Shown here: positions 1 through 64,000 of the stretch, piece after piece
Numbering within the stretch: the stretch's first letter is position 1
Layout: the number at the start of each line of letters is the position of its first letter
NCBI GenBank assembly: GCA_016208165.1
Contig: JACQYL010000025.1
Coordinates: 22,501 to 86,500, forward strand
DNA: 64,000 nt
Origin: Deltaproteobacteria bacterium
Lineage (GTDB): Bacteria > Desulfobacterota > Desulfarculia > JACQYL01
Reading direction: 5' to 3'
Position numbers and translations under genes: made by a program
Notes under the pieces: model-generated
What the model was told of the DNA's origin: nothing
The model's input: the letters and a program-made list of their open reading frames with translations, nothing else
The model's database searches: none

Positions 1-132
<132 letters not shown>

Positions 133-320
133 TTACCCGATTCAGGAATGGCAGGTTTCGGAGCTACATGGAAATGGAAACCGAGAACTATTCAAACAAT
201 AATCACAAAGAAGTTCGAGTCAAGAAGAACGGCGGAACGGCTTCAGCGGGTTCTGGGGGTTCCGCGTTGCGCGGGACAGGAACCTCCGGAGCCTTGATTG
301 CAGAGTATGAGAAAAGTCAT

Positions 321-348
321 GGGGCCGTTCCTGACTTCGAACGGCCCC
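321..348 (-). terminator. Rho-independent terminator after ppiD
   Basis: A perfect 10-bp inverted repeat (ggggccgttc ... gaacggcccc) with an 8-base loop lies 27 bases beyond the ppiD stop. Read on the minus strand it is followed by a short T-rich stretch (atgacttttc). It separates ppiD from dnaJ. Confidence 0.75.
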
Positions 349-374
349 GTCGATCACACCACGTCACGCCCGGC

Positions 375-2267
375 TCAGATTTCCTGAAAGATCTCGATCT
401 TGGCCTGATCTTTAACGGCTTCGATCCAATCCCTGAACAGGTCGTTCTCCTGTTTTGTGGTCATCCGGTCCATGAATTCCTTTTTCTCGTTTTCGAATTC
501 CTGTTTGTCCGGTTTGATCTTTTCCTTCAACCGAACAACGAGCAGTTTACCACGGTTCTTTATGGGTTCGGGTACCAGGTCTCCAGGGCTGTTCAAGGCG
601 AAAACAGTCATATTGATTTTGGGATTGATTCCTAGATCGGAGACGGCTCCGCTTCGATTGAAAGGTCCCCCCACTTTCATTTCCAGATTCATCTCCTTGG
701 CGGTTGTTTCGAAGTCTTTGCCTCCGGCTACGATTTCGATGAACTCGGCAGCCTTCTTCTCAGCCAACTGGTCGGCCTTCTCTTTTTTCAGATCCGTGGC
801 AACACGCCCACGTATCGAATCGAGTTCCGGGATCGCGGCAGGCTTCTTTTCCAGGAGCTGAATGACCACGTATCCGTTCGGTGCTTCCAGCTTGGGTCCC
901 ACCTCCTTGATTTCCAAGGAAAAGGCGGAACTCGCGGCAGTTTTCACTTTTTCGAGACCGGGTACGGGACCGGATTCATTAAAATAGGGAGACTCCACGT
1001 ATTGCACTCCCCGAGCCTGGGCGATCTCTCGAAGGGATCTTCCCTGCATAGCGTCCTCCACGTCGTTATCAGCCGCCTCAAAAGCAACGTCGTTGGCCTG
1101 TTCCGCTTTCAACTTGGCCTCGATTTGTCCTTTCGCTTCATCCAAGGGCTGCACAACGGGCTCTTTGACTTCCTCAACTTTGATGATATGGAGTCCAAAC
1201 GGGGTTCGAACCAGATCGCTAATCTCTCCCGGCGCCATATTAAAAGCCGCTTCCTCGAAGGGCTTGACCATCGAGCCTTTTTTGAAGAATCCCAGGTCAC
1301 CGCCTTTGGGCGCCGAGGTGTCTTCGGAGTATTGAATAGCCAGTTTCTCGAAGTCCGCGTTCGGTTTCCGGGCCAGATCCAGTACCACCAGCGCCTTTTT
1401 TCGGACGGATTGCACCTGTTCCTGCGTAGCGTCTTCCGCTAGTTTGAACAGGATATGACGTGCATGTACCTCTTTTTCCTGCTGAAATTCTTCCGAATGC
1501 CAATTGTAGTAATCCTGAATCTCCTGGGGGGAAATGGCTATCTGTTTGGCAAACTCGGCCTGCAGGTAATTTATGTATCCGATCCTGGCCTGCTCGGGCA
1601 CTTCATAGGCCTTGTTGTTCTTTGCGTAGTATTCCTCGATCTCTTTGTCGTCGACGGTTGTGTCTTTCAAATATCGATCCGGATCGAATGAAACAAAATC
1701 GATCACGGCCTTTTCTTTTTCCAATCGCCACAGATCGAACGCTTCAGCCTCCCCGACAACAGCCATGGATTCGATGGTATTGCGCAGTTTTTCAATCAAA
1801 AGAGCCCTTTTTTGTTGGGCTTCAAATTCACCCGGCTGGATACGGTTCGCGGACAACACTCGAAGATAGAGATCCCGATCGAACCGACCGTCTCGCTGAA
1901 ACATCGGATATTTCTGCAGTTGGGCCCGAACTTCGTCGTCCGTGACACCCAGCTCGAGTCGAACCGCCTCTTGAATCGCCAGTCGTTCTTCGATTAGACG
2001 ATTAACGGCTTCTTTTCGCAGATCCAGTCTCTGCAGCAGTTCCGGCGTGAGAAAGTCTCGATACTGTTTCCTCGCCTGTTCGACGAGGTTATCGTACAGG
2101 CGAGCCACTTCGGATGCGGATATCCCATCCCCGTTCACTTCTGCGTAGCGCGCCGCCCGCCGCTCACGGAAACTGCCCAGACCCCAGAAGACAAACACAA
2201 CGGCGATAACCGCCATAAAGGTTTTTATAAGCCACGACGTGGCATGTTTTCGCATCAGGCTAAGCAT
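375..2267 (-). CDS. ppiD: PpiD-like inner-membrane peptidyl-prolyl isomerase / chaperone
   Basis: A 630-residue periplasmic folding factor anchored in the inner membrane. It has a short cytoplasmic N-terminus, one membrane helix at about residues 13-31 ([20 protein letters not shown]), a SurA_N-like chaperone region (about 40-170), and a parvulin rotamase domain at about 265-365 marked by [29 protein letters not shown]-type and PFGLHIIKV motifs. A second, degenerate parvulin-like region and a helical C-terminus follow, as in E. coli PpiD (623 residues). PpiD works near the Sec translocon and assists folding of exported proteins. The ATG at 2267 places the basic residues RKH directly before the helix, as expected for an N-in anchor. 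It is divergent from glgA with about 180 bases between. Confidence 0.9.
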
Positions 2268-2449
2268 TCAGTACTCCTTGGCATCCAGCGTGATCGGAAA
2301 TCGGTCCAATGGCTTCATAACACGGAACTCCAAGCCGGTCAATTCGCAAACTGGAGGACTTCTCCACCCAACTTGTTTTTTCTCGTGGCCTGAGATACAC
2401 TCGTGTCGTATTCGAACAGTGCGGTGTCTTCAATTTTCTGGAGTCCATT

Positions 2450-3901
2450 ATGCGCATTTTGTTTGCTTCGTCCGAGGTGGTCCCTTTTGCAAAGGCGGGA
2501 GGCCTCGCCGATGTGTCTCACCATCTGCCTAAAGCGTTGGCCAAACTGGGTCACGAGGTCCACGTCGTTACCCCAATGTACAAGGAAGCACGAGAATGCG
2601 GCAAAATCATTACGGATACGGGCCGTACTCTGCTCGTACCCATCTCCTTCCGAACCGAGGAAGCCCGCCTGTACCGGTCCGATATATCGGAATCGGTGGT
2701 CGTGCACCTGATCCGAAAGGACGACCTCTACGACCGGGAGGGGCTCTACGGTAATGAATACGGAGACTACGAAGACAATGCCGAACGCTTCATCTTTTTC
2801 TCCAGAGCCGTCCTCGATCTTTGTAAAGAGTTGGGGCTCCAACCGGATGTGATCCACTGCAATGATTGGCAAACAGGCCTCACCCCTTTGTACATGAAAA
2901 GTCTCTACCGTGAAGTCCCACAAATTGCCAAAGCCGGGAGTCTGTTTACCATCCATAACCTGGGAAGTCAGGGCATCTTCTGGAGTCTGGACATGCATCT
3001 CACCGGTCTGGGGTGGGAATATTTCAACATGGAGGCCTTGGAATTCTACGGCAACATGAATCTGACAAAAGCAGGGATCGTCTTCGCAGACCGCATCTCG
3101 ACGGTCAGCCATGCCTATGCCGAGGAAATTCTGACTCCTGAATTCGGTTTCGGTCTGGATGGAGTGCTCCTCACCAGAAAAAACCATCTGTCCGCCATCA
3201 TGAACGGCGTGGACTACAACAGGTGGGATCCGACTCTGGATCGCCACATCGCCTCGAATTTCGGCATCGATCATTTAGAACCGAAACAACTGTGCAAGAA
3301 AGATCTCCTCTCCGCCTTTCAAATGGATTCGGACCTCTCGTGTCCTGTGGTGGCGATGATTTCCAGACTGGTCGGTCGAAAAGGATTCGACCTTTTGGCC
3401 GGAGTATTCGACGATTTGATCGCCATGGGCCTTCGATTCGTGATTATGGGCAAAGGGGAGGACAGGTACCACAGCTTCCTCAAAGAAATGGCCGGGCGCC
3501 ATCCAGGGAAGGTGGGGCTGTCCATATCGTATGACTATTGCATGGCGCACCGCATTGAAGCCGGCGCGGACTTTTTCTTGAATCCTTCCCTGTATGAACC
3601 CTGCGGTCTGGATCACCTGTACGGCATGCGCTACGGAACCATTCCAGTGGTTCGCGCCACAGGAGGATTGGGCGAGACCGTAAAGGAGTACCATCCGGAA
3701 ACCGGTCAGGGGACTGGATTCCGCTTCTATGACTACTCCCCTCAGGCCCTCATGGATTCGCTCCGCAAGGCCGTGAATTATTACGATAATAAGGATCATT
3801 GGATGCAGTTGGTACGAAACGCCATGCGGGAGGAATTTTCCTGGGAAACCTCCGCCAAAGCCTATCTCGACCTTTATGAAAGCGTTGCGCGTAAGGTATG
3901 A
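2450..3901 (+). CDS. glgA: Glycogen synthase (ADP-glucose type)
   Basis: A 483-residue GT5 glycogen/starch synthase that transfers glucose from ADP-glucose to an alpha-1,4-glucan. The nucleotide-sugar binding motif KAGGLADV starts at Lys15, and the N-terminal catalytic domain has HCNDWQTGLTPLY. The C-terminal GT-B domain has ISRLVGRKG and the long signature SLYEPCGLDHLYGMRYG followed by VVRATGGLGETV. Length matches the family (about 475-490). The ATG at 2450 gives the canonical MRILFASSEVVPFAKAGG opening. Its TGA overlaps the ATG of the histidine kinase by four bases, so the two are probably translationally coupled. Confidence 0.95.
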   Translation: MRILFASSEVVPFAKAGGLADVSHHLPKALAKLGHEVHVVTPMYKEARECGKIITDTGRTLLVPISFRTEEARLYRSDISESVVVHLIRKDDLYDREGLYGNEYGDYEDNAERFIFFSRAVLDLCKELGLQPDVIHCNDWQTGLTPLYMKSLYREVPQIAKAGSLFTIHNLGSQGIFWSLDMHLTGLGWEYFNMEALEFYGNMNLTKAGIVFADRISTVSHAYAEEILTPEFGFGLDGVLLTRKNHLSAIMNGVDYNRWDPTLDRHIASNFGIDHLEPKQLCKKDLLSAFQMDSDLSCPVVAMISRLVGRKGFDLLAGVFDDLIAMGLRFVIMGKGEDRYHSFLKEMAGRHPGKVGLSISYDYCMAHRIEAGADFFLNPSLYEPCGLDHLYGMRYGTIPVVRATGGLGETVKEYHPETGQGTGFRFYDYSPQALMDSLRKAVNYYDNKDHWMQLVRNAMREEFSWETSAKAYLDLYESVARKV

Positions 3902-6111
3902 CGACCACAGCAACAAAAAAGCGCATTAATCGGGCCCGAATTCTGGATAAGGTGATCCGCATCGTCAATTCCAGGATCCGCCATGAGAAAAAGCTGCAAC
4001 ACATTCTAAAAACCGTTGCAGGCGAATTGGGCCTGGAAGAAGGATTCCTTTTCCTTCTGGACAAAGGGCAAGATCTTCTGGTTCTGCAAGTCGCCGGAGA
4101 CCGCATCGAAAACTGGACGGGCGAGCAAGCGTACAAGTTGGGAGAAGGGATGATCGGGCGCGCGGGCTCAGAGCGTAAATTTCTCTCAGGCTCCCTGAAA
4201 GCGGAGGCTCAACCGACGCATGTCGGTGACCCGGCCAAACGAATCATCGCTATGCCCGTTTCCGACGACAGCTTTCTGTACGGCGCTATGGTCTTCGTAA
4301 ACAGCGGCACGAAACGACTTACCGGCGCACAAATCGACCTCCTGAAAGCGGTTAGTCTTGAACTTGGCGGAATCATCCAAGATTTCCGGATGACGGTGGA
4401 AGCCAAGCGCCGAGTGATGGAATTGAACGCTCTGTTTGAAGTCAGTAAGGCCATGTCGTCCACCATGAATCTCGAGGCTCTGGTAGGCAATCTGGTGTCG
4501 ATCTGTGCGCGTCTTGTCAGCGCCCGTTGGGCCGAGCTTTCCATTACCGATCAAGCCAACGAGATCGTCGCCGGAGCCACTTTCGGGAAAAAGATCGCAG
4601 ACACGCACCCTTCGGTTTGCGTAAGCCTCGGACTCGGTAATGATTTTTGTGGTGATTTGTGCGCAGCGGACAAGATCTCCTGGCAGGACGGGACCAATGT
4701 TCCCTTCGACGAAGAGGACCGGCGATTGCTTCATTCGGTCGGTTCCTTTGTTTCCAGTGCGCTGGACAAGTCCATCATGTTCAAAGAAGTGGAGTCTCTG
4801 GCCAGGAACAACGCGATCATGGTACAGACGCTGAGTTCCTTGTACAACATATCCAGCAACATGATGACCACCGTGGACTTCGAAGAACTTATCGACATTA
4901 TTCTAAAATCCATGATTCATTCGGAAGGGTTGGGGTTCGACCGCTGTGCGTTGCTCCTGCTGGACGAAAGGAGCCGAACGTTACGACTGCATAAATGCTT
5001 CTCCCGTGTCGAGCGATCTCCTGAACCGGTAACCGAAAACCGCGCCGAAAGTCAATCGTGCGAGCATGAGCCCCCAGTTCAAGATATACAAATCGATTTC
5101 GTACATGAGTCCGGAGCGCCCGCCCAATGTCTGTCCGAACGCAGACCCATTAACGTCATCGACCCCGGGGATGCATTCTTCAATCCGCAAGGACCCCTTC
5201 AATCCTTCCTTGAATTCCCTTTTGCAGCCGTGCCGCTGCTGGCCAAGGACAAGGACATCGGAGTCATCTTGGTGGACCACGCCCTGAAACGCAGACCGGT
5301 TTCCGAGGACGAACTCAAGAACCTGTGCATGCTGGTCTACCAGGCGGGCCTTGCTTTGGAAAACAGCCGGCTGTATGGGTTCATCGATCATGTGAATCGA
5401 GAGCTGAAAGAGGCGAAAGAGAAGCTGATCGAGTCTGAAAAGATGGCGGCCCTCGGGGAGATCGCCGCCGGCATCGCCCACGAAATCCGGAATCCGCTGG
5501 TGACAATAGGAGGTTTTGCCCGGAGAGCATCCGGTATTGTCAGTCCGGAGTCAGATCTCAAGCGTTACATCGATTTCATTGTCGCAGGGGTGGCGCGGCT
5601 CGAAAACACGTTGAAGGATGTGCTCAACTTTTCCCAGGATGCCGTTGGAGGCTTCAAGTACTTCGATTTGAATGTGGTCATCAATGAAGCTTTGGATCAT
5701 TTGAGGCTCGACCTGCAGGAGAACGACATTCAGGTGGAAAAGGACCTGGTTCCGTCTCCGAAAGTGTTCGGCGACAGCCGCCAGATCCGGCACGTGTATT
5801 TCAACCTCTTCCTGAACGCTATTCAAGCCATGGAGTCGGGAGGCCTGCTAAAGATCAAGACATTCTACTCCACGGAAAGCGGTCGGACATACATTACGAG
5901 CGTTGTTGAAGACCTGGGAGGAGGCATACCCGTCGGAATTCTTCACAACATCTTCAATCCGTTCTTTACCACCAAGGCGCGCGGTTCGGGTCTCGGGTTG
6001 GCCATCGTACACAAGATCGTCACCCGGCACCAAGGCGATATAAGCGTGGACAACGTCCCCGGTAAAGGGGTATCTTTCATCATTAAATTTCCGGTTTACG
6101 CTTCTGCCTGA
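3898..6111 (+). CDS. Soluble multi-GAF sensor histidine kinase
   Basis: A 737-residue protein with no membrane segment. Three GAF-like sensory modules (about 15-155, 170-300 and 320-495) are followed by a short coiled linker, a HisKA dimerization domain with the H-box GIAHEIRNPLVTIGGFARR (phospho-acceptor His528), and an HATPase_c domain with N-box HVYFNLFLNAIQAME, G1-box VEDLGGGIP and G2-box GSGLGLAIVHKIVTRHQG. There is no receiver domain and no response regulator gene next to it, so the partner is unknown. It overlaps glgA by four bases (ATGA), which suggests co-expression with glycogen synthesis. A cytosolic signal, such as a small molecule or redox state, is an inference from the GAF architecture. 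Confidence 0.9.
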   Translation: MTTTATKKRINRARILDKVIRIVNSRIRHEKKLQHILKTVAGELGLEEGFLFLLDKGQDLLVLQVAGDRIENWTGEQAYKLGEGMIGRAGSERKFLSGSLKAEAQPTHVGDPAKRIIAMPVSDDSFLYGAMVFVNSGTKRLTGAQIDLLKAVSLELGGIIQDFRMTVEAKRRVMELNALFEVSKAMSSTMNLEALVGNLVSICARLVSARWAELSITDQANEIVAGATFGKKIADTHPSVCVSLGLGNDFCGDLCAADKISWQDGTNVPFDEEDRRLLHSVGSFVSSALDKSIMFKEVESLARNNAIMVQTLSSLYNISSNMMTTVDFEELIDIILKSMIHSEGLGFDRCALLLLDERSRTLRLHKCFSRVERSPEPVTENRAESQSCEHEPPVQDIQIDFVHESGAPAQCLSERRPINVIDPGDAFFNPQGPLQSFLEFPFAAVPLLAKDKDIGVILVDHALKRRPVSEDELKNLCMLVYQAGLALENSRLYGFIDHVNRELKEAKEKLIESEKMAALGEIAAGIAHEIRNPLVTIGGFARRASGIVSPESDLKRYIDFIVAGVARLENTLKDVLNFSQDAVGGFKYFDLNVVINEALDHLRLDLQENDIQVEKDLVPSPKVFGDSRQIRHVYFNLFLNAIQAMESGGLLKIKTFYSTESGRTYITSVVEDLGGGIPVGILHNIFNPFFTTKARGSGLGLAIVHKIVTRHQGDISVDNVPGKGVSFIIKFPVYASA

Positions 6112-6502
6112 TGCCCGCCCGTGGTTTCGGTGACGTTGAGATTCAGCCTTGCCCCTCCGCTTGCCACGTCGGATACGATAAAGGCGACATCCCCGAGCGC
6201 GAGGTCAGGTAAGGTCAGGAGCCGTACACGGATTGGGCGATGAGTCCCCGGGCTTGGGGGTAAATCGAAATCTGATTTTTTTCCAACTGCAGCAATGAGT
6301 ACGGAGCGACGCGGACGCCGGAAACGCGTTGGCCAACGAAGTCGCATCGCCTCTTTGCGGCCTTACGGAAACCCGAAAAACAATCCACATGGATAGGCGC
6401 CACGAGGCTTTATTCCGGCGGTGGGTTCAAACTACTGCGCCCGATCTGACACAAGCTCCCTGTAAAAACCGTATTTTTTCGTAACCCAAGGAGGAACAGA
6501 GC
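6112..6502. other. Intergenic region, no gene recognised
   Basis: 391 bases between the histidine kinase and the DUF362 gene. The weak inverted repeat aaatc/gattt followed by T residues (about 6265-6283) could end the upstream transcript. Minus-strand open frames here lack a convincing ribosome site or family resemblance. A strong ribosome site (aaggagga) at about 6488 belongs to the next gene. Confidence 0.5.
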
Positions 6503-7636
6503 ATGTCGAGTGAAGTCTATTTTGCGGATATGCGGGCCGGCATCCGAGAGAACCTGTTTGACAAACTGCATCTCCTGCTGGATCGGGTGGGACTGAGCCA
6601 AAAGATCTCAGCCAAAGACCTGGTGGCGATCAAAATGCATTTCGGAGAACGGGGGAACACGGCCTATATCCGTCCCGTATTTATACGCCAAATCGTCGAT
6701 CGGCTGAAAGCGCTGAACGCCCGGCCGTTCTTGACGGACGCGAATACGCTCTACGTAGGCGCCCGGAGTGACAGTGTTTCACACTTGAATACCGCTATCG
6801 AGAACGGATTTGCATATTCGGTGGTAGGCGCTCCCGTGATCATAGCGGACGGACTGTTGGGGTCGTCGGCGGTAGAAGTTCCGGTAAACGGGAAGCACTT
6901 CGAAACCGTCTCCGTAGGCGCTGAAATTGCCCATGCGGACGCCCTGATCAGCGTAGCCCATTTTAAAGGGCATGAGCTTGCCGGATTCGGAGGCGCCATC
7001 AAGAACGTGGGCATGGGATCGGCGTCCCGAAAAGGAAAACTCGCTCAGCACTCGAACGTTTCCCCGAAGGTCTCCAAGAAAAGATGTATCGGTTGCGGTG
7101 AATGCGTAGATCACTGCGCACAGCAGGCCATCTCGATCGAGGAAGGCGAGAAGTCCTGGATCGATCCCGAGAAATGTGTCGGATGTGGAGAATGCATTCT
7201 CGTATGCCCGGAAGGGGCCATCAATGTTCAATGGAACGAATCCATTCCGGTGTTCATGGAGAAAATGGTGGAGTACACCAAAGGAGTGCTCAAAGGCAAA
7301 GGACCAAAAAGCCTATTTGTGAACTTCCTTACGCAGATATCGCCGGCGTGCGACTGCTATGGACACTGCGATGCTCCTATCGTGGGTGATATCGGAATCC
7401 TGGCGTCCACCGATCCGGTGGCCATTGACCAGGCTTCCGTGGATCTTGTGAACCAACGTTCCATCATGGCGGGATCCTGTTTGGATGGAAAGGACGAATG
7501 CGTTTCGGACAAATTTCGAGGCATCTATCCTCAAATCGACTGGAAACTCCAGTTGGAATACGCTGAAAACATCGGATTGGGCAGCCGGGCTTACGAACTG
7601 GTAGCCGTCAAAAAGGAACAGCCCGATAAGAAGTGA
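6503..7636 (+). CDS. DUF362 protein with two 4Fe-4S clusters
   Basis: A 377-residue DUF362-family protein with a bacterial ferredoxin module inserted at residues 195-240. Cluster I ligands are Cys195, 198, 201 and 205 (CIGCGECVDHC) and cluster II ligands are Cys225, 228, 231 and 235 (CVGCGECILVC), with typical Pro/Ala crossover. The DUF362 segments around it include KMHFGERGNTAYIRP near the N-terminus and ACDCYGHCDAPIVGDIGIL after the ferredoxin part. The DUF362 function is not firmly established; ferredoxin-fused members are common in anaerobes and are presumed to act in electron transfer or metal-centre chemistry. An excellent ribosome site (aaggaggaacag) fixes the start. Confidence 0.9.
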   Translation: MSSEVYFADMRAGIRENLFDKLHLLLDRVGLSQKISAKDLVAIKMHFGERGNTAYIRPVFIRQIVDRLKALNARPFLTDANTLYVGARSDSVSHLNTAIENGFAYSVVGAPVIIADGLLGSSAVEVPVNGKHFETVSVGAEIAHADALISVAHFKGHELAGFGGAIKNVGMGSASRKGKLAQHSNVSPKVSKKRCIGCGECVDHCAQQAISIEEGEKSWIDPEKCVGCGECILVCPEGAINVQWNESIPVFMEKMVEYTKGVLKGKGPKSLFVNFLTQISPACDCYGHCDAPIVGDIGILASTDPVAIDQASVDLVNQRSIMAGSCLDGKDECVSDKFRGIYPQIDWKLQLEYAENIGLGSRAYELVAVKKEQPDKK

Positions 7637-7638
7637 GA

Positions 7639-7670
7639 AGCCGGGAGCTGCGTTTATCCGCAGCCCGGCT
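7639..7670. terminator. GC-rich hairpin between convergent genes
   Basis: A near-perfect inverted repeat (agccggg..ctgcg / cgcag.cccggct) begins three bases after the DUF362 stop, between two convergent genes. There is no T-run on either side, so it would act as a weak or Rho-assisted terminator, or as a 3' end stabiliser. Confidence 0.55.
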
Positions 7671-7691
7671 GTTACGGATCGGAAAAGAGCT

Positions 7692-8330
7692 TTAGGAGAA
7701 AGGACCCTTCGCGCGTGACTGATAGTCCCGAATCGTGTCCTTCATCTTTTGTACGCGCTCTTCCAGGACCTGATTCTGATCTTCCAATTCCTTGAGTTCT
7801 TTTTTCGTGCGGTTGCCCCAAGAAAGAATGTCCTGATAACGTTTTTGATATTCTTCCAACAGGGATTTGTATTTGTTTTTTTCCACTCGAGCTTGGCTCA
7901 GTTCCTCTTTGAGTTTGATGACCTCCTGAATATCGCTGGGCGGATCCGGGTCGAGGTTTTTTCTTTCGAGCTCGAATTCCTCTTCCAGGGCGGCTTTCTC
8001 AGAGGCCAGAGATAAAAGACGGGACTGGATCTCGTCCGGTTTCTGCTGTTCTTTCAGATTCCTCAGTTCCTCTTGGAGGCGCTTGATGAGCTGCTCTCTT
8101 TTTAGGATCTCTTCCTTGAGCCGCTGCACGCGTTTGTTGTGCTCCTCGGCGTACCGCGCCTTGCGGGTCGCCGCTTCAAGGTTTACGGCTGCGACGGAGC
8201 GTTTCAGCCTTTGATTCTGAATGAGCAACGCTACTGAAACGAACGCCAGCAGCATGACTCCGGCCAAGATCAACAGGTTTGATGCAATCGGCATGGTTAT
8301 GTCCATATTCTGATCCGCCTCGAGGGCCAA
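7692..8330 (-). CDS. Membrane-anchored coiled-coil protein
   Basis: 212 residues, no recognised family. A single membrane helix at about residues 17-37 (NLLILAGVMLLAFVSVALLI) is followed by about 165 residues that are almost entirely heptad-rich coiled coil (e.g. RLKEEILKREQLIKRLQEEL). One Pro-rich break near residue 129 (DPDPPSD) divides the coil into two segments. A start at Met8 (MDITMPIASN) would give a shorter N-terminus and is equally plausible. Composition and topology suggest a structural or scaffolding role at the membrane; no enzyme motif is visible. It converges on the DUF362 gene. Confidence 0.65.
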   Translation of the reverse strand: MALEADQNMDITMPIASNLLILAGVMLLAFVSVALLIQNQRLKRSVAAVNLEAATRKARYAEEHNKRVQRLKEEILKREQLIKRLQEELRNLKEQQKPDEIQSRLLSLASEKAALEEEFELERKNLDPDPPSDIQEVIKLKEELSQARVEKNKYKSLLEEYQKRYQDILSWGNRTKKELKELEDQNQVLEERVQKMKDTIRDYQSRAKGPFS

Positions 8331-8768
8331 GCTATCGGATCGGCTGGATTCCTCAGCCGGTCCAAGTCGGGGGAACCTCAGAATCCAGCTTCATGTGAAG
8401 CGCCTGTTACCGTCATGAATAGAACCAATAGAAGCACCGTTTGGTGCGTATAATATCAGGACCGCAGCTTGTATTCAACCCATCGCATCGTCGAGTCGGT
8501 CTTCGTTCCAAGAGATCAGGGGGCGATGGCTGTTCCGATTGCGTGACGCCATGCGACCGTTCCCCGCCCGGTATTGTGAAAACGGAAAAATTCTTTTGAT
8601 CTTCTAGAATCATTCCCTATAATAGCTGTTCCCACAGCGGCTTTGGCTGCTCAATCGGCTCTTTGGGGCCGGATTCGACCTTCAAGGCGAAAGATTTGAA
8701 TAAGATTCCGGGCCGGGTTCCTTTCAAGGCGCCTTGGGCACATCCGGAAAGGTTCTTCCCTGATCCAT
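8331..8768. other. Intergenic region with candidate promoters
   Basis: 438 bases between divergent genes, the coiled-coil protein leftwards and the fakA-like gene rightwards. I see small hairpins (cggct..agccg near 8340; gcaccgtttggtgc near 8434) and one good -10 box for the rightward operon. No tRNA, riboswitch or coding frame could be supported. Confidence 0.5.
8595..8623 (+). promoter_or_regulatory. Candidate sigma-70 promoter for fakA-degV-cob operon
   Basis: A perfect -10 hexamer TATAAT at 8618-8623 is preceded at 17 bases by TTTGAT (8595-8600), a partial match to TTGACA. It lies about 146 bases upstream of the FakA-like start. The -35 match is weak. Confidence 0.4.
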
Positions 8769-10340
8769 ATGAACGCAAGTCGATTTGCAGACGCTCTGTG
8801 TGGCGGCCTGAAGAACGTGTGTTTGCAACGGGAGTATTTGGACGCCATCAATGTATTTCCCGTTCCGGACCGTGATACCGGCAGAAATCTCGTGGCGACT
8901 TTGTCCGGGATGTTCAGCATCCTGCGGACAAAATCCATACACGATTTTCAGGCCTTGTATGACCTGATCTCCAGAGAGGCGATTCAGTTCGCCCGGGGAA
9001 ATTCCGGAATGATCTTTTCCCAGTTTCTCAAAGGCTGGATAGCTCCGTTGAGGGGAAAAGACACCGCGAATTCGGATGCCTGGTCGCGGGCTTGGCGAAG
9101 CGGGCGCGACTTGGCCTACGCCAGCGTTGCGCGCCCCAGGCAAGGCACCATTCTCTCGGTATTGGACGCCGCCGTCAGGGAGGCGGGGCGATCGGAGGCT
9201 ACGGTCGACTCGGAGGGACTCGAACGTTTGCTGCACGTGTGCGGGGATGCGCTGCTGGAAACCCCGAACCAGTTGGACGCCTTGGATCGGGCGGGCGTCG
9301 TCGACGCCGGTGGATTGGGCCTGGTGCTCCTGATCGAAGGGATGGCCCTAACAGAGCGTGGAGCGGACATCCCCGCCTCCAGCGGGTGGATTGCGGGACA
9401 CCTGGATTTGGCGCGCCTCAATGGCGGGGAACGGCAGCCGAACCTTATGGGCGCGTATTCGTCGAGCTATTGTGTGGAGCTGCTACTCGAAGGACCCTCA
9501 GCGGGGCTTGAAAACGTTCTCGAACGCCTTCAATCGTTCTGTGATTCCCTCGAAAAGGCGTGGGGCCAAGGGCAAGTCCGCTTGCACCTGCACACGGACC
9601 AGCCTTTCGCCATTCGGAACCTGGTTCCCGAAGACGTGTTCGTTCTGGAAATGTCGGTGGAAGATATGCGGTACCAGGCGCGTATATTCGAGGAGCGCCG
9701 GGAATCTCTTCGTCCGACCGGCCTTGCGGCGCTGGTTGCCGGTTCGGGATTTGCCCGCATACTCGAGAGCATGGCATTGGATTTCGTCCTGGACGTGGAA
9801 GCACATCCTTTTTCAGCAGAGCACCTGCCGGAAAAACTGGAGCGGATTCGTTGCCAAAAACTCTTGCTCGTAACAACGCACGGCGCCCATTCATCGGTTC
9901 TTGAGCAAAATCTCCGCCGTCTGACCAAGCCCTGGGAGCTGGTGATGGTCGAAAACGAGGCCGAGGTCGTGGCGGCCGGCCTCGCATTCGATCCAAACGA
10001 ACGTGAGGAAATCAACCGCCGTCGTTTGACCGAAGCGGTTCATCAGACGGTCTCCGGAAGTTTGATCGCCGACTCCGGAACGGGGGGATACCGCTTCAAG
10101 ATAAACAGGAAAAGTGTGCGGTCCGCCCCTTACAGGAGCCTGAGAGAAGCCGGAGAAGCTCTGGTGGAGTCGTTACGGGAAGAAAAATCCTCATTGGTGA
10201 CCCTTTACGCAGGGGCGGGACTGGAAGGAGGCTTTTTCCACGATCTCGAGGCGGCTCTGGCGGAGCGCTTTTCAGATCTCGTGGTGGAACGGCAACATGG
10301 TGGACAGACCCATTGCCTGTGTCTGGTATCTGTGGAGTGA
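8769..10340 (+). CDS. DAK2-domain fatty-acid-kinase-like protein (FakA/YloV family)
   Basis: 523 residues with the FakA/YloV architecture: an N-terminal DhaL-like (DAK2) ATP-binding domain (about 1-195), then a DegV-related middle and C-terminal region ending TLYAGAGLEG...GGQTHCLCLVSVE. In Firmicutes FakA phosphorylates fatty acids presented by FakB, a DegV-family carrier, and a degV gene follows here three bases downstream, which supports the pairing. The metal-binding motif is INVFPVPDRDTGRNL rather than the usual VFPVPDGDTGTNM: the two Asp and the Asn are kept but a Gly and a Thr are both Arg. Activity is therefore plausible but not certain. The ATG at 8769 gives the usual N-terminus ahead of the motif. 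Confidence 0.82.
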   Translation: MNASRFADALCGGLKNVCLQREYLDAINVFPVPDRDTGRNLVATLSGMFSILRTKSIHDFQALYDLISREAIQFARGNSGMIFSQFLKGWIAPLRGKDTANSDAWSRAWRSGRDLAYASVARPRQGTILSVLDAAVREAGRSEATVDSEGLERLLHVCGDALLETPNQLDALDRAGVVDAGGLGLVLLIEGMALTERGADIPASSGWIAGHLDLARLNGGERQPNLMGAYSSSYCVELLLEGPSAGLENVLERLQSFCDSLEKAWGQGQVRLHLHTDQPFAIRNLVPEDVFVLEMSVEDMRYQARIFEERRESLRPTGLAALVAGSGFARILESMALDFVLDVEAHPFSAEHLPEKLERIRCQKLLLVTTHGAHSSVLEQNLRRLTKPWELVMVENEAEVVAAGLAFDPNEREEINRRRLTEAVHQTVSGSLIADSGTGGYRFKINRKSVRSAPYRSLREAGEALVESLREEKSSLVTLYAGAGLEGGFFHDLEAALAERFSDLVVERQHGGQTHCLCLVSVE

Positions 10341-10343
10341 GTC

Positions 10344-11189
10344 ATGAAAAAAGTCGGCCTGATAACGGACAGTGCGAGCTGCATCAGCCGGGCCATGGCG
10401 GACGCACTTCACATCCGCGTGATCCAGAATTACGTGGTCACTGCCAATCACAGCTTTCGTGATCATGATTTGGACCTGCCGTCGTATTATGCGGGGATGC
10501 GCGTTTCACGCGACGTTGCCACTACATCGCACGCTTCCATGGAGGAGGTTGAGGCCGTTATAACCGAGGAACTGTCCGAATACGAAACCGTCCTTTATAT
10601 GGCGGTCTCGCCGGGCTACACCCAGCTTTTCGATATGGCGTCGAACATCAAGGAGCATCATCCGGAAGGAAATCGGATTCGGATTGTGAACACCGAGGCC
10701 GCTTCCGGGCAGATGGCGGCCGTGGTTCTCGAGGTGGCCGCGGCCAGAAGACCGGAGTCCACATGGGAGGATCTCGAGTCCGTGGCTCGGGGAGCCGTGT
10801 CAAAGGCCAGGGAAATTATCGTTCTGGACTCGCTTACGTATCTTGCTCGAGGCGGAAGAATCGGCAGGGTTCGCTCGCTTCTTGGGCTCGCCCTGTCAAT
10901 CAAACCTCTTATTGGACACCTGAACGGCATCGCATCGCCTTGGGGAAAAGTCCGAACCCACGCACAGGGATTGGACTTCATATTGAAGAAGATCCAGGAG
11001 CTCGGTTTGAACTCCCCCAATCCGTTCTTTCTGGTGTCGGACGCGGATAACGCCGTTTGGGCCGAGAATGCGGAGCAGGCGCTAAAGAACCGGTTTCCGG
11101 CGGCTGCCATCCACAGGGTGCCCATGGCCGGTGCGGCGGGAACGCATATGGGACCGGGTACATGGAGCGTGGCCTGGATTTCGGGATGA
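10344..11189 (+). CDS. DegV family fatty-acid-binding protein (FakB-like)
   Basis: 281 residues, the usual DegV length. The N-terminus KKVGLITDSASCI is the family opening, followed by the ATTSHAS segment that corresponds to TSQPS in other members, and by SPGYTQLFDMASNIKE and VNTEAASGQMAAVVLE. A third block, LDSLTYLARGGRIGR, is the conserved DTLEYLKKGGRI-like motif. The C-terminus AAGTHMGPGTWSVAW matches the GxHxGPG ligand-site motif. DegV proteins bind a fatty acid and hand its carboxylate to FakA for phosphorylation. It sits three bases downstream of the FakA-like gene. Confidence 0.9.
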   Translation: MKKVGLITDSASCISRAMADALHIRVIQNYVVTANHSFRDHDLDLPSYYAGMRVSRDVATTSHASMEEVEAVITEELSEYETVLYMAVSPGYTQLFDMASNIKEHHPEGNRIRIVNTEAASGQMAAVVLEVAAARRPESTWEDLESVARGAVSKAREIIVLDSLTYLARGGRIGRVRSLLGLALSIKPLIGHLNGIASPWGKVRTHAQGLDFILKKIQELGLNSPNPFFLVSDADNAVWAENAEQALKNRFPAAAIHRVPMAGAAGTHMGPGTWSVAWISG

Positions 11190-11271
11190 GACGCCCCGGG
11201 GTGCATACGCCGCGCCCGTTTATGTGAAGAAATTGCGTGCGGCGGCCCGGACGCGGCATGGAAGGAAAATC

Positions 11272-11817
11272 ATGTTTGGAACGGCCTTTGATCGAGGTTG
11301 CCTGTTGGTGACCGGTGGGGCAAAAAGCGGAAAGAGCAGCCTCGCACTGGAAGTCTGTGATGCCATGGATAAGGAGAAAATCTTCCTGGCTACGGCTCAG
11401 GCCCTCGATCAAGAGATGGAAAAGCGGATTCGGCGGCACAAGGAGGAACGGACGTCGGAATGGCGAACGATCGAGGAACCTCTCGATGTGCCAGGGGTTT
11501 TGAGCCGGTTGGATCGGGAGGACAGGGTAATTCTGGTCGACTGTTTGACCTTGTGGGTAAATAACCTGTACATGAACCATGGCGACGAACAGGAAGCCAT
11601 ATTGAGTCACGTTGATCGGCTGGTCCGGACGCTGTCGGGAGTCCGGGGCGCTGTGGTCGTCGTCTCGAATGAGATAGGATGGGGCATTGTGCCCGGTGAT
11701 CCCGTGTCCCGCGCCTACAGAGATACGGTTGGTTTCGTGAACCAACAGGTAGCTCGGACCTCGAGCAAGGTGGTGGTTGTAGTATCCGGATTGCCTTTGG
11801 TGCTCAAGGACGGATGA
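11272..11817 (+). CDS. cobU: Adenosylcobinamide kinase / adenosylcobinamide-phosphate guanylyltransferase
   Basis: 181 residues with the CobU signature: Walker A GGAKSGKSS near the N-terminus, the HKEERTSEWRTIEEPLDV segment containing the guanylylated-His region, VDCLTLWVNNLYM, and VSNEIGWGIVPGDPVSRAYRD. The enzyme phosphorylates adenosylcobinamide and converts it to adenosyl-GDP-cobinamide. The open frame extends upstream to 11131 inside degV, but the ATG at 11272 is preceded by ggaagga and puts the P-loop close to the N-terminus, as in known CobU. It is followed by cobT and cobS. No cobalamin riboswitch is recognisable upstream; the gene appears to be read with fakA-degV. Confidence 0.93.
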   Translation: MFGTAFDRGCLLVTGGAKSGKSSLALEVCDAMDKEKIFLATAQALDQEMEKRIRRHKEERTSEWRTIEEPLDVPGVLSRLDREDRVILVDCLTLWVNNLYMNHGDEQEAILSHVDRLVRTLSGVRGAVVVVSNEIGWGIVPGDPVSRAYRDTVGFVNQQVARTSSKVVVVVSGLPLVLKDG

Positions 11818-11949
11818 ACGTCCAGGACCCGGCCCGTTTAAGCGCATCCGCCATTTCCCGCTTTGAACGCACGTTCTAGTCGGCAAGCCCGTGCCGGGTG
11901 GCGGACCGTAAACGCGGTCGAACGGATTTCGATTGAATGGGAGAAACCG

Positions 11950-13011
11950 ATGAAGAAAGAAGTGGAACTAGCTATTGGCTCGATTCCTCCACTTGATTTA
12001 AGGCTTCGAGACGAAGCGCAAAAGCACCTGGATTCCCTGACAAAACCCAGGGGAAGCCTCGGACGTCTGGAAGAGTTCGCCCGTGACTATTTGGTCATGC
12101 GAGGTGACCTGTCGATCCGGGTCCGGGAGAAGGCTGTAATCGTATTCGCTTCGGATCATGGAGTGGTGGAGGACGGGGTCAGCGCATATCCGAAAGATGT
12201 GACCCATCAGATGGTGCTGAACTTCCTGGCGGGAGGCGCGGCCATCAACGTCATATCCAGGCATACCGGCTCCCGCGTGTATGTGGTCGATATTGGAGTG
12301 GATCATGATTTCGGCGATGTTCCCGGGCTCGTTCATGCGAAAATCAGCCGCGGCACCCGGAACATGGCCGTCGGCCCCGCCATGGACCGGAAGCAGGCCG
12401 TCGCCGCCATGCAGGAGGGATATGCCCTCGCCCAAAAACTGGCGGACGAGGGTGTCGATCTTGTGGCCCCGGGAGATATGGGCATCGGCAACACGACGGC
12501 GTCAAGCGCCATCGCCGCCGTATTCACCGGAAAGCCCGTCACGGCCGTCACCGGCCGAGGCACTGGAATTGACGATGACACCCATGCCCACAAAGTGGCC
12601 GTCATAGAGCGGGCGATTCAGGTAAACCGCCCGGACCCCAAGGATCCTCTGGATGTTCTATCCAAAGTGGGCGGTCTGGAGATTGCCGGAATAGCGGGAT
12701 TGGTTATAGGAGCGGCGATTCGGCGCATTCCCGTGGTGCTGGACGGATTCATCTCGACGGCGGGGGGACTGGCGGCGTATGAAATGGATAACCGTGTCCG
12801 CGATTACTTGTTCGCCGCGCACCGTTCGGTTGAAATCGGACACGCGGCTATGCTCGAGAGACTCGAGCTGACTCCCTTCGTGGATCTGTCCATGCGCTTG
12901 GGCGAAGGAACGGGAGCGAGCATCGGTATGGATCTCATTCAATTAGGCGTGGAAATCTTCCACGACATGGCTACGTTCGAATCCGCGGGCGTAAGTGATA
13001 AAGATGACTAG
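11950..13011 (+). CDS. cobT: Nicotinate-nucleotide-dimethylbenzimidazole phosphoribosyltransferase
   Basis: 353 residues. CobT makes alpha-ribazole phosphate (or another lower-ligand nucleotide) for the cobamide tail. Diagnostic blocks are [15 protein letters not shown] near the N-terminus, [19 protein letters not shown], the repeated Gly-rich [14 protein letters not shown], and the C-terminal active-site stretch [16 protein letters not shown], whose Glu is the catalytic base. I chose the ATG at 11950, preceded by a purine-rich gggagaa. An earlier start at 11863 would add 29 residues not typical of the family. The 3' end overlaps cobS by 17 bases. Confidence 0.95.
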
Positions 13012-13780
13012 TCTGTTGGCTTTAGGACGGCGATTCCTCTTCGCCCTTCAGTTCTTGACGGTGATTCAGATATGGGGTCGATTGCGCCCGACGGATGAAG
13101 ATCTGCCGCGTTCCATGGCCTTTTATCCGGCCATAGGCGTCGTCTTGGGTGTTCTCGTGGCCTGGGGCCACCGGCTCTCCCTACATATTTGGCCGCCCAT
13201 GCTGGCGGACTTTCAGGCCATACTGCTTATGATTGTATTTACCCGAGCTCTCCATCTGGACGGGCTGGGGGACACCATGGACGGTCTGCTCGGTTCCCAC
13301 CTCCCGGCAAGGTCCCTGGAAATCATGAAAGACAGCAGTTTGGGCGCCTTTGGCGTGGTCAGCATCGTGACTATCCTGGTCTGGAAGTTCGCCGCCCTAA
13401 CAGCCGTACCCATGCGCATCAAATTTGAGACCCTGTGTCTGTTACCCATATTGGGACGGCATACCATGGTGCAACTGGCCAAGATAGCTCCATACGCCAG
13501 GTCGACCGGAGGATTGGGGAAAAGCTTCGTCGATGACCTGAGATGGTTCGACTATGCTATCGCCGGGATAACGGCCGTGGTTGCCTGCACCTTTATTGCG
13601 GGACGGCTCGGCGCGATCCTTTTCGGAGTGATCTGGATCGTCACGGCTCTGGAATCGTTTATATTTCGATGGAGGCTTGGAGGAGTGACGGGTGATGTCC
13701 TCGGGGCAGCCTCGGAATTCAACGAAGCCCTCGTCCTGGTGATACTGGCGGGAGCAGCCTACGGAGCGGCCGGACTTTAG
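12995..13780 (+). CDS. cobS: Adenosylcobinamide-GDP ribazoletransferase (cobalamin synthase)
   Basis: A 261-residue integral membrane enzyme joining the GDP-activated corrinoid to alpha-ribazole. The signature acidic motif [15 protein letters not shown] and the following [11 protein letters not shown] are characteristic of CobS. The remainder forms about six hydrophobic helices. Two starts are possible, a GTG at 12995 or an ATG at 13004, both overlapping the end of cobT, which points to translational coupling. With cobU and cobT this completes nucleotide-loop assembly. The early corrin-ring genes are not in the window, so either synthesis genes lie elsewhere or the cell salvages cobinamide. 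Confidence 0.93.
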
Positions 13781-13913
13781 AAGCCGGCCGGTGTGGATCT
13801 AGTTTTTGGACAGGTCCACATTTGGAACTTGAAAATTCGGCCCTTCCCACATACACTATGCGAATGTTTTTTATCAGCGTCGATCCGCCGGGATCGTCTT
13901 CGAGGTAATTGGT

Positions 13914-14474
13914 ATGAACGATTTTCGACTGTTTCCGGCCGCCCGATTGAACAGGGATTATCCTTTCTGGGTTTGGTTCGCCGGGGTGCTGAGCATTTCC
14001 GGAAGCATCATCGCCGGAAGCTTGGTCTTATACTTGATTTCCATCGATTTCCCTATGCCTATCATTCTTTTTTATCTGTTGATGGCCGTATTGCTGCCCA
14101 TTTGCGGCCACGGCGTTCTCAATTTTAGACGATGGGCAAAAAGTTTGACGACGGTGGTAGTGGGATCCCTCATCCTGGTCACGATTTCTTCAGGAGTTGT
14201 CCGCCTCGCGTTCGCCAGTACCCCATCTTCTCGGGGAATGGTGGACGTCATAGTAACATACGGCTGGTTAATGGCGAACATCTACGTCCTGATTCGCTTG
14301 TTGATGGATCGGGGGGAACGTTCCGCTTTCAATTCTCCCACCAAAACGGTGGACACCGAGTCCAGGAAAGGTCCTATATACTACTACGCGTTTTTAATAT
14401 TGTGGTACGGAGTCATTTTCATAGCTTTGATGGATCATATGGGGGCGGTTTCACTGCCTCTGGCCGGCGCCTGA
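13914..14474 (+). CDS. Predicted four-helix membrane protein, unknown
   Basis: 186 residues, not recognised. Four hydrophobic segments are visible: about 20-43, 49-68, 79-102 and 155-178, plus a shorter one near 113-128. Loops are short and contain few charges, and no catalytic or metal motif stands out. It starts 133 bases after cobS and is followed by an SH3-domain protein. The distance from cobS and the lack of family similarity argue against a cobalamin role. Confidence 0.6.
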   Translation: MNDFRLFPAARLNRDYPFWVWFAGVLSISGSIIAGSLVLYLISIDFPMPIILFYLLMAVLLPICGHGVLNFRRWAKSLTTVVVGSLILVTISSGVVRLAFASTPSSRGMVDVIVTYGWLMANIYVLIRLLMDRGERSAFNSPTKTVDTESRKGPIYYYAFLILWYGVIFIALMDHMGAVSLPLAGA

Positions 14475-14596
14475 TGGCCTTCGAGCTCCGGCGATCCGAT
14501 CCTTAGGGATGGGTGGCGCCGGGTTTTGATCCTCATAGACGGAAGTACTCCAGCCTTTTCGTACATTGGATATACAGGAAAGCGACGAATATCATC

Positions 14597-15265
14597 GTGA
14601 AAACGTTCAAGCTTTTGTGGCTGTTGGTTTTAATTGTGTTTCTTCCGTTTCCGGCCCTGGGCCAATACAAGGCCTACGTGACCGACTATTTTGAAATCTC
14701 CTGCCGGACCGGTCCTGGAACGGATTACAGAATCATAAAGCTCCTCCACTCGGGCGATGCGGTCGAGTTTCTTTCCGAAGCGGAAGGATGGACTCAGGTG
14801 CGTCTCGAAAACGGTGACGTAGGCTGGGTGCTGAGCCGCTATCTCATGCGCGATAAACCCCTGTCCCTTCAGGCCGATAGTCTCATCAAGGAAAACGCCG
14901 CGCTGAAGGAAGAGAAGGCGGGATATCTGGACCAACTCGAAAAACTTCGTTCGGAGAACTCGGGACTGCAGACTGAGCTGGCCAATACCGCGGCTTCTGT
15001 CGAAACGGTGAAGTTGCAACTCGGATCGCTTGAGGAAGGCTGCAAGGAATACGTGTCTCTGAAAGACCGGTATGCGAAGCTCAAAACTCGCCACGAGGAA
15101 CTCGAAAAAGAATACAGCGTGCTCCATAGAGAAGGAGACGAATCGCTCCAAAAGCACCTCTGGATGGTGTACGGCGGAGGCATTCTGCTGGTGGGAGTGG
15201 TAGTGGGATCCCTCTTCAGGATAGCCCGGACATCTAAAAGGAAACGACACTATTTGAGAGTGTAG
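14597..15265 (+). CDS. Exported SH3-domain / coiled-coil protein (YgiM-like, TIGR04211 type)
   Basis: About 222 residues from a GTG start at 14597, which gives a clean signal peptide (MKTFKLLWLLVLIVFLPFPALG). A bacterial SH3 domain follows (AYVTDYFEISCRTGPGTDYRIIKLL... GWVLSRYL), then a coiled coil of about 100 residues and a C-terminal membrane helix (VYGGGILLVGVVVGSLF) with a basic tail. This order matches the TIGR04211/YgiM family of membrane-tethered periplasmic SH3 proteins. The frame is open back to 14513, but that start would bury the signal peptide behind about 28 extra residues. The role is probably in the cell envelope; the ligand is unknown. Confidence 0.8.
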   Translation: MKTFKLLWLLVLIVFLPFPALGQYKAYVTDYFEISCRTGPGTDYRIIKLLHSGDAVEFLSEAEGWTQVRLENGDVGWVLSRYLMRDKPLSLQADSLIKENAALKEEKAGYLDQLEKLRSENSGLQTELANTAASVETVKLQLGSLEEGCKEYVSLKDRYAKLKTRHEELEKEYSVLHREGDESLQKHLWMVYGGGILLVGVVVGSLFRIARTSKRKRHYLRV

Positions 15266-15280
15266 CGGTGCGCATGTACC

Positions 15281-16699
15281 ATGGCCCAAGCAAAGGGTAA
15301 GAAGGAAACAAAAGCCTTAAAGGAAAGACTGTTCTCGAAACCCGAATTGGTCTGGGACAAACTCTCCTCCAAAGAGAAAGACCAGGTTTTTGATTTAGGA
15401 GAACGGTATAAGCAATTCCTATCCAAAGCCAAAACCGAACGCGAAGCGGTAGATGAAATCATCGCCACTGCTGAAGCTGCGGGTTTCAGGGATATCAATA
15501 AGGCGGGACGTTCGCGTAAGCTTTATGCGGTGAACGGGGCAAAAGCCGCTGCACTGGCCGTCCTGGGCAGTGAACCGCTGCACATGGGGCTACGCATCGT
15601 TGCCGCCCACCTGGACTGCCCGCGTCTGGATCTGAAGCAAAATCCTCTGTATGAAGATCTGGACATGGCCTATCTGAAAACCCATTACTACGGCGGAATA
15701 AAGAAATATCAGTGGGTCGCCCGCCCGCTCGCCGTCCACGGAAAAGTGGTCCTGGCGGATGGACGAGAGCTGGATCTGAAGATCGGCGAGGCTGCCGACG
15801 AGCCGGTGTTTATCGTTAACGACCTTCTGCCGCATCTCGCCCAAAACGTTCAGGCTACAAAAAAAATGGCCGATATCGTGGTGGGGGAAAAGCTCAACGT
15901 ACTGATCGGAGCGCTCCCCTACCCGGATACGGACGTGAGCGACCGTTTCAAGCTGGCCGTCCTGGTTTACCTGAACAACACCTACGGAATTACGGAAGAC
16001 GATCTCGTATCCGCCGAACTGGAAGTAGTTCCTGCCGGGCCCGCCAAAGACGTGGGAATGGATCGCAGCATGGTTGGATCCTACGGTCAGGATGACCGCG
16101 CAAGCGCGTTTATGGCTCTGTCGGCTTTATGTGAAGTACTGAATCCTACATATACTTGCCTGGCGCTTTTTGTGGATAAGGAAGAGGTCGGAAGCGAAGG
16201 GCCGACTGCAGCCAAAAGCCGTTTTTTTCAGATGGTGGTCATGGATTTGTTCGCTAAAGCCGGCGAGCCGGTGCTGGTCTCCCATCTTGAAAAGGCCCTG
16301 TTTCGATCCAAAGCCATTTCAGCCGACGTCAATGCAGCCATGGACCCGGATTGGGCTGAAGTTCACGAAAAGCGTAACGCAGCCCGGCTGGGTTACGGGA
16401 TCAGTTTGAGCAAGTTCGGGGGAATCCGGGGAAAGGTGGGCTCCAACGATGCCAGCGCCGAGTACGTCGGCTGGCTGAGACGCGTTTTCAAGAATGCGGG
16501 CATTGTTTGGCACACGGGGGAACTGGGCAAAGTGGACGAAGGCGGCGGCGGAACCATTGCCAAGTTCCTGGCGGAGCATGGTATGGACGTTGTAGATATG
16601 GGGGTGCCCGTTCTGTCTATGCATTCTCCCTTCGAGATAACCCACAAAGGCGATATCTACATGGGATGTCGTGCATTCAAAGCCTTTTTTTCCACATGA
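15281..16699 (+). CDS. M18 family aminopeptidase
   Basis: A 472-residue cytosolic metallo-aminopeptidase of the aspartyl-aminopeptidase (M18) family. Metal-site segments are seen in order: IVAAHLDCPRLDLK, GSYGQDDRASAF, VDKEEVGSEGPT (the Glu pair acting as base and ligand), and the C-terminal LSMHSPFEITHKGD. The Lys-rich N-terminus (GKKETKALKERLF) matches the longer bacterial subfamily rather than E. coli-type PepB enzymes. It starts 15 bases after the SH3 protein gene. Confidence 0.92.
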   Translation: MAQAKGKKETKALKERLFSKPELVWDKLSSKEKDQVFDLGERYKQFLSKAKTEREAVDEIIATAEAAGFRDINKAGRSRKLYAVNGAKAAALAVLGSEPLHMGLRIVAAHLDCPRLDLKQNPLYEDLDMAYLKTHYYGGIKKYQWVARPLAVHGKVVLADGRELDLKIGEAADEPVFIVNDLLPHLAQNVQATKKMADIVVGEKLNVLIGALPYPDTDVSDRFKLAVLVYLNNTYGITEDDLVSAELEVVPAGPAKDVGMDRSMVGSYGQDDRASAFMALSALCEVLNPTYTCLALFVDKEEVGSEGPTAAKSRFFQMVVMDLFAKAGEPVLVSHLEKALFRSKAISADVNAAMDPDWAEVHEKRNAARLGYGISLSKFGGIRGKVGSNDASAEYVGWLRRVFKNAGIVWHTGELGKVDEGGGGTIAKFLAEHGMDVVDMGVPVLSMHSPFEITHKGDIYMGCRAFKAFFST

Positions 16700-16772
16700 T
16701 CGTTCCGGGCGTTGCGCGCTGACGGCGAATGTCCGTCGGGATGAAACGCGCTTCGATTCCCGGCTTCTTCGA

Positions 16773-17573
16773 TCATCCGGTTTCGATCTCGAGATCCGCT
16801 TGAACCGGGAAATGATCTGAAGGATATCGCCCGTCGTACGTGTCCCTGAGGATTCGAATATTCAGCACAGCCACCGGTCCGCGCACCAAGACCCAATCGA
16901 TGCGCCCGCGTTGTCCCTTGCCGGTGAAACCATGCCACGTATCGAAGCCTTCCTCGGACCTTTTGCAGTCGGCCCACACGTCTCGAAAACGGCCTTCAGC
17001 GCCGGTAAGGCGAAGATACGCGTCTGAACCGGGAAGATCGTTGAAATCCCCGGTCAGTATGACCGGCGACCTGTCACCCGCTATTCTGTCCAGTTCGCTG
17101 ATCAGAACGCCCGTCTGACCTAAACGCGCCGCGGAGCTGATATGATCCAGATGGGTCACGCATGCATACAACTCGACCCCATCCGGAATGGTCCGGAGGT
17201 GCGCCCAGGTTGCCAGCCGGGGAAAGGCGCTCTCCCAGCTCTTCGTGGCATGTTTGTGAGGTGTTTCCGAAAGCCAGAAATCCCCGCTTTTCAGCACGTT
17301 GAATCTGCCCCTTCGATAAAAGAGACAGGGATACATGCGGTCGGGATCCCACTGACGGTGGGCTTCGGAGAGAATGTAACCCGGAATGAGTTGTTCCAAA
17401 TCGCGAATCTGCGGCTGGCGGCCCTCCTGGGTGCCTAAAAGATCGGCTGAATGCTCCGAAATGAGTCTTGCCGTCCGGTGCTTTCTGCGGGGCCAATTGT
17501 CGGGTCCGTCATTCGCAAGTTCATGACGCAGATTGATGGTTAGAACACTCAGTTGCATGCGAGCCGTATTCAA
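16773..17573 (-). CDS. Endonuclease/exonuclease/phosphatase family protein
   Basis: 266 residues of the EEP (Mg-dependent phosphoesterase) fold. Conserved elements are LSVLTINLRHE (first strand, metal Asn), LLGTQEGRQPQI (metal Glu), VTHLDHIS (catalytic His), VILTGDFNDLPGSDAY (the GDFN active-site block), GRIDWVLVRG and YPSDHFPVQADL (the final SDH). All catalytic positions are present. There is no signal peptide. Met6 is an alternative start. Substrate is not predictable; relatives act on DNA, sugar phosphates or phospholipids. Confidence 0.9.
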   Translation of the reverse strand: MNTARMQLSVLTINLRHELANDGPDNWPRRKHRTARLISEHSADLLGTQEGRQPQIRDLEQLIPGYILSEAHRQWDPDRMYPCLFYRRGRFNVLKSGDFWLSETPHKHATKSWESAFPRLATWAHLRTIPDGVELYACVTHLDHISSAARLGQTGVLISELDRIAGDRSPVILTGDFNDLPGSDAYLRLTGAEGRFRDVWADCKRSEEGFDTWHGFTGKGQRGRIDWVLVRGPVAVLNIRILRDTYDGRYPSDHFPVQADLEIETG

Positions 17574-17921
17574 ATCATGATCGTATGGTTGAAAGTGAAG
17601 CCTGACGTGAAACCGGGGAATGCATCCCTTACTATGCCGGCGCCTTTTTCGTTGCTCCTGAAAAAAGCAAACCTTCCCGGCTTTGTCAAATCAAATTCCG
17701 CCTGAACTCACAGGGATTGTTCGCCGCGAAGGCGTGACCTGTTCTGAAAAAAGAAGACGGGCTCTAGAGGCGATGCATAGACGGCGTTATATCTTTCGGG
17801 AGGTCTTTGCTTTCAGGAATCGCGACCGGACGGAACGGTTCGTTGCTTTGGCAGCCGGTCGGAATCGTTGGTACACAGAAAAGAGAGCGAGCATCGGCTG
17901 CCCGCTCTCGAAGACAGAGCC
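17574..17921. other. Intergenic region between two minus-strand genes
   Basis: 348 bases. It carries the terminator of the zinc-finger gene at 17883-17909 and, presumably, the promoter of the EEP gene. A short plus-strand frame (17683-17937) overlaps the terminator and resembles nothing, so I do not call it. Confidence 0.5.
17883..17909 (-). terminator. Rho-independent terminator after small zinc-finger gene
   Basis: Seven-bp perfect stem (gagagcg ... cgctctc), extended by partial pairing in the loop and followed on the minus strand by ttttctgtgt. It lies 13 bases after the stop of the gene ending at 17922. Confidence 0.75.
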
Positions 17922-18188
17922 CTATTCGATAATGTAATCTCGAAGAGCTTTATGGGACCAGACGGCTATGGGGCCGCTGCTCCCCGTGGAAGGATCGTAT
18001 CGGTGACGATAGGAGGCGTTTACCTGGTTCTTCTCCAGCATCCAATCCCATCCCCTCACAAAATAAGGGCATTCATCATTAAAGCAGACAAAATGATACT
18101 CGGTATCCCACGTGGTCGCGTCCGGCACAGCCCATTTCTCCATCTTCACACCACAATGAGGACACTCCGGATTATTATTTTGAGACAT
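17922..18188 (-). CDS. Small Ogr/Delta-like zinc-finger protein
   Basis: 88 residues with two Cys pairs, CPHCGVKM at the N-terminus and CFNDECPYF at about residue 35, which together would form a single zinc site. The aromatic-rich middle FVRGWDWMLEKNQVNASYRHRYDP and the tail PIAVWSHKALRDYIIE look like a conserved small family that annotators often call Ogr/Delta-like zinc finger. DNA binding is not shown, and the resemblance to phage late activators is limited to the Cys spacing. A clear ribosome site (aaaggaggttgta) precedes the ATG. It is transcribed alone and ends in a good terminator. Confidence 0.75.
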   Translation of the reverse strand: MSQNNNPECPHCGVKMEKWAVPDATTWDTEYHFVCFNDECPYFVRGWDWMLEKNQVNASYRHRYDPSTGSSGPIAVWSHKALRDYIIE

Positions 18189-18434
18189 TACAACCTCCTT
18201 TCCCGGATGCTATGATAGTTCATCGGGAAGTATTTGCATCATTTTAAGAACCCGGTTGCGTTTTGTCAATTTGCTAGGAGGGGCCGTTGAGGCTCTCCTG
18301 GTGTTTCGGGCTGACCAGGTTTCTCTTTCGGGATTCCCGACACTCGCAGGGACGCATGGCCTTCGATTGAATCGATGTATTCCGCCGGATGAGACTTCGG
18401 TGCTATATAATTGGAGTGAAAGAAAGGAGCATCC

Positions 18435-18953
18435 ATGAGTTTCGACACATTGAAAGCTTTTCTCATGCAGGGGATCGAAGTGGCAAAACTGAACAGGGCG
18501 GTGATGCGTGATTTGGCCGGCGATCGGGATGCCCTTAAACCTGCGATCCTTGTTGTGGCCATTGGGGGTCTTCTTTCGGCCTTGGGGCCCATCGATCCCG
18601 TCGGAATTTTTCTGTATCCAATACTGACCCTGGTTATGTTTTTCTTGAATGTCGTTCTGCTGCATGCGATGGCGAGCTTCATGTTCAAAGGCTACGGCAG
18701 GTTCAACCAACTCGTTCAGGTGCTGGGTGCGGCCTACGTGCTTACCTGGGTTGCGGTTCTGCCGTTCCTCGGCGGCATCCTGGCATTGATCGCGTCCTTA
18801 TGGCTTCTGGTGATCGACGTGATAACGGTGGAAGAAGTGTATGGTCTGGATCGAAGGAAAGCCCTGATGTCGGTTGTAATTCCCATCATAGCCGTACTAT
18901 TGTTTATGGTACTGTTCGGGGGACTATGGGGGCCGCGTTGGGGCGCCCTCTAG
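18435..18953 (+). CDS. YIP1-family membrane protein
   Basis: 172 residues with about five hydrophobic helices. The soluble N-terminus ends at ALKPAILVVAIGGLLSALGPI; later segments MFKGYGRFNQLVQVLGAAYVLTWVAVLPFLGG and IASLWLLVIDVITVEEVYGLDRRKAL follow the YIP1/DUF1282 pattern. Function in bacteria is unknown. A good ribosome site (gaaaggagcatcc) precedes the ATG. A small lipoprotein-like gene begins 29 bases downstream. Confidence 0.75.
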   Translation: MSFDTLKAFLMQGIEVAKLNRAVMRDLAGDRDALKPAILVVAIGGLLSALGPIDPVGIFLYPILTLVMFFLNVVLLHAMASFMFKGYGRFNQLVQVLGAAYVLTWVAVLPFLGGILALIASLWLLVIDVITVEEVYGLDRRKALMSVVIPIIAVLLFMVLFGGLWGPRWGAL

Positions 18954-18982
18954 TCTTGATGCAAACGGAATCGGAGGCGGTC

Positions 18983-19174
18983 ATGGGCAAAACGATACGT
19001 TTCTTTCTGATCGTTCTCTTGGCAGGTGTTTTCTTAGGTGCGACGATATCCTGCGAGAAGGATTCCTTTGAAAAAGCGGGGAAGAAAGTGGACAAGTCCG
19101 TGGAAGAAGTAAAGAAAGAAGCGAAAGAACAATGGGATAAGGTGAAGAAGGAAATCGATCAGGCATTGAAGTAG
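18983..19174 (+). CDS. Small exported charged-helix protein (lipoprotein-like)
   Basis: 63 residues: a signal sequence (MGKTIRFFLIVLLAGVFLGATISC) ending at a Cys that may be lipidated, though ATISC is not a canonical lipobox, then a very Lys/Glu-rich amphipathic helix (DKSVEEVKKEAKEQWDKVKK). The frame is open from 18800, inside the YIP1 gene, but the ATG at 18983 has a ggaggcgg ribosome site and starts the signal peptide. Similar small entericidin-like or YtxH-like peptides are often envelope stress proteins; that is inference only. Confidence 0.7.
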   Translation: MGKTIRFFLIVLLAGVFLGATISCEKDSFEKAGKKVDKSVEEVKKEAKEQWDKVKKEIDQALK

Positions 19175-19398
19175 CGAGGTCGCGCCCAGCCGGAGTCCCC
19201 TCCGTCGAGGAGAGGATGCCGCGACTCCTTTTCCGAATCCGAGGAAAACCGTTCCGGGAAACCTCTCACCGGGTTCCCCGGAACTCTCAACCACCACGTG
19301 CAGGGGAATGTGGGCAGCCGAATGGAAATGGTGTGGCATCCACGTTTTCGGAGATAAGGATGTTCGGCAGGAATCGAATTTCGATTGTGTCCAGGCGA

Positions 19399-19665
19399 TT
19401 AAGCCACTCTGAGCGAACCGCGGCGCTTGGTCGCGAGATACTCTTTCAGACAGGAACAAGGTTCTTTCGCTGTGTAGGTGAGGAATTCATGATCTTCAAA
19501 CCTGAAATCCCACCCGATCTCGTGACAGAACGTGCACGTGCGCGGCATGCCGCCGAACCAGTATTCGTCATTGGGTGCAGGCATGCGATATTTTCCGATG
19601 CCATGGCACACGTCACACCGCACCCACGTTCCGTGCCGGCAATGGAATACTTGTTCTTCTTCCAT
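19399..19665 (-). CDS. Small Cys-rich zinc-knuckle protein
   Basis: 88 residues, eight of them Cys or paired with His: CRHGTWVRCDVCHGIGK, then CTFCHEIGWDFRF and a C-terminal CSC. The first half resembles the CxxCxGxG zinc centres of DnaJ; the spacing suggests two zinc sites. No known family assigned. The ATG follows an aaaggagggtcg ribosome site. Together with the zinc-finger gene at 17922 it brackets the YIP1/lipoprotein pair on the opposite strand. Confidence 0.65.
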   Translation of the reverse strand: MEEEQVFHCRHGTWVRCDVCHGIGKYRMPAPNDEYWFGGMPRTCTFCHEIGWDFRFEDHEFLTYTAKEPCSCLKEYLATKRRGSLRVA

Positions 19666-19906
19666 GTTTCGACCCTCCTTTCTTAGTTGATACGGGCTGA
19701 CGTATCGCCCTTATATATTATTATAAAGTCAATAGGAAATTTGCGCAACAAAACGCGGCTTTCGACCTTTTTTTGACCCTGGATCTTCTTTTGAAATGCA
19801 GGAGCACAGGCGAACGGACACGTCTTAGACTCCATTTTTTGGATTTCACCGAAACTCCGAATAATGGCGGCGGACAAGCCGGAAAAGGATATGCAAGAGG
19901 TGAATC

Positions 19907-20173
19907 ATGAAGATCCGGGTGGAATGCTACGCGGGCTATCGGGGCGAAGAGACGCCCCGGCGTTTCCAGCTGGGAGCCGGAGATGCCGAAATGGTCGAAG
20001 TGAGGGAAGTCCTGGATCGCTGGCTCGCACCCGGTCATCGGTATTTCAAGGTGCTCGGAAGTGACGGGGCCGTTTACATACTTCGTCACGACACGGTTGC
20101 GTGGTCCTGGGATCTCACCTATTACAAAGGAGCCGCCCCTCGTGCGGGAGTGTTCGATAAATCAGAACGGTAA
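19907..20173 (+). CDS. Conserved small protein of unknown function
   Basis: 88 residues, soluble, rich in beta-strand and charged residues: KIRVECYAGYRGEE, then VREVLDRWLAPGHRYFKVLGSDGAVYILRHD. It looks like a conserved hypothetical (possibly DUF6504; I am unsure of the number). No catalytic residues are evident. The ATG follows an agaggtg ribosome site. It converges with uvrA. Confidence 0.65.
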   Translation: MKIRVECYAGYRGEETPRRFQLGAGDAEMVEVREVLDRWLAPGHRYFKVLGSDGAVYILRHDTVAWSWDLTYYKGAAPRAGVFDKSER

Positions 20174-20191
20174 ACGCCTCTCTCCGGCCCC

Positions 20192-20213
20192 GGCCCGTTG
20201 ACAGCGACGGGCC
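20192..20213. terminator. Hairpin between convergent genes
   Basis: Perfect 7-bp stem ggcccgt/acgggcc with an 8-base loop, 18 bases after the stop of the small conserved gene and about 120 bases beyond the uvrA stop. No T-run. Confidence 0.45.
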
Positions 20214-20333
20214 AAGTCCTGGAGCGGAACCGGGTCCAGCCTTTCCAGGGTCTCCGCCACGATTGGGTTCAGAGCGTGGAGATTGTCCGCTACAAGTTTC
20301 ATGCTGAGGCGTGTCCGGTCACTTCCCGGTATT

Positions 20334-23147
20334 CTATAACAATTCCTTCAGGAACGTGCCCGTATGGGATTCGGGTACGGAAGCAATCTCTTCCGGTGTT
20401 CCGGACGCCACCACGTAGCCGCCCAGATCCCCGCCTTCCGGCCCCAAATCAATGATGTAATCCGCGGACTTGATCACGTCCATGTTGTGTTCGATGACCA
20501 CGACCGTATTTCCCTTTTCGACCAATCGTTTCAACATGTCCAGCAGCTTCCGGATGTCGTCGAAATGCAGCCCGGTAGTGGGTTCGTCCAGAATATAGAA
20601 AGTACGGCCCGTATCCCTCTTGCTCAGTTCTTTGGACAGCTTGATCCTCTGCGCCTCCCCACCCGATAGCGTGGTCGCCGGCTGGCCGAGCTTTACGTAA
20701 CCCATACCCACGTCCTGGAGCGTTTTCAGCTTGCGCCGGATGTTCGGAACAGCCTCGAAAAACCCTGCCGCCTGGTTGACGGTCATGTCCAGAACTTCGG
20801 CGATGCTCATTCCCTTGTACGTAATCTGCAGCGTCTCGCGATTGTAACGTTTCCCCTTGCACACGTCGCAGGTGACATACACGTCCGGAAGAAAATGCAT
20901 CTCGATTTTGAGCACGCCGTCGCCTTGGCAGGCCTCACACCGGCCGCCTTTGACATTGAAGCTGAATCTCCCCGGCTTGTAGCCCCTGGCCCTGGATTCG
21001 GGAACCCGCGCAAACAAGTCCCGGATAAACGTAAATACACCCGTATAGGTGGCCGGATTCGATCGCGGGGTACGGCCGATGGGGCTCTGATCGATGTCCA
21101 CCACTTTGTCGATGTTCTCGATCCCCTTGATTTCTTTGATCTTTCCCACCGATTCCCGGGAGCGGTTGATCCTCCGCGCCAGATGACGATAGATTGTTTC
21201 TATGACCAGGCTGCTTTTGCCCGAGCCGCTCACCCCGGTTACACACGTAAACACGCCCAGGGGAAGGCGCACGTCTATGTTTTTGAGATTGTTGTGTTCC
21301 GCCCCGACGAATTCGAGAAACCCTTTCCGCTGTTTCCGGCGTTTCTCAGGGACCGGAATCTCAAGTCTCCCGGAAATATAATTGCCCGTCAGAGAGGTCT
21401 CGCACTGCTGCAGGTCCTCCGGAGTCCCGCTGAACACCACTTCTCCGCCGCTCAGACCCGCCCCCGGTCCCATATCCACCACGTGGTCGGCGCTGAGTAT
21501 GGTATCCCGGTCATGTTCCACCACCAGTATCGTGTTCCCCAAGTCCCGCATGTGAAGCAACGACTGGAGCAGCTTTCGGTTATCCCGCTGATGGAGGCCT
21601 ATGCTGGGCTCGTCCAGAACGTACAGCACGCCCGACAAGCGCGATCCGATTTGAGTCGCCAGTCGGATGCGCTGCGATTCGCCTCCGGAAAGGGTTTCGG
21701 ATGACCGGTCCAATGTCAGATAATCGAGCCCCACATCCACTAGAAAGTGAAGGCGGTCCTTCAATTCCTTGATGATGCGCCGGGCAATCCGCTCCTCCGT
21801 CGGATTCAGCTCCCATTCGTCCAATGTTCTCAGACAGTCTTTGATCGTGAGCCGGGTGAGTTCGTAGATGTTCAGATTTCCGACCCGAAAGCCCAGGCTT
21901 TCCTTTTTCAAACGGGCCCCTTGGCAGAGATCGCAGGGTCGTTTGTTCATGAAACGTTCCACTTCCTGGCGCACGTACGATGAATCCGACTCGAGATACT
22001 TTCGCTTCAGCCGATTGACGGCGCCTTCGAGGGGGCTGTTATACCTGTATTGGCTGCCGTTGGTCTCCAATTCAAACTCGATCTTCTCGTCACCGCTTCC
22101 ATACAGCAGCGCGTGTTGAACTTGTTCGGGGAGATCCTGGAACGGGGTCCAAAGGTCGAAATGGAAGTGGTTGGCAATGGAAACCATTCTCTGATGAAAA
22201 AAGATGGAATTTTTCTTCGCGTAGGGTTCCAGAGCCCCTTCACGGACGGAAAGCGAAGGATCCGGCACCACCAGATCCGGATCCACCTCGAGCTTCATGC
22301 CCAAGCCCTCGCATTCCGGACAAGCCCCCAGCGGGCTGTTGAACGAAAACATGGCCGGAGTCGGATCCGGATAACTGATGCCGCACGTATGGCATACCGC
22401 GTGTTCGCTGAAAAACAGTTCCTGTTTCCCGTCCACCTGGGCGATGACCGTTCCTCCGGACTGGCGCAAGGCCAACTCCAATGAATCCGTCAGCCGATTC
22501 TTGATCTTGTCGGTGATCACCAGGCGATCCACCACCGCTTCGATGGAGTGCTTCTTGTTCTTGTCGAGCTGAATGGGTTCGCCCAGATCCCGGATCTCGC
22601 CATTGATGCGGACTCGCACGAATCCGTCCGCCTGGAGATGATCCAGGAGTTTCTGGTGTTCTCCTTTCCGCTTTTCCACTAAAGGGGCCAGAATCACCAC
22701 CCGTGATTTCTCGGGAAGCTCCGCGATGCGATCGGCGATTTCCTGAACGGTCTGGCTGGCGATCGGGCGCCCGCATATGTAGCAGTGGGGTCGTCCGATA
22801 CTGGCGTACAAGATCCGGAAATAGTCGTAAATTTCCGTAACCGTGGCCACCGTGGATCGAGGGTTCCTGCTGACGGTTTTCTGTTCGATCGATACGGCGG
22901 GTGAAAGACCGTCAATGTATTCCACGTCCGGTTTTTCCATCTGCTCGAGAAACTGACGGGCGTATGCGGACAGCGATTCCACATACCTCCTCTGCCCTTC
23001 CGCAAAGATGGTGTCGAACGCCAAGGATGACTTTCCCGATCCACTGACTCCGGTAATGACCACCAGACGATTACGGGGAATTTCGAGATTGATATTCTTG
23101 AGGTTGTGTTGTTTGGCGCCCCGGATACTGATTTTATCTACAGCCAT
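20334..23147 (-). CDS. uvrA: UvrABC excinuclease subunit A
   Basis: About 937 residues, full length. UvrA finds bulky DNA lesions and loads UvrB. The first ABC ATPase has Walker [17 protein letters not shown], the UvrB-interaction region follows, and the first zinc module spans CHTCGISY to CPECEGLG. The second half has [18 protein letters not shown] (signature), the second Walker [14 protein letters not shown], the second zinc module CEACQGDG...CDVCKGKRY, and [14 protein letters not shown] chose the ATG at 23147 ([11 protein letters not shown]); an earlier in-frame TTG at 23156 is less likely. The start overlaps the end of pdxA, so the two are co-transcribed. Confidence 0.97.
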
Positions 23148-24186
23148 GAACGGCAAAACCTGCTTTCTTTCGATTTTCAGCCATGAGAGCCGCTGCTTTG
23201 ACGGCCTGGATCAAACTCCTGGGATCCGCCTTTCCGGCGCCGGCAATATCATAAGCGGTTCCATGATCCACCGAGGTGCGAACAATGGGGAGTCCCAGAG
23301 TGACGTTGATACCATCCGAAAAATGCAGCAATTTCAGAGGGATCAAGCCCTGATCGTGATACATGCAGACCACGGCGTCATAGCTTCCCCTCGCCGCCTT
23401 CACGAAAACGGTATCGGGAGGAAGCGGTCCGTCCGCATCCATGCCCGCTTCGCGGGCTTTCTCAACGGCCGGAACGATGATATGCATTTCCTCGTCGCCG
23501 AAAAGGCCGCCTTCTCCGGCATGAGGATTGAGTCCGGCCACGGCCAACCTGGGACGATGGATGCCGAAATCCCTCTCGAGTCCCCGATACGTGATGTCCA
23601 TGGTTCGGTAGATCGATTCCACCGACAGCCGCGCGGGCGCCTCCCGCAAAGGACAGTGGATGGTGACCAGTGTGACCCGAAGTCGCTCGCCGGCCAGCAT
23701 CATAACGTAGTCCGGCGCCATGGTAAGATAGGCAAAAAACTCGGTGTGGCCGGGAAACGGGTATCCGGCCAGGCGCAAGCCTTCCTTGTGAATGGGGCCG
23801 GTGGCCACGCCGCCGATCACGCCTTCCATAGCCAGTTTGGCCGCGGTTTCGATGTAGATCCCCGACGCCTTTCCGGCGTCCTTGCTAACCCTGCCCATTG
23901 GCGCGCGACGGCCCACGTCATCGGTCAGTGCGTAAAAAAGGAGGTCTTCGTCCGCTGCCTGGAGCTCATCCATGGAGGCAACTTCCTTCAAGTCGGGTCT
24001 GGCATCGAGACGCTCCATGGCGTTCAGCAATGCCGAGCGATCTCCCAATACCACCAGCCGGCAGACGCTCAAAAGGCTACGCTCCTGCAGCGCCTTCACA
24101 GCTATTTCGGGACCTACGCCGGCCACATCCCCCATGGTAAGACCGATCAGCGGTCTGTCCAATATTCGCCCCTCCCGGTTTCCCAT
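23134..24186 (-). CDS. pdxA: 4-hydroxythreonine-4-phosphate dehydrogenase
   Basis: About 350 residues. PdxA oxidises 4-phosphohydroxythreonine in DXP-dependent pyridoxal-phosphate synthesis. Seen here: [18 protein letters not shown] at the N-terminus, [24 protein letters not shown] with a metal His, [15 protein letters not shown], and [16 protein letters not shown] with the second metal His. The ATG at 24186 ([10 protein letters not shown]) is preceded by aggggaat; the ATG at 24213 would place that ribosome site inside the gene. The 3' end overlaps uvrA. Confidence 0.95.
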
Positions 24187-24374
24187 TGCCGGATTCCCCT
24201 GTCGTGCGGACATGCCGCCGACTCCGGCTCAATCCCGGCCCACAACACAATATAGGTCCCGATATGCCCTCGATCAAGGCGTATCAGGAGCCGTTGTTCA
24301 GTGCTCCAAGGCCCAAACCGGACCGTAAAACCTTCCTCCTCGGGACTCCGAAGCGTTGCCTGCGAAAAGGCTCA

Positions 24375-25397
24375 TCAGGGTACAAGCTCAATGGGAAAAT
24401 CCCATCGCCACACACTGATGCAGCCCAGGATCAGGAATATGATGACCAGATTGGCGTAGGCCACCCCGACAAAGACCCGATGGGCGGGCCCGGGGGAACG
24501 GCCGGCGGAAGGGGCCGTTTCGGGCTTTTCTCCCACGTACGTCACGCGTTCGAGCACTTCAGGCCCATGCGGCGCGCCCTTCATGGCTTCGGTCAGATCC
24601 GTCCCCGCCGTGTGCCGGCCGAAATGCTTGCCGTCTTTCCATTTGGCGCTTTTGCTAACATCATACACTTTGTTCTCGTACAACACGTATGCCGGGCGTC
24701 CCCCCGTCCCGTCGAAACGGCCCACGTCGGAAAACCCGGCGTGTTCAGCGTCCGCCGGATCAGGGGATCCGTGCGCCTCCCGCCCCATTCGGCGATGAAG
24801 AATCGTGATGGCGAACAAGGCGTTGAGGATCATTACGGCGAAAAGCGCCATTTTGACGAACAGCATCAGTCCGAACGTGTTATTGAAGAACTGCTCCCAC
24901 CGGTAGATCCGCTCCCATGTCAGGAAGATTCCCGTGAGGATGAGGGCCGCCATGCAGCTTACTCCCAGTATGCGCTCACTCCTGGGAATGCCTCCGACCA
25001 GCGTCGCCGGTTTGACGAAGATGTGAATATAGAAAATCGCGCCGAAGAACACCATGGCGGCCAGGAGGTGAAGATAGCCTACGATGAATCGGACGGTTTT
25101 GAAAACCGGCGACCGGAAGGACCGTACTTTCTCCAGTACCTCACTCGGTATGGGATACTGATATCCGTTGCGGATGAAAGCGAATCCCGTGGTATTCAAC
25201 CGGCCGCCTATACTCTCCACATGGCAGTACGTGCATTCCCGGCCCGTGCGTTCCGCGTATTCCTCGGTCGCCTGCGCCGGCGAGAGGAACGAAAGGCACT
25301 GGATCGTCAGCAGGGGAAGCACATAAACGACCAGACCGGTTTTCACCCCGACTACGGGACGTCCGATCGCCATCCTTTTCGATCGCCGAAGCACCAT
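24375..25397 (-). CDS. Cytochrome c-motif / CopD-like / cytochrome b5-like fusion protein
   Basis: 340 residues combining three redox-type modules. An N-terminal signal or anchor (about 18-42) is followed by one c-type heme site, CTYCH at residues 55-59. A four-helix membrane core (about 100-215, VGYLHLLAAMVFFGAIFYIHIFV and following) resembles CopD/DUF2269 domains. A soluble cytochrome b5-like domain follows at about 230-300 (YVLYENKVYDVSKSAKWKDG then HFGRHTAGTDLTEAM and APHGPEVL, with candidate His ligands), and a last membrane helix (about 308-332). It probably carries electrons across or at the inner membrane; partners are unknown. It is 162 bases upstream of pdxA and 137 bases downstream of the alpha-2-macroglobulin gene. 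Confidence 0.8.
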   Translation of the reverse strand: MVLRRSKRMAIGRPVVGVKTGLVVYVLPLLTIQCLSFLSPAQATEEYAERTGRECTYCHVESIGGRLNTTGFAFIRNGYQYPIPSEVLEKVRSFRSPVFKTVRFIVGYLHLLAAMVFFGAIFYIHIFVKPATLVGGIPRSERILGVSCMAALILTGIFLTWERIYRWEQFFNNTFGLMLFVKMALFAVMILNALFAITILHRRMGREAHGSPDPADAEHAGFSDVGRFDGTGGRPAYVLYENKVYDVSKSAKWKDGKHFGRHTAGTDLTEAMKGAPHGPEVLERVTYVGEKPETAPSAGRSPGPAHRVFVGVAYANLVIIFLILGCISVWRWDFPIELVP

Positions 25398-25534
25398 GGG
25401 AAAATCTCCCTAAGGATCATTGTGCTGAAATGAATTCCCATTCGTACAGCGGCCGCACGTTCCGGCGGCTGCGTGATCCAATTCCTCGGGTTTCAAATAC
25501 CTCTCCCGGCTCCCGATGGTTCCGCGGAGCGGTT

Positions 25535-28500
25535 TCACCGCGTCACTTCCAGGGTCCCGCTCCTGCTGACGGCCCGGATTTGCGGGTGATAAAACCCCTG
25601 GAGCACGGCGGGTCGCACATGGAACGCGCCCGGCGATTCCGCCCGCAGCACATATTCCAGCCTCACCTCTTCTCCCTCCGCCAACCGGTCGAAGAAGAAC
25701 GCCACGCGCTGGTCGTGGCGTTCCTTCCACAGGTAGGACGGCCACCAGGATGTCTCCTCCTCCGCATCAAAGTGTACGGTTTCAAATCCTGCCGGCAGGT
25801 AATCCTCGAGGACAAAATACCGGTACTCGCGATCCGCGGTAAACGACAGTCGGACCAAGGCCTCGTCCCCCGGATGCAGTGGTCCGCTCAACGGCATGGC
25901 GAGCACCCTGGGCCGGTTTTGGCTGTCCAGTATTCGAACAGCCTTGTGGATCGTTTTATCGAGGGCCATAGCACACTGCAGGGACTCGGGTTCCTCGAAG
26001 GGCCGTTCGTCAAAGCCGTCCACCTGAACCGCATAATATAGTTTGGACGTATGATCGCTCGATAGGGAAAACACATTCTCACCGTGCGCGAAATGTTGCC
26101 CGTCGACTTCGAGGACGGCGCCTTTTTCAAGCATGAATTCCTTGGCGGAAAAATCGATACCGCCCACCGGCTTTCCATTCAGCTGAACGGAAAGCACGCC
26201 CCGATCCGGACCGACCAGTTCGGGCCGGACCTCGAGGAGCTTTGCCAGAGCCACCAGCACAAGCCCCGTGGCTCTCGTCGATTCCCATTGCATTCCCTGT
26301 CTTTGACTCAGGAGCCAGTCCCCGAGCGCCGTCAATCTCGAATCCCGGGCCGCGGTTTCGGCCAATGCCAGGAGACAAAACGCGTTCTGTTCCACCAAAG
26401 TGGACCCGAGAGCCTCGGATCCGGGAACTTCAAAGTGCAGGCCCAAGGGATCGGATACCTGGAACCGTTCGAGGGCGGCCAGCGCCCGGTCCGATGCGTC
26501 CGGCAGTCCGTGCCGGGCTGTGATGACCATGCACATGGCAAGATCCGGAGGATCCATGTTGGCCACATCCCAGGTCAGGTTCTCCGCCGCCTCCCTGTTG
26601 CGATACGTTCCCGTTGTCAGCGCGAACAACACGAACCGCCTCAGACCGGGGCTCCGCTCCTGTTCGAGAAAACGTTCCAGGGCCTCCTGCATGGACTTAA
26701 GCGTATTCTGCAGATCCTCATCACCCAGCGAACGCACGGGGTACAGCGCAAAATAGGCCAGGGCCGTCAGGTAGGGGTCACCCTCGCCCATGGGGCCCCA
26801 TTGGACGCTTCCGTCGTAAATGAAGGTCTCAAGGCGATCGACGCCTTCTTTGAAGCGGGCTTCAATGCGCTCCCGGCGGGGTACGGGGATGCCCATTCGG
26901 GTGTATGTCTCCAGAAACACGGACATGGGCAAAAAGGAATTCAGGGTTTGCTCGGCGCACCCATAGGGGAACTCGAAAAGATACGGAATGGCCGTCAGAG
27001 CCGCAGCAGCCGCGCGACCGGTACCGCTGATCCGAGCCCGAATTCGTTTTAGTGAGACCGTTTCCGGAATCCGGAGGGTGGTTTGGCCGGACCCGCCTTG
27101 CATCCATCCGGATACTCCCAATTGGACCGGCACACCGATGCTTTCGATGGGAATCACTCGCTTTTCGGAGTCCGTTGCTTGATCCGCCGAAACCATCGCC
27201 AGCACTTCCGCGCGAAGATCGTCCTTTGCTTTAACGTACCATTCCGCCCGGGCGGTGCCTTCCGGCGGCAGGGACAGTCGCCTCACGGGCTCCGCCGGCG
27301 GCTCGACTGCTCCATCCGTTTTCAGTTCCGCACGAACCTGCTCCATCGGCTCGTCCGTTCGATTGGTAAGAATCGCGGAAAGGCCGATTCGATCTCCGTT
27401 CACTAGGAACCGCGGCACTCTGAGAGAGGTCACCAGCGGTTTGCTCGAGAGGGTTTTGGCCCGATTGAGTCCGAATCTGCCGTCACGGGTATGTCCCAGC
27501 AGCGTGGCACGCCACGTGGTCAGGTTGTCGGGCATTACTAGCCGAACCGTACCCGCGCCCGAAGGCCCGATCTCGAGGTGGGGAACCCATAGAGCCGTAT
27601 CCCGAAACTCGGACCTGGCCCTCTGGTCTCCCTGCTCTTTGGTGGCCCCTCCGATGAATCGCAAGGGGAAGGAGTAGGAAGTGGAAATCCACGGAGGACG
27701 TTTAGCGAAAAAGAAGTCCGCCGGTTCGGGGGTCTCATCCCTGCGCAGACGGTACAGCGATTCGTCCACGATTCCGACGCTTACGTCCGCGGACACGGGT
27801 TTCTCGTTCGAGTCCGAACATCGTATCGTAAGCACGGCCACGTCTCCGGGCTGATACTCCTTGCGGTCGAAGATTCCCTCGATCCGGATGTCTTTGGATT
27901 CCACCGGAACATTCAGGGACACATGATGATAGTGCAATTGTTTCCCGTTGTGCGTCAGTACGCTCAAATACACGTTGGGGGCATACTCGGCCTTCACAGG
28001 GACCTCAATCACCATCGAACGGCCGGGCATGGAAACCCGTTGATGAAAAAGGATATCTTCGCTTTCCCCGGTGAACAGCAGCTCCGCGTCCGGAATCGAG
28101 GAATGGATCATTAAGCGGGCCGTTTCTCCGGCGCGATACGAGTCTTTATCCAGCATCAGCTCCAGAGGACGATAGTCATATTCGGCTGAAAAGGACCGCT
28201 CCGAGTACACCCACAACGAGCTTCTTGCCAGGGCCTGGTTGCCCCTCGGATCCACCGCGGTCACTTTGAGGTCCGCCCTACCGGGTTTCACGGAGTCCAG
28301 GGGAATTTCCGAGCGTACAATGCCGCCGGGACCGGTGACTTCACGCCCTTGCCACAGCGGAGTCCGGCCTTTCTCATACTCGCGTCGAAGCGGATTCCAC
28401 ACGGCCTGGTCCAACGAAATCCGGAGCGAAGCGTCGGGCACCGGTTTCCCGTCCAGATCCGTCAACCGAATCCTCAGAACGGCGGTCCCCGGGGTACGAT

Positions 28501-30748
28501 ACAGGCTTCGTTCCGACTCGGCCCGGATTCTGTACAGGCTTTGTTCGTAAGAGACTTCCGTTCGCTCGGATTCGATTCTCCCGGACGGTGAGGTTACGTC
28601 CGCTTCCACGGTGATGGTGCGGTCGTATGACCTGGGTCCCGGCGTCACCTCGAAACCGAAGAAGCCCTGCATGTCCGTGGAGCCGCTTCCCTGCTTAATC
28701 AGTCGCTGGTATCCCGCGGATTCATAGTACGATTGTTCCCACCACGCGGTGGCCGGAGGGGTCGCGCTTATGCGCTCGAAGACCCGATATCGGATGGGAG
28801 CCTGCTGAAGAGGGGCCCCCATAAAAAAGCGCGCCTCGATCTTCACGGAAATACGGTCTCCGGATACATAGGCCGCGCGATCCGGGCGCACGATAATCGA
28901 AAAATCCGGCTTTCGATAGGCCTGGACGGAAAAGGTCGCATGACCGATCCCAAAACCCTTGACAGAAAGGGTATGGTCCCCCAGGCGGGGCTCCTTTTCG
29001 AGCTGAACCACCCCATGCACGGTTCCCCATTCATCCGACGTTTTTTCTTGAGAAAAAACCATGCTTCCGTCCGGGTCTGAAAGCTCGACGATTACCCGAG
29101 TTCCTTGGGGAGCGGCCTGCAGTTTCCCGTCTTCGAACTGTTTGAGAAGGGCCTTATAATACACTTGTTGTCCGGGCCGATAGATGGGGCGATCGGTATA
29201 AAGGAGCGCTTTTCGGCCCTCCGCCGAGGCGGCTCGTGTCCGGAACGCGCTGGACACGGCCAGTCCCAGTTCCGCTTTCATGGCGATCACCGTGATTTCA
29301 CGATCCGGTTCGGTCAGCCGATGAAAGAATACGCCCGTGGCGTCCGTTTGTCCCGTGGCCACGGCGGCGTCCAACCCAAAAACGCTCATGATCTTCTGAA
29401 ACAGGGACTGCTCCGTTTCGGACTTCTCGACTCCTTCGGCAAGGACGTACACGGGCACCCCCGGCTCCGCCTGATTGGGCTCGAGATTCATGGCGTACAC
29501 CAGCAGGTCGGAGTTGCCCCTCTTGGTGGCCAGGCCCAGATTCGATATGAAAATCGAGTGACGGGCTTCACTCGAGGCGCCGGCCACTCGAAGCAGGTAC
29601 ACTCCGGGGCTGATGAATTTTTTGATTTCGATTTCTTCGTTGGCCCACGAAAAGGGACGAAAACGCCCAAACGCGAACGGCTGCGTGTGAATCCGTTCGA
29701 ATGGCTCCAGCGGCGCCCCGTTCGCAAGAAGCGATTTCAAACCGCGAGGATGATCGAGAAGCCATTTCTCGGGAACGCGGTACATTTCCACATCCGCGGC
29801 TTGAACGTTGAATCCTCGGACAACGAACTTGATCGGTTCTTTCAGGGTGTATACGTCCTGGTAAATAGCCAGAAGTACTTTTGGGGGGGCGGAGTCCAGC
29901 CGGAGTTCCAGGCCGTCGACGTCCTCGCCTTCATTCACAAGAACGACCGGCGCCGCGCCTGCAAGCGAGAACTCTTTCGTATCTTCACCGATCCGATACC
30001 GCCCGGGACGCAGATCCTCCAGCCGGAAAGTCCCTTCAAGGTTCGAATCGGAGCGATGTACGGCGGGTCCCTCCGCGGTGACCGCCACATTGAACAACGG
30101 CGTCCCGTCAACTTTCAATACCACCTTCCCTGTAACGGACGCCGGACGGTACAACGTCACGTTCAGATCCGTTGATTTTCCCGAACGTATGAATACGTTG
30201 CTGATTTCTTCGGGAATGTATCCTTCGGTCTCGATCTCGAGTCTGAACGCGCCTTCCGGGATTCCTTCCACGACATAATTCCCGTTGTCGTCCGTCTCCC
30301 GCTCGAACCGGTTCACGAGGTATGGTTCCGGAAACATCTGCGTCAGCGTCATTCGGGCCCTGGGTAACGGGAGGCCCGCGCTGTCCGCTATGCGGCCCTC
30401 GAGAATTCCTCCGGGCGGCAGAGCGACTCGCAACGTGGATTCCACGGACCCCATACCCGGCTCCCAGTAAGCCATGCGCATCGTGGAATATCCTTTTGCC
30501 TGTGCCGTTAAATGAAATCTCACCCCCACGGGCAGATCCGGGAAATGAAAGCCGCCTTCCTTGTCGGTGAACGCACGGGAATAACCGGAGCCGCCTGAAG
30601 CGTTCTCGATCTCCACGAGGGCGCCGGCGATACCGGTTTGCGTCAGCTTATCGACCACCACCCCGTTCAGTTCGAGCTGCCCTGCGTAAACCATCGAAGA
30701 GGCCCACGCCAGAACCCACACAAGCCATGTGCTGCACTTCCGAGTCAT
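25535..30748 (-). CDS. Bacterial alpha-2-macroglobulin family protein with thioester motif
   Basis: 1737 residues, exported (signal peptide ending AWASSMVYAG). The N-terminus has three carboxypeptidase-regulatory-like beta domains (about 23-270; e.g. GALVEIENASGGSGYSRAF and LRLEIETEGY-like repeats). Macroglobulin MG domains follow, including YTDRPIYRPGQQVYYKALLK and the ALWVPHLEIGPSGAGTVRLVMPDNLTTWR block. The reactive thioester motif is YGCAEQTLNSFLP, Cys1264 to Gln1267, intact. A thioester-domain helical barrel and a receptor-like C-terminus complete it. Such proteins are thought to trap proteases in the periplasm. The usual partner gene pbpC is absent; instead an AMMECR1-like gene overlaps the start by four bases and a vanW-like gene lies before that. 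Confidence 0.93.
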   Translation of the reverse strand: MTRKCSTWLVWVLAWASSMVYAGQLELNGVVVDKLTQTGIAGALVEIENASGGSGYSRAFTDKEGGFHFPDLPVGVRFHLTAQAKGYSTMRMAYWEPGMGSVESTLRVALPPGGILEGRIADSAGLPLPRARMTLTQMFPEPYLVNRFERETDDNGNYVVEGIPEGAFRLEIETEGYIPEEISNVFIRSGKSTDLNVTLYRPASVTGKVVLKVDGTPLFNVAVTAEGPAVHRSDSNLEGTFRLEDLRPGRYRIGEDTKEFSLAGAAPVVLVNEGEDVDGLELRLDSAPPKVLLAIYQDVYTLKEPIKFVVRGFNVQAADVEMYRVPEKWLLDHPRGLKSLLANGAPLEPFERIHTQPFAFGRFRPFSWANEEIEIKKFISPGVYLLRVAGASSEARHSIFISNLGLATKRGNSDLLVYAMNLEPNQAEPGVPVYVLAEGVEKSETEQSLFQKIMSVFGLDAAVATGQTDATGVFFHRLTEPDREITVIAMKAELGLAVSSAFRTRAASAEGRKALLYTDRPIYRPGQQVYYKALLKQFEDGKLQAAPQGTRVIVELSDPDGSMVFSQEKTSDEWGTVHGVVQLEKEPRLGDHTLSVKGFGIGHATFSVQAYRKPDFSIIVRPDRAAYVSGDRISVKIEARFFMGAPLQQAPIRYRVFERISATPPATAWWEQSYYESAGYQRLIKQGSGSTDMQGFFGFEVTPGPRSYDRTITVEADVTSPSGRIESERTEVSYEQSLYRIRAESERSLYRTPGTAVLRIRLTDLDGKPVPDASLRISLDQAVWNPLRREYEKGRTPLWQGREVTGPGGIVRSEIPLDSVKPGRADLKVTAVDPRGNQALARSSLWVYSERSFSAEYDYRPLELMLDKDSYRAGETARLMIHSSIPDAELLFTGESEDILFHQRVSMPGRSMVIEVPVKAEYAPNVYLSVLTHNGKQLHYHHVSLNVPVESKDIRIEGIFDRKEYQPGDVAVLTIRCSDSNEKPVSADVSVGIVDESLYRLRRDETPEPADFFFAKRPPWISTSYSFPLRFIGGATKEQGDQRARSEFRDTALWVPHLEIGPSGAGTVRLVMPDNLTTWRATLLGHTRDGRFGLNRAKTLSSKPLVTSLRVPRFLVNGDRIGLSAILTNRTDEPMEQVRAELKTDGAVEPPAEPVRRLSLPPEGTARAEWYVKAKDDLRAEVLAMVSADQATDSEKRVIPIESIGVPVQLGVSGWMQGGSGQTTLRIPETVSLKRIRARISGTGRAAAAALTAIPYLFEFPYGCAEQTLNSFLPMSVFLETYTRMGIPVPRRERIEARFKEGVDRLETFIYDGSVQWGPMGEGDPYLTALAYFALYPVRSLGDEDLQNTLKSMQEALERFLEQERSPGLRRFVLFALTTGTYRNREAAENLTWDVANMDPPDLAMCMVITARHGLPDASDRALAALERFQVSDPLGLHFEVPGSEALGSTLVEQNAFCLLALAETAARDSRLTALGDWLLSQRQGMQWESTRATGLVLVALAKLLEVRPELVGPDRGVLSVQLNGKPVGGIDFSAKEFMLEKGAVLEVDGQHFAHGENVFSLSSDHTSKLYYAVQVDGFDERPFEEPESLQCAMALDKTIHKAVRILDSQNRPRVLAMPLSGPLHPGDEALVRLSFTADREYRYFVLEDYLPAGFETVHFDAEEETSWWPSYLWKERHDQRVAFFFDRLAEGEEVRLEYVLRAESPGAFHVRPAVLQGFYHPQIRAVSRSGTLEVTR

Positions 30749-31410
30749 CTCGACTCCTCCCAGCTACGCTCGTCCAGAGTCACTACGGAAAAACGTTCGA
30801 AAACCGCCCTGCCCGGATCCTGAATGCCGAGCACGGTTCGGATCCCGTTCGATAGGGTCCTGGATTCTCCGGGCAAGAGCAGGCGCTGTCGTCCTTCCAC
30901 AACCGTTTTCAGACCTTCCCGGCGAAAGTCGACGTCAAAAGGATCCGAGCACGGTTCGGGTCGGCCGACAAACGACACTACCAACTTGAGATCTTTCAGT
31001 TCTTCCAAAGCCACCGGCTCCCTCCGCATGTCCACGGAAACGACGTGCGGGCCCAGTGACATCAACGCCTCCGACAGACTGTCTTCCGCCGGCATGAAGG
31101 ATCCGACGCAGGCGCGGACACGGGCGCCGTCCATGAGCGAGATAAAAACGCCCGCGCGCACCGCAGGCCACGGAATCCGCTCCGGGATCGAGAGGTCCGC
31201 ACCCAGCGCGCGCTGGATGGAACTTCGAGCCGCATTCAGAATGCGACGCTCTGAAGCGGTTCCTTTCATCACGAAGTAGGGATACAATGTCACATCGGCC
31301 CATCCGGCATCAGGCAGCCATCCCAACAGGAACCCCACACCGGCGAGGACGGCGAGCATGACCATTGCGCGGCGGCGCCTCTCTGCAACCGTCCTAATTT
31401 TCGAGCCCAT
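30745..31410 (-). CDS. Exported AMMECR1-like domain protein
   Basis: About 221 residues from the ATG at 31410 (other starts up to 31482 are possible). A hydrophobic segment (AMVMLAVLAGVGFLLGWLPDAGWA) serves as signal or anchor. The rest resembles AMMECR1: VRACVGSFMPAEDSLSEALM corresponds to the LRGCIG block, then DMRREPVALEELKDLKLVVS parallels DPRFxPvxxxELxxLxixVSvL, and VVEGRQRLLLPGESR parallels the LLPQV segment. The match is by pattern only and the LRGCIG motif is altered to VRACVG. Domain function is unknown even in other organisms. The gene overlaps the vanW-like stop and the alpha-2-macroglobulin start, so all three are one operon. Confidence 0.65.
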   Translation of the reverse strand: MGSKIRTVAERRRRAMVMLAVLAGVGFLLGWLPDAGWADVTLYPYFVMKGTASERRILNAARSSIQRALGADLSIPERIPWPAVRAGVFISLMDGARVRACVGSFMPAEDSLSEALMSLGPHVVSVDMRREPVALEELKDLKLVVSFVGRPEPCSDPFDVDFRREGLKTVVEGRQRLLLPGESRTLSNGIRTVLGIQDPGRAVFERFSVVTLDERSWEESR

Positions 31411-32194
31411 CCGACCCGTCCACATCGGCCGATGATTCGAATTCAGACGCTTCCTTCCAATCGTGCACCGGAGGGAAGACATCCACCGAAACGAGCTCCC
31501 GGCTCACCTCCACGGAGTCTTCAAAGCGGAGCCGATACAGTTGTATCTCTAATCCCGGCCTGGCGGTTGGGCTGTCAAACGGCGGCGCCACCTCCCGGGT
31601 TCGGCGCTCGAGACGAACCTCGTACGGCAGGGGCCCTCTGCCGTAAATGGAGATCATCAGCTCCGTCGGTGTGGTCGCCGCCTTGATCTGAATCGGAAAA
31701 TCGAAGGAACTGCGCAGAACAAGGTCTCTGTATCCATAAGATACCGTCGCATCCTGACCCGGCGGCACATAGTATACCCGGCTCGAATGTTTGGTGCGTT
31801 TGACGATGATCAGGTCCGCCAACAACGCGGCGTTGTAAAGCGTGGTCGAGACCTGACAGACCCCTCCCCCCACCAATCTTTCCATATCGTCGAAATAGAG
31901 TACGGGCGCTTTTCGAAAACCTCGCTTGGCGCTTCGGGGCCCTACGGCATGGTTGAATGAAAATCGGCCTGCAGGAGGAATGACCCGGTTGTTCAACTGC
32001 CGGACGCACAGTCCGATGTTGTGAGTCCGATCCGCATCCGAATCCAGGGCTGTGGAAAAGCTTCCCAGGAGATAGGGAAACGATGGGACCGCGGGGACCA
32101 GGGGGCGATCCAACCACGAAGCCGGACTCTCCCCGAACGTCAGGAAGAAAACAGGAATAACCACGCAAACCAGTATAAAGCTTCTCTTATGCAT
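31394..32194 (-). CDS. VanW-like protein
   Basis: 266 residues with a signal peptide (HKRSFILVCVVIPVFFLTFG). The VanW domain is clear: HNIGLCVRQLNNRVIPPAGRFSFN, VGPRSAKRGFRKAPVLY, GGGVCQVSTTLYNAALLADL, and VYYVPPGQDATVSYGYRDL. VanW proteins occur near vancomycin-resistance and envelope genes, but their activity is not established. It is the first gene of the vanW / AMMECR1-like / alpha-2-macroglobulin operon. A C-terminal extension of about 60 residues (acidic end VDGSDGLEN) is not part of the domain. Confidence 0.88.
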   Translation of the reverse strand: MHKRSFILVCVVIPVFFLTFGESPASWLDRPLVPAVPSFPYLLGSFSTALDSDADRTHNIGLCVRQLNNRVIPPAGRFSFNHAVGPRSAKRGFRKAPVLYFDDMERLVGGGVCQVSTTLYNAALLADLIIVKRTKHSSRVYYVPPGQDATVSYGYRDLVLRSSFDFPIQIKAATTPTELMISIYGRGPLPYEVRLERRTREVAPPFDSPTARPGLEIQLYRLRFEDSVEVSRELVSVDVFPPVHDWKEASEFESSADVDGSDGLEN

Positions 32195-32459
32195 GATCCA
32201 CCTCTGCCGGTTGCATCATTATACGTTGTTTAATCGCCGGTCGCACCTCAGATCTTTGCGAACCAACGAATCCAGTCCGTCCATACGATGTGTCAGGCTT
32301 TTTCGAGCCTTCGGCTTGAAACATAGCATATTTTCTAAAGTCTGTGCCGTAACGTGCCGAATGTTTAATCAACTCCGATACATCGCAAGAAATCGACTCG
32401 ATGAACAGCAACGGAACTATTTTGGTCTATTTTATTGTCTTTTGTTCTGGGAGTTCCTA

Positions 32460-32768
32460 ATGAAACTAACCTGCCCAAACTGTGGCGTTCAGGGTAGCCT
32501 GGATGTCCAAAACATGAACGACCTTTGCCCTTATCTCTCCTGCCCCGTATGCTACGGCAGGTTTAACGTAAGGATCCGAAGGGATAGAAACAACGTACTC
32601 GTCATGCGGGATCCAACCCCGAAATCATGCGAAATGGATTCCGGGCGCGTCCGCAGGGAGACGGGACGTGGTCCGCTTTTGTGGCTGGTGGGCATCCAGA
32701 AGAAACACAAGACGCCGCCGGCTACCGAGTCCAACCTTTTGCAGTGTGCGTTGAGTCAGCGAGCGTAA
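32460..32768 (+). CDS. Small zinc-ribbon protein
   Basis: 102 residues from the ATG at 32460, with a gggag ribosome site upstream. The N-terminus KLTCPNCGVQGSLDVQN and a second pair at about residue 27 (CPVCYGRFNVRI) form a MJ0042-like zinc ribbon. The rest is basic and low in recognisable structure. The frame is open back to 32193, but that part overlaps the vanW promoter region and lacks the zinc motif. Function unknown. Confidence 0.55.
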   Translation: MKLTCPNCGVQGSLDVQNMNDLCPYLSCPVCYGRFNVRIRRDRNNVLVMRDPTPKSCEMDSGRVRRETGRGPLLWLVGIQKKHKTPPATESNLLQCALSQRA

Positions 32769-33027
32769 CCCGACACGTGGGGCCGTATCCGGCGGGTTTC
32801 ACAAGTACGAACTGAACGGATATGGGATCTGTGCGGCCGTGTGAACTCGCGTGGAGAAGACACGGATGTTTAGCGCTCCCTAGGAGGGTCCGAGCCGGTA
32901 AGGACGGCTCCGGGGAAACCGTTTAGGCTTCCCCGTATGCCGTGTGCGTGAATGAATGAGGGTATTTGAAGCCTCGTTAAGAGGAGGCTTTCCGGTGGGT
33001 GCAACCCCGGCAAGCGCCGAGTGATTT
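32769..33027. other. Intergenic stretch with short inverted repeats
   Basis: 259 bases. A 7-bp stem aagcctc/gaggctt (32969-32990) could end the transcript of the microprotein at 33028. The segment gcgagcgtaacccgaca near 32758-32774 is similar to one near 45353-45370. Confidence 0.4.
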
Positions 33028-33108
33028 TTAAATAAGGAACATCGCGATCGCGGTGCTGCAAACCAGGAATCCCATAACGACTTCCCATAACGTATTTTCA
33101 ATGGCCAT
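33028..33108 (-). CDS. 26-residue membrane microprotein
   Basis: Starting from the ATG whose complement is at 33106-33108, a 26-codon frame ends in TAA at 33028-33030. The product is a single hydrophobic helix with a short polar N-terminus (MAIENTLWEVVMGFLVCSTA..., ending AMFLI). A good ribosome site, gcacgggagatacacgg, lies eight bases upstream. Length and composition resemble one-helix accessory subunits of membrane complexes such as CydX or KdpF, but there is no such complex nearby and the sequence does not match these specifically. It is too short to be certain that it is translated. Confidence 0.45.
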   Translation of the reverse strand: MAIENTLWEVVMGFLVCSTAIAMFLI

Positions 33109-33735
33109 CCGTGTATCTCCCGTGCGGCTGTGAGGTTTCGTGTTATCGAGCTTTCAATCTCTGCGTGGAGCGCCGCCGGCTACCAACGTGCTGAAAACAC
33201 CGAGCACTTCCCTTAGCGATTCATCTGTTTCGTAATGAAGAGAAGGCGCCATCCTGACTTGCTTCGGTCGGGCTTGGGCCTTCTCAGCTCTGCTTCCCGT
33301 TCTTCTCGTCTTATCAGTCAAGCAACAAGTAGGCCATTTCCGCTCGAGCGGGACAGTTCTTCGCCGTTTCCGCGGAATCGTACTCGACGCCTAACGCGCT
33401 TTTCGTCTATCCCGCCTGAATTCCTACTTAAATTCATCCTGACCCATTTCCTTGCATCCTTCTCGGATCTTCAAGACGGAGGGAACCGGGCGGGTTTTTG
33501 AACTCGAGCCGAACCGTTCAGTCCGTCCCATGTGGTCGTACCCGACCACTTGTGGTCTGATATCGGCCGCCCCGGCGCCTTTAACCTCCGGATACCTCCA
33601 GTGCATGAACGGATCGCAGACTTGTATGGAGGATGATCCGGATGATTGGTCTTCTTCGATTAGCCGTCCCCCGGCCGGGTGAGTCCGTGGAGGGGGCATG
33701 TTGCGGAAGAGCGCGCGCCGATGCATTGTGCGGAA
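33109..33735. other. Non-coding stretch
   Basis: 627 bases between the microprotein and a minus-strand lipoprotein gene. Short open frames on both strands have no ribosome sites or family matches. A perfect 7-bp stem (gtggtcg/cgaccac, 33532-33549) lies in the middle. No RNA gene recognised. Confidence 0.45.
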
Positions 33736-34512
33736 TCAGGAATCGTCCTGTTCTTCTGCAAGCCGTACGATTTCATCATAGGAAGGGGTTGCAAGATAAC
33801 ATTCCTCGACAACGAACTTCTGCTCGACTCGAATCTCTTGGTTTTCCGGATTCCTTACAAAGACGCTCTTAACACTGGCCCATATGAACGTCAAGCTTTC
33901 CTTGTAGCGGTTCCAAGCTACGCCGATGCTGCTTTTGGTGGGCTCCGGCAGGCTTTCTCGCCGGGCTTTCTGCTCCAATTCGTAGCGTTCGTTTCTCGAT
34001 TTTATGGCTTCGAAAAAAAAGCCGACCGGCATGACCGGGACCATCACTTCCGCAGCCGCATTAACCGCCACCCCTCCGGCGGATTCCAATACGAAATAGA
34101 CATAGTTTTTAAACCTCTGCGAGCTGATTTCACTTCTCCGCACCTCTCTTATCTTGAGTACCACCCGATATCCATAGAACCATTCAAAATGCGATTCCAT
34201 TTCGTAGTAATTCAGAGATCGTACGATGAATTCAGTGACATGTCCGAGATACACTCCCTCGGGGAGCACCACGGTTCCCAACCCTTTTTCCTTGGCGTTC
34301 AGCAGACACCCGAACAGCGTATCAGGCACTCCCCGCTTGCCCGAGCAGCCCTCCAGACAGATGACGTCTACGTAGCCGATCCGCCCGCCCAAGGCTCCTG
34401 CACCGTTCCCGCCCGGAGCAGGACTACCGGATATCGGGGATGAGCGCGGCGCGCAGGCGACCGGCTGAACGACAACCACCAGGGCCAACCATAATAAGGA
34501 CCATCTTCTCAT
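33736..34512 (-). CDS. Lipoprotein of unknown function
   Basis: 258 residues from the ATG at 34512. The signal peptide (MRRWSLLWLALVVVVQPVAC) ends at a Cys suitable for lipid attachment. A Gly/Pro-rich linker (SSPISGSPAPGGNGAGALGG) follows, then a folded domain with VDVICLEGCSGKRGVPDTLFG, YGYRVVLKIREVRR and a short hydrophobic stretch (VAVNAAAEVMVPVMPVGFFFEA). The C-terminal third is helical and charged. I know no family for it. The frame extends upstream to 34551, but the chosen start gives the cleaner signal peptide. Confidence 0.65.
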   Translation of the reverse strand: MRRWSLLWLALVVVVQPVACAPRSSPISGSPAPGGNGAGALGGRIGYVDVICLEGCSGKRGVPDTLFGCLLNAKEKGLGTVVLPEGVYLGHVTEFIVRSLNYYEMESHFEWFYGYRVVLKIREVRRSEISSQRFKNYVYFVLESAGGVAVNAAAEVMVPVMPVGFFFEAIKSRNERYELEQKARRESLPEPTKSSIGVAWNRYKESLTFIWASVKSVFVRNPENQEIRVEQKFVVEECYLATPSYDEIVRLAEEQDDS

Positions 34513-34755
34513 GTCTGTCCGGAATTTCCTTTGAACTCCATTGTACTCCAAAGAGCACGATTCTGAAACCGTTAGTCTTCCGTCCGCGTAACATGGAATG
34601 GACCCGAGCTTTCACCTTTCCGAAATGCCGAAGGAGTTTCGGTGGTTGGCACACAAGTTGCTCCTCCCTCCATTTATTGATATCTTGTTGAGGACGCGTG
34701 CGTTCCCGGATCATTCCCTGGGAATCGAAGATTCTGAAAAAGAAAAGAGAAAGGC

Positions 34756-36228
34756 ATGTTCAGTACCAAACGAAAGACCATGAAAAGAAATTTTGTTCTT
34801 GGCGCGCTATTTCTGGTGCTTCATCTCATCCCAATCACGATTCCCGCCGCCGAAAGCGATGACGAGTTTCTGCTTCGGCTTCCTTCATTACTGGCCAGTG
34901 TATTATCCCCGAAAATCCAGGTAACCCCCGATAAAGTCAGTTTTGGGACCGTTACGATCAGTACGGCGTGGGAGAGAACGTTCGTCATTTCAAACGCGGG
35001 GCGCCGCACGCTTACCATCACCGAGCTTGCCGGTTTACCGTATGAGGGTTTCAGCTTGCCGAATCCACCTGCCCTACCCCTGAGCCTGGCCCCCGACGAA
35101 TCACGGAATATCACCGTCCGATTCGAACCCACCACCAAAGGTCCAAAGCTGGCGGAGCTGGTCATTAAGAGCGACGATCCGAAACAACCCTTCGCAACGG
35201 CCGAGTTTAGCGCCGTAGCGGCTTTTTTCAGGCCGTTCGGCTTCCATTTGAATCCGGTGCTGCTGAACGGTCCCGGCGCACTGAGATTCGAAAAAAACGT
35301 TCACTACCTGAGGAAACCTCAGCCGGACGATCGGTACTTCTCCTACTTCTCCCCAGATGGAACCCGTTTCGTTCAGCTACCTCTAGCGGATGGCCTTGTG
35401 AAATCGTATCCCACACCGGAGGATTATCAGCGGCTGAAAGGAATTGGCGATTTCGTGGTGTGTAACATATGGAAGTCCTATTGGGACGATCCCGTGGACG
35501 GTCCCGAAATGCGAAAAGTCATCGATGGATGCGCCTCGAACGGTCTCCTCCTGATCATTCGTATCGAAGACACCTCGAGAATCTCGAACCACCCGACTCC
35601 GGGCCCCACGGATGAGAGCTGGTTCGTTACCTCTTTCGAACCATACGTCCGGTCCCTGGTGCAGTACGGGAAGGGCAAGGTCTTTGCTTACCAGGTGTGG
35701 AACGAGGCCTGGGAACCCAGCCGATATTTGCTGGGTCCAACCGGTCAAATGATTTCCAACGGGGAGTACATCGATCATCTTGCGCGCGTCGGGTCCGTCA
35801 TCCGGTCCGAGGATCCGTCGGTGGACATCTTCAACAGCGCCATGACGAGTATCGTGGAATCTCAATACAACTCAAGAACCAAGGATCTGTTGGATATGGA
35901 CATCGAAGATCATATCAACATCTTTAACTTCCACTACTTTCCCCACGGCGAAGTGAGCTTCGGTGAGCAGCTCAAACTTCTTGAACTGGGCTTCCTGATT
36001 TCCAAGGACGTGATTATCACGGAATGCAATCATATCGATCCGTTGGTCACTGACAGCGACAAATTCAACGCCATAATGGATGTGAGGAATGAAGTGTCCG
36101 AGGTGTTCGAATTGAGAGGAGTGATGGCCTTTGCGTGGAACGCCGGAACGGCGGATCCGACCCTCCTCATCTGGGCCATAAAGGATACTCCGCTGGAGGA
36201 CATGCTGTACAACGAATATAATCCGTAA
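34756..36228 (+). CDS. Secreted ASH-domain plus TIM-barrel glycoside-hydrolase-like protein
   Basis: 490 residues with a signal peptide (about 1-31). Residues about 50-155 form an immunoglobulin-like ASH/DUF1573-type domain (VSFGTVTISTAWERTFVISNAG, VRFEPTTKGPKLAELVIKSDD). Residues about 160-490 look like a clan-A TIM barrel: YQVWNEAWEPS has the Asn-Glu of an acid/base site, and a second Glu in VIITECNH could be the nucleophile. The final strand ends MAFAWNAGTADPTLLIWAI. Substrate unknown; an exo- or endo-glycosidase of GH5/GH39 type is a guess. A gagaaaggc ribosome site precedes the first ATG. Confidence 0.65.
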   Translation: MFSTKRKTMKRNFVLGALFLVLHLIPITIPAAESDDEFLLRLPSLLASVLSPKIQVTPDKVSFGTVTISTAWERTFVISNAGRRTLTITELAGLPYEGFSLPNPPALPLSLAPDESRNITVRFEPTTKGPKLAELVIKSDDPKQPFATAEFSAVAAFFRPFGFHLNPVLLNGPGALRFEKNVHYLRKPQPDDRYFSYFSPDGTRFVQLPLADGLVKSYPTPEDYQRLKGIGDFVVCNIWKSYWDDPVDGPEMRKVIDGCASNGLLLIIRIEDTSRISNHPTPGPTDESWFVTSFEPYVRSLVQYGKGKVFAYQVWNEAWEPSRYLLGPTGQMISNGEYIDHLARVGSVIRSEDPSVDIFNSAMTSIVESQYNSRTKDLLDMDIEDHINIFNFHYFPHGEVSFGEQLKLLELGFLISKDVIITECNHIDPLVTDSDKFNAIMDVRNEVSEVFELRGVMAFAWNAGTADPTLLIWAIKDTPLEDMLYNEYNP

Positions 36229-36580
36229 GATAATCGAGCACGGGGTAAACCGTTTTGAAAGGCCCTCCCCCTTGACCCCCTTTCAACATGGCTGAGGCCG
36301 GCGCGGGGTGCGGGCGCCCCGATTCGGAAGTCCCGGGGAGGATTCCCCGAATGCTCTTTGAACGGATACTCGATAGGCTCGATTCCGGTTGGGGAGCCGG
36401 GTTCTTTCAGAGAGGAGCCGTCTCTTTCCCACCGGGCGCATACTCCCGGAACAAAAGAATCGGGAGCGATTCATCCGTCGCCGGTGCCGTTCGCTCCCCT
36501 TTTTCACCGTTTCGTCTCATGCGTTTTGCCCTATGAAGTGAAAGCTCGTAAAATCAGGGCAAACAGGTTCTAAGGAGGGC
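36229..36580. other. Intergenic region with terminator-like repeats
   Basis: 352 bases. An 8-bp inverted repeat ttgaaagg/cctttcaa (36255-36286) encloses a C-rich loop and looks like a partial copy of the composite repeat found at 43.6 and 46.6 kb. It follows the GH-like gene by about 26 bases. Another small hairpin (cggggaggattccccg) is near 36334-36350. Confidence 0.5.
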
Positions 36581-38365
36581 ATGGCTATGAATATCGTGAA
36601 GAAAGCGTTTTTCGCGGCAGGCGCGTGGCCTAGCATGGCGATTTTCTGGGGGCTGATCCTCGGGGCGAAATCGGGCGCCGCCCCGGCGGCCGTATTGGCG
36701 CTGGCTTACGCCCTGGGTTACACTCTGATCGCCTTTGGAGCCAAGCGGGTTACTCACCTGGATTTCGGAGTGGCGCTCTTTTTCGCCGTGGGGGCTGCAT
36801 TGGCCCTGTCCGGGTCGGCCTATCATCTGACCTTTCTCTTCGACCGTTTCACCACCTTCCTGTATCTTTCTCTTTTCCTGATGTTGTTCCTTCCCCTGGT
36901 GTTTGGAGCCGAACCTTTCACCTCGGTATTTGCCAAACGCAGTACCCCGGAAGCGTTCTGGAACACGGATCTCTTCCGGAGCATCAACCGGCTCATGACT
37001 CTGGTCTGGTCCGGTCTGTTTGCCGCCGCCATGTTTATCACGCTGATTCCCGGAATCTGGACTCAGATCTTGGCGCCGGGCGTTTTGTTGCTGGCCGTGG
37101 GTGTGCCGTTTACAAAGGCGTTTCCGGATGCGTATTTGAGATCGAAAGGTCTGGGAGGGCGGGCGCAACTGGAAGTCAACACCGTTCCGAGTCCGCTCTC
37201 GGCGGAAACCATAAACGAGGCGCCGAAGGGCGACCGTGCGGAAGAAGCACAAAAACTGGGTCCTGTGAAAAGCATACTGGTGGTGTTCGGCAGTCCCCGG
37301 GGAGAGAAGGGCTACACCTACAAGACGCTGGACCGTTTTCTGGACGGAGTTCGGGAGAGCGGCATCGAGCCCGAGATTCTGTTTCTGCACAAATACCGAA
37401 TCAAGCCTTGTGTCGGCTGCTATACGTGTTGGGCCAAGACTCCGGGAACGTGCATTCACCAGGACGACATGCCCGCTATGAGGGAGAAGGTGGCGAAGGC
37501 GGACCTGGTGGTGTACGCTCAGCCTCTGTATGTCATGAGCGTGCCCGGCATCACCAAGAATTTTCTGGATCGCATGATTCCGGGCCTCGATCCGCGTCTG
37601 ATCGAACGACCGGACGGTTCCACCCGGCATCCTTTGAGGTCGCCGGGGGCTTTCGGACGCAGGCTGCTCGTGTTTTCCGTGTGCGGATTCCCCGAACTCG
37701 AGCATTTTGAACCCATGCTCGGCATGTTTCGAACCATGTCCAGGACCACGGGCAATCCCATCGTGGGAGAATTGCTCCGCCCGGCGTCCGAGTCCATGCG
37801 TTTCGGCGATGGACGTGTACCAGCCTACCGGTCCGTTATGGACGCCTTTTACCAAGCCGGCAAAGAGGTGGTTACAAACGGCTACGTATCCCGTGCCACG
37901 GAACAGGCCGTTTCTCAACCGCTCTTTCCCGATGTGGGAAGTTTTCGCGATGTGGCCAATACGTTCTGGAAGACGTGGGGCGCCTATGAAGAGGAAAAGA
38001 AGAGCGGGAAGAGCATGCCGCCTCTGGATGACTATCTGAAAAGAGATGGGGCCATGATGTTCGCCGGCATGGCGTCCGTCTACGACTCGTCAAAAGCCGG
38101 AGATTTGGAGGGTGCTTTTCAATTCAATATCAACGACGGATCCGAAAGCAGCTATTATATCGAAATCAAGGACCATAAATGCCGGTTTCACGAGGGAAAG
38201 GCGCCCGATCCCCGAGTGACCGTCAACACACCTTTGGACGTCTGGATGTCCATTTCGGAGGGCGGGATGTCAGGTCAGGAAGCGCTGATGAAAGGCCTCT
38301 ATACGGTGGACGGAGACCTGGGAGCTCTGATTAAAATGGGTGCGGCCTTTGCCGTAAATCGTTGA
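36581..38365 (+). CDS. Fusion: membrane domain, FMN-reductase-like domain, SCP2 domain
   Basis: 594 residues with three parts. Residues 1-200 are a membrane domain with six or so helices. Residues about 228-440 are a flavodoxin-fold NADPH-dependent FMN reductase: SILVVFGSPRGEKGYTYKTL binds the flavin phosphate, and IKPCVGCYTCW (Cys277, 280 and 283) is the Cys motif of the iron-sulfur flavoprotein-like subfamily. Residues about 480-594 form an SCP2 sterol-carrier-like domain (FQFNINDGSESSYYIEIKDHKC, then VTVNTPLDVWMSISEGGMSGQEALMKG). The order suggests a membrane enzyme that reduces a hydrophobic substrate held by SCP2; that is inference. The start has a strong taaggagggc ribosome site. Confidence 0.85.
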   Translation: MAMNIVKKAFFAAGAWPSMAIFWGLILGAKSGAAPAAVLALAYALGYTLIAFGAKRVTHLDFGVALFFAVGAALALSGSAYHLTFLFDRFTTFLYLSLFLMLFLPLVFGAEPFTSVFAKRSTPEAFWNTDLFRSINRLMTLVWSGLFAAAMFITLIPGIWTQILAPGVLLLAVGVPFTKAFPDAYLRSKGLGGRAQLEVNTVPSPLSAETINEAPKGDRAEEAQKLGPVKSILVVFGSPRGEKGYTYKTLDRFLDGVRESGIEPEILFLHKYRIKPCVGCYTCWAKTPGTCIHQDDMPAMREKVAKADLVVYAQPLYVMSVPGITKNFLDRMIPGLDPRLIERPDGSTRHPLRSPGAFGRRLLVFSVCGFPELEHFEPMLGMFRTMSRTTGNPIVGELLRPASESMRFGDGRVPAYRSVMDAFYQAGKEVVTNGYVSRATEQAVSQPLFPDVGSFRDVANTFWKTWGAYEEEKKSGKSMPPLDDYLKRDGAMMFAGMASVYDSSKAGDLEGAFQFNINDGSESSYYIEIKDHKCRFHEGKAPDPRVTVNTPLDVWMSISEGGMSGQEALMKGLYTVDGDLGALIKMGAAFAVNR

Positions 38366-38473
38366 CCGAAATCCGGACAGCATACGGGTTAATGGCCGCC
38401 GGCGCCCTTGAAGCAAGGAAACGCGGAAGACAACGGGAGGACACGGTGGTTTATGGGACAAAGAGGCGTTGAG

Positions 38474-38923
38474 ATGTACAAAACAGGCGGGTTTGTGGCG
38501 ATCATGTTGGTGATGGCGGCTTCGCTTTCCTGGAGCGGCTCCGGCGGATTTACTCTGGAAGGGGAAATCCGGGGGGCCGGTGACAAAGGCGACGTCTTCT
38601 ATCGTCTCGTCGACAGGGGAGCCTTCGAGGAACCTGCGGACACTGGTCATTTCAGGATGGGCGGCGTTATACCTATCGGGAATCCGGACCATGCCGGGGC
38701 AAGCCTCACCTTTGTATTGAAGGATGTGCCTCCGGGGAGATACGCTCTTCAGTCTTTCCAGGATATCAACGGAAACAAAAAGCTGGACATTGGGATGTTC
38801 GGTCCCAAAGAGCCCTGGGGCAACTACCGTCCGTCCCGCCCGAGTTTCCGCGCCCCGGCGTTCGACGAGTGCGCCTTTGATGTGAACGGGCCGTTAAACG
38901 GAATCGTTGTGCAACTCGAATAG
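38474..38923 (+). CDS. DUF2141 exported protein
   Basis: 149 residues from the ATG at 38474 (aaagaggcg upstream), with signal peptide YKTGGFVAIMLVMAASLSW. The C-terminal half carries the DUF2141 pattern: VPPGRYALQSFQDINGNKKLDIGMFGPKEPWG. Family function unknown; it is predicted to be a periplasmic or outer-surface beta domain. An alternative Met at 38453 would lengthen the N-terminus. Confidence 0.8.
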   Translation: MYKTGGFVAIMLVMAASLSWSGSGGFTLEGEIRGAGDKGDVFYRLVDRGAFEEPADTGHFRMGGVIPIGNPDHAGASLTFVLKDVPPGRYALQSFQDINGNKKLDIGMFGPKEPWGNYRPSRPSFRAPAFDECAFDVNGPLNGIVVQLE

Positions 38924-39179
38924 CTGAAAGACCGCCCCGAAATCCTCACGGTCAGCCGAAGCTACGCACACCTGTTCAGACAAATGTAAGGCTTCGATCC
39001 GCGGCGCTCCATCTAAGTTGGAATACCCCTGCAACATGAACTTAGATCCTGTTCTCCGATGACGCGGTATTATTCCCCATGCATTCCTCCTTGGATGGAC
39101 TTTTACTGAAATGGACCTATATTTGATTAAATGTCTTTGGTCGGCTCTTCTCAGCAAGTTCATACAAAGGAGCAAAACG

Positions 39180-39704
39180 ATGTATAGTCAGACCGTGATG
39201 GACCATTTCAAGAGCCCTCGGAACGTGGGTGAAATGAAAGACGCCGATGGTGTCGGCGAAGTGGGAAACCCCCTGTGCGGCGATATGATGACGTTGTATA
39301 TCAAAGTGAAAGACGACCGGCTCGACGACGTCAAGTTCCTCACCTTTGGATGTGGAGCCGCCATCGCTGTTTCCAGCATGATAACGGAAATGGCCAAGGG
39401 GAAGACGATCGAGGAAGCAAAAAAAATAACCAACAAATCCGTGGCGGACGCACTTGAAGGCCTCCCCAAGAATAAACTTCACTGCTCCAATCTGGGCGCC
39501 GACGCCTTGCATCTGGCCATAAGCGACTATGAACGCAAGAGAGACGGAAAACCCGCGCCCAAAGCCGAACGCGTGGAGCCATTGGAACACGATCACGATG
39601 AGCACTGCTACTGCCCGTACTGCGATGCGGACGTTACAGATGATATGGAATACTGCGCGGCATGCGGCAAGAAAGTGAAAAGCGGGGATTTCCCGGTAAT
39701 ATAA
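39180..39704 (+). CDS. iscU: IscU/NifU-type Fe-S scaffold with C-terminal zinc ribbon
   Basis: 174 residues from the ATG at 39180, preceded by an aaaggag ribosome site. The IscU fold is clear: MDHFKSPRNVGEM, NPLCGD with Cys33 and Asp35, FGCGAAIAVSSMITEM with Cys58, and HCSNLGADAL with Cys102. These are the three Cys plus Asp that build a 2Fe-2S cluster. Beyond residue 130 a His/Asp-rich linker leads to a short zinc ribbon (CPYC and CAAC) that ordinary IscU lacks. It is directly followed (72 bases) by a cysteine-desulfurase homologue and a DUF364 gene. Confidence 0.92.
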   Translation: MYSQTVMDHFKSPRNVGEMKDADGVGEVGNPLCGDMMTLYIKVKDDRLDDVKFLTFGCGAAIAVSSMITEMAKGKTIEEAKKITNKSVADALEGLPKNKLHCSNLGADALHLAISDYERKRDGKPAPKAERVEPLEHDHDEHCYCPYCDADVTDDMEYCAACGKKVKSGDFPVI

Positions 39705-39776
39705 TCCCTTCACCTTGTTCGTCCGGCCCTGTTCTTCGAATAAAGCATATGTGGGATTCGGATTGGGAGAAAAGCA

Positions 39777-40955
39777 ATGAGCATCATTAATTTGGATCAT
39801 ATATCCAGCACTCCGTTAGCGCCCGAAGTGCAAAAGGCCATGGTGGACGCCATTCATAAAAACTATGGCAATCCTTCCAGTCAGCACCAACTGGGGGACG
39901 AGGCGGCCGAAGCGCTGCAAAAGGCCCGGGAACAGGTGGCGCGACTCATCAACAGCAAAATGGACAAGGAAGTGGTGTTTACTTCCGGGGGCACGGAATC
40001 CATCAACCAGGCCATAAAGGGTGTTGCCCTGGCTAAAGCGGACAAAGGCAAGCATATCGTCACTTCCAACATCGAGCACAACGCGGTGTTGCGTTCCCTG
40101 AGAAGACTCAGAATGCTCGAGTACCAGGTGACCTCCGTGCCCGTGGACGAGTACGGCCGAGTGAATCCCAAAGACGTGGCCGACGCCATACAGGACGACA
40201 CCATTCTCGTAACCATCATGCACAGCAACAACGAGATCGGAACAGTGCAGCCCATCGAGGAAATCGGAAAGATCACCCGAGAGAGAAAGATCCTGTTCCA
40301 CAGTGACGCGGTGTGTTCCGTGGGGGTTGTGCCCGTTGACGTGCAAAAACTCAAGGTGGATCTGTTGAGCTTCGCAGCCGGTCAATATTACGGTCCCGCA
40401 GGAGTGGGGGGACTGTACATCCGTCAGGGTACGGGATCATGGCCGTTGCTCGACGGCGGGGTGCAGGAAAACAACAAGCGCGCGGGTACGGAAAACCTCA
40501 TCGGGATCATTGGCATGGGCGTAGCGTCCGAGTTGGCCGCTCGACAGATGGACCGGCGCATCGAGCAAACGCGGAAATTGAAAGAAAAGTGCATACAGGG
40601 GTTAAAAGACCGCATAGACGATGTCATTATCAACGGCCATCCGGAACTTTCCCTGCCGAATCTGGTCTCCGTGTCCATCAAGTATATCGAGGGCGAAGGC
40701 ATTGTCCTCATGCTGGATGAGCAAGGCATAGCCGTATCCACCCGATCGGCTTGCGCCGCCGGGGCGCTCCAGGCGTCGCATGTGCTTCTGTCCATAGGAA
40801 GGGAATTCGCGGACGCTCAAGGAACCCTCGTGGTGGGTTTCGGCGCCGAGAATACGGAGGCGGATGTGGATCGCTTTCTGGACGCACTGAAGGTAGCCGT
40901 GGACACGTTGCGAAGCATGTCGCCCCTGTATCGAAAGGCCGTGGCGAACGCATGA
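39777..40955 (+). CDS. Cysteine-desulfurase (NifS/IscS) homologue lacking the PLP lysine
   Basis: 392 residues with the overall class-V aminotransferase/NifS sequence: INLDHISSTPLAPEV, FTSGGTESINQAIKG, SNIEHNAVLRSLRRL, HSNNEIGTVQPI, and the mobile-loop STRSACAAGA with catalytic-type Cys326. The PLP segment, normally SxxHK(x)YGPKG, is here SFAAGQYYGPAG: the HK pair is Gly202-Gln203, so no Schiff base can form. The Gln of the DAxQ motif is also changed, to Cys in HSDAVCSVG. The rest of the fold is well kept, so it is not a decaying pseudogene. Archaeoglobus fulgidus IscS is a known homologue lacking this lysine. It likely pairs with the iscU upstream. Its stop overlaps the next gene by four bases. 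Confidence 0.9.
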   Translation: MSIINLDHISSTPLAPEVQKAMVDAIHKNYGNPSSQHQLGDEAAEALQKAREQVARLINSKMDKEVVFTSGGTESINQAIKGVALAKADKGKHIVTSNIEHNAVLRSLRRLRMLEYQVTSVPVDEYGRVNPKDVADAIQDDTILVTIMHSNNEIGTVQPIEEIGKITRERKILFHSDAVCSVGVVPVDVQKLKVDLLSFAAGQYYGPAGVGGLYIRQGTGSWPLLDGGVQENNKRAGTENLIGIIGMGVASELAARQMDRRIEQTRKLKEKCIQGLKDRIDDVIINGHPELSLPNLVSVSIKYIEGEGIVLMLDEQGIAVSTRSACAAGALQASHVLLSIGREFADAQGTLVVGFGAENTEADVDRFLDALKVAVDTLRSMSPLYRKAVANA

Positions 40956-41677
40956 ATGACCTTTACGACGTTTTGAAAGAACGGGCTCTGGCATTATGGA
41001 AAGCCGCCCGAATCCTGGAGGAGCCTGTAACCGTTCGGGCCGTGGCCCTAAGCACGGAGGAGGCCATCGGAAATCCGGAAGCCGACGATTTTCCGCTTCA
41101 GAAAGGCAAAGAGCGACTGATGCAGGCCGACTTCGGCCGGGGTTCGGGACAGGCCTTCACGGACCGGTTCGGGGACTTCGAAGGAACGCTGAAAGAGGTT
41201 CTGGAAATGCCTCTGGAAAACAACTATCGCCGCGCCGTTTTCATCGCCACGCTGAATGCCGCGCTGCGCCATATGGGACAGGTGCGGGGAACCGTCCACT
41301 GCAGGGATCAGGAACCGAAACAGTGCGCCGCGGAACTGGCCGCACAGATCAAGAACCGCTTCGGCCGGGTCAACATCGGCCAGGTGGGATTTCAGCCCCG
41401 TATGGTCGAGTCCCTGGCGTCGGAATACCCCATGCGCCTTCTGGACCTGGACCCGGACAACGTGGGCGGCCGGAGGTTCCAGGTGTTGGTGGAAGGTCCC
41501 GAAGCCGCGGACGACGTGATTGCATGGGCCGATCTGCTGTTGGTTACCGGCAGCACACTGGTCAATCGGACCATTGAACGATTCCTGGGCAAAAAGCCGG
41601 TTCTTTTCTACGGCACCACCGTTGCAGGCGCCGCGCATCTCATGGGCTGGGACCGCTTCTGCGCCCGCGGGCACTAA
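40952..41677 (+). CDS. DUF4213/DUF364 family protein
   Basis: 241 residues from the ATG at 40952, overlapping the NifS-like stop by ATGA. The N-terminal DUF4213 part contains LENNYRRAVFIATLNAALRHMG, the C-terminal Rossmann-like DUF364 part has VNIGQVGFQPRMVESLASEYPMRLLDLDPDNVG and ends VLFYGTTVAGAAHLMGWDRFC. The family is linked to metal or radical cofactor contexts, but its activity is unknown. Translational coupling to the lysine-less NifS-like gene suggests a shared Fe-S or metal task. Confidence 0.88.
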   Translation: MNDLYDVLKERALALWKAARILEEPVTVRAVALSTEEAIGNPEADDFPLQKGKERLMQADFGRGSGQAFTDRFGDFEGTLKEVLEMPLENNYRRAVFIATLNAALRHMGQVRGTVHCRDQEPKQCAAELAAQIKNRFGRVNIGQVGFQPRMVESLASEYPMRLLDLDPDNVGGRRFQVLVEGPEAADDVIAWADLLLVTGSTLVNRTIERFLGKKPVLFYGTTVAGAAHLMGWDRFCARGH

Positions 41678-41679
41678 CC

Positions 41680-41704
41680 CGAATGCATAGGAAGCATTCG
41701 TTTT
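41680..41704 (+). terminator. Rho-independent terminator of the iscU operon
   Basis: Seven-bp stem cgaatgc/gcattcg with a 7-base loop, followed at once by tttt, three bases beyond the DUF364 stop. Confidence 0.8.
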
Positions 41705-41720
41705 CAGGATAGAAGGATCG

Positions 41721-42383
41721 TCAAACCCATCGCACGAACTCTTCCAGGTTTCCCCGCCGCCGCTCGAACCGGTTTACGGGGGCCTCGAGGTCCGGCCATC
41801 CCAGAACCACGCCCATGACCAGCCGCTTTTCCAAAGGAATTTGAAAGTGCCTCCGCACGATTTCCGCATAAAGCACCGAAGCGGCAAGGATGCACGTCCC
41901 AAGTCCTTTGCCGTGGGCCAGCAGACAGAATGTCTGCAGGAATATGCCGATGTCCAGCATGGAATACTCGAGCGCCAGGGACTCGTCCAGGACCATGATA
42001 ACGAGAGCGGGAGCGTCGAACAGGCCGAAGATACGCACCAGGTGCTGAAACCGCGCTTCTTTGTCGTCCCGCCGGATGCCCAGGGCGTCATAAACGCCTT
42101 TGGTAACGTCGTTGTACCGGTCTTTGAGCGCCTCGGACCACTTGGACGGCAAGGGTATTTCCGGCTGCATCGGCTTGCCGGAACGCAGGGCCTCCACATT
42201 CTCCTCTCGAAACCGGGAAAGAGCATCGCCCGAAGCAGCCACGATTTCCCAGGGCTGGGTGTTGCCCCACGAAGGTGACCAAAGGGTGTCCTGGAGCAAC
42301 TCCCGTATCATTTCCTCGGAAACCGGTTTTGGAAGGAATTGCCGTATGCTGCGTCGCGCCAGGATCGCCTCTCGAATGTCCAT
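41721..42383 (-). CDS. Nitroreductase family protein
   Basis: About 220 residues. FMN-binding RRSIRQFLPKPV at the N-terminus, SPSWGNTQPWEI in the middle and GLGTCILAA near the C-terminus are typical of the nitroreductase fold; GWPDLEAPVNRFERRR is the family end. Such enzymes reduce nitro compounds, quinones or flavin-linked substrates with NAD(P)H. The ATG at 42383 (MDIREAIL) has ggagg five bases before it and is preferred over 42401. The gene follows the nitrilase-like gene by 78 bases and may be in its operon. Confidence 0.9.
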   Translation of the reverse strand: MDIREAILARRSIRQFLPKPVSEEMIRELLQDTLWSPSWGNTQPWEIVAASGDALSRFREENVEALRSGKPMQPEIPLPSKWSEALKDRYNDVTKGVYDALGIRRDDKEARFQHLVRIFGLFDAPALVIMVLDESLALEYSMLDIGIFLQTFCLLAHGKGLGTCILAASVLYAEIVRRHFQIPLEKRLVMGVVLGWPDLEAPVNRFERRRGNLEEFVRWV

Positions 42384-42461
42384 GTCCTCCATCCTTTCCA
42401 TGTAATTGTTGACGGCGGATAACGCCGGTTCGTCCCGGTTGCCCCAGGCTCGTTGGGGTCT

Positions 42462-43373
42462 TTATGTTTTCGCGCCCCGAATCAAGGCGCCGTAGAGATC
42501 CGCACGACGGTTCTCCCACAGACGCCGGCGGACCGCGTCCATGTCTTTCAGGTTCAAGGTGGCTGTAATCAGTTCGTCTTGCACCTGACTCGCCGGTCCG
42601 GCAAAGGTCTTCACGAAGAATGATCCCGGCGGATGTGGGCCCACGATCATGCTTTTACCGAAGCCTCTGTACCCCATGAGCGACGGTCCAACGGTGTTGG
42701 CTGCCGCTATGTGGATGTGATTCTCGTAGGAGCGGACTTTGATGATGTCCGGCACAAACTCGAGGGCTCCCTCGTAAATGACGATCTTCCCTTCGAGGTC
42801 CTTCAGTGTGACCATGACGCTCGTAACCAGGAGGATCAGCCTGGCGCCGTCAAGCGCTAAGGTTCGGACCGTTTCGGGGTAGCAATAGAAGTCCGCGCAG
42901 ATAAGCACTCCGATGGGTCCGTATCTGGTCTCGAAAATGGGCAAGGCGTCTCCCGGAGTCAGGTAGGCCTTCTCCGTTTTGAAAAGATGTGTCTTGCGGT
43001 AAACCCCGGCGAGTCCCTTCTCCGGATCGATGACGCACGCGGCATTGTAGATGACCTCGGGATCGGAAACGTCCTTTTCGAGCATGCCCGCCACCACGTA
43101 GATGTCGTGCTTGCGGGCCTCCTTCTCCAGGACTTCCGTAAGCGGTCCGGGTATGGTTTCGGCGAGTTCGTGGCGAGGCGTATCCAGGGTTTCCGACTCG
43201 TCCGTCAACGAGCCCGCCGCCGTGAACGCCGTCTCGGGGAACACGATGAGATTGCTTCCCGCCCGGGCGGCCAGACCGATGAATTGAGTGAGTCTGTCAA
43301 GATCGCCCTCCCGGCCCGCAGCAAGCTGATGCACGTTGGCGCATGCTACGGTGATGATGTCCTCATGCTTCAT
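42462..43373 (-). CDS. Carbon-nitrogen hydrolase (nitrilase superfamily)
   Basis: 303 residues. The catalytic triad is visible: Glu in LIVFPETAFTAAG, Lys in GVYRKTHLFKTEKAYLTPG, and Cys in IGVLICADFYCYPE. The C-terminal half has IHIAAANTVGPSL and GKSMIVGPHP. The superfamily cleaves nitriles, amides or carbamoyl groups, and the sequence does not narrow the substrate. An aggag ribosome site precedes the ATG. The 5' leader contains a long hairpin (43398-43437). Confidence 0.9.
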   Translation of the reverse strand: MKHEDIITVACANVHQLAAGREGDLDRLTQFIGLAARAGSNLIVFPETAFTAAGSLTDESETLDTPRHELAETIPGPLTEVLEKEARKHDIYVVAGMLEKDVSDPEVIYNAACVIDPEKGLAGVYRKTHLFKTEKAYLTPGDALPIFETRYGPIGVLICADFYCYPETVRTLALDGARLILLVTSVMVTLKDLEGKIVIYEGALEFVPDIIKVRSYENHIHIAAANTVGPSLMGYRGFGKSMIVGPHPPGSFFVKTFAGPASQVQDELITATLNLKDMDAVRRRLWENRRADLYGALIRGAKT

Positions 43374-43397
43374 ATCGGACTCCTGGATAGAAATGTT

Positions 43398-43437
43398 GTC
43401 CGGGGGACTCTTTTTTGCAAAAAGCCGTCCCCCGGAC
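43398..43437. repeat. Long perfect hairpin upstream of nitrilase gene
   Basis: An 11-bp perfect stem gtccgggggac/gtcccccggac encloses cttttttgcaaaaag, itself nearly palindromic. It lies 25 bases upstream of the nitrilase ATG, so it would sit in that gene's leader or end an upstream transcript. Confidence 0.7.
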
Positions 43438-43605
43438 CCCCTGCAAAAAACCTAAGCGATCACCATGCCGCAAGGCGGAAAGGCGTTCTTGTTGCCGGAG
43501 GGCATGTTGCTCTTGGAGCATATGGACAGTGTAAGGCATAGCTCCACGATTTCAAACCTGGACAGGGTCATTCCCTCGAAGATGGTACACCAGCAATCAC
43601 TCAGC

Positions 43606-43686
43606 CGCTTCGCTGAAAGCGGTGCGGACACGCTCAAAAAGTTTGGGAAGGGGGCCGGGGAAACCTTTTTCAAAAGGTTTCCCCGG
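43606..43686. repeat. Composite hairpin repeat, copy 1 (terminator of CoA-transferase gene)
   Basis: A 14-bp stem ccggggaaaccttt/aaaggtttccccgg (43655-43686), preceded by gctcaaaaagtttgggaaggggg and by a second small hairpin near agccgcttcgctgaaagcggt. Read on the minus strand it follows the CoA-transferase stop and ends in a T-rich run (aactttttgagcg), so it acts as a terminator. Related copies are at 46620-46719 and, in part, at 51806-51850. Confidence 0.75.
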
Positions 43687-43705
43687 GCACTCTCAGAAAC
43701 ACTTC

Positions 43706-45007
43706 TTACACGATTCGCCGTTCCTCGGCTTCGCGGAGCAGTCCATCGCGGAACTTGGGATGAGCAATCTTGATGATCTCGAAGGCCCGGTCTCGGGTGG
43801 ATTTGCCCTTGACCTGGACGATGCCGTATTCCGTGGCTAGGTACTGGGTATCCATGCGGGGCACGGTGACCACGGCCCCACTTTCGAGACTGGGTACGAT
43901 GCGGGACACCTGCCCGTTTTTGGCCGTGGAACGGAAGGCGATGATGGATTTCCCTCCCTTCGAGTTGAAAGCCCCTCGAACGAAATCCAGTTGTCCGCCG
44001 GTGCCGCTGAACTGCATATCGCCCAAGTACTCGGAATTGCACTGTCCCAACAGGTCCACCTCGATGGTGGCGTTGATGGATATGAATCGATCGTTGCGCG
44101 CAATGACCCCGGGATCGTTGATATAGGAGACCGGATAGGTTTCCATGCTCGGGTTGTCGTGGATGAAATCATACATTTCCCGGGTACCCAGGGCATTGGT
44201 GAACACGTGTTTGCGGGGGTGGAGGTTCTTTCGGGCTCCGGTGACAATGCCTTTGCGGATCAAATCCATCATGCCCGGGCAGAACAGCTCGGAATGGATG
44301 CCCAGGTCCCTGCGGTCATCGAGAAAGCTGCAAACCGCGTTGGGGATGCCTCCGATGCCGAGCTGAATGGTGGCTCCATCGGGCACCAACTCCGCCACCT
44401 GACGCGCCACGATCTTGTCTTCCTCCGTGGGCTCGGCGGGCTTCAACTCGAGCAGGGGCGAATGGTGCTCCACCACGGCGTCCACTTCGGATATGTGCAA
44501 GAGCGAGTCCCCGAACACCCTGGGCATATGCTCGTTTACCTCCACGATGAGCGTTTTGCAGTGGCGGGCGGCCGTGGAAATGTAATCGTTCACCGTGCCG
44601 AAGGTAAAATACCCCGCCCGGTCCATGGGAGATACCGTGGTGACCGTCACGTCGATGTTCATGAACTCGCTGCAGAGCCTGGGCACCTCATGAAAATTGT
44701 TGGGCACGAAGGAACACAACCCGCATTTGACCGTTCCCCGGTCGGATGAGCTGACAAACCAGGTATAAGCGAACACCTGGTCCGCAATGTCGGGAGCCAG
44801 GATCGTCTTGGCCGCCGTGCCCATGGGAAAGAGCGAGAATACGTATAGATTCTTGAGATCGCCGCTCCGGATGCGGTCGGCTATGGCGCCCAGCAGGGCG
44901 GGCGGTTCCGAGGCGCCCATACCGTGAACCAGCGTGGCGCCCCGGGATACGATGGACACGGCCTGTTCCGGGGACATGAGCTTATCTGCGTAGGCTTTCC
45001 GAACCAT
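43706..45007 (-). CDS. Acetyl-CoA hydrolase/transferase family CoA-transferase
   Basis: 433 residues of the Cat1/4-hydroxybutyrate CoA-transferase family. Seen are the N-terminal GATLVHGMGASEPPALL, LIVEVNEHMPRVFGDSLLHISEVD, GATIQLGIGGIPNAV, and the C-terminal CNSEYLGDMQFSGTGGQLDFVRGAFNS, which holds the substrate-binding glycine block. It moves CoA between short-chain acyl groups (acetate, butyrate or similar), fitting anaerobic fermentation or syntrophy. The exact acyl pair cannot be predicted. It stands alone and ends in repeat copy 1. Confidence 0.9.
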   Translation of the reverse strand: MVRKAYADKLMSPEQAVSIVSRGATLVHGMGASEPPALLGAIADRIRSGDLKNLYVFSLFPMGTAAKTILAPDIADQVFAYTWFVSSSDRGTVKCGLCSFVPNNFHEVPRLCSEFMNIDVTVTTVSPMDRAGYFTFGTVNDYISTAARHCKTLIVEVNEHMPRVFGDSLLHISEVDAVVEHHSPLLELKPAEPTEEDKIVARQVAELVPDGATIQLGIGGIPNAVCSFLDDRRDLGIHSELFCPGMMDLIRKGIVTGARKNLHPRKHVFTNALGTREMYDFIHDNPSMETYPVSYINDPGVIARNDRFISINATIEVDLLGQCNSEYLGDMQFSGTGGQLDFVRGAFNSKGGKSIIAFRSTAKNGQVSRIVPSLESGAVVTVPRMDTQYLATEYGIVQVKGKSTRDRAFEIIKIAHPKFRDGLLREAEERRIV

Positions 45008-45828
45008 CTATGGGCTCCTGTGTATAGTCATGTGAAAGGATTTTCTCGATATGGAGGTTCTCCACGAGGCGGTGTCTCCCTCGAATCCTCCTCCTAATCC
45101 GACGATCGGCCGAGTGGCTAGTGTACCCTATTGATCGCGCGGGTACAATATTCGGTTGGCGATTTGAACATGTCCCAAGCGTGCTTTTCCGGGGAAACGT
45201 TTCGAGCGGCAAGCATCGCTTCCGCGTCGCAACCGGAGGCCGGGGCACCGTACATCGCCCCGAAGGAGCCAAAGTGCCTTACCATCTCCCTCTGTTGTAG
45301 CGCCGCAACCGGAATTCAGGGCAGCGGTAGGCTGGGTTAGCGAGCAACGCGAGCGTAACCCGGCATGCGTGCTGGAAAGGGCGAGGCAAACGCACCCCCG
45401 TACCCGGACGTCCGACAGATAGCCTCTTCTCCCTCTGTAGTATGGCCCGAGTTCGTCGAGGGAGAGAGAAAAGGTCGCGATGAGGGCATCATCTATTTGG
45501 CTCCGCTTCAGCCCCAATAAGCCGATAGAGCCTGATTTCATCCGTGAAAACAGGGACATGGGTGGCCAGGACAACTTGCTTGTCCGCCTTGCGCAGCAAC
45601 AAGAGGTCCCACCCGGCGTATGACATCACACAGCCCTATGATTTAAGACGTAAGTCGCCTTCTGTCCTTCGGACTCGGTGCCGTATCTATTGCATCATAG
45701 ACCGGCATGATGTCGCACCGAAAAGCTATTCTTCATTTATGAACCGATGATGACTGTGTTAAGATAAATGAGCATTCATGGTAACACCTTCTTTTCTGTC
45801 CACGTACCCAAGCAAGGTCTGGTGCAAA
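45008..45828. other. Non-coding stretch, repeat fragments
   Basis: 821 bases without a supportable gene. The segment gggttagcgagcaacgcgagcgtaaccc (near 45336-45363) is a partial palindrome, and its right half recurs near 32758. Two short gccgcaaccgg-type fragments (near 45227 and 45300) resemble the end of the repeat at 46620-46719. Open frames here lack ribosome sites. Confidence 0.45.
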
Positions 45829-46587
45829 ATGAACGTATCAAAAGCATGTCTGAGTTCCTTCACCATCGTTTTGATCCTTGTTGTCCTGAGCGGTCCGATC
45901 ACCCTCGCCGAATCCCCGTCCGTAATCGAGGTGGGTCCCTTCTCGGCCGAAGCGGCGACCAGCCCGCTTCCGGCCCACTGGGAACCGCTAAATTTCAAGA
46001 AAATCGAACGCCACACCCGGTACCAACTGGTCGAAGAGAACGGACAGGTGGTAGTGAAAGCCACGGCCGAAGCTTCCGCCTCGGGCTTGATTCGAAAGAT
46101 CGCCATCGATCCCAAGGAATATCCCATTGTCCAATGGCGATGGAAGGCGGTCAACATTCTCAAGAAAGGCGACGTGCATAAAAAGGAAGGGGACGACTAC
46201 CCGGCCCGGATCTACATCACGTTTGCCTACGACGCCGACAAGTTGAGCTTCTCCGACAAGGTCAAATACCAGGTGGCGAAACTGTTTTATGGAGAGTATC
46301 CCCCCCTGGCTTCCATCAATTATATCTGGGCTTCCAATGCGCCGCAGGGGCTGGTTGTACCCAACCCGTACACCGACCGGACCATGATGGTGGTGATCGA
46401 AAGCGGAAAGGAGAAGCTCAATACGTGGGTGGATGAAGAACGGAATCTCTATGAGGACTACAAAAATGCGTTCAAAGACGAGCCGCCCGCGATTTCCGGG
46501 GTGGCCGTCATGACCGATACGGACAACACCGGCGAGTCCGCCACGGCCTATTACGGAGACATCGTGTTCCGCAAGCGCCCGCGGTAA
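45829..46587 (+). CDS. DUF3047 exported protein
   Basis: About 252 residues from the ATG at 45829, with signal peptide NVSKACLSSFTIVLILVVLSGPITLA. The DUF3047 pattern is clear: VQWRWKAVNILKKGD, GDDYPARIYITFAYD, INYIWASNAPQGLVVPNPYTDR and a C-terminal GVAVMTDTDNTGESATAYYGDI. It is likely a periplasmic beta-sandwich with carbohydrate-binding look; activity unknown. The frame starts at 45778, but the first 17 residues have no signal character. It ends in repeat copy 2. Confidence 0.85.
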   Translation: MNVSKACLSSFTIVLILVVLSGPITLAESPSVIEVGPFSAEAATSPLPAHWEPLNFKKIERHTRYQLVEENGQVVVKATAEASASGLIRKIAIDPKEYPIVQWRWKAVNILKKGDVHKKEGDDYPARIYITFAYDADKLSFSDKVKYQVAKLFYGEYPPLASINYIWASNAPQGLVVPNPYTDRTMMVVIESGKEKLNTWVDEERNLYEDYKNAFKDEPPAISGVAVMTDTDNTGESATAYYGDIVFRKRPR

Positions 46588-46986
46588 GGAGCCGAGGAGA
46601 GGTTAGTATTGAAGTGAATCACGGGGGGGGAAACTTTTGGAAAAGTTTCCCCCCCGTAACCCCCCTTTCAAAACTTTTTGAGCGGGTTGCGCCGCTTCCG
46701 CGCCGCAACCGGGGATGAGCGGTACCTGGGAAGTGATTACTAAACGGGGAGGGGCAGACACGTCCGATAAGAACGTTTCAAGGGGTGGCCCGGACAACTT
46801 GTTGTCCGGGTCCGTAGGACAAGAGGCGGCTGTACGGCTTACATTTTGCATACGAATGCGGTCATAATTCGGGTGGGGCCTTTTGTTGCCCGGCAACACG
46901 CAGATCGAGTAGGCCGAGCGAGCGGGGGATTGCCGGTTGGGCAGGGTCCGTCTGATCCTCCTGAATCGACGGTCAGATAGTAGTAG
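46588..46986. other. Intergenic region
   Basis: 399 bases between convergent genes (DUF3047 rightwards, SIR2 leftwards). The first 130 bases hold repeat copy 2. The remainder has only a short palindromic ggacaacttgttgtcc near 46791. No gene supported. Confidence 0.5.
46620..46719. repeat. Composite hairpin repeat, copy 2 (terminator of DUF3047 gene)
   Basis: Main stem acgggggggaaactttt / aaaagtttcccccccgt (with one extra g) at 46621-46657, then cccccctttcaaaactttttgagc, and a second hairpin ggttgcgccgc/gcgccgcaacc (46685-46711, one mismatch). This is the reverse orientation of copy 1. It begins 33 bases after the DUF3047 stop. Confidence 0.78.
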
Positions 46987-49900
46987 TCAGCCTTTGATTT
47001 TCTTTGATAGCTCACCGGCATTGAGACATCCAACTTTAGCCAACCTTTCGCAAAGTTGTTTCAGCAAATCGGCGGGGGCTTCGGAAGAAACGACTTGGTC
47101 CGTCAATTCTTCGAGATCCCTGCAAAAATATCTTGGAACATCGGTATATGATATCAGATGAATCAAGTACCTGCACATGGCCTCAGGATAGCGAACAGAG
47201 AGACCGCTTTGCCCTTTTTTCATGCGGTGAAAGACCGAAGTATGCTCTAGTGTAGGAACCCTGCCCTCGCAGATGACGTCAACCACCTCGGGAAAAACCG
47301 GTTCCAGCTCGCCCGCCCATTCGACCATCCGATTGAGCTCCCCCTCAGAAAGCGACAACGGCACCCCTTGATTTCTGGCCTCCCAATATCTTTTCAACCA
47401 TCGTTGCCAGAGTCCGGTTTTAGTGTCATCTTTCATGTTGAAGAGACGGTTCCCGAGATGCGATGCGAAGATAGTCCGGTCTTGCTCCTCAGCTTTTTCC
47501 AAAAAATCGAATAACCAATTATCCTCCAACGGATTGTTTATTCCAAACAGTGAGATGACAACAACATGCTGTACAAATGGTTCCCTTTTTCTCTCTAATT
47601 CAGATGAAAGATGTGAGAATGCGTTTCGATAATGGGGTAGGAGTTCATCTAGCACGGGGGCCAAAGGCCGTCCCCAAGTGAGCCACCCCTCCCAGGCTTG
47701 GCGAGCCTGCTTTGCCCCTTTATTCCAGTCAAATAGTGGAACAATGTTTTCACGCGACCAGACTTCATCGAGGAAGGACAGAAACCCTAACTGGCTGGCG
47801 AGGATGACCCGACCCAATGCCCCAGCCTCGGTCTTGGCATCGATAATCGTGTTGAACCGATCTTTGTACGGCTGGATCAATTCCAGCTTCTTTCCTCCGT
47901 CCTTCTCTTGGGATTTGGTGAGAGCATGACACCAGAACAAGGGTAGCTTTCCGGCAGGGTGATTGATCGCTTTCATTACCCAGTCATTACCCCCCTCGTC
48001 TTCCTTATCCTCAAGAGTGCTCCAGACTTTCTCGGCGACCTCATCGGCTTTGCCAAGCAACGAGACTGGTATTCCTCCACTTTTTTTTTGTGCACCGTGT
48101 TCCAGCAGGTCTGAGATATCATCGGCACGATGCCTTGCCAGTCCCCGCACTTCCTGAGAAATCGAAAGAATGAAATCCCACTCTTCCTCTGACAGTTCCG
48201 TACTCCTCAGCCCGCTAAAGACACACTCCCAGAGATCCAAAGTTGGATCGTTTTTTTCAATGAGGCATCCAACGAGTTCTTTTCCCCAACTGAGATCCAG
48301 CGCAACGGCCTCTCCGATCATCTTGAGTAGTCCATTCCGATCTGGTCCCCTGAAATCATCCCCAACATAAGTCACAAAATCCTCCATCCACTCCTGCGGA
48401 TGTATTTCAAGTAGTTCATTCACGGATAAGGGACTTCGGGGGCCAGACCAACTTGCTCCAGACAGCCAAAAAGCCAGATCAGGATGTTCTCTGGGCCGGA
48501 AGTCGGGGAATTTAAGCTTAATTTCGTCCAATCGAGTCCTTACTTCTTCACATGATGGATCTGCTGAAGATAACCAGATGAATAAATTGAACTTCTTGTA
48601 TTCCTTTCCGTCCTTATCCCGCTTATCTTCCTCGGGAACCGAATCTATCTCTGTTATCGCGGCATCCAGAAGTGCTAGGCGTAACTCGGCACCAACCTTT
48701 GGATAGGCTTGTTTCAATAATTGGAAAACCTCGTGCTTCAATCCTGTGGCCATCAGAAAACCTTTCTCAAGCAGCCACCGTACCTTTTCCGCAGGAGTCA
48801 GGCTGTTGGTGATTGAAATGCCATAGATTGCCAAACGCTGTAAAATCTGCGAATCCATAGCCGCCAGGCTTTCAATCCATGCGCGTCCAATAGGTTCATG
48901 AGTGTGAAGGGCCCACTCCAGACAATCCCTTGCCGCGTCAATTAGGACATCCATACTACTCGGGTATTGATCTTGTTCGTGGTGCTCGATGGATGAGCGT
49001 TCCAAACTCAGAGGATCCCATTGCGGTGATGCCTTTCCCCATACATGGAGGAGTTCGTAAGCTTGGCAGATGTTCCGTATGATATTTGGCCAAAGAGGAA
49101 TCGCCAGATCTGCGAGTCTAGGACGGAGCTTTCCACTCCAAAGCTCTTGCAGGTGAAGATGAACATCTGGAAATTCAACTTCCACATCTACTACATTCTC
49201 TTCTTTCTGTTCTTCATCCAGCAAGTTGAAAGGTTTTTTCAGCTTTAGGCGGGGCTCTGTGAGGTGCGCAAACAACAAGGTAGCCGCATTGATGGCGTCT
49301 AATTCAATAGCCCGTTCCAGCAAGATGACAAACGACAAGCCGGGCTGGTAATTCACAGAAGCGCTATTTTGCACCAGAATTAGAATCCATCGAGTAATGG
49401 TTTCCTTATTAGGGGACGGTTTCCTATGAGCAAGCTGTCTGGCGATCTCCGAAACAAAAACATCGTTCAGCGCCGTAGGGTAACGCCCCAGTATGCAGAA
49501 AACACTTTCAGGATGGTCTGCCGCGAAATCCTCGGCAACCCACACTGCCAGCTCCCACTCCCGTTCGGAAAGGTCTTTTGGTGAAAATAAGGAATCCAAC
49601 AGCTTATGGTCGGCAACCCATTTCAGCCACTCCGGTTCTTTCGCGTGACGTACGAAAAACCGCAACGCAATTCGATCTTTGGTCGCCCAAAGCAAATAAC
49701 CTTGAGACTCCGGGTCCAAAGGAGGTTCTCCCTCAACGAGTTCCGCTATGCGTTGTTCCGTATCCAATGCGCCACGGTTTGCCAAATCAGCCCAGCCGGC
49801 AACTGACACGTCCAGATTTGAGTGATCTATTCCATCCATCAATAAGGAGTATGATAACGGATCAATACCGCGATACCGCCATTCATCCATGTTGGCACTC

Positions 49901-50637
49901 GCGTCGACCAAGGCAAAGCGAGTCCCAGTTCTTTCGGGCGGCAACCCACGCGAAAGGTAATGCATTATAGTATCGTTGTGGCTGTAGCCCACGAACAAGA
50001 CCGTGTATCGAGAAAACATGGAAAAAAGAAATCGGGTGGCCCAGCCCTCTGTTAAATAGGCCCGGCCGAAATCTTGGTCCGTCAGAATAAGTTGCCTTGA
50101 ATCGTCGAGAACACTGCCATGCAGGTAAACGAGCCCGTGAAAATCATGCCCTAAAGGCAGAGCAGGACCTTTGAAAACCTCAGGGGCTTTTCCATACACA
50201 TCCTCTGCGGCCGTTTGTAAATGGGTGTCAAAGTTAGTGGTGACCAAACGAACCCGATTTATGTCGCTGAAAAGCCTGAGGAGGTCTTCGTGTAGCCCTT
50301 TTGGTTTCGACGCTGAATCGGAAAGTAGATGCTTTACTCGCTCGTGAACAGGGAAATCACGCCGAACGAGTCTGCCAAAGTAGTATTCGATGGGTTCATC
50401 ACTCTTGATTTTGTCACGGGCCAGCTTACCGATCTCTTCAGCCAGCTCCTTAAAACTCGGATAATTTGATGGTGGCCCCATGGAAACGCCGGCTCCGGCG
50501 AAAACCACCAACGATCCTTCGCGTTGAGCCGCCAGCAAATGGTCGTCAAAGTCGACCCCCTTAATTCTCATCACAATTGACCCCCGAGATAACTGCCACT
50601 CTTTGCGTCTAAATATTGAAGCCGTTTTTGACAACAT
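46987..50637 (-). CDS. Large SIR2-domain protein, probable anti-phage defence (DUF4020-like C-terminus)
   Basis: 1216 residues. The N-terminal SIR2 domain (about 28-290) has the NAD-binding AGAGVS (residues 47-52), TTNFD (133-137), the catalytic-type His173 in VYLHGS, and FVGYSHNDTIMHYL. It lacks the zinc-finger Cys of deacetylase sirtuins and is of the SIR2_2/NADase type. The remaining 900 residues are Trp/Leu-rich and helical, consistent with HEAT-like repeats, ending in a DUF4020-like block (MVEWAGELEPVFPEVVDV to the C-terminus). This layout matches defence-associated sirtuins that deplete NAD on infection. The gene is visibly A+T-richer than its neighbours (20 G+C in the 60 bases from 48541), a sign of transfer. 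The ATG at 50571 (MRIKGVDFDD) is an alternative start. Confidence 0.85.
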   Translation of the reverse strand: MLSKTASIFRRKEWQLSRGSIVMRIKGVDFDDHLLAAQREGSLVVFAGAGVSMGPPSNYPSFKELAEEIGKLARDKIKSDEPIEYYFGRLVRRDFPVHERVKHLLSDSASKPKGLHEDLLRLFSDINRVRLVTTNFDTHLQTAAEDVYGKAPEVFKGPALPLGHDFHGLVYLHGSVLDDSRQLILTDQDFGRAYLTEGWATRFLFSMFSRYTVLFVGYSHNDTIMHYLSRGLPPERTGTRFALVDASANMDEWRYRGIDPLSYSLLMDGIDHSNLDVSVAGWADLANRGALDTEQRIAELVEGEPPLDPESQGYLLWATKDRIALRFFVRHAKEPEWLKWVADHKLLDSLFSPKDLSEREWELAVWVAEDFAADHPESVFCILGRYPTALNDVFVSEIARQLAHRKPSPNKETITRWILILVQNSASVNYQPGLSFVILLERAIELDAINAATLLFAHLTEPRLKLKKPFNLLDEEQKEENVVDVEVEFPDVHLHLQELWSGKLRPRLADLAIPLWPNIIRNICQAYELLHVWGKASPQWDPLSLERSSIEHHEQDQYPSSMDVLIDAARDCLEWALHTHEPIGRAWIESLAAMDSQILQRLAIYGISITNSLTPAEKVRWLLEKGFLMATGLKHEVFQLLKQAYPKVGAELRLALLDAAITEIDSVPEEDKRDKDGKEYKKFNLFIWLSSADPSCEEVRTRLDEIKLKFPDFRPREHPDLAFWLSGASWSGPRSPLSVNELLEIHPQEWMEDFVTYVGDDFRGPDRNGLLKMIGEAVALDLSWGKELVGCLIEKNDPTLDLWECVFSGLRSTELSEEEWDFILSISQEVRGLARHRADDISDLLEHGAQKKSGGIPVSLLGKADEVAEKVWSTLEDKEDEGGNDWVMKAINHPAGKLPLFWCHALTKSQEKDGGKKLELIQPYKDRFNTIIDAKTEAGALGRVILASQLGFLSFLDEVWSRENIVPLFDWNKGAKQARQAWEGWLTWGRPLAPVLDELLPHYRNAFSHLSSELERKREPFVQHVVVISLFGINNPLEDNWLFDFLEKAEEQDRTIFASHLGNRLFNMKDDTKTGLWQRWLKRYWEARNQGVPLSLSEGELNRMVEWAGELEPVFPEVVDVICEGRVPTLEHTSVFHRMKKGQSGLSVRYPEAMCRYLIHLISYTDVPRYFCRDLEELTDQVVSSEAPADLLKQLCERLAKVGCLNAGELSKKIKG

Positions 50638-50740
50638 ATGAGCATATTCTCATCTTCGTCTCCATATAGAGGACGGATGCTGTTTTTTTATGTGATTACA
50701 TCATATTGAAACGAACTTGGTTTAGCGTCCCTCCTACAAC

Positions 50741-50764
50741 AAAGAAAAAAGGGGACTGCCCCTT
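50741..50764 (-). terminator. Terminator after the gene at 50924
   Basis: Stem aagggg/cccctt (50749-50764) with a run of T on the minus-strand side (ttttttcttt), about 160 bases after the stop of the exported-protein gene. Confidence 0.6.
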
Positions 50765-50923
50765 ACCACGTCCGTGGTTTCTGAGTACAATCCCCTATTC
50801 CCAACGGGGCCCGAAAATCACTCTACTTCAGTTTATATGACGTCACAATAAACCGATTGGTATTAAAACTCAAGCTCGCGAGCATCGTCAAAGGTTTTTT
50901 GGGCGCAGTTCGGACCTTTTCTC

Positions 50924-51559
50924 CTAAAACTCGCTCGCATTAATCGCGTACGTCCTCAAATTTCCGCTCGGCACGGCGTACAAGGTCACCGAATAGCCGG
51001 ACACCTGGTTTTCGGTGCGGATGAAGTTCAGCCGGGTGTCCGCTTTGCTGTACCCGGTATTGGGTCCGAACAGGTGGTCGTAGCCGTACCACTTGTCGCC
51101 CGCCGCATATTTTAATTCATAGGTTCCCAAGGGTACGTCGACTTGGATGGTGGAACCGCCCTTCACAAAGATCGTCATGACGGCGGCATGGGAAGCGTCG
51201 TCCGCCAGTTTCACCAGATAGTTCGATCCGGCCGCGGCCTTGATTTCGAAAGGGGCCAGGCATTCCCGGTCGGTAAAACTCTTGATCTCGCCATCCTGGG
51301 GCAAAGGGAGTTCCAGGTACGCGGCCGCAGGCGAAGCCCCTTGCGTGGCTTTGGGCGGTTCGGCGAACGCCGCGGGGTTTCCGGGAAAAAGCCCTGGGAA
51401 TCCGGCCAGGGCTGCAACAACCAAGAATAGCAGAATGATACGGCAGGTCCCTTTCCAACGGGCGCTGCGCCGGCGTTCGTGGGCCGCTCGTTGATGGAAG
51501 GCGCCGGACTTCCGCATGGGACGGCTTGCGAGGACGGGAGTTGATGCAGGACAGCGCAT
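50924..51559 (-). CDS. Exported or membrane-anchored conserved hypothetical
   Basis: 211 residues. A basic N-terminus (RRSARWKGTCR) precedes one hydrophobic segment (IILLFLVVAALAGFPGLF). The C-terminal domain (about 85-211) runs LPQDGEIKSFTDRECLAPFEIKA, SNYLVKLADDASHAAVMTIFVKGG, VDVPLGTYELKYAAGDKWYG and a final TYAINASEF. This beta-rich pattern looks conserved across bacteria but I know no name for it. It is divergent from the DUF362 gene. Met15 (51517) is an alternative start. Confidence 0.65.
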   Translation of the reverse strand: MRCPASTPVLASRPMRKSGAFHQRAAHERRRSARWKGTCRIILLFLVVAALAGFPGLFPGNPAAFAEPPKATQGASPAAAYLELPLPQDGEIKSFTDRECLAPFEIKAAAGSNYLVKLADDASHAAVMTIFVKGGSTIQVDVPLGTYELKYAAGDKWYGYDHLFGPNTGYSKADTRLNFIRTENQVSGYSVTLYAVPSGNLRTYAINASEF

Positions 51560-51910
51560 GGTGGAGAATCCTTTCCGCCGGACTTAACCGCCGTTGAAAC
51601 CCGGCTTTGAGCAGACAGGCCCTTTCTTGAAAATTCCTACTACGAGGGCGGGTTAAATCAACTGAATTATGGTAGGCTACCTGCCATTGGCTCGTAAATC
51701 AATACCCCTAGATATCATGCGGCCTGGCGGAAATAGGATTCACCGGACGCTCGGCTGCTTAATACCCGACAGGTTCGGTGGTTAAAAAATGCGCCCTTCC
51801 ACACCCTCTCCGCTAAAAGCGGTGCGGGCATGCTTGGAAGGTTTGAAGGGAGTCTGAGTCCCGCCGGTGGGATTTTCAACGTTTCCCTCGGATTTCAATA
51901 GGAGAACATC
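51560..51910. other. Intergenic region between divergent genes
   Basis: 351 bases. Positions 51806-51850 (ccgctaaaagcggtgcgggcatgcttgg and following) match the left part of repeat copy 1, differing mostly by transitions. A good ribosome site (aggagaac) near 51899 belongs to the DUF362 gene. Confidence 0.5.
51806..51850. repeat. Composite hairpin repeat, partial copy 3
   Basis: The segment cgctaaaagcggtgcgggca aligns with cgctgaaagcggtgcggaca of copy 1, and gtttgaaggg with gtttgggaag. The main hairpin is missing. It stands between divergent genes, so it is not a terminator here. Confidence 0.6.
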
Positions 51911-53002
51911 ATGACCACGACAACTACCGCCCGAGTCTTCCTCGCCAGCGTACCCAAGGACCCCTCTTCCGAAACATTGAAGTCCGCGATTCGCGCCGTG
52001 GCGGAAGCGGCCACGGATTTTTCCTGGTTGTCCAAAGGCGACGCCGTGTTCGTCAAACCGGCCTCGAACTCGGGCAAACCCTATCCCGCCACAACGAGCC
52101 CCATGGCCCTTGCGGCGACCATCGAACCGCTCAAGGAAAAGGGAGCGGGCCGGGTGATTGTGGGAGATATGTCCGGCATCGAGCACGTCAAACTGACGCC
52201 GAAAGGCTTCAAAGGCAGTTCCCGCCGTTTGATGGAACACAGCGGCATGGCCCGGGCCGTGATCGAGGCGGGGGCGGAACTCCATTTTTTCGAAGAAGCG
52301 GGATGGGACGCTTTCTATGAGGATATGCCGGCCGCCGGCTCCCACTGGAAACGCGGACTCATGATGCCCAGCATACTCAAGGAGGTGGATCATATCGTTC
52401 TCGTGCCCCGTTGCGGCCGGCACGTGCTTGCGGGCGCCACGTTGGGCCTGAAGGCGGCCGTGGGTTACTGGCGCACGGACACGCGCCTGGAATATCATCG
52501 GGATGCATCCACGTTCCACGAGAAAACGGCCGAGGGCAATACGGTGAAAACCCTGCTCGAAAAACAACGGCTGGTGCTCTCCGCGGCGGACAAAATGCTC
52601 GCCACGTTCGGTCCGGACGATGGGTATGTGCTGGAGCCGGAGACCGGTCTGGTGATGGCCTCGGAGTCGGTTACGGCCCACGAAATGGCGACCCTCGCGT
52701 GGCTCCTGCTTACCAGGCGCGCTCTGTTGCCTCACAATAAGGATGCATTTCGGGACAACAGTCGATGGCTCGCCAATGTCGCCAACCATTGGGTAGTCAG
52801 CAAATTAAGTCAACGGCCGATCGAATTGGCTTCCGAAAAGCTGATCAAGAACGATCTGGATGCGATTTGGAACGATCGCGTGCTCAATCGCGGCTTCGAG
52901 GTGCTTGGCGGCCGGCCGGAACCGGCTCTCGAAGCGGTTGATGACACGGTTCCCGCGGATCTGCTGAAGCGGCTCAGGGAGATGACCGCTCCTCCCGCCT
53001 GA
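51911..53002 (+). CDS. DUF362 family protein (no ferredoxin module)
   Basis: 363 residues of the DUF362 type without Fe-S Cys motifs. Conserved-looking stretches include VFVKPASNSGKPYPATTSP, GDMSGIEHVKLTPKGFKGSS, IVLVPRCGRHVLAGATLGLKAAVGYWRTDTR and LVMASESVTAHEMATLAWLL. Function unknown. It may be related in role to the other DUF362 protein at 6503. A ggagaacatc ribosome site fixes the ATG. A strong hairpin follows. Confidence 0.85.
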   Translation: MTTTTTARVFLASVPKDPSSETLKSAIRAVAEAATDFSWLSKGDAVFVKPASNSGKPYPATTSPMALAATIEPLKEKGAGRVIVGDMSGIEHVKLTPKGFKGSSRRLMEHSGMARAVIEAGAELHFFEEAGWDAFYEDMPAAGSHWKRGLMMPSILKEVDHIVLVPRCGRHVLAGATLGLKAAVGYWRTDTRLEYHRDASTFHEKTAEGNTVKTLLEKQRLVLSAADKMLATFGPDDGYVLEPETGLVMASESVTAHEMATLAWLLLTRRALLPHNKDAFRDNSRWLANVANHWVVSKLSQRPIELASEKLIKNDLDAIWNDRVLNRGFEVLGGRPEPALEAVDDTVPADLLKRLREMTAPPA

Positions 53003-53030
53003 AGGCCTTCAACACTCCGGGGAAGATAAA

Positions 53031-53054
53031 CCGGGGAGCTATTTAGCTCCCCGG
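53031..53054. terminator. GC-rich hairpin after DUF362 gene
   Basis: Perfect 10-bp stem ccggggagct/agctccccgg with loop attt, 28 bases after the stop. There is no T-run. Confidence 0.6.
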
Positions 53055-53143
53055 AATCCCCCGAGCATGAAGAAAAAGGCAGAGCATATCCATCTCTGCC
53101 TTTCATAAAACCAAAGTGATGTAACCTGAGCGCCGTCTGATCG

Positions 53144-53554
53144 TTATTTCTTCCCTTGAGGGATATTGTTAACGACCATGATGTCCTGACTTCCTATGAA
53201 TGCTTCTCCCTCGGTCGTGTAACCGGTCAACGTCAGTGTATTGTAATCGCCTATGATCAATCCGTCCAAGGTTTTTATCTCGTCCGACAAGAACTTGGCA
53301 ACAAAATTGCCTCGATCGTCGGCTTTCCAGTGGTCGATTGCAACATTGTTGAGAAACACGCTCGATCCAACGACCAAATTATAGTCGATGTCGGTGTGAA
53401 CAGTGACAACCGTGCTTTCGCTCTGAATGTTGAGTACATTCGGAGCAACATCGATCTGGATATCGAAACCGACTGTTGTAGACGGATAAAGAAAACAGCC
53501 TAATGTAACGGCAAGTACGCAACCGGCAAACAAACTCATACGGGATAATTTCAT
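53144..53554 (-). CDS. Exported small beta-domain protein
   Basis: 136 residues with a signal peptide (KLSRMSLFAGCVLAVTLGCFLYP). The mature part IQIDVAPNVLNIQSESTVVTVHTDIDYNLVVG, LNNVAIDHWKADDRGNFVAKF and LTLTGYTTEGEAFIGSQDI looks like one Ig-like domain of the kind found in secreted adhesion or polysaccharide proteins. The exact family is not known to me. The start is the ATG at 53554, with ggcgctatc upstream, a weak ribosome site. Confidence 0.7.
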   Translation of the reverse strand: MKLSRMSLFAGCVLAVTLGCFLYPSTTVGFDIQIDVAPNVLNIQSESTVVTVHTDIDYNLVVGSSVFLNNVAIDHWKADDRGNFVAKFLSDEIKTLDGLIIGDYNTLTLTGYTTEGEAFIGSQDIMVVNNIPQGKK

Positions 53555-53998
53555 GATAGCGCCTCTTTTTTAATAAGAAATGTAAAGTAAATACCTTCTC
53601 ATGATGGTGCATTAAAGCGCAGAACATCGATTTATGTCATCGTAAAGCCCGGTCAAACCCCCTTCCTCGTCCTGTGTGTCAGCTCCTTTTTGTGCAACTT
53701 CTGTTCGGATTGTAGTGCATTTCATGGTGACCAAGGCCTGCTCTTGCTGAATAGGCTACCTGATTGCTCTTTCCCGGGTCAATATCCAATAATTCCGTAT
53801 GAACCCAATTTTGTTGATGAAATCGCGGTCTGTAGAATCGGAAAAGGTCGGCTTTTCTGGTGGCGAGAGATGAATACGCACGGAAAAATAACGCGCCTCA
53901 CCCGAGGGGCCAATCCAAACCGGGGTACCTTCGTTGGCCGCGAGCCGGATCCAGTGACCGGATCCGCCGGCGGGTCCGGTGTCGCGCCTCGAGTCGGC
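53555..53998. other. Non-coding stretch upstream of the exported gene
   Basis: 444 bases between comEC (stop at 53999) and the exported gene. The palindromic pair ggatcc..ggatcc (near 53948-53968) may mark the comEC transcript end. No gene supported; short frames lack ribosome sites. Confidence 0.5.
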
Positions 53999-56485
53999 CT
54001 ATTTCAGCCCGAACTCTCGGGGATCGGGTAAACCGTCTTCCAACCTTTCGAAAAGCTCGAAGGTTTCCTCTCTCCGGCCGAAGGTGCGTATTCGGATCTT
54101 CCCATCTTCCGCGTGGATGACGATCTCCCCGTCCATATCCGTTCGATAGACGGAACAGTCCCGATCGCGGTAGCGGCTCAACACATCGGGGTGAGGGAAA
54201 TTCCAAGGGTTTCCAAGGCCCGCACTGATGACCGCGATCCGAGGCCGCACACGGTCCAGAAAGGCGATCGAGCTGGAAGACCGGCTCCCGTGGTGAGGCG
54301 CCGCCAGGACGTGGGATCGGATCGGCTTGCCCGACTCTATCAATATCCTTTCCCCCTTTTTCTGGAGATCTCCGGGAAACAACACGGTCATGCCGTTCCC
54401 CCGGATTCTGAGTACTAGCGAGCGGTCGTTGGTGTCCAGTCCACCGTCCGGCCGTCCGTCCGGCTGAAAAGGTTCCGGGGGATGGAGCACCTCGATTTGG
54501 GCGTCCCCGATGCTCATAGGGGCGCTCCGGGAAGAGAGGACGCGATGACGGATGCCCTTTTCCCGCACCACGGCCATGAGGCGGGCATAGGCTTCATTAT
54601 CTCCCGGCTCCCCGTTGGTCCAAAGCTCCCGGGGTCGAAACTCTTCCGCCAGAAAGGGGAGTCCTCCCACGTGATCGATCTGTGGGTGCGTGAGCACCAG
54701 ATAGTCCAGGCGCAAGATTTTTTGAGCCCAAAGCACCGGGGCCACCACCCGCTCTCCGACATCGAACGAACTCGAGCCGAAACCGCCGCCGTCGACGACC
54801 ATGTGAACGCTTTTGGGAAACGTCACCAACGTCGAAGCTCCCTGCCCCACGTCGAACATCGTCACCGTGATGCCTTCCTGCCCCCACCTCTTGACCGCCC
54901 AGTAGGCCGCGTCGACCATGCCGAGCACCAGCACGCCCGCCAACGCCCAGGGTATCCATCTTCTTTTCCACACATTCACGGCAAGCAACAGAGCGGCGTA
55001 GCAGAGGGAAATTTCAATCAGGCTGGGCGTGAACACGGTGGTGGAACTCCAATCCGGTTCCGCCAGGCTTCGTACGATCCGGATCATGCCTGACACACCC
55101 AAAGCGGAGGCCTTCAGCACGAGGGCCGCCGCCCACGGAGACACGGACTGCAGTCCGGTTCCCAGCAGGCCCAGCGGTAGAATCCAGAACCCGGTCAACG
55201 GCACGAGTAAGGCGTTGGCCGGCAGTCCCACCAGGGAAACCCGGTTGAAATAGTAGGCCACCAGAGGCGCCGTCGCCAACCCGGCCACCAGGGACGTGAC
55301 CAGAAGAGCGGCAACGTAGAACACAAACCGGGATCGGAACGATTCCCTGGGTAGGATGTCCGCCAGGCGAGGCGCCACACAAATCAGGGCGGTCACCGTG
55401 ACGAAAGAAAGCTGGAAGGAAGGTTCGAACACCGCGGTGGGCCACACGGCCAGAATCACCAAGGCAGCCAGTGCCAGCGAGGTAAGCGTATCCGGATCCC
55501 TGTCCAGCAAAAACGCGGCCATGAACGCTGAAATCATGATAAAGGAGCGTAAGGCGGACAGGGAGCCTCCGGAAACAGCCACATAGCCTATCAGCGGCGC
55601 CACACTGAGGATCAATGCCGACTTGAACACGTTGGTGTGCAAGACCAGTCGGGCCGATCTTCTCAACAGCCATCGGATCAACCAGAAACATCCGAAAGCC
55701 ACCATGCCCATGTGCAGGCCGGAGATGGCCAGCAGATGGGCCGCCCCGGTATTCTGGAACCACGTCTTGACGTCCGAGCTCAATTCTCCGCGATTCCCCA
55801 GGATCAGGGCTTTTAAGACCGCCGCCTCGTCGGGCCCCAGCGTGTTGCTGTAAAACCGGGACAACCGCTGCCGGTAGTCGAGAATACGCTGTTCCAACGA
55901 GACCTCTTCGTCCGGACCAAACGGGACCACGTACGCCTCGTCCGGCACAAACGCCGTGGCGTAGATGTCTCTTCGAGCCAGAAATCGATCGTATATGAAT
56001 CCCCCGGAATTTCGAAAGCTCTTGGGTCGTTTGGGTTCCAGGAGCAGAGCGAGCTGCTGTCCCTTGTAATACGTTTGTGCAGCATGAAGTACGTTGACAC
56101 GGACTTTGCCTTGGCACAACTGCCAGGTCCCACTTTCACATACCCGGTCGCTCTCCACCGTGAAGACCGTGCGGTCCAGATAGTTGACTGCGTCGTCCGT
56201 AACACGTGCAATCACGGGAAAAGCGGCCTCCTTGTCGGCCAGAAGGACGATGTGTTCGGACGAAGACGAGGTGGGATCGCTCGGAATTCCATGCAGCATT
56301 CCGATGAACATGAAAACGGGCGCGATGGCTGCGACCGCGTTTTTCTTTTTCAGCAGCAGAAAAGCTGCCGTAAGGAAACTCAGGGCGAGCGCAAGGTAAA
56401 TGAGAGGCTTGACGGGAACGCAGAGGGGACCCAGAACGAGGCCCGCCATAAAGGCGATGGTTATGACCACCAGAAGTCTGCGCAT
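53999..56485 (-). CDS. comEC: DNA internalization-related competence protein ComEC/Rec2
   Basis: 828 residues, full length for the three-part family. The N-terminal domain (DUF4131/OB) follows two to three membrane helices; the competence core has HLLAISGLHMGMV and GYVAVSGGSLSALRSFIM across about ten helices. The C-terminal metallo-beta-lactamase domain (about 560-780) shows MFDVGQGASTLV, VLTHPQIDHVGGLPFL and VLAAPHHGSRSSSS. Here the first His of the HxHxDH motif is in THPQIDH. It forms the inner-membrane channel for single-stranded DNA uptake. Its presence suggests that natural transformation is possible. It is a separate unit about 100 bases downstream of murA. Confidence 0.95.
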   Translation of the reverse strand: MRRLLVVITIAFMAGLVLGPLCVPVKPLIYLALALSFLTAAFLLLKKKNAVAAIAPVFMFIGMLHGIPSDPTSSSSEHIVLLADKEAAFPVIARVTDDAVNYLDRTVFTVESDRVCESGTWQLCQGKVRVNVLHAAQTYYKGQQLALLLEPKRPKSFRNSGGFIYDRFLARRDIYATAFVPDEAYVVPFGPDEEVSLEQRILDYRQRLSRFYSNTLGPDEAAVLKALILGNRGELSSDVKTWFQNTGAAHLLAISGLHMGMVAFGCFWLIRWLLRRSARLVLHTNVFKSALILSVAPLIGYVAVSGGSLSALRSFIMISAFMAAFLLDRDPDTLTSLALAALVILAVWPTAVFEPSFQLSFVTVTALICVAPRLADILPRESFRSRFVFYVAALLVTSLVAGLATAPLVAYYFNRVSLVGLPANALLVPLTGFWILPLGLLGTGLQSVSPWAAALVLKASALGVSGMIRIVRSLAEPDWSSTTVFTPSLIEISLCYAALLLAVNVWKRRWIPWALAGVLVLGMVDAAYWAVKRWGQEGITVTMFDVGQGASTLVTFPKSVHMVVDGGGFGSSSFDVGERVVAPVLWAQKILRLDYLVLTHPQIDHVGGLPFLAEEFRPRELWTNGEPGDNEAYARLMAVVREKGIRHRVLSSRSAPMSIGDAQIEVLHPPEPFQPDGRPDGGLDTNDRSLVLRIRGNGMTVLFPGDLQKKGERILIESGKPIRSHVLAAPHHGSRSSSSIAFLDRVRPRIAVISAGLGNPWNFPHPDVLSRYRDRDCSVYRTDMDGEIVIHAEDGKIRIRTFGRREETFELFERLEDGLPDPREFGLK

Positions 56486-56590
56486 GATGTTTGGCGTATG
56501 GCTGGAGGGTATATATGAATGACTTACATCAGGCGAAAACGCACCCTTACGTTCATGGCCGGTGGTTGACCCTGAGGGTTTTTCGAATCC

Positions 56591-57838
56591 TTATGCAATA
56601 CGTTCGATCTGAGCGCCGAGGGAAGAGAATTTGGCTTCCAGCGCCTCGTAGCCGCGATCCAGATGATAGACGCGATCCACCACCGTTTCTCCCTCCGCAA
56701 CGAGACCGGCCAGCACCAAGGATGCGCTGGCTCTCAAATCCGTGGCCATGACCGGCGCGCCTCCCAAGGAAGGCATGCCCCGGACTACGGCGTTTCTTCC
56801 CACCACCTGAACGTCGGCTCCCATGCGTTTCAATTCGCTCACGTGCATGAACCGGTTTTCGAACACGTTTTCCGTAATTACGCTCAGGCCGTCCGAGACC
56901 GCCATAAGCGCCATAAATTGGGCCTGCATATCGGTTGGAAAACCCGGATGAGGCGCCGTGGTCACATCAACGCCCCGCACTCTTCGCTCTCCCCTGACCC
57001 GGAAGCCGTTGGGTTCCTCATTGACGCGGACTCCCGCTGCCGTCAATTTCTCGGTGAGGGCCGTCAAATGGTCCATCCGGCCGCCGCGGATCAATATGTC
57101 CCCTCCCGTGATGGCGGCGGCGACCATGTAGGTCCCCGTCTCGATTCGGTCCGGGATAACGGTATGGGTGGCGGCGTGCAAGCGATCCACGCCTTGCACG
57201 GTAATCGTGGACGTTCCCTGGCCGTGGATGCGAGCCCCCATTTTGCTCAAGGCGTCTGCCAGATCCACGATTTCAGGTTCCCGGGCCGCGTTTCGGAGGA
57301 CGGTTACTCCCTTTGCCAGAGTCGCGGCCATGAGCAGGTTTTCCGTGCCGGTTACCGAGGGGATGTCCATATCGATCTCGGCGCCGTTCAGGCGGGAAGC
57401 CCTGGCCACCACATAACCATGGTCGAGTTCAATGGCTGCTCCCATCTTTTCCAGCCCGGCGAGATGCACATCGATGGGGCGAGCTCCTATGGCGCAACCC
57501 CCGGGCAGAGACACCTTGGCCCGGCCGAAGCGAGCCAGAAGCGGTCCCAGTACGAGGACCGATGCCCGCATGGTCTTTACCAGGTCGTAAGGGGCTTCCC
57601 ATCTATCCATTTGCGCCGCGTCCACCACAAGCCCATCGGAGTTCTCGAATCGGACTCCCAATCTCGTGAGCAGGGCCTGGATCGTAGCAATATCCCTCAG
57701 TCCGGGCATGCCCAGCAAGCGGTTCGGCCCTTCCGTCAGAATCGTCGCCGCAAGAATGGGCAGGGCCGCGTTCTTGGCCCCGCTTACAGCGACTTCACCC
57801 GAAAGCCGTTTTCCGCCAACGATCCTGATTTTGTCCAT
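56591..57838 (-). CDS. murA: UDP-N-acetylglucosamine 1-carboxyvinyltransferase
   Basis: 415 residues. MurA transfers enolpyruvate from PEP to UDP-GlcNAc, the first committed step of peptidoglycan synthesis. The catalytic Cys is at position 115 in [16 protein letters not shown], the same numbering as in E. coli, so the enzyme should be fosfomycin-sensitive. The N-terminus [25 protein letters not shown] and the later [17 protein letters not shown] are typical. It follows prmC by three bases in the prfA-prmC-murA operon. Confidence 0.97.
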
Positions 57839-57841
57839 CTT

Positions 57842-58717
57842 CTACCCTCTCTGAACTCGAAGCAGCCTCGGCCGATCAGAATAGTCGTCCAACACGCTCA
57901 CGTCAACATACGTTTCCATCTGCTCGGCGATCTTCAAAACGCGTTCCTTTTGGGTGCATCCGATTTCGAGTAAGAGCCACCCCCTGGGCTTCAGGTATGA
58001 CGGAGCTTCCTTCAGAATGCGATGGAGCACGGCCAGGCCTCCCCGATCCGCCATCAGCGCCTCTCTCGGTTCGAAGTCTTTGATTTCACGCGGAAGATCC
58101 GCATATTCCTCGGGGGAAACATAGGGAGGGTTGGACACGATGAGGTCAAACACGGGCTCGGTCTTAAAGGGCTGGAACAGATCGGCCGCCAGGAACTGGA
58201 TGCGTCCTCCGAACCCGAGCGATTCGGCGTTCCTGCGGGCGGTGAAGACCGCTTCAACCGAGCGATCCGTTGCGATCCGTATGTCTGAGTCGAGTTCCTT
58301 GGCCAGGGCCACGATGACAGCGCCGGAGCCGGTCCCCAGCTCCAATACGGAGGATGGACGAGCGTCCCGAAAAAGCCGCAGCGACTCCTCGACCATCAGT
58401 TCCGTCTCCGGTCTCGGTATCAGAACATGAGGGTTCACCTGGAAGCTTAGGGACCAGAATTCCTGACGACCGGTGATATACTGGGTGGGTTCGCCGGCCA
58501 GCCTTCTCTTGATCAACCGGCGGAAATGCGCGCGCTCGTCCGGATTCAACGGCTTGTCAAAGTTGATGTAGAGCGAGATGCGATCCACGCCCAGCGCATG
58601 GGCCAGCAGGACTTCCGCCGTGGCCCTCGGCTGAGTGACCTGTTTGCTCTTCAGATGAGCGATCGTCCAGTTGAGGACGTCCCGGATCGTCCAAACTCGT
58701 TCCGTGGCGGCTCTCAA
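57842..58717 (-). CDS. prmC: Peptide chain release factor N5-glutamine methyltransferase
   Basis: 291 residues. The N-terminal helical domain precedes a class-I SAM methyltransferase: [18 protein letters not shown] binds SAM, and NPPY at residues 196-199 is the glutamine-methylation signature. PrmC methylates the Gln of the GGQ motif in release factors. The gene overlaps the prfA end by four bases, matching this function. Confidence 0.96.
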
Positions 58718-59787
58718 GACTCATCCGGTCGGTGAATTTCAACCTGATGGTTGGCAAAGAGGGGCTCGATGACGGGATCGAGGTCTCCTTCGAGCACTTG
58801 CTCGAGTTTGTACAACGTCAACCCGATTCGATGGTCCGTGACTCGTCCCTGGGGGAAGTTATAGGTGCGAATGCGCTCGCTCCGCTCTCCGGTGCCTACC
58901 TGATTCTTCCGGTCTTTCGAGATCTGGTCCTGCTGCTCCTGAGCCTTTATATCCAGGAGCCTTGCGCGGAGAACCTTGAGGGCCTTGGCCTTGTTCTTGT
59001 GCTGCGATTTTTCGTCCTGGCACGTTACCACGATCCCGGTGGGCAAGTGGGTCACCCGGACCGCGGAGTCGGTGGTGTTCACGCTCTGGCCTCCATGCCC
59101 CGTGGAACGATACACGTCGATCCGAAGTTCATCGGGATCGATCTGGATTTCCACCTCTTCGGCTTCGGGAAGGACCGCCACAGTGACGGTGGACGTGTGG
59201 ATCCGTCCCTGGGCCTCGGTCACCGGAACCCGCTGAACTCGATGCACACCGCTCTCGAACTTAAGCCGGCTGTAGGCTCCCCTTCCTTCGATCAGCGCTA
59301 TGATTTCCTTGAAGCCCCCGACTCCGGTGGCGTGCCGGCTCAGCACCTCGGTCTTCCATCGGCGCAATTCGGCGTATCGGGTGTACATGCGAAACAGGCT
59401 TGCCGCAAAAAGGGCGGCCTCATCGCCGCCCGTTCCGGCCCGTATCTCGAGAACGATGTTTTTCTCGTCGTTGGGGTCTTTGGGCGTTATGAGGGTGCGG
59501 AGCTGTTCTTCTAGTTCCTGCACCTCCCCTCGAAGTTCCTGAATCTCTTCCCGGGCCAGTTGGCGGAGGTCCTCATCCGCATCCGAAAGCAATTCCTGGT
59601 TTTTTCGAATTTCTTCGTGTACGCGCTTGTAGTTTCCGTAGGTCGTCACCACCGGCGCAATCGCGGCGTGCTCCTTGGCGTATTTCTGATAGGTTTCCCT
59701 GTCCCGCAGTACTTCCGGATCGCTGAGCTTTTTTTCCAGTTCAGCATGTTGAAGAACGATTTTTTCCAGCTGTTCGAATGCTTCCAT
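58714..59787 (-). CDS. prfA: Peptide chain release factor 1
   Basis: 357 residues. The GGQ at residues 232-234 ([13 protein letters not shown]) triggers peptide release at the ribosomal P site, and PVT at 188-190 ([14 protein letters not shown]) is the RF1-type codon-recognition motif for [21 protein letters not shown] is also typical of the family. It is co-transcribed with prmC, which modifies it. Confidence 0.97.
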
Positions 59788-59830
59788 ATGGGATCTTGCG
59801 ACCTGCTTTAGAGGACGTGTTGCTAGGAAT

Positions 59831-59968
59831 CTACACGATGGCGGACGAGAGCCCTTTTTTTCCGGCTTCCATGGAGAGGACGCGCCTCAGGGCCACCAGG
59901 GCCACTTCCAATTGATCATCCGATGGCGGAAGGGTGGTGAGTTTCTGGAGCCACAAACCGGGCGCCAT
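59831..59968 (-). pseudogene. Detached C-terminus of the DUF1385 protein
   Basis: In a different minus-strand frame from the DUF1385 open frame, the segment [17 protein letters not shown] then [17 protein letters not shown] is the conserved end of DUF1385/YqhQ proteins. From the Met at 59968 it is 45 codons to a TAG at 59831. The conserved AGxSYE stretch that should link it to the rest is missing, so a deletion of a length not divisible by three has broken the gene here. Confidence 0.75.
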
Positions 59969-60728
59969 GATCAGTCTGACCCAGGAGCATGAGCAGTATT
60001 TTTACACCGATGAGCCACACATTGCGGAGGCTGCCTTCACCCTGCGAAAAGACGGACAGCACTGGGAACACTACGGAGAACAGCACTATGCTGATCAGGA
60101 GAACCAGAAGAAGAAACGAAGTTCCGCACCGCGGATGCAGGGTCGGGTATTTGCGGGCGTTTTCCAGAATCAGTTCATCTCCGTTTTCATAGGCATAGAT
60201 CGCTTTGTGTTCGGCCCCGTGATACTGGAAAATCCTGCGAATGTCTTTGAGCATGGAAATGCCCTTAACGTAAGCCAAAAACAACGCCAGCTTGATTGCC
60301 CCGTCCACCAGGTGGAAAGCCACCGAATTCACGCCGTACCGGAGCCAGGAGGTTTTGCCCGCCCAATAGGACAGGAGGTGGGGAAGCGCTACGAACAGGG
60401 CCAGGCCCAAGGCGACGGCCAAAACCAACGTTCCCGCCAAGGCCCAGTTCCCCGCCGTCTTCTTTCGATCCGGGTATTCATCGTCCATGGCCATTTCGGC
60501 GGAGAAGTTCAACGCCTTGAGGCCGTGAGCCATGGATTCCACCAGCACAATGGTTCCCCGCACCAGCGGCCACTTCAGGAAGGGAAACCGGTCTCCCACC
60601 AAGCTCAGGGCGTCTTCCCTGGCGGTGATTTCCCCGTTGGCGCGTCGAACGGCGATGGCCAGAGACGTGGGTGCGCGCATCATCACGCCCTCGATTACAG
60701 CCTGTCCGCCTACGTTGAATTTTGCCAT
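59916..60728 (-). CDS. DUF1385 membrane protein, C-terminally frameshifted
   Basis: 270-codon frame. The N-terminus [28 protein letters not shown] and the middle [39 protein letters not shown] are textbook DUF1385 (YqhQ-like). The final 25 residues (about [16 protein letters not shown]) are out of family; the true end is found in another frame at 59831-59968. Four membrane helices remain. The family sits beside prfA/rpmE in many bacteria, but its function is unknown. If the deletion is real, the protein has lost its conserved C-terminus and may be inactive. The start lies four bases after rpmE. Confidence 0.85.
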
Positions 60729-60732
60729 CTTC

Positions 60733-60960
60733 TTACGCGTTTTTGGACGGGGGAATAGCCTGGAAGTCTTTGTATTTCTTAAGGAAACGTTCGACCCGGC
60801 CTTCCGAGTCCACCAGCTTCTGCTTTCCTGTGAAGAAAGGATGGCATTTGGAGCACACTTCCACCCGGATCTCTTTCTGAGTGGAACCTACCTCAAGCTC
60901 GTTGCCGCAGGCGCAACGCACCTTGGTGCGGTGGTAATCGGGATGAATATCTTTTTTCAT
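60733..60960 (-). CDS. rpmE: 50S ribosomal protein L31 (zinc form)
   Basis: 75 residues. It has the zinc ligands Cys16, Cys18, Cys36 and Cys39 and the family motif [21 protein letters not shown]. The Cys-plus form binds zinc and, in many bacteria, is replaced by a zinc-free paralogue under zinc limitation; no paralogue is in the window. A gaggagaattt ribosome site precedes the ATG. Confidence 0.96.
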
Positions 60961-61081
60961 ACAAATTCTCCTCTGTATGCGAAGATCCTTCGCGTGAACT
61001 ATACGCCTATGCAGGCTAAATTTTTATTATAACCTATTTATTCCTTATTGCAAGCCGGAGAATGGGCTATTCGGTGGAAAG

Positions 61082-62335
61082 TTATCGATTCATGGAGTTC
61101 AGGAATTCCTGATTGTTCTTGGTGCCGTCGAATTTCTCAAGGAGAAACTCCATGCTGTCGACAGAGGTGAGAGGTGAGAGTAGTTTGCGGAGTATCCATA
61201 CCCGGTTCAGCACTTCGGGCGCCAACAGGAGTTCCTCTTTGCGCGTTCCCGAACGGTTGATGTCGATGGCGGGGAAAATACGCTTGTCCGCCAACTTGCG
61301 GTCCAGATGGATCTCCATGTTGCCCGTACCCTTGAACTCCTCAAAAATGACCTCATCCATGCGGCTTCCAGTATCGATCAAAGCCGTAGCGATGATGGTG
61401 AGACTGCCTCCCTCTTCTATGTTTCTGGCGGCGCCGAAGAAGCGTTTGGGACGGTGCAGCGCGTTGGAGTCCACACCGCCGGAAAGAATCTTACCGCTGG
61501 GGGGCACCACCGTGTTGTACGCCCTGGCCAGGCGGGTGATGCTATCCAGAAGGATGACCACGTCCCTCTGGTGTTCCACCAGGCGTTTGGCTTTCTCTAT
61601 GACCATTTCCGCCACCTGCACGTGGCGCTGGGCCGGCTCGTCGAAGGTCGAGCTGATCACTTCGGCCTTGACGGAACGTTGCATGTCCGTCACTTCCTCG
61701 GGACGTTCATCGATAAGCAGAACGATCAAAACCACTTCAGGGTGATTCGTCGAGATGGCATTCGCAATGGCCTGGAGCAGCATGGTCTTACCGGTTCTCG
61801 GGGGGGCGACGATGAGTCCTCTCTGACCCTGGCCGATGGGAGTCAACAGATCCATAATACGCAGAGAGTAGTTCTTGGGACGGTCCACAATCTCCAGATT
61901 CAGTTTCTTTTGAGGATACAAAGGGATCAAGTTGTCGAACAGGATCTTATCCCGAGCCACTTCCGGATCCTCATAATTGACGAACTCGACCTTGAGCAAT
62001 GCAAAGTACCGCTCGTTGTCCTTTGGAGGGCGAATTTGGCCGGACACGGTGTCGCCCGTACGAAGATTGAATCGCCGGATCTGGGATGGAGAAACGTAGA
62101 TATCGTCCGGACCCGGAATATAGTTGTAGTCCGGAGCCCTCAGGAACCCGAATCCATCCGGTAGGGTTTCGAGTACCCCTTCACCGTAAATCAGGCCGTT
62201 CTTCTCGGTCTGCGCCTGAAGAAGGGCGAAAATCAATTCCTGTTTACGCATACCGCTCGCGCCTTCCACACCGTGCTGCTTGGCCAGGGCGGTAAGTTCA
62301 TTTATACCTTTTACTTTCAATTCAACTAGATTCAT
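61082..62335 (-). CDS. rho: Transcription termination factor Rho
   Basis: 417 residues. The RNA-binding N-terminal domain includes [33 protein letters not shown]; Walker A is PPRTGKT at about 178-184, Walker B is in [18 protein letters not shown], and [20 protein letters not shown] is the Q-loop/R-loop region. Rho is an RNA-driven hexameric helicase that ends untranslated transcripts. The ATG at 62335 is preceded by aggagatggg; that site overlaps the alternative ATG at 62350, so the later start is preferred. Confidence 0.97.
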
Positions 62336-62751
62336 CCCATCTCCTGACAAATGAATCTATTTCGGCTGTCGAGCGCGGTGTATACGCGAACCGAAATAAA
62401 AAAATATTAAAATAGTGAGGCGGTTACTTACATTGGAAACAAATTCAATGAGGATTACGCGCAGGTTCTAGGGTTATTCGGGATGTTCGCTTATTACGCA
62501 CACTGATTTTTCGGAGGGAAGAAACACCATTATGATAATCCTCCCTGCTAGAATGTCAAGCGTTTTCGGCAACATTCCGATTCCAAATCGAATTAGCCTA
62601 ATCTGAACAAAAGGGACGTCCCATGATCCCCCCCCAGCCGGTTCGCGCGGATGACCAACAGAGCTCGCAACCGGGGCCACTGTCCGTCATTCGTTTGCCA
62701 CAGCGAAATTCCCGACATGCCGTGGCCCCTTGTTTTCCGAGCCCCCACCTC
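62336..62751. other. Intergenic region and rho leader
   Basis: About 416 bases. It holds a candidate promoter for rho at 62532-62559 and a leader of about 190 bases, A+T-rich near 62390-62415. No conserved structure recognised beyond this. Confidence 0.5.
62532..62559 (-). promoter_or_regulatory. Candidate promoter of rho
   Basis: A perfect -35 TTGACA (complement at 62554-62559) and TATCAT (complement at 62532-62537) are separated by 16 bases. Transcription would start near 62525, leaving a leader of about 190 bases before the rho ATG. Long leaders allow rho autoregulation in other bacteria. Confidence 0.6.
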
Positions 62752-63714
62752 CTACTCGCTCTCGTCCAAACGAGCCAGCAGGGACAATACAGCCTCCATG
62801 TCTTCGGCAAGGGGCGCTTCAACGCATACCGATCCCCCCAGTTGGGGATGAACCCATTGAAGCTTCGAGGCGTGCAACATCTGGCGACGAACCTGTCCGC
62901 CGCTCCGGCGAATGCTTTCTTCGATGTCTTTCTTGCCTCCGTAGACCGGATCCCCGAGCACCGGATGGCCGATGGCAGCCATGTGCACCCGAATCTGATG
63001 CGTACGACCCGTCTCGATACGCACTTCCAGCAACGAAGCTGCGAGCGACTCGTACCGGCGCAAGCACTTGTAATACGTAAGCGCACGCCTCCCCGAACGG
63101 CTCACGACGCTCATCTTCTTTCGGTCCACGGGGTGTCGCCCCACCGGCAGATCGATCTTTCCCTCCGGTTCAGTTACTCTTCCCTTGACGATCGCCAGGT
63201 AGGTCTTATGGATTTCCCCGTCTTTGAAAAGTCTGGAAAGCTCACGGTGCGAACGGTCATTCTTGGCCACCAGGAGAGCGCCGGAAGTGTCCTTGTCCAG
63301 TCGATGAACAATGCCGGGTCGCAGTACTCCACCTATGCCGGATAGACCTTTCACATGATAGAGCAATGCACTGACAAGCGTATCGTCCACATGACCCGGC
63401 GCCGGATGAACCACCAGACCCGAAGGTTTATTCAGCACCAAAAAGTCTTCGTTTTCCGTCAAAACGTCTATGGGGATATTTCTCGGAAGAACTTCTTGGG
63501 GAGCGGGTTCGGGAAGCTCGGTATGGACTTGATCTCCCGACCTGGGTCGAAAACTGCTCCTGACCCGCACACCATTAACAGAAACCCGGCCTTCGCCGAT
63601 CAGTTTTTGGACGCGAGCGCGAGATAGGTCCGGCAGCTTTCCGGCAAGAAGCACGTCGAGCCGTTCGCCTTCATCGGCGGGACCAATCTCCAGATGATAG
63701 ACCCGTTCTCCCAA
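62752..63714 (-). CDS. rluD: Large-subunit rRNA pseudouridine synthase (RluD-like)
   Basis: 320 residues. An S4 RNA-binding domain (about 15-75, RLDVLLAGKLPDLSRARVQKLIGEGRVSVNG) precedes the catalytic domain with HRLDKDTSGALLVAKND, containing the catalytic Asp, and RTHQIRVHMAAIGHPVLGDPVYGG. RluD-type enzymes modify helix 69 of 23S rRNA. The frame begins at a TTG (63714); no ATG lies upstream in frame, so this start is uncertain. It follows the CarD-like gene by 67 bases. Confidence 0.93.
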   Translation of the reverse strand: MGERVYHLEIGPADEGERLDVLLAGKLPDLSRARVQKLIGEGRVSVNGVRVRSSFRPRSGDQVHTELPEPAPQEVLPRNIPIDVLTENEDFLVLNKPSGLVVHPAPGHVDDTLVSALLYHVKGLSGIGGVLRPGIVHRLDKDTSGALLVAKNDRSHRELSRLFKDGEIHKTYLAIVKGRVTEPEGKIDLPVGRHPVDRKKMSVVSRSGRRALTYYKCLRRYESLAASLLEVRIETGRTHQIRVHMAAIGHPVLGDPVYGGKKDIEESIRRSGGQVRRQMLHASKLQWVHPQLGGSVCVEAPLAEDMEAVLSLLARLDESE

Positions 63715-63781
63715 TCGAATGCGGTAATAATCGATTCCTCCGCTTCCTGACGCAGAACCGTCACAACACGGGAAGCGGGGA

Positions 63782-64000
63782 TCAACTCTTAAAAATCTGG
63801 TTCAACTGCTTTTCGATCTGATTCTCTTCCATCTCAGTGGCCAGCGCAATTTCCTTCACGAGCAGATTGCGAGCCGTGTCGAGCATCTTCCGCTCTCCAA
63901 ACGAAAGATCCTTGTCCGATTTCAGAATGCTGAGGTCTCGCAACACTTCAGCCACTTCGAAGAGCGATCCCGTCTTGATCTTCTCCATATATTCCCGATA
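63782..64000 (-). CDS. CarD-family transcriptional regulator, C-terminal part (runs off right edge)
   Basis: At least 72 codons, open at the right edge. The sequence YREYMEKIKTGSLFEVAEVL is the CarD helical-domain opening, then LSFGERKMLDTARNLLVKEIALA is its conserved end. CarD proteins stabilise open promoter complexes by binding RNA polymerase and DNA. The N-terminal RNA-polymerase-interacting domain lies beyond position 64000. The ATG at 63988 is internal to the domain, not the true start. Confidence 0.88.
   Translation of the reverse strand, partial: YREYMEKIKTGSLFEVAEVLRDLSILKSDKDLSFGERKMLDTARNLLVKEIALATEMEENQIEKQLNQIFKS

Follow-up and report, generated by a model that had tools for sequence, protein, structure and literature searches.

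A lysine-less NifS/IscS paralogue encoded beside a zinc-ribbon IscU is conserved in Desulfobacterota

In the open-licence literature that was searched, IscS proteins without the catalytic Lys are on record from two archaea only. The first is the IscS of Archaeoglobus fulgidus (PDB 4EB5, 4EB7 and 4HVK; D199K mutant, 4R5F), which has the NifS/IscS fold and IscU as its partner. It carries Asp in place of the Lys, has no desulfurase activity and provides a Cys ligand to the [2Fe-2S] cluster on IscU (PMC7585200). The second is IscS1 of M. acetivorans. This protein lacks the Lys and occurs together with an active IscS2 in the same genome, and its authors suggest a role similar to that in A. fulgidus (PMC7585200). 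Two further systems show the use of sulfide. In E. coli delta-iscS, H2S feeds clusters on IscU when oxygen is absent (PMC13015791), and the archaeal Fe-S system SMS (SmsCB) has no cysteine desulfurase and obtains its sulfur from sulfide (PMC12192291). The minimal ISC system (MIS), made up of IscS and IscU, was described with a cysteine desulfurase (PMC12192291).

We analysed a stretch of 64,000 nucleotides (the window) that contains a lysine-less NifS gene. The features of the locus were as follows.

39180..39704 (+): iscU, a NifU_N-type Fe-S scaffold of 174 aa with a C-terminal zinc ribbon (NifU_N 3e-49; TIGR03419 above cut-off)
39606..39665 (+): zinc ribbon of IscU, C143-x-C145-P-Y-C148...C159-x-x-C162 (conserved Cys, Zn_Ribbon_1)
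39777..40955 (+): lysine-less NifS/IscS homologue, 392 aa (Aminotran_5, PF00266, 4e-75)
40314..40316 (+): Cys180 replacing the PLP-contacting Gln (E. coli Q183), DAVCSVG for DAVQxxG
40380..40385 (+): Gly202-Gln203 replacing His-Lys (E. coli K206), from translation and alignment
40752..40754 (+): mobile-loop Cys326 (E. coli C328), retained; SAC(Cys326)-A intact, in 53/53 members with sequence there
40830..40832 (+): Val352 replacing the substrate-carboxylate Arg (E. coli R354); Arg present in 89/89 Lys-bearing sequences of the comparison and in 0/64 of the clade
40952..41677 (+): DUF364 gene, overlapping nifS by ATGA (PF04016 2.7e-10)

The 392-aa protein is a class V aminotransferase by sequence family (PF00266 4e-75) and likewise by fold. 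Its best NCBIfam match was TIGR03402 (nifS) with 448 bits, which is under the equivalog cut-off of 531. The AlphaFold2 model had a mean pLDDT of 88 and was less confident at residues 226–239 and in the mobile loop (325–331). TM values of the model against structures of human NFS1 and A. fulgidus IscS were 0.90–0.96. For A. fulgidus IscS, the TM was 0.90–0.92 on the query, with 42–44% identity in the fold alignment. The nearest PDB sequences were seven near-identical cysteine desulfurase chains (9wep, 9wew, 9wfe and others), differing by point changes.

The segment 'LLSFAAGQYYGPAGVGG' lines up with the canonical LLSxSGHKxYGPKGVG, so that the Lys corresponds to Gln203 and the His to Gly202. The original prediction had stated that the PLP Lys and the preceding His were lost, that the Gln of DAxQ was replaced by Cys and that the loop Cys and the fold were retained. 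The translation and the structure comparison confirmed each of these points. That list lacked a further replacement, namely Val352 at the position of the S-x-R-x-S/T-x-G Arg. Moreover, an Arg was gained in the loop (Arg323), where TRSAC replaces the Gly of SGSAC. With the Lys, His, Gln and Arg all gone, the usual desulfurase chemistry would be impossible, as had been proposed. No clade-specific Lys able to take the Schiff-base role was found when the clade was aligned with Lys-bearing IscS. The sole invariant Lys of the clade, K81, is also the commonest residue at this position in Lys-bearing IscS, and a replacement Lys elsewhere can be dismissed. Compared with NifS/IscS desulfurases (TIGR03402, TIGR02006), the fold, the loop Cys and the IscU partner gene are shared; the window protein differs by the missing catalytic Lys, His, Gln and Arg and by scores under the equivalog cut-offs.

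The distribution was determined in 395 sampled genomes of the phylum. Genomes with a protein of ≥55% identity were counted as carriers, which gave 50. Together with class-level hits, 54 species were obtained, and this number is a lower bound. Among 40 relatives, five orthologues had 60–71% identity; below that, the identity was ~43% and HK was back. Loss of the Lys across Desulfobacterota, which had been left to be checked, was found in all of these at least 54 species. Position 203 was Gln in 39, Pro in 9, Thr in 4 and Ile in 2. At position 202, Asn replaced the His in 53 of the 54 species, Gly was peculiar to the window genome, and neither Lys nor His occurred in any. Cys326 was present in all 53 orthologues with sequence coverage there. 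As positions 203 and 180 both vary freely, a new catalytic residue in the place of the Lys is improbable.

The absence of several catalytic residues in the window copy could be put down to gene decay or to an error in the sequence at 40371–40385. Because the orthologues of 53 other species carry the same loss and none of them has Lys or His there, an error is refuted. In close pairs, dN/dS was 0.05–0.17, and many residues were invariant, which speaks equally against decay. The chance that the gene is an artefact of either kind is thus negligible. The lysine-less family is conserved and under purifying selection.

The residues that hold the PLP ring in IscS (H101, N152 and D177) are invariant in the clade, so that cofactor binding is possible. 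In addition, the K206A mutant of E. coli IscS has no desulfurase activity but continues to bind some PLP (PMC9978102). Both observations would fit a repurposed enzyme that binds PLP or PMP non-covalently and performs another chemistry. Such an enzyme would, however, be expected to fix its reaction-site residues, and positions 180 (D/A/V/T/C) and 203 (Q/P/T/I) vary freely in the clade. The substrate Arg is lost as well. We therefore regard a repurposed enzyme as improbable.

The losses at the active site were concerted. In 64 sequences of the clade (clade I; some genomes were counted from two collections), H202, K203, Q180 and R352 were each found in 0/64, and all four were present in 89/89 Lys-bearing sequences. 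A Lys-bearing sequence of the Nitrospirae MAG SZUA-242 (L135) was left out of the 89-sequence comparison as transitional. This sequence keeps HK, has Gln changed to Cys and Arg changed to Gln, and falls close to where the Lys-less clade begins. The tree was built from 145 sequences. Clade I reached an SH-aLRT of 100 in it, also after the active-site columns had been masked. All Lys-less forms had one origin in the best tree of these sequences (support 88). This single origin did not hold up, as masking left the basal rows unresolved (three changes); only clade I was solid (100).

Lys-less forms were also found outside clade I. A third Lys-less group (L180, L228, L300 and L302) had the motifs SGISLGAPKG, SGASLGAPKG and SGPALGGPKG and the loop TGSACASKAL. 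Five more Lys-less NifS (L133, L134, L137, L154 and L176) belonged to Omnitrophota, Chloroflexota and unplaced MAGs. No IscU was found near these five within the sequence stretch examined at each.

In 54/54 loci, an iscU gene adjoins the lysine-less nifS on its 5' side and is read in the same direction, which bears out the predicted coupling. The gap is usually 3–60 bases and larger in a few loci. In the window, a ribosome site (AAAGGAG) is located immediately 5' of the iscU ATG at 39180. The order iscU-nifS differs from that of the Lys-bearing two-gene loci compared, which is nifS-iscU. As in MIS, the two genes form a unit without carrier genes; the difference from MIS is a NifS that is predicted to be inactive.

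The assembly-site residues of IscU (C33, D35, C58, H101 and C102) were invariant in 20/20 homologues. The same holds true for C145, C148, C159 and C162 of the ribbon, and C143 was found in at least 90%. Zn_Ribbon_1 matched 14 of the 20 members weakly (E≤0.01), with the window IscU just under the Pfam cut-off. At 41 loci with a Lys-bearing IscS, the adjoining IscU was plain and had no ribbon. The remaining Lys-bearing loci had a full NifU or an IscU with another short Cys-containing tail. Hence, among the loci compared, the fusion of IscU and ribbon was seen only with Lys-less NifS and never beside a Lys-bearing IscS. A strict rule that equates the zinc ribbon with Lys loss was rejected: the third Lys-less group has a plain short IscU wherever an IscU was observed (L180; L268 beside L228). 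The ribbon therefore characterises clades I and II and is not a condition of Lys loss. From its sequence, the CxxC-CxxC ribbon is a clade-specific addition to IscU. At a guess, it may serve in metal or electron delivery or in client recognition (possibly of DsrAB). No account of a zinc-ribbon IscU or of a Lys-less IscS in sulfate reducers was found in the open-licence literature, and an earlier description elsewhere is possible.

The original prediction had also included DUF364 as a third partner in a conserved trio. This part did not hold, as the gene lies beside the pair in the window only (1/54 loci) and was not found beside nifS in the 53 other loci. Relatives of the window DUF364 mostly adjoin CobS-, MoeA- (molybdopterin-type), YqeB-like and ABC-transporter-like genes, with neighbours named by eye from the sequence. 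DUF364 was accordingly rejected as a functional partner and is probably a local neighbour outside the iscU-nifS module. In one genome (G092, L205, 1495–2758, minus strand), a DUF364 relative was found downstream of a divergent NifU_N-like gene of 147 aa. DUF364 relatives may thus be linked to NifU-like proteins elsewhere.

The lysine-less family is found mostly in sulfide-producing bacteria. The gene dsrA was present in 46/50 carriers versus 149/345 other genomes of the 395-genome sample, in counts that ignore kinship; four carriers had no dsrA. Inside one family (f57), dsrA was found in 6/8 carriers and in 0/6 others. At two loci (L084 and L090), dsrA and then dsrB followed directly downstream of the iscU-nifS pair. 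At a third (L095), dsrA followed directly, up to the contig end. As the three loci belong to sister lineages, they may represent one event. At L084, the dsr genes are in turn followed by a gene for a cobyrinic acid a,c-diamide synthase. The window genome contains dsrA, in line with the sulfide-rich setting that had been assumed. No SUF core protein was found in it; the scaffold of SMS, which is of the SufBC type, is unrelated to the one described here.

Apart from the lysine-less protein, the window genome encodes two NifS-type paralogues that retain HK, and a full-length NifU is encoded next to one of these; the canonical Lys-bearing NifS/IscS of this genome is C87. Under a strict definition, the HK motif was present in 46/50 carriers. 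As these have a normal NifS/IscS, the lysine-less protein is usually an addition and not a replacement, and the idea that it replaces the canonical enzyme was ruled out for most carriers. Of the remaining four carriers, G020 has another class V protein with HK. In G301 (a 95% complete draft), two Lys-less NifS occur together with a SufB-type protein, and there is no canonical desulfurase. In G069 (85% complete), the Lys-less protein is present and a desulfurase with the Lys is lacking.

The fourth, G258, is a dsrA-positive draft with 99% completeness and 1% contamination in which the Lys-less pair is retained. Neither a desulfurase with the Lys nor a SUFBD core was found in it; besides the Lys-less NifS, only a phosphoserine transaminase and distant relatives were present. 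What is left of a canonical nifS is a fragment with a broken reading frame (L230, C45:116369–116641); related genomes have intact copies. Among relatives of G258 from other families, enzymes with HK are the rule. If a finished G258 genome agrees, the Lys-less pair is its sole recognisable Fe-S assembly unit, one weak NifU_N match aside.

These genomes bear on two alternative roles. In a persulfide relay, Cys326 of an enzyme-dead carrier would take sulfane sulfur from a canonical NifS or from polysulfide and hand it to the zinc-ribbon IscU. The invariant Cys326 and SACA loop agree with this, as does the canonical NifS/IscS of 46/50 carriers, the window genome (C87) included, which could load Cys326. 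G258 keeps the pair without a canonical desulfurase, however, as do the less complete drafts G069 and G301, and no sign of a donor docking site was found. A relay appears unlikely on balance. Alternatively, NifS* (the lysine-less NifS) could be a regulatory decoy that binds IscU and withholds it from, or competes with, the canonical NifS. The two-gene unit and the canonical NifS alongside it in most carriers would suit a decoy. Its partner is a distinct zinc-ribbon protein and not the canonical NifU, though, and a decoy would have no canonical NifS to act against in G258, which makes this role very unlikely.

The A. fulgidus protein, cited as a lysine-less precedent with IscU, proved to be a real one (PMC7585200). 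Clade I has the same features: the Lys is missing, the loop Cys is kept and the gene is encoded with iscU (54/54). It differs in the residues at the Lys position (Gln/Pro/Thr/Ile, where A. fulgidus has Asp) and in the Asn for His. It also differs in the lost substrate Arg, the gained Arg323, the zinc-ribbon IscU and the bacterial hosts. M. acetivorans IscS1, archaeal and likewise a Lys-less paralogue beside an active enzyme, can be likened by description only, and the accessible part of that description mentions no zinc-ribbon IscU (PMC7585200).

Given A. fulgidus IscS, the action of H2S on E. coli IscU and the use of sulfide by SMS, a docking, Cys-ligand subunit working with sulfide is the best-supported reading. 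By sequence and analogy, the protein is thus probably, with considerable room for doubt, a non-desulfurase NifS/IscS paralogue that forms the structural half of a sulfide-fed IscU-NifS* Fe-S assembly complex and supplies a Cys ligand. The Lys, His, Gln and Arg of cysteine desulfuration were lost together, and purifying selection kept the fold, the loop Cys and the adjoining iscU. By comparison with A. fulgidus IscS, a NifS* dimer would dock two IscU, and Cys326 would reach in to bind the [2Fe-2S] cluster as it forms. The distribution in dsr-bearing anaerobes, in which free sulfide is plentiful, suggests that this sulfide would be the main sulfur source and not cysteine-derived persulfide. More tentatively, and with the odds somewhat against it, zinc-ribbon IscU and dead NifS may form a desulfurase-free bacterial ISC that uses sulfide, is dsr-linked and is the sole Fe-S system of some sulfidogens (G258).

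In many Desulfobacterota, Lys-less IscS thus forms a family that is conserved, under selection and apparently under-described, and Chloroflexota and Omnitrophota contain other lineages without the Lys. Annotation pipelines are likely to label these proteins as cysteine desulfurases, which would mislead reconstructions of sulfur metabolism. The family offers bacterial test systems for the question of whether sulfide can feed an ISC scaffold when the role of IscS is purely structural, as a provider of a Cys ligand. Genomes with an apparent loss of the canonical NifS would allow a direct test of a sulfide-run ISC.

Three other genes of the window, all on the minus strand, were recorded. A 1216-aa SIR2-domain protein (46987–50637) matched PADLOC Dsr1 models (E 4.6e-86) and is a candidate defence-associated sirtuin. 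The gene at 25535–30748 encodes a bacterial protein similar to alpha-2-macroglobulin that contains carboxypeptidase-regulatory repeats, and the gene at 20334–23156 encodes a UvrA-type protein.
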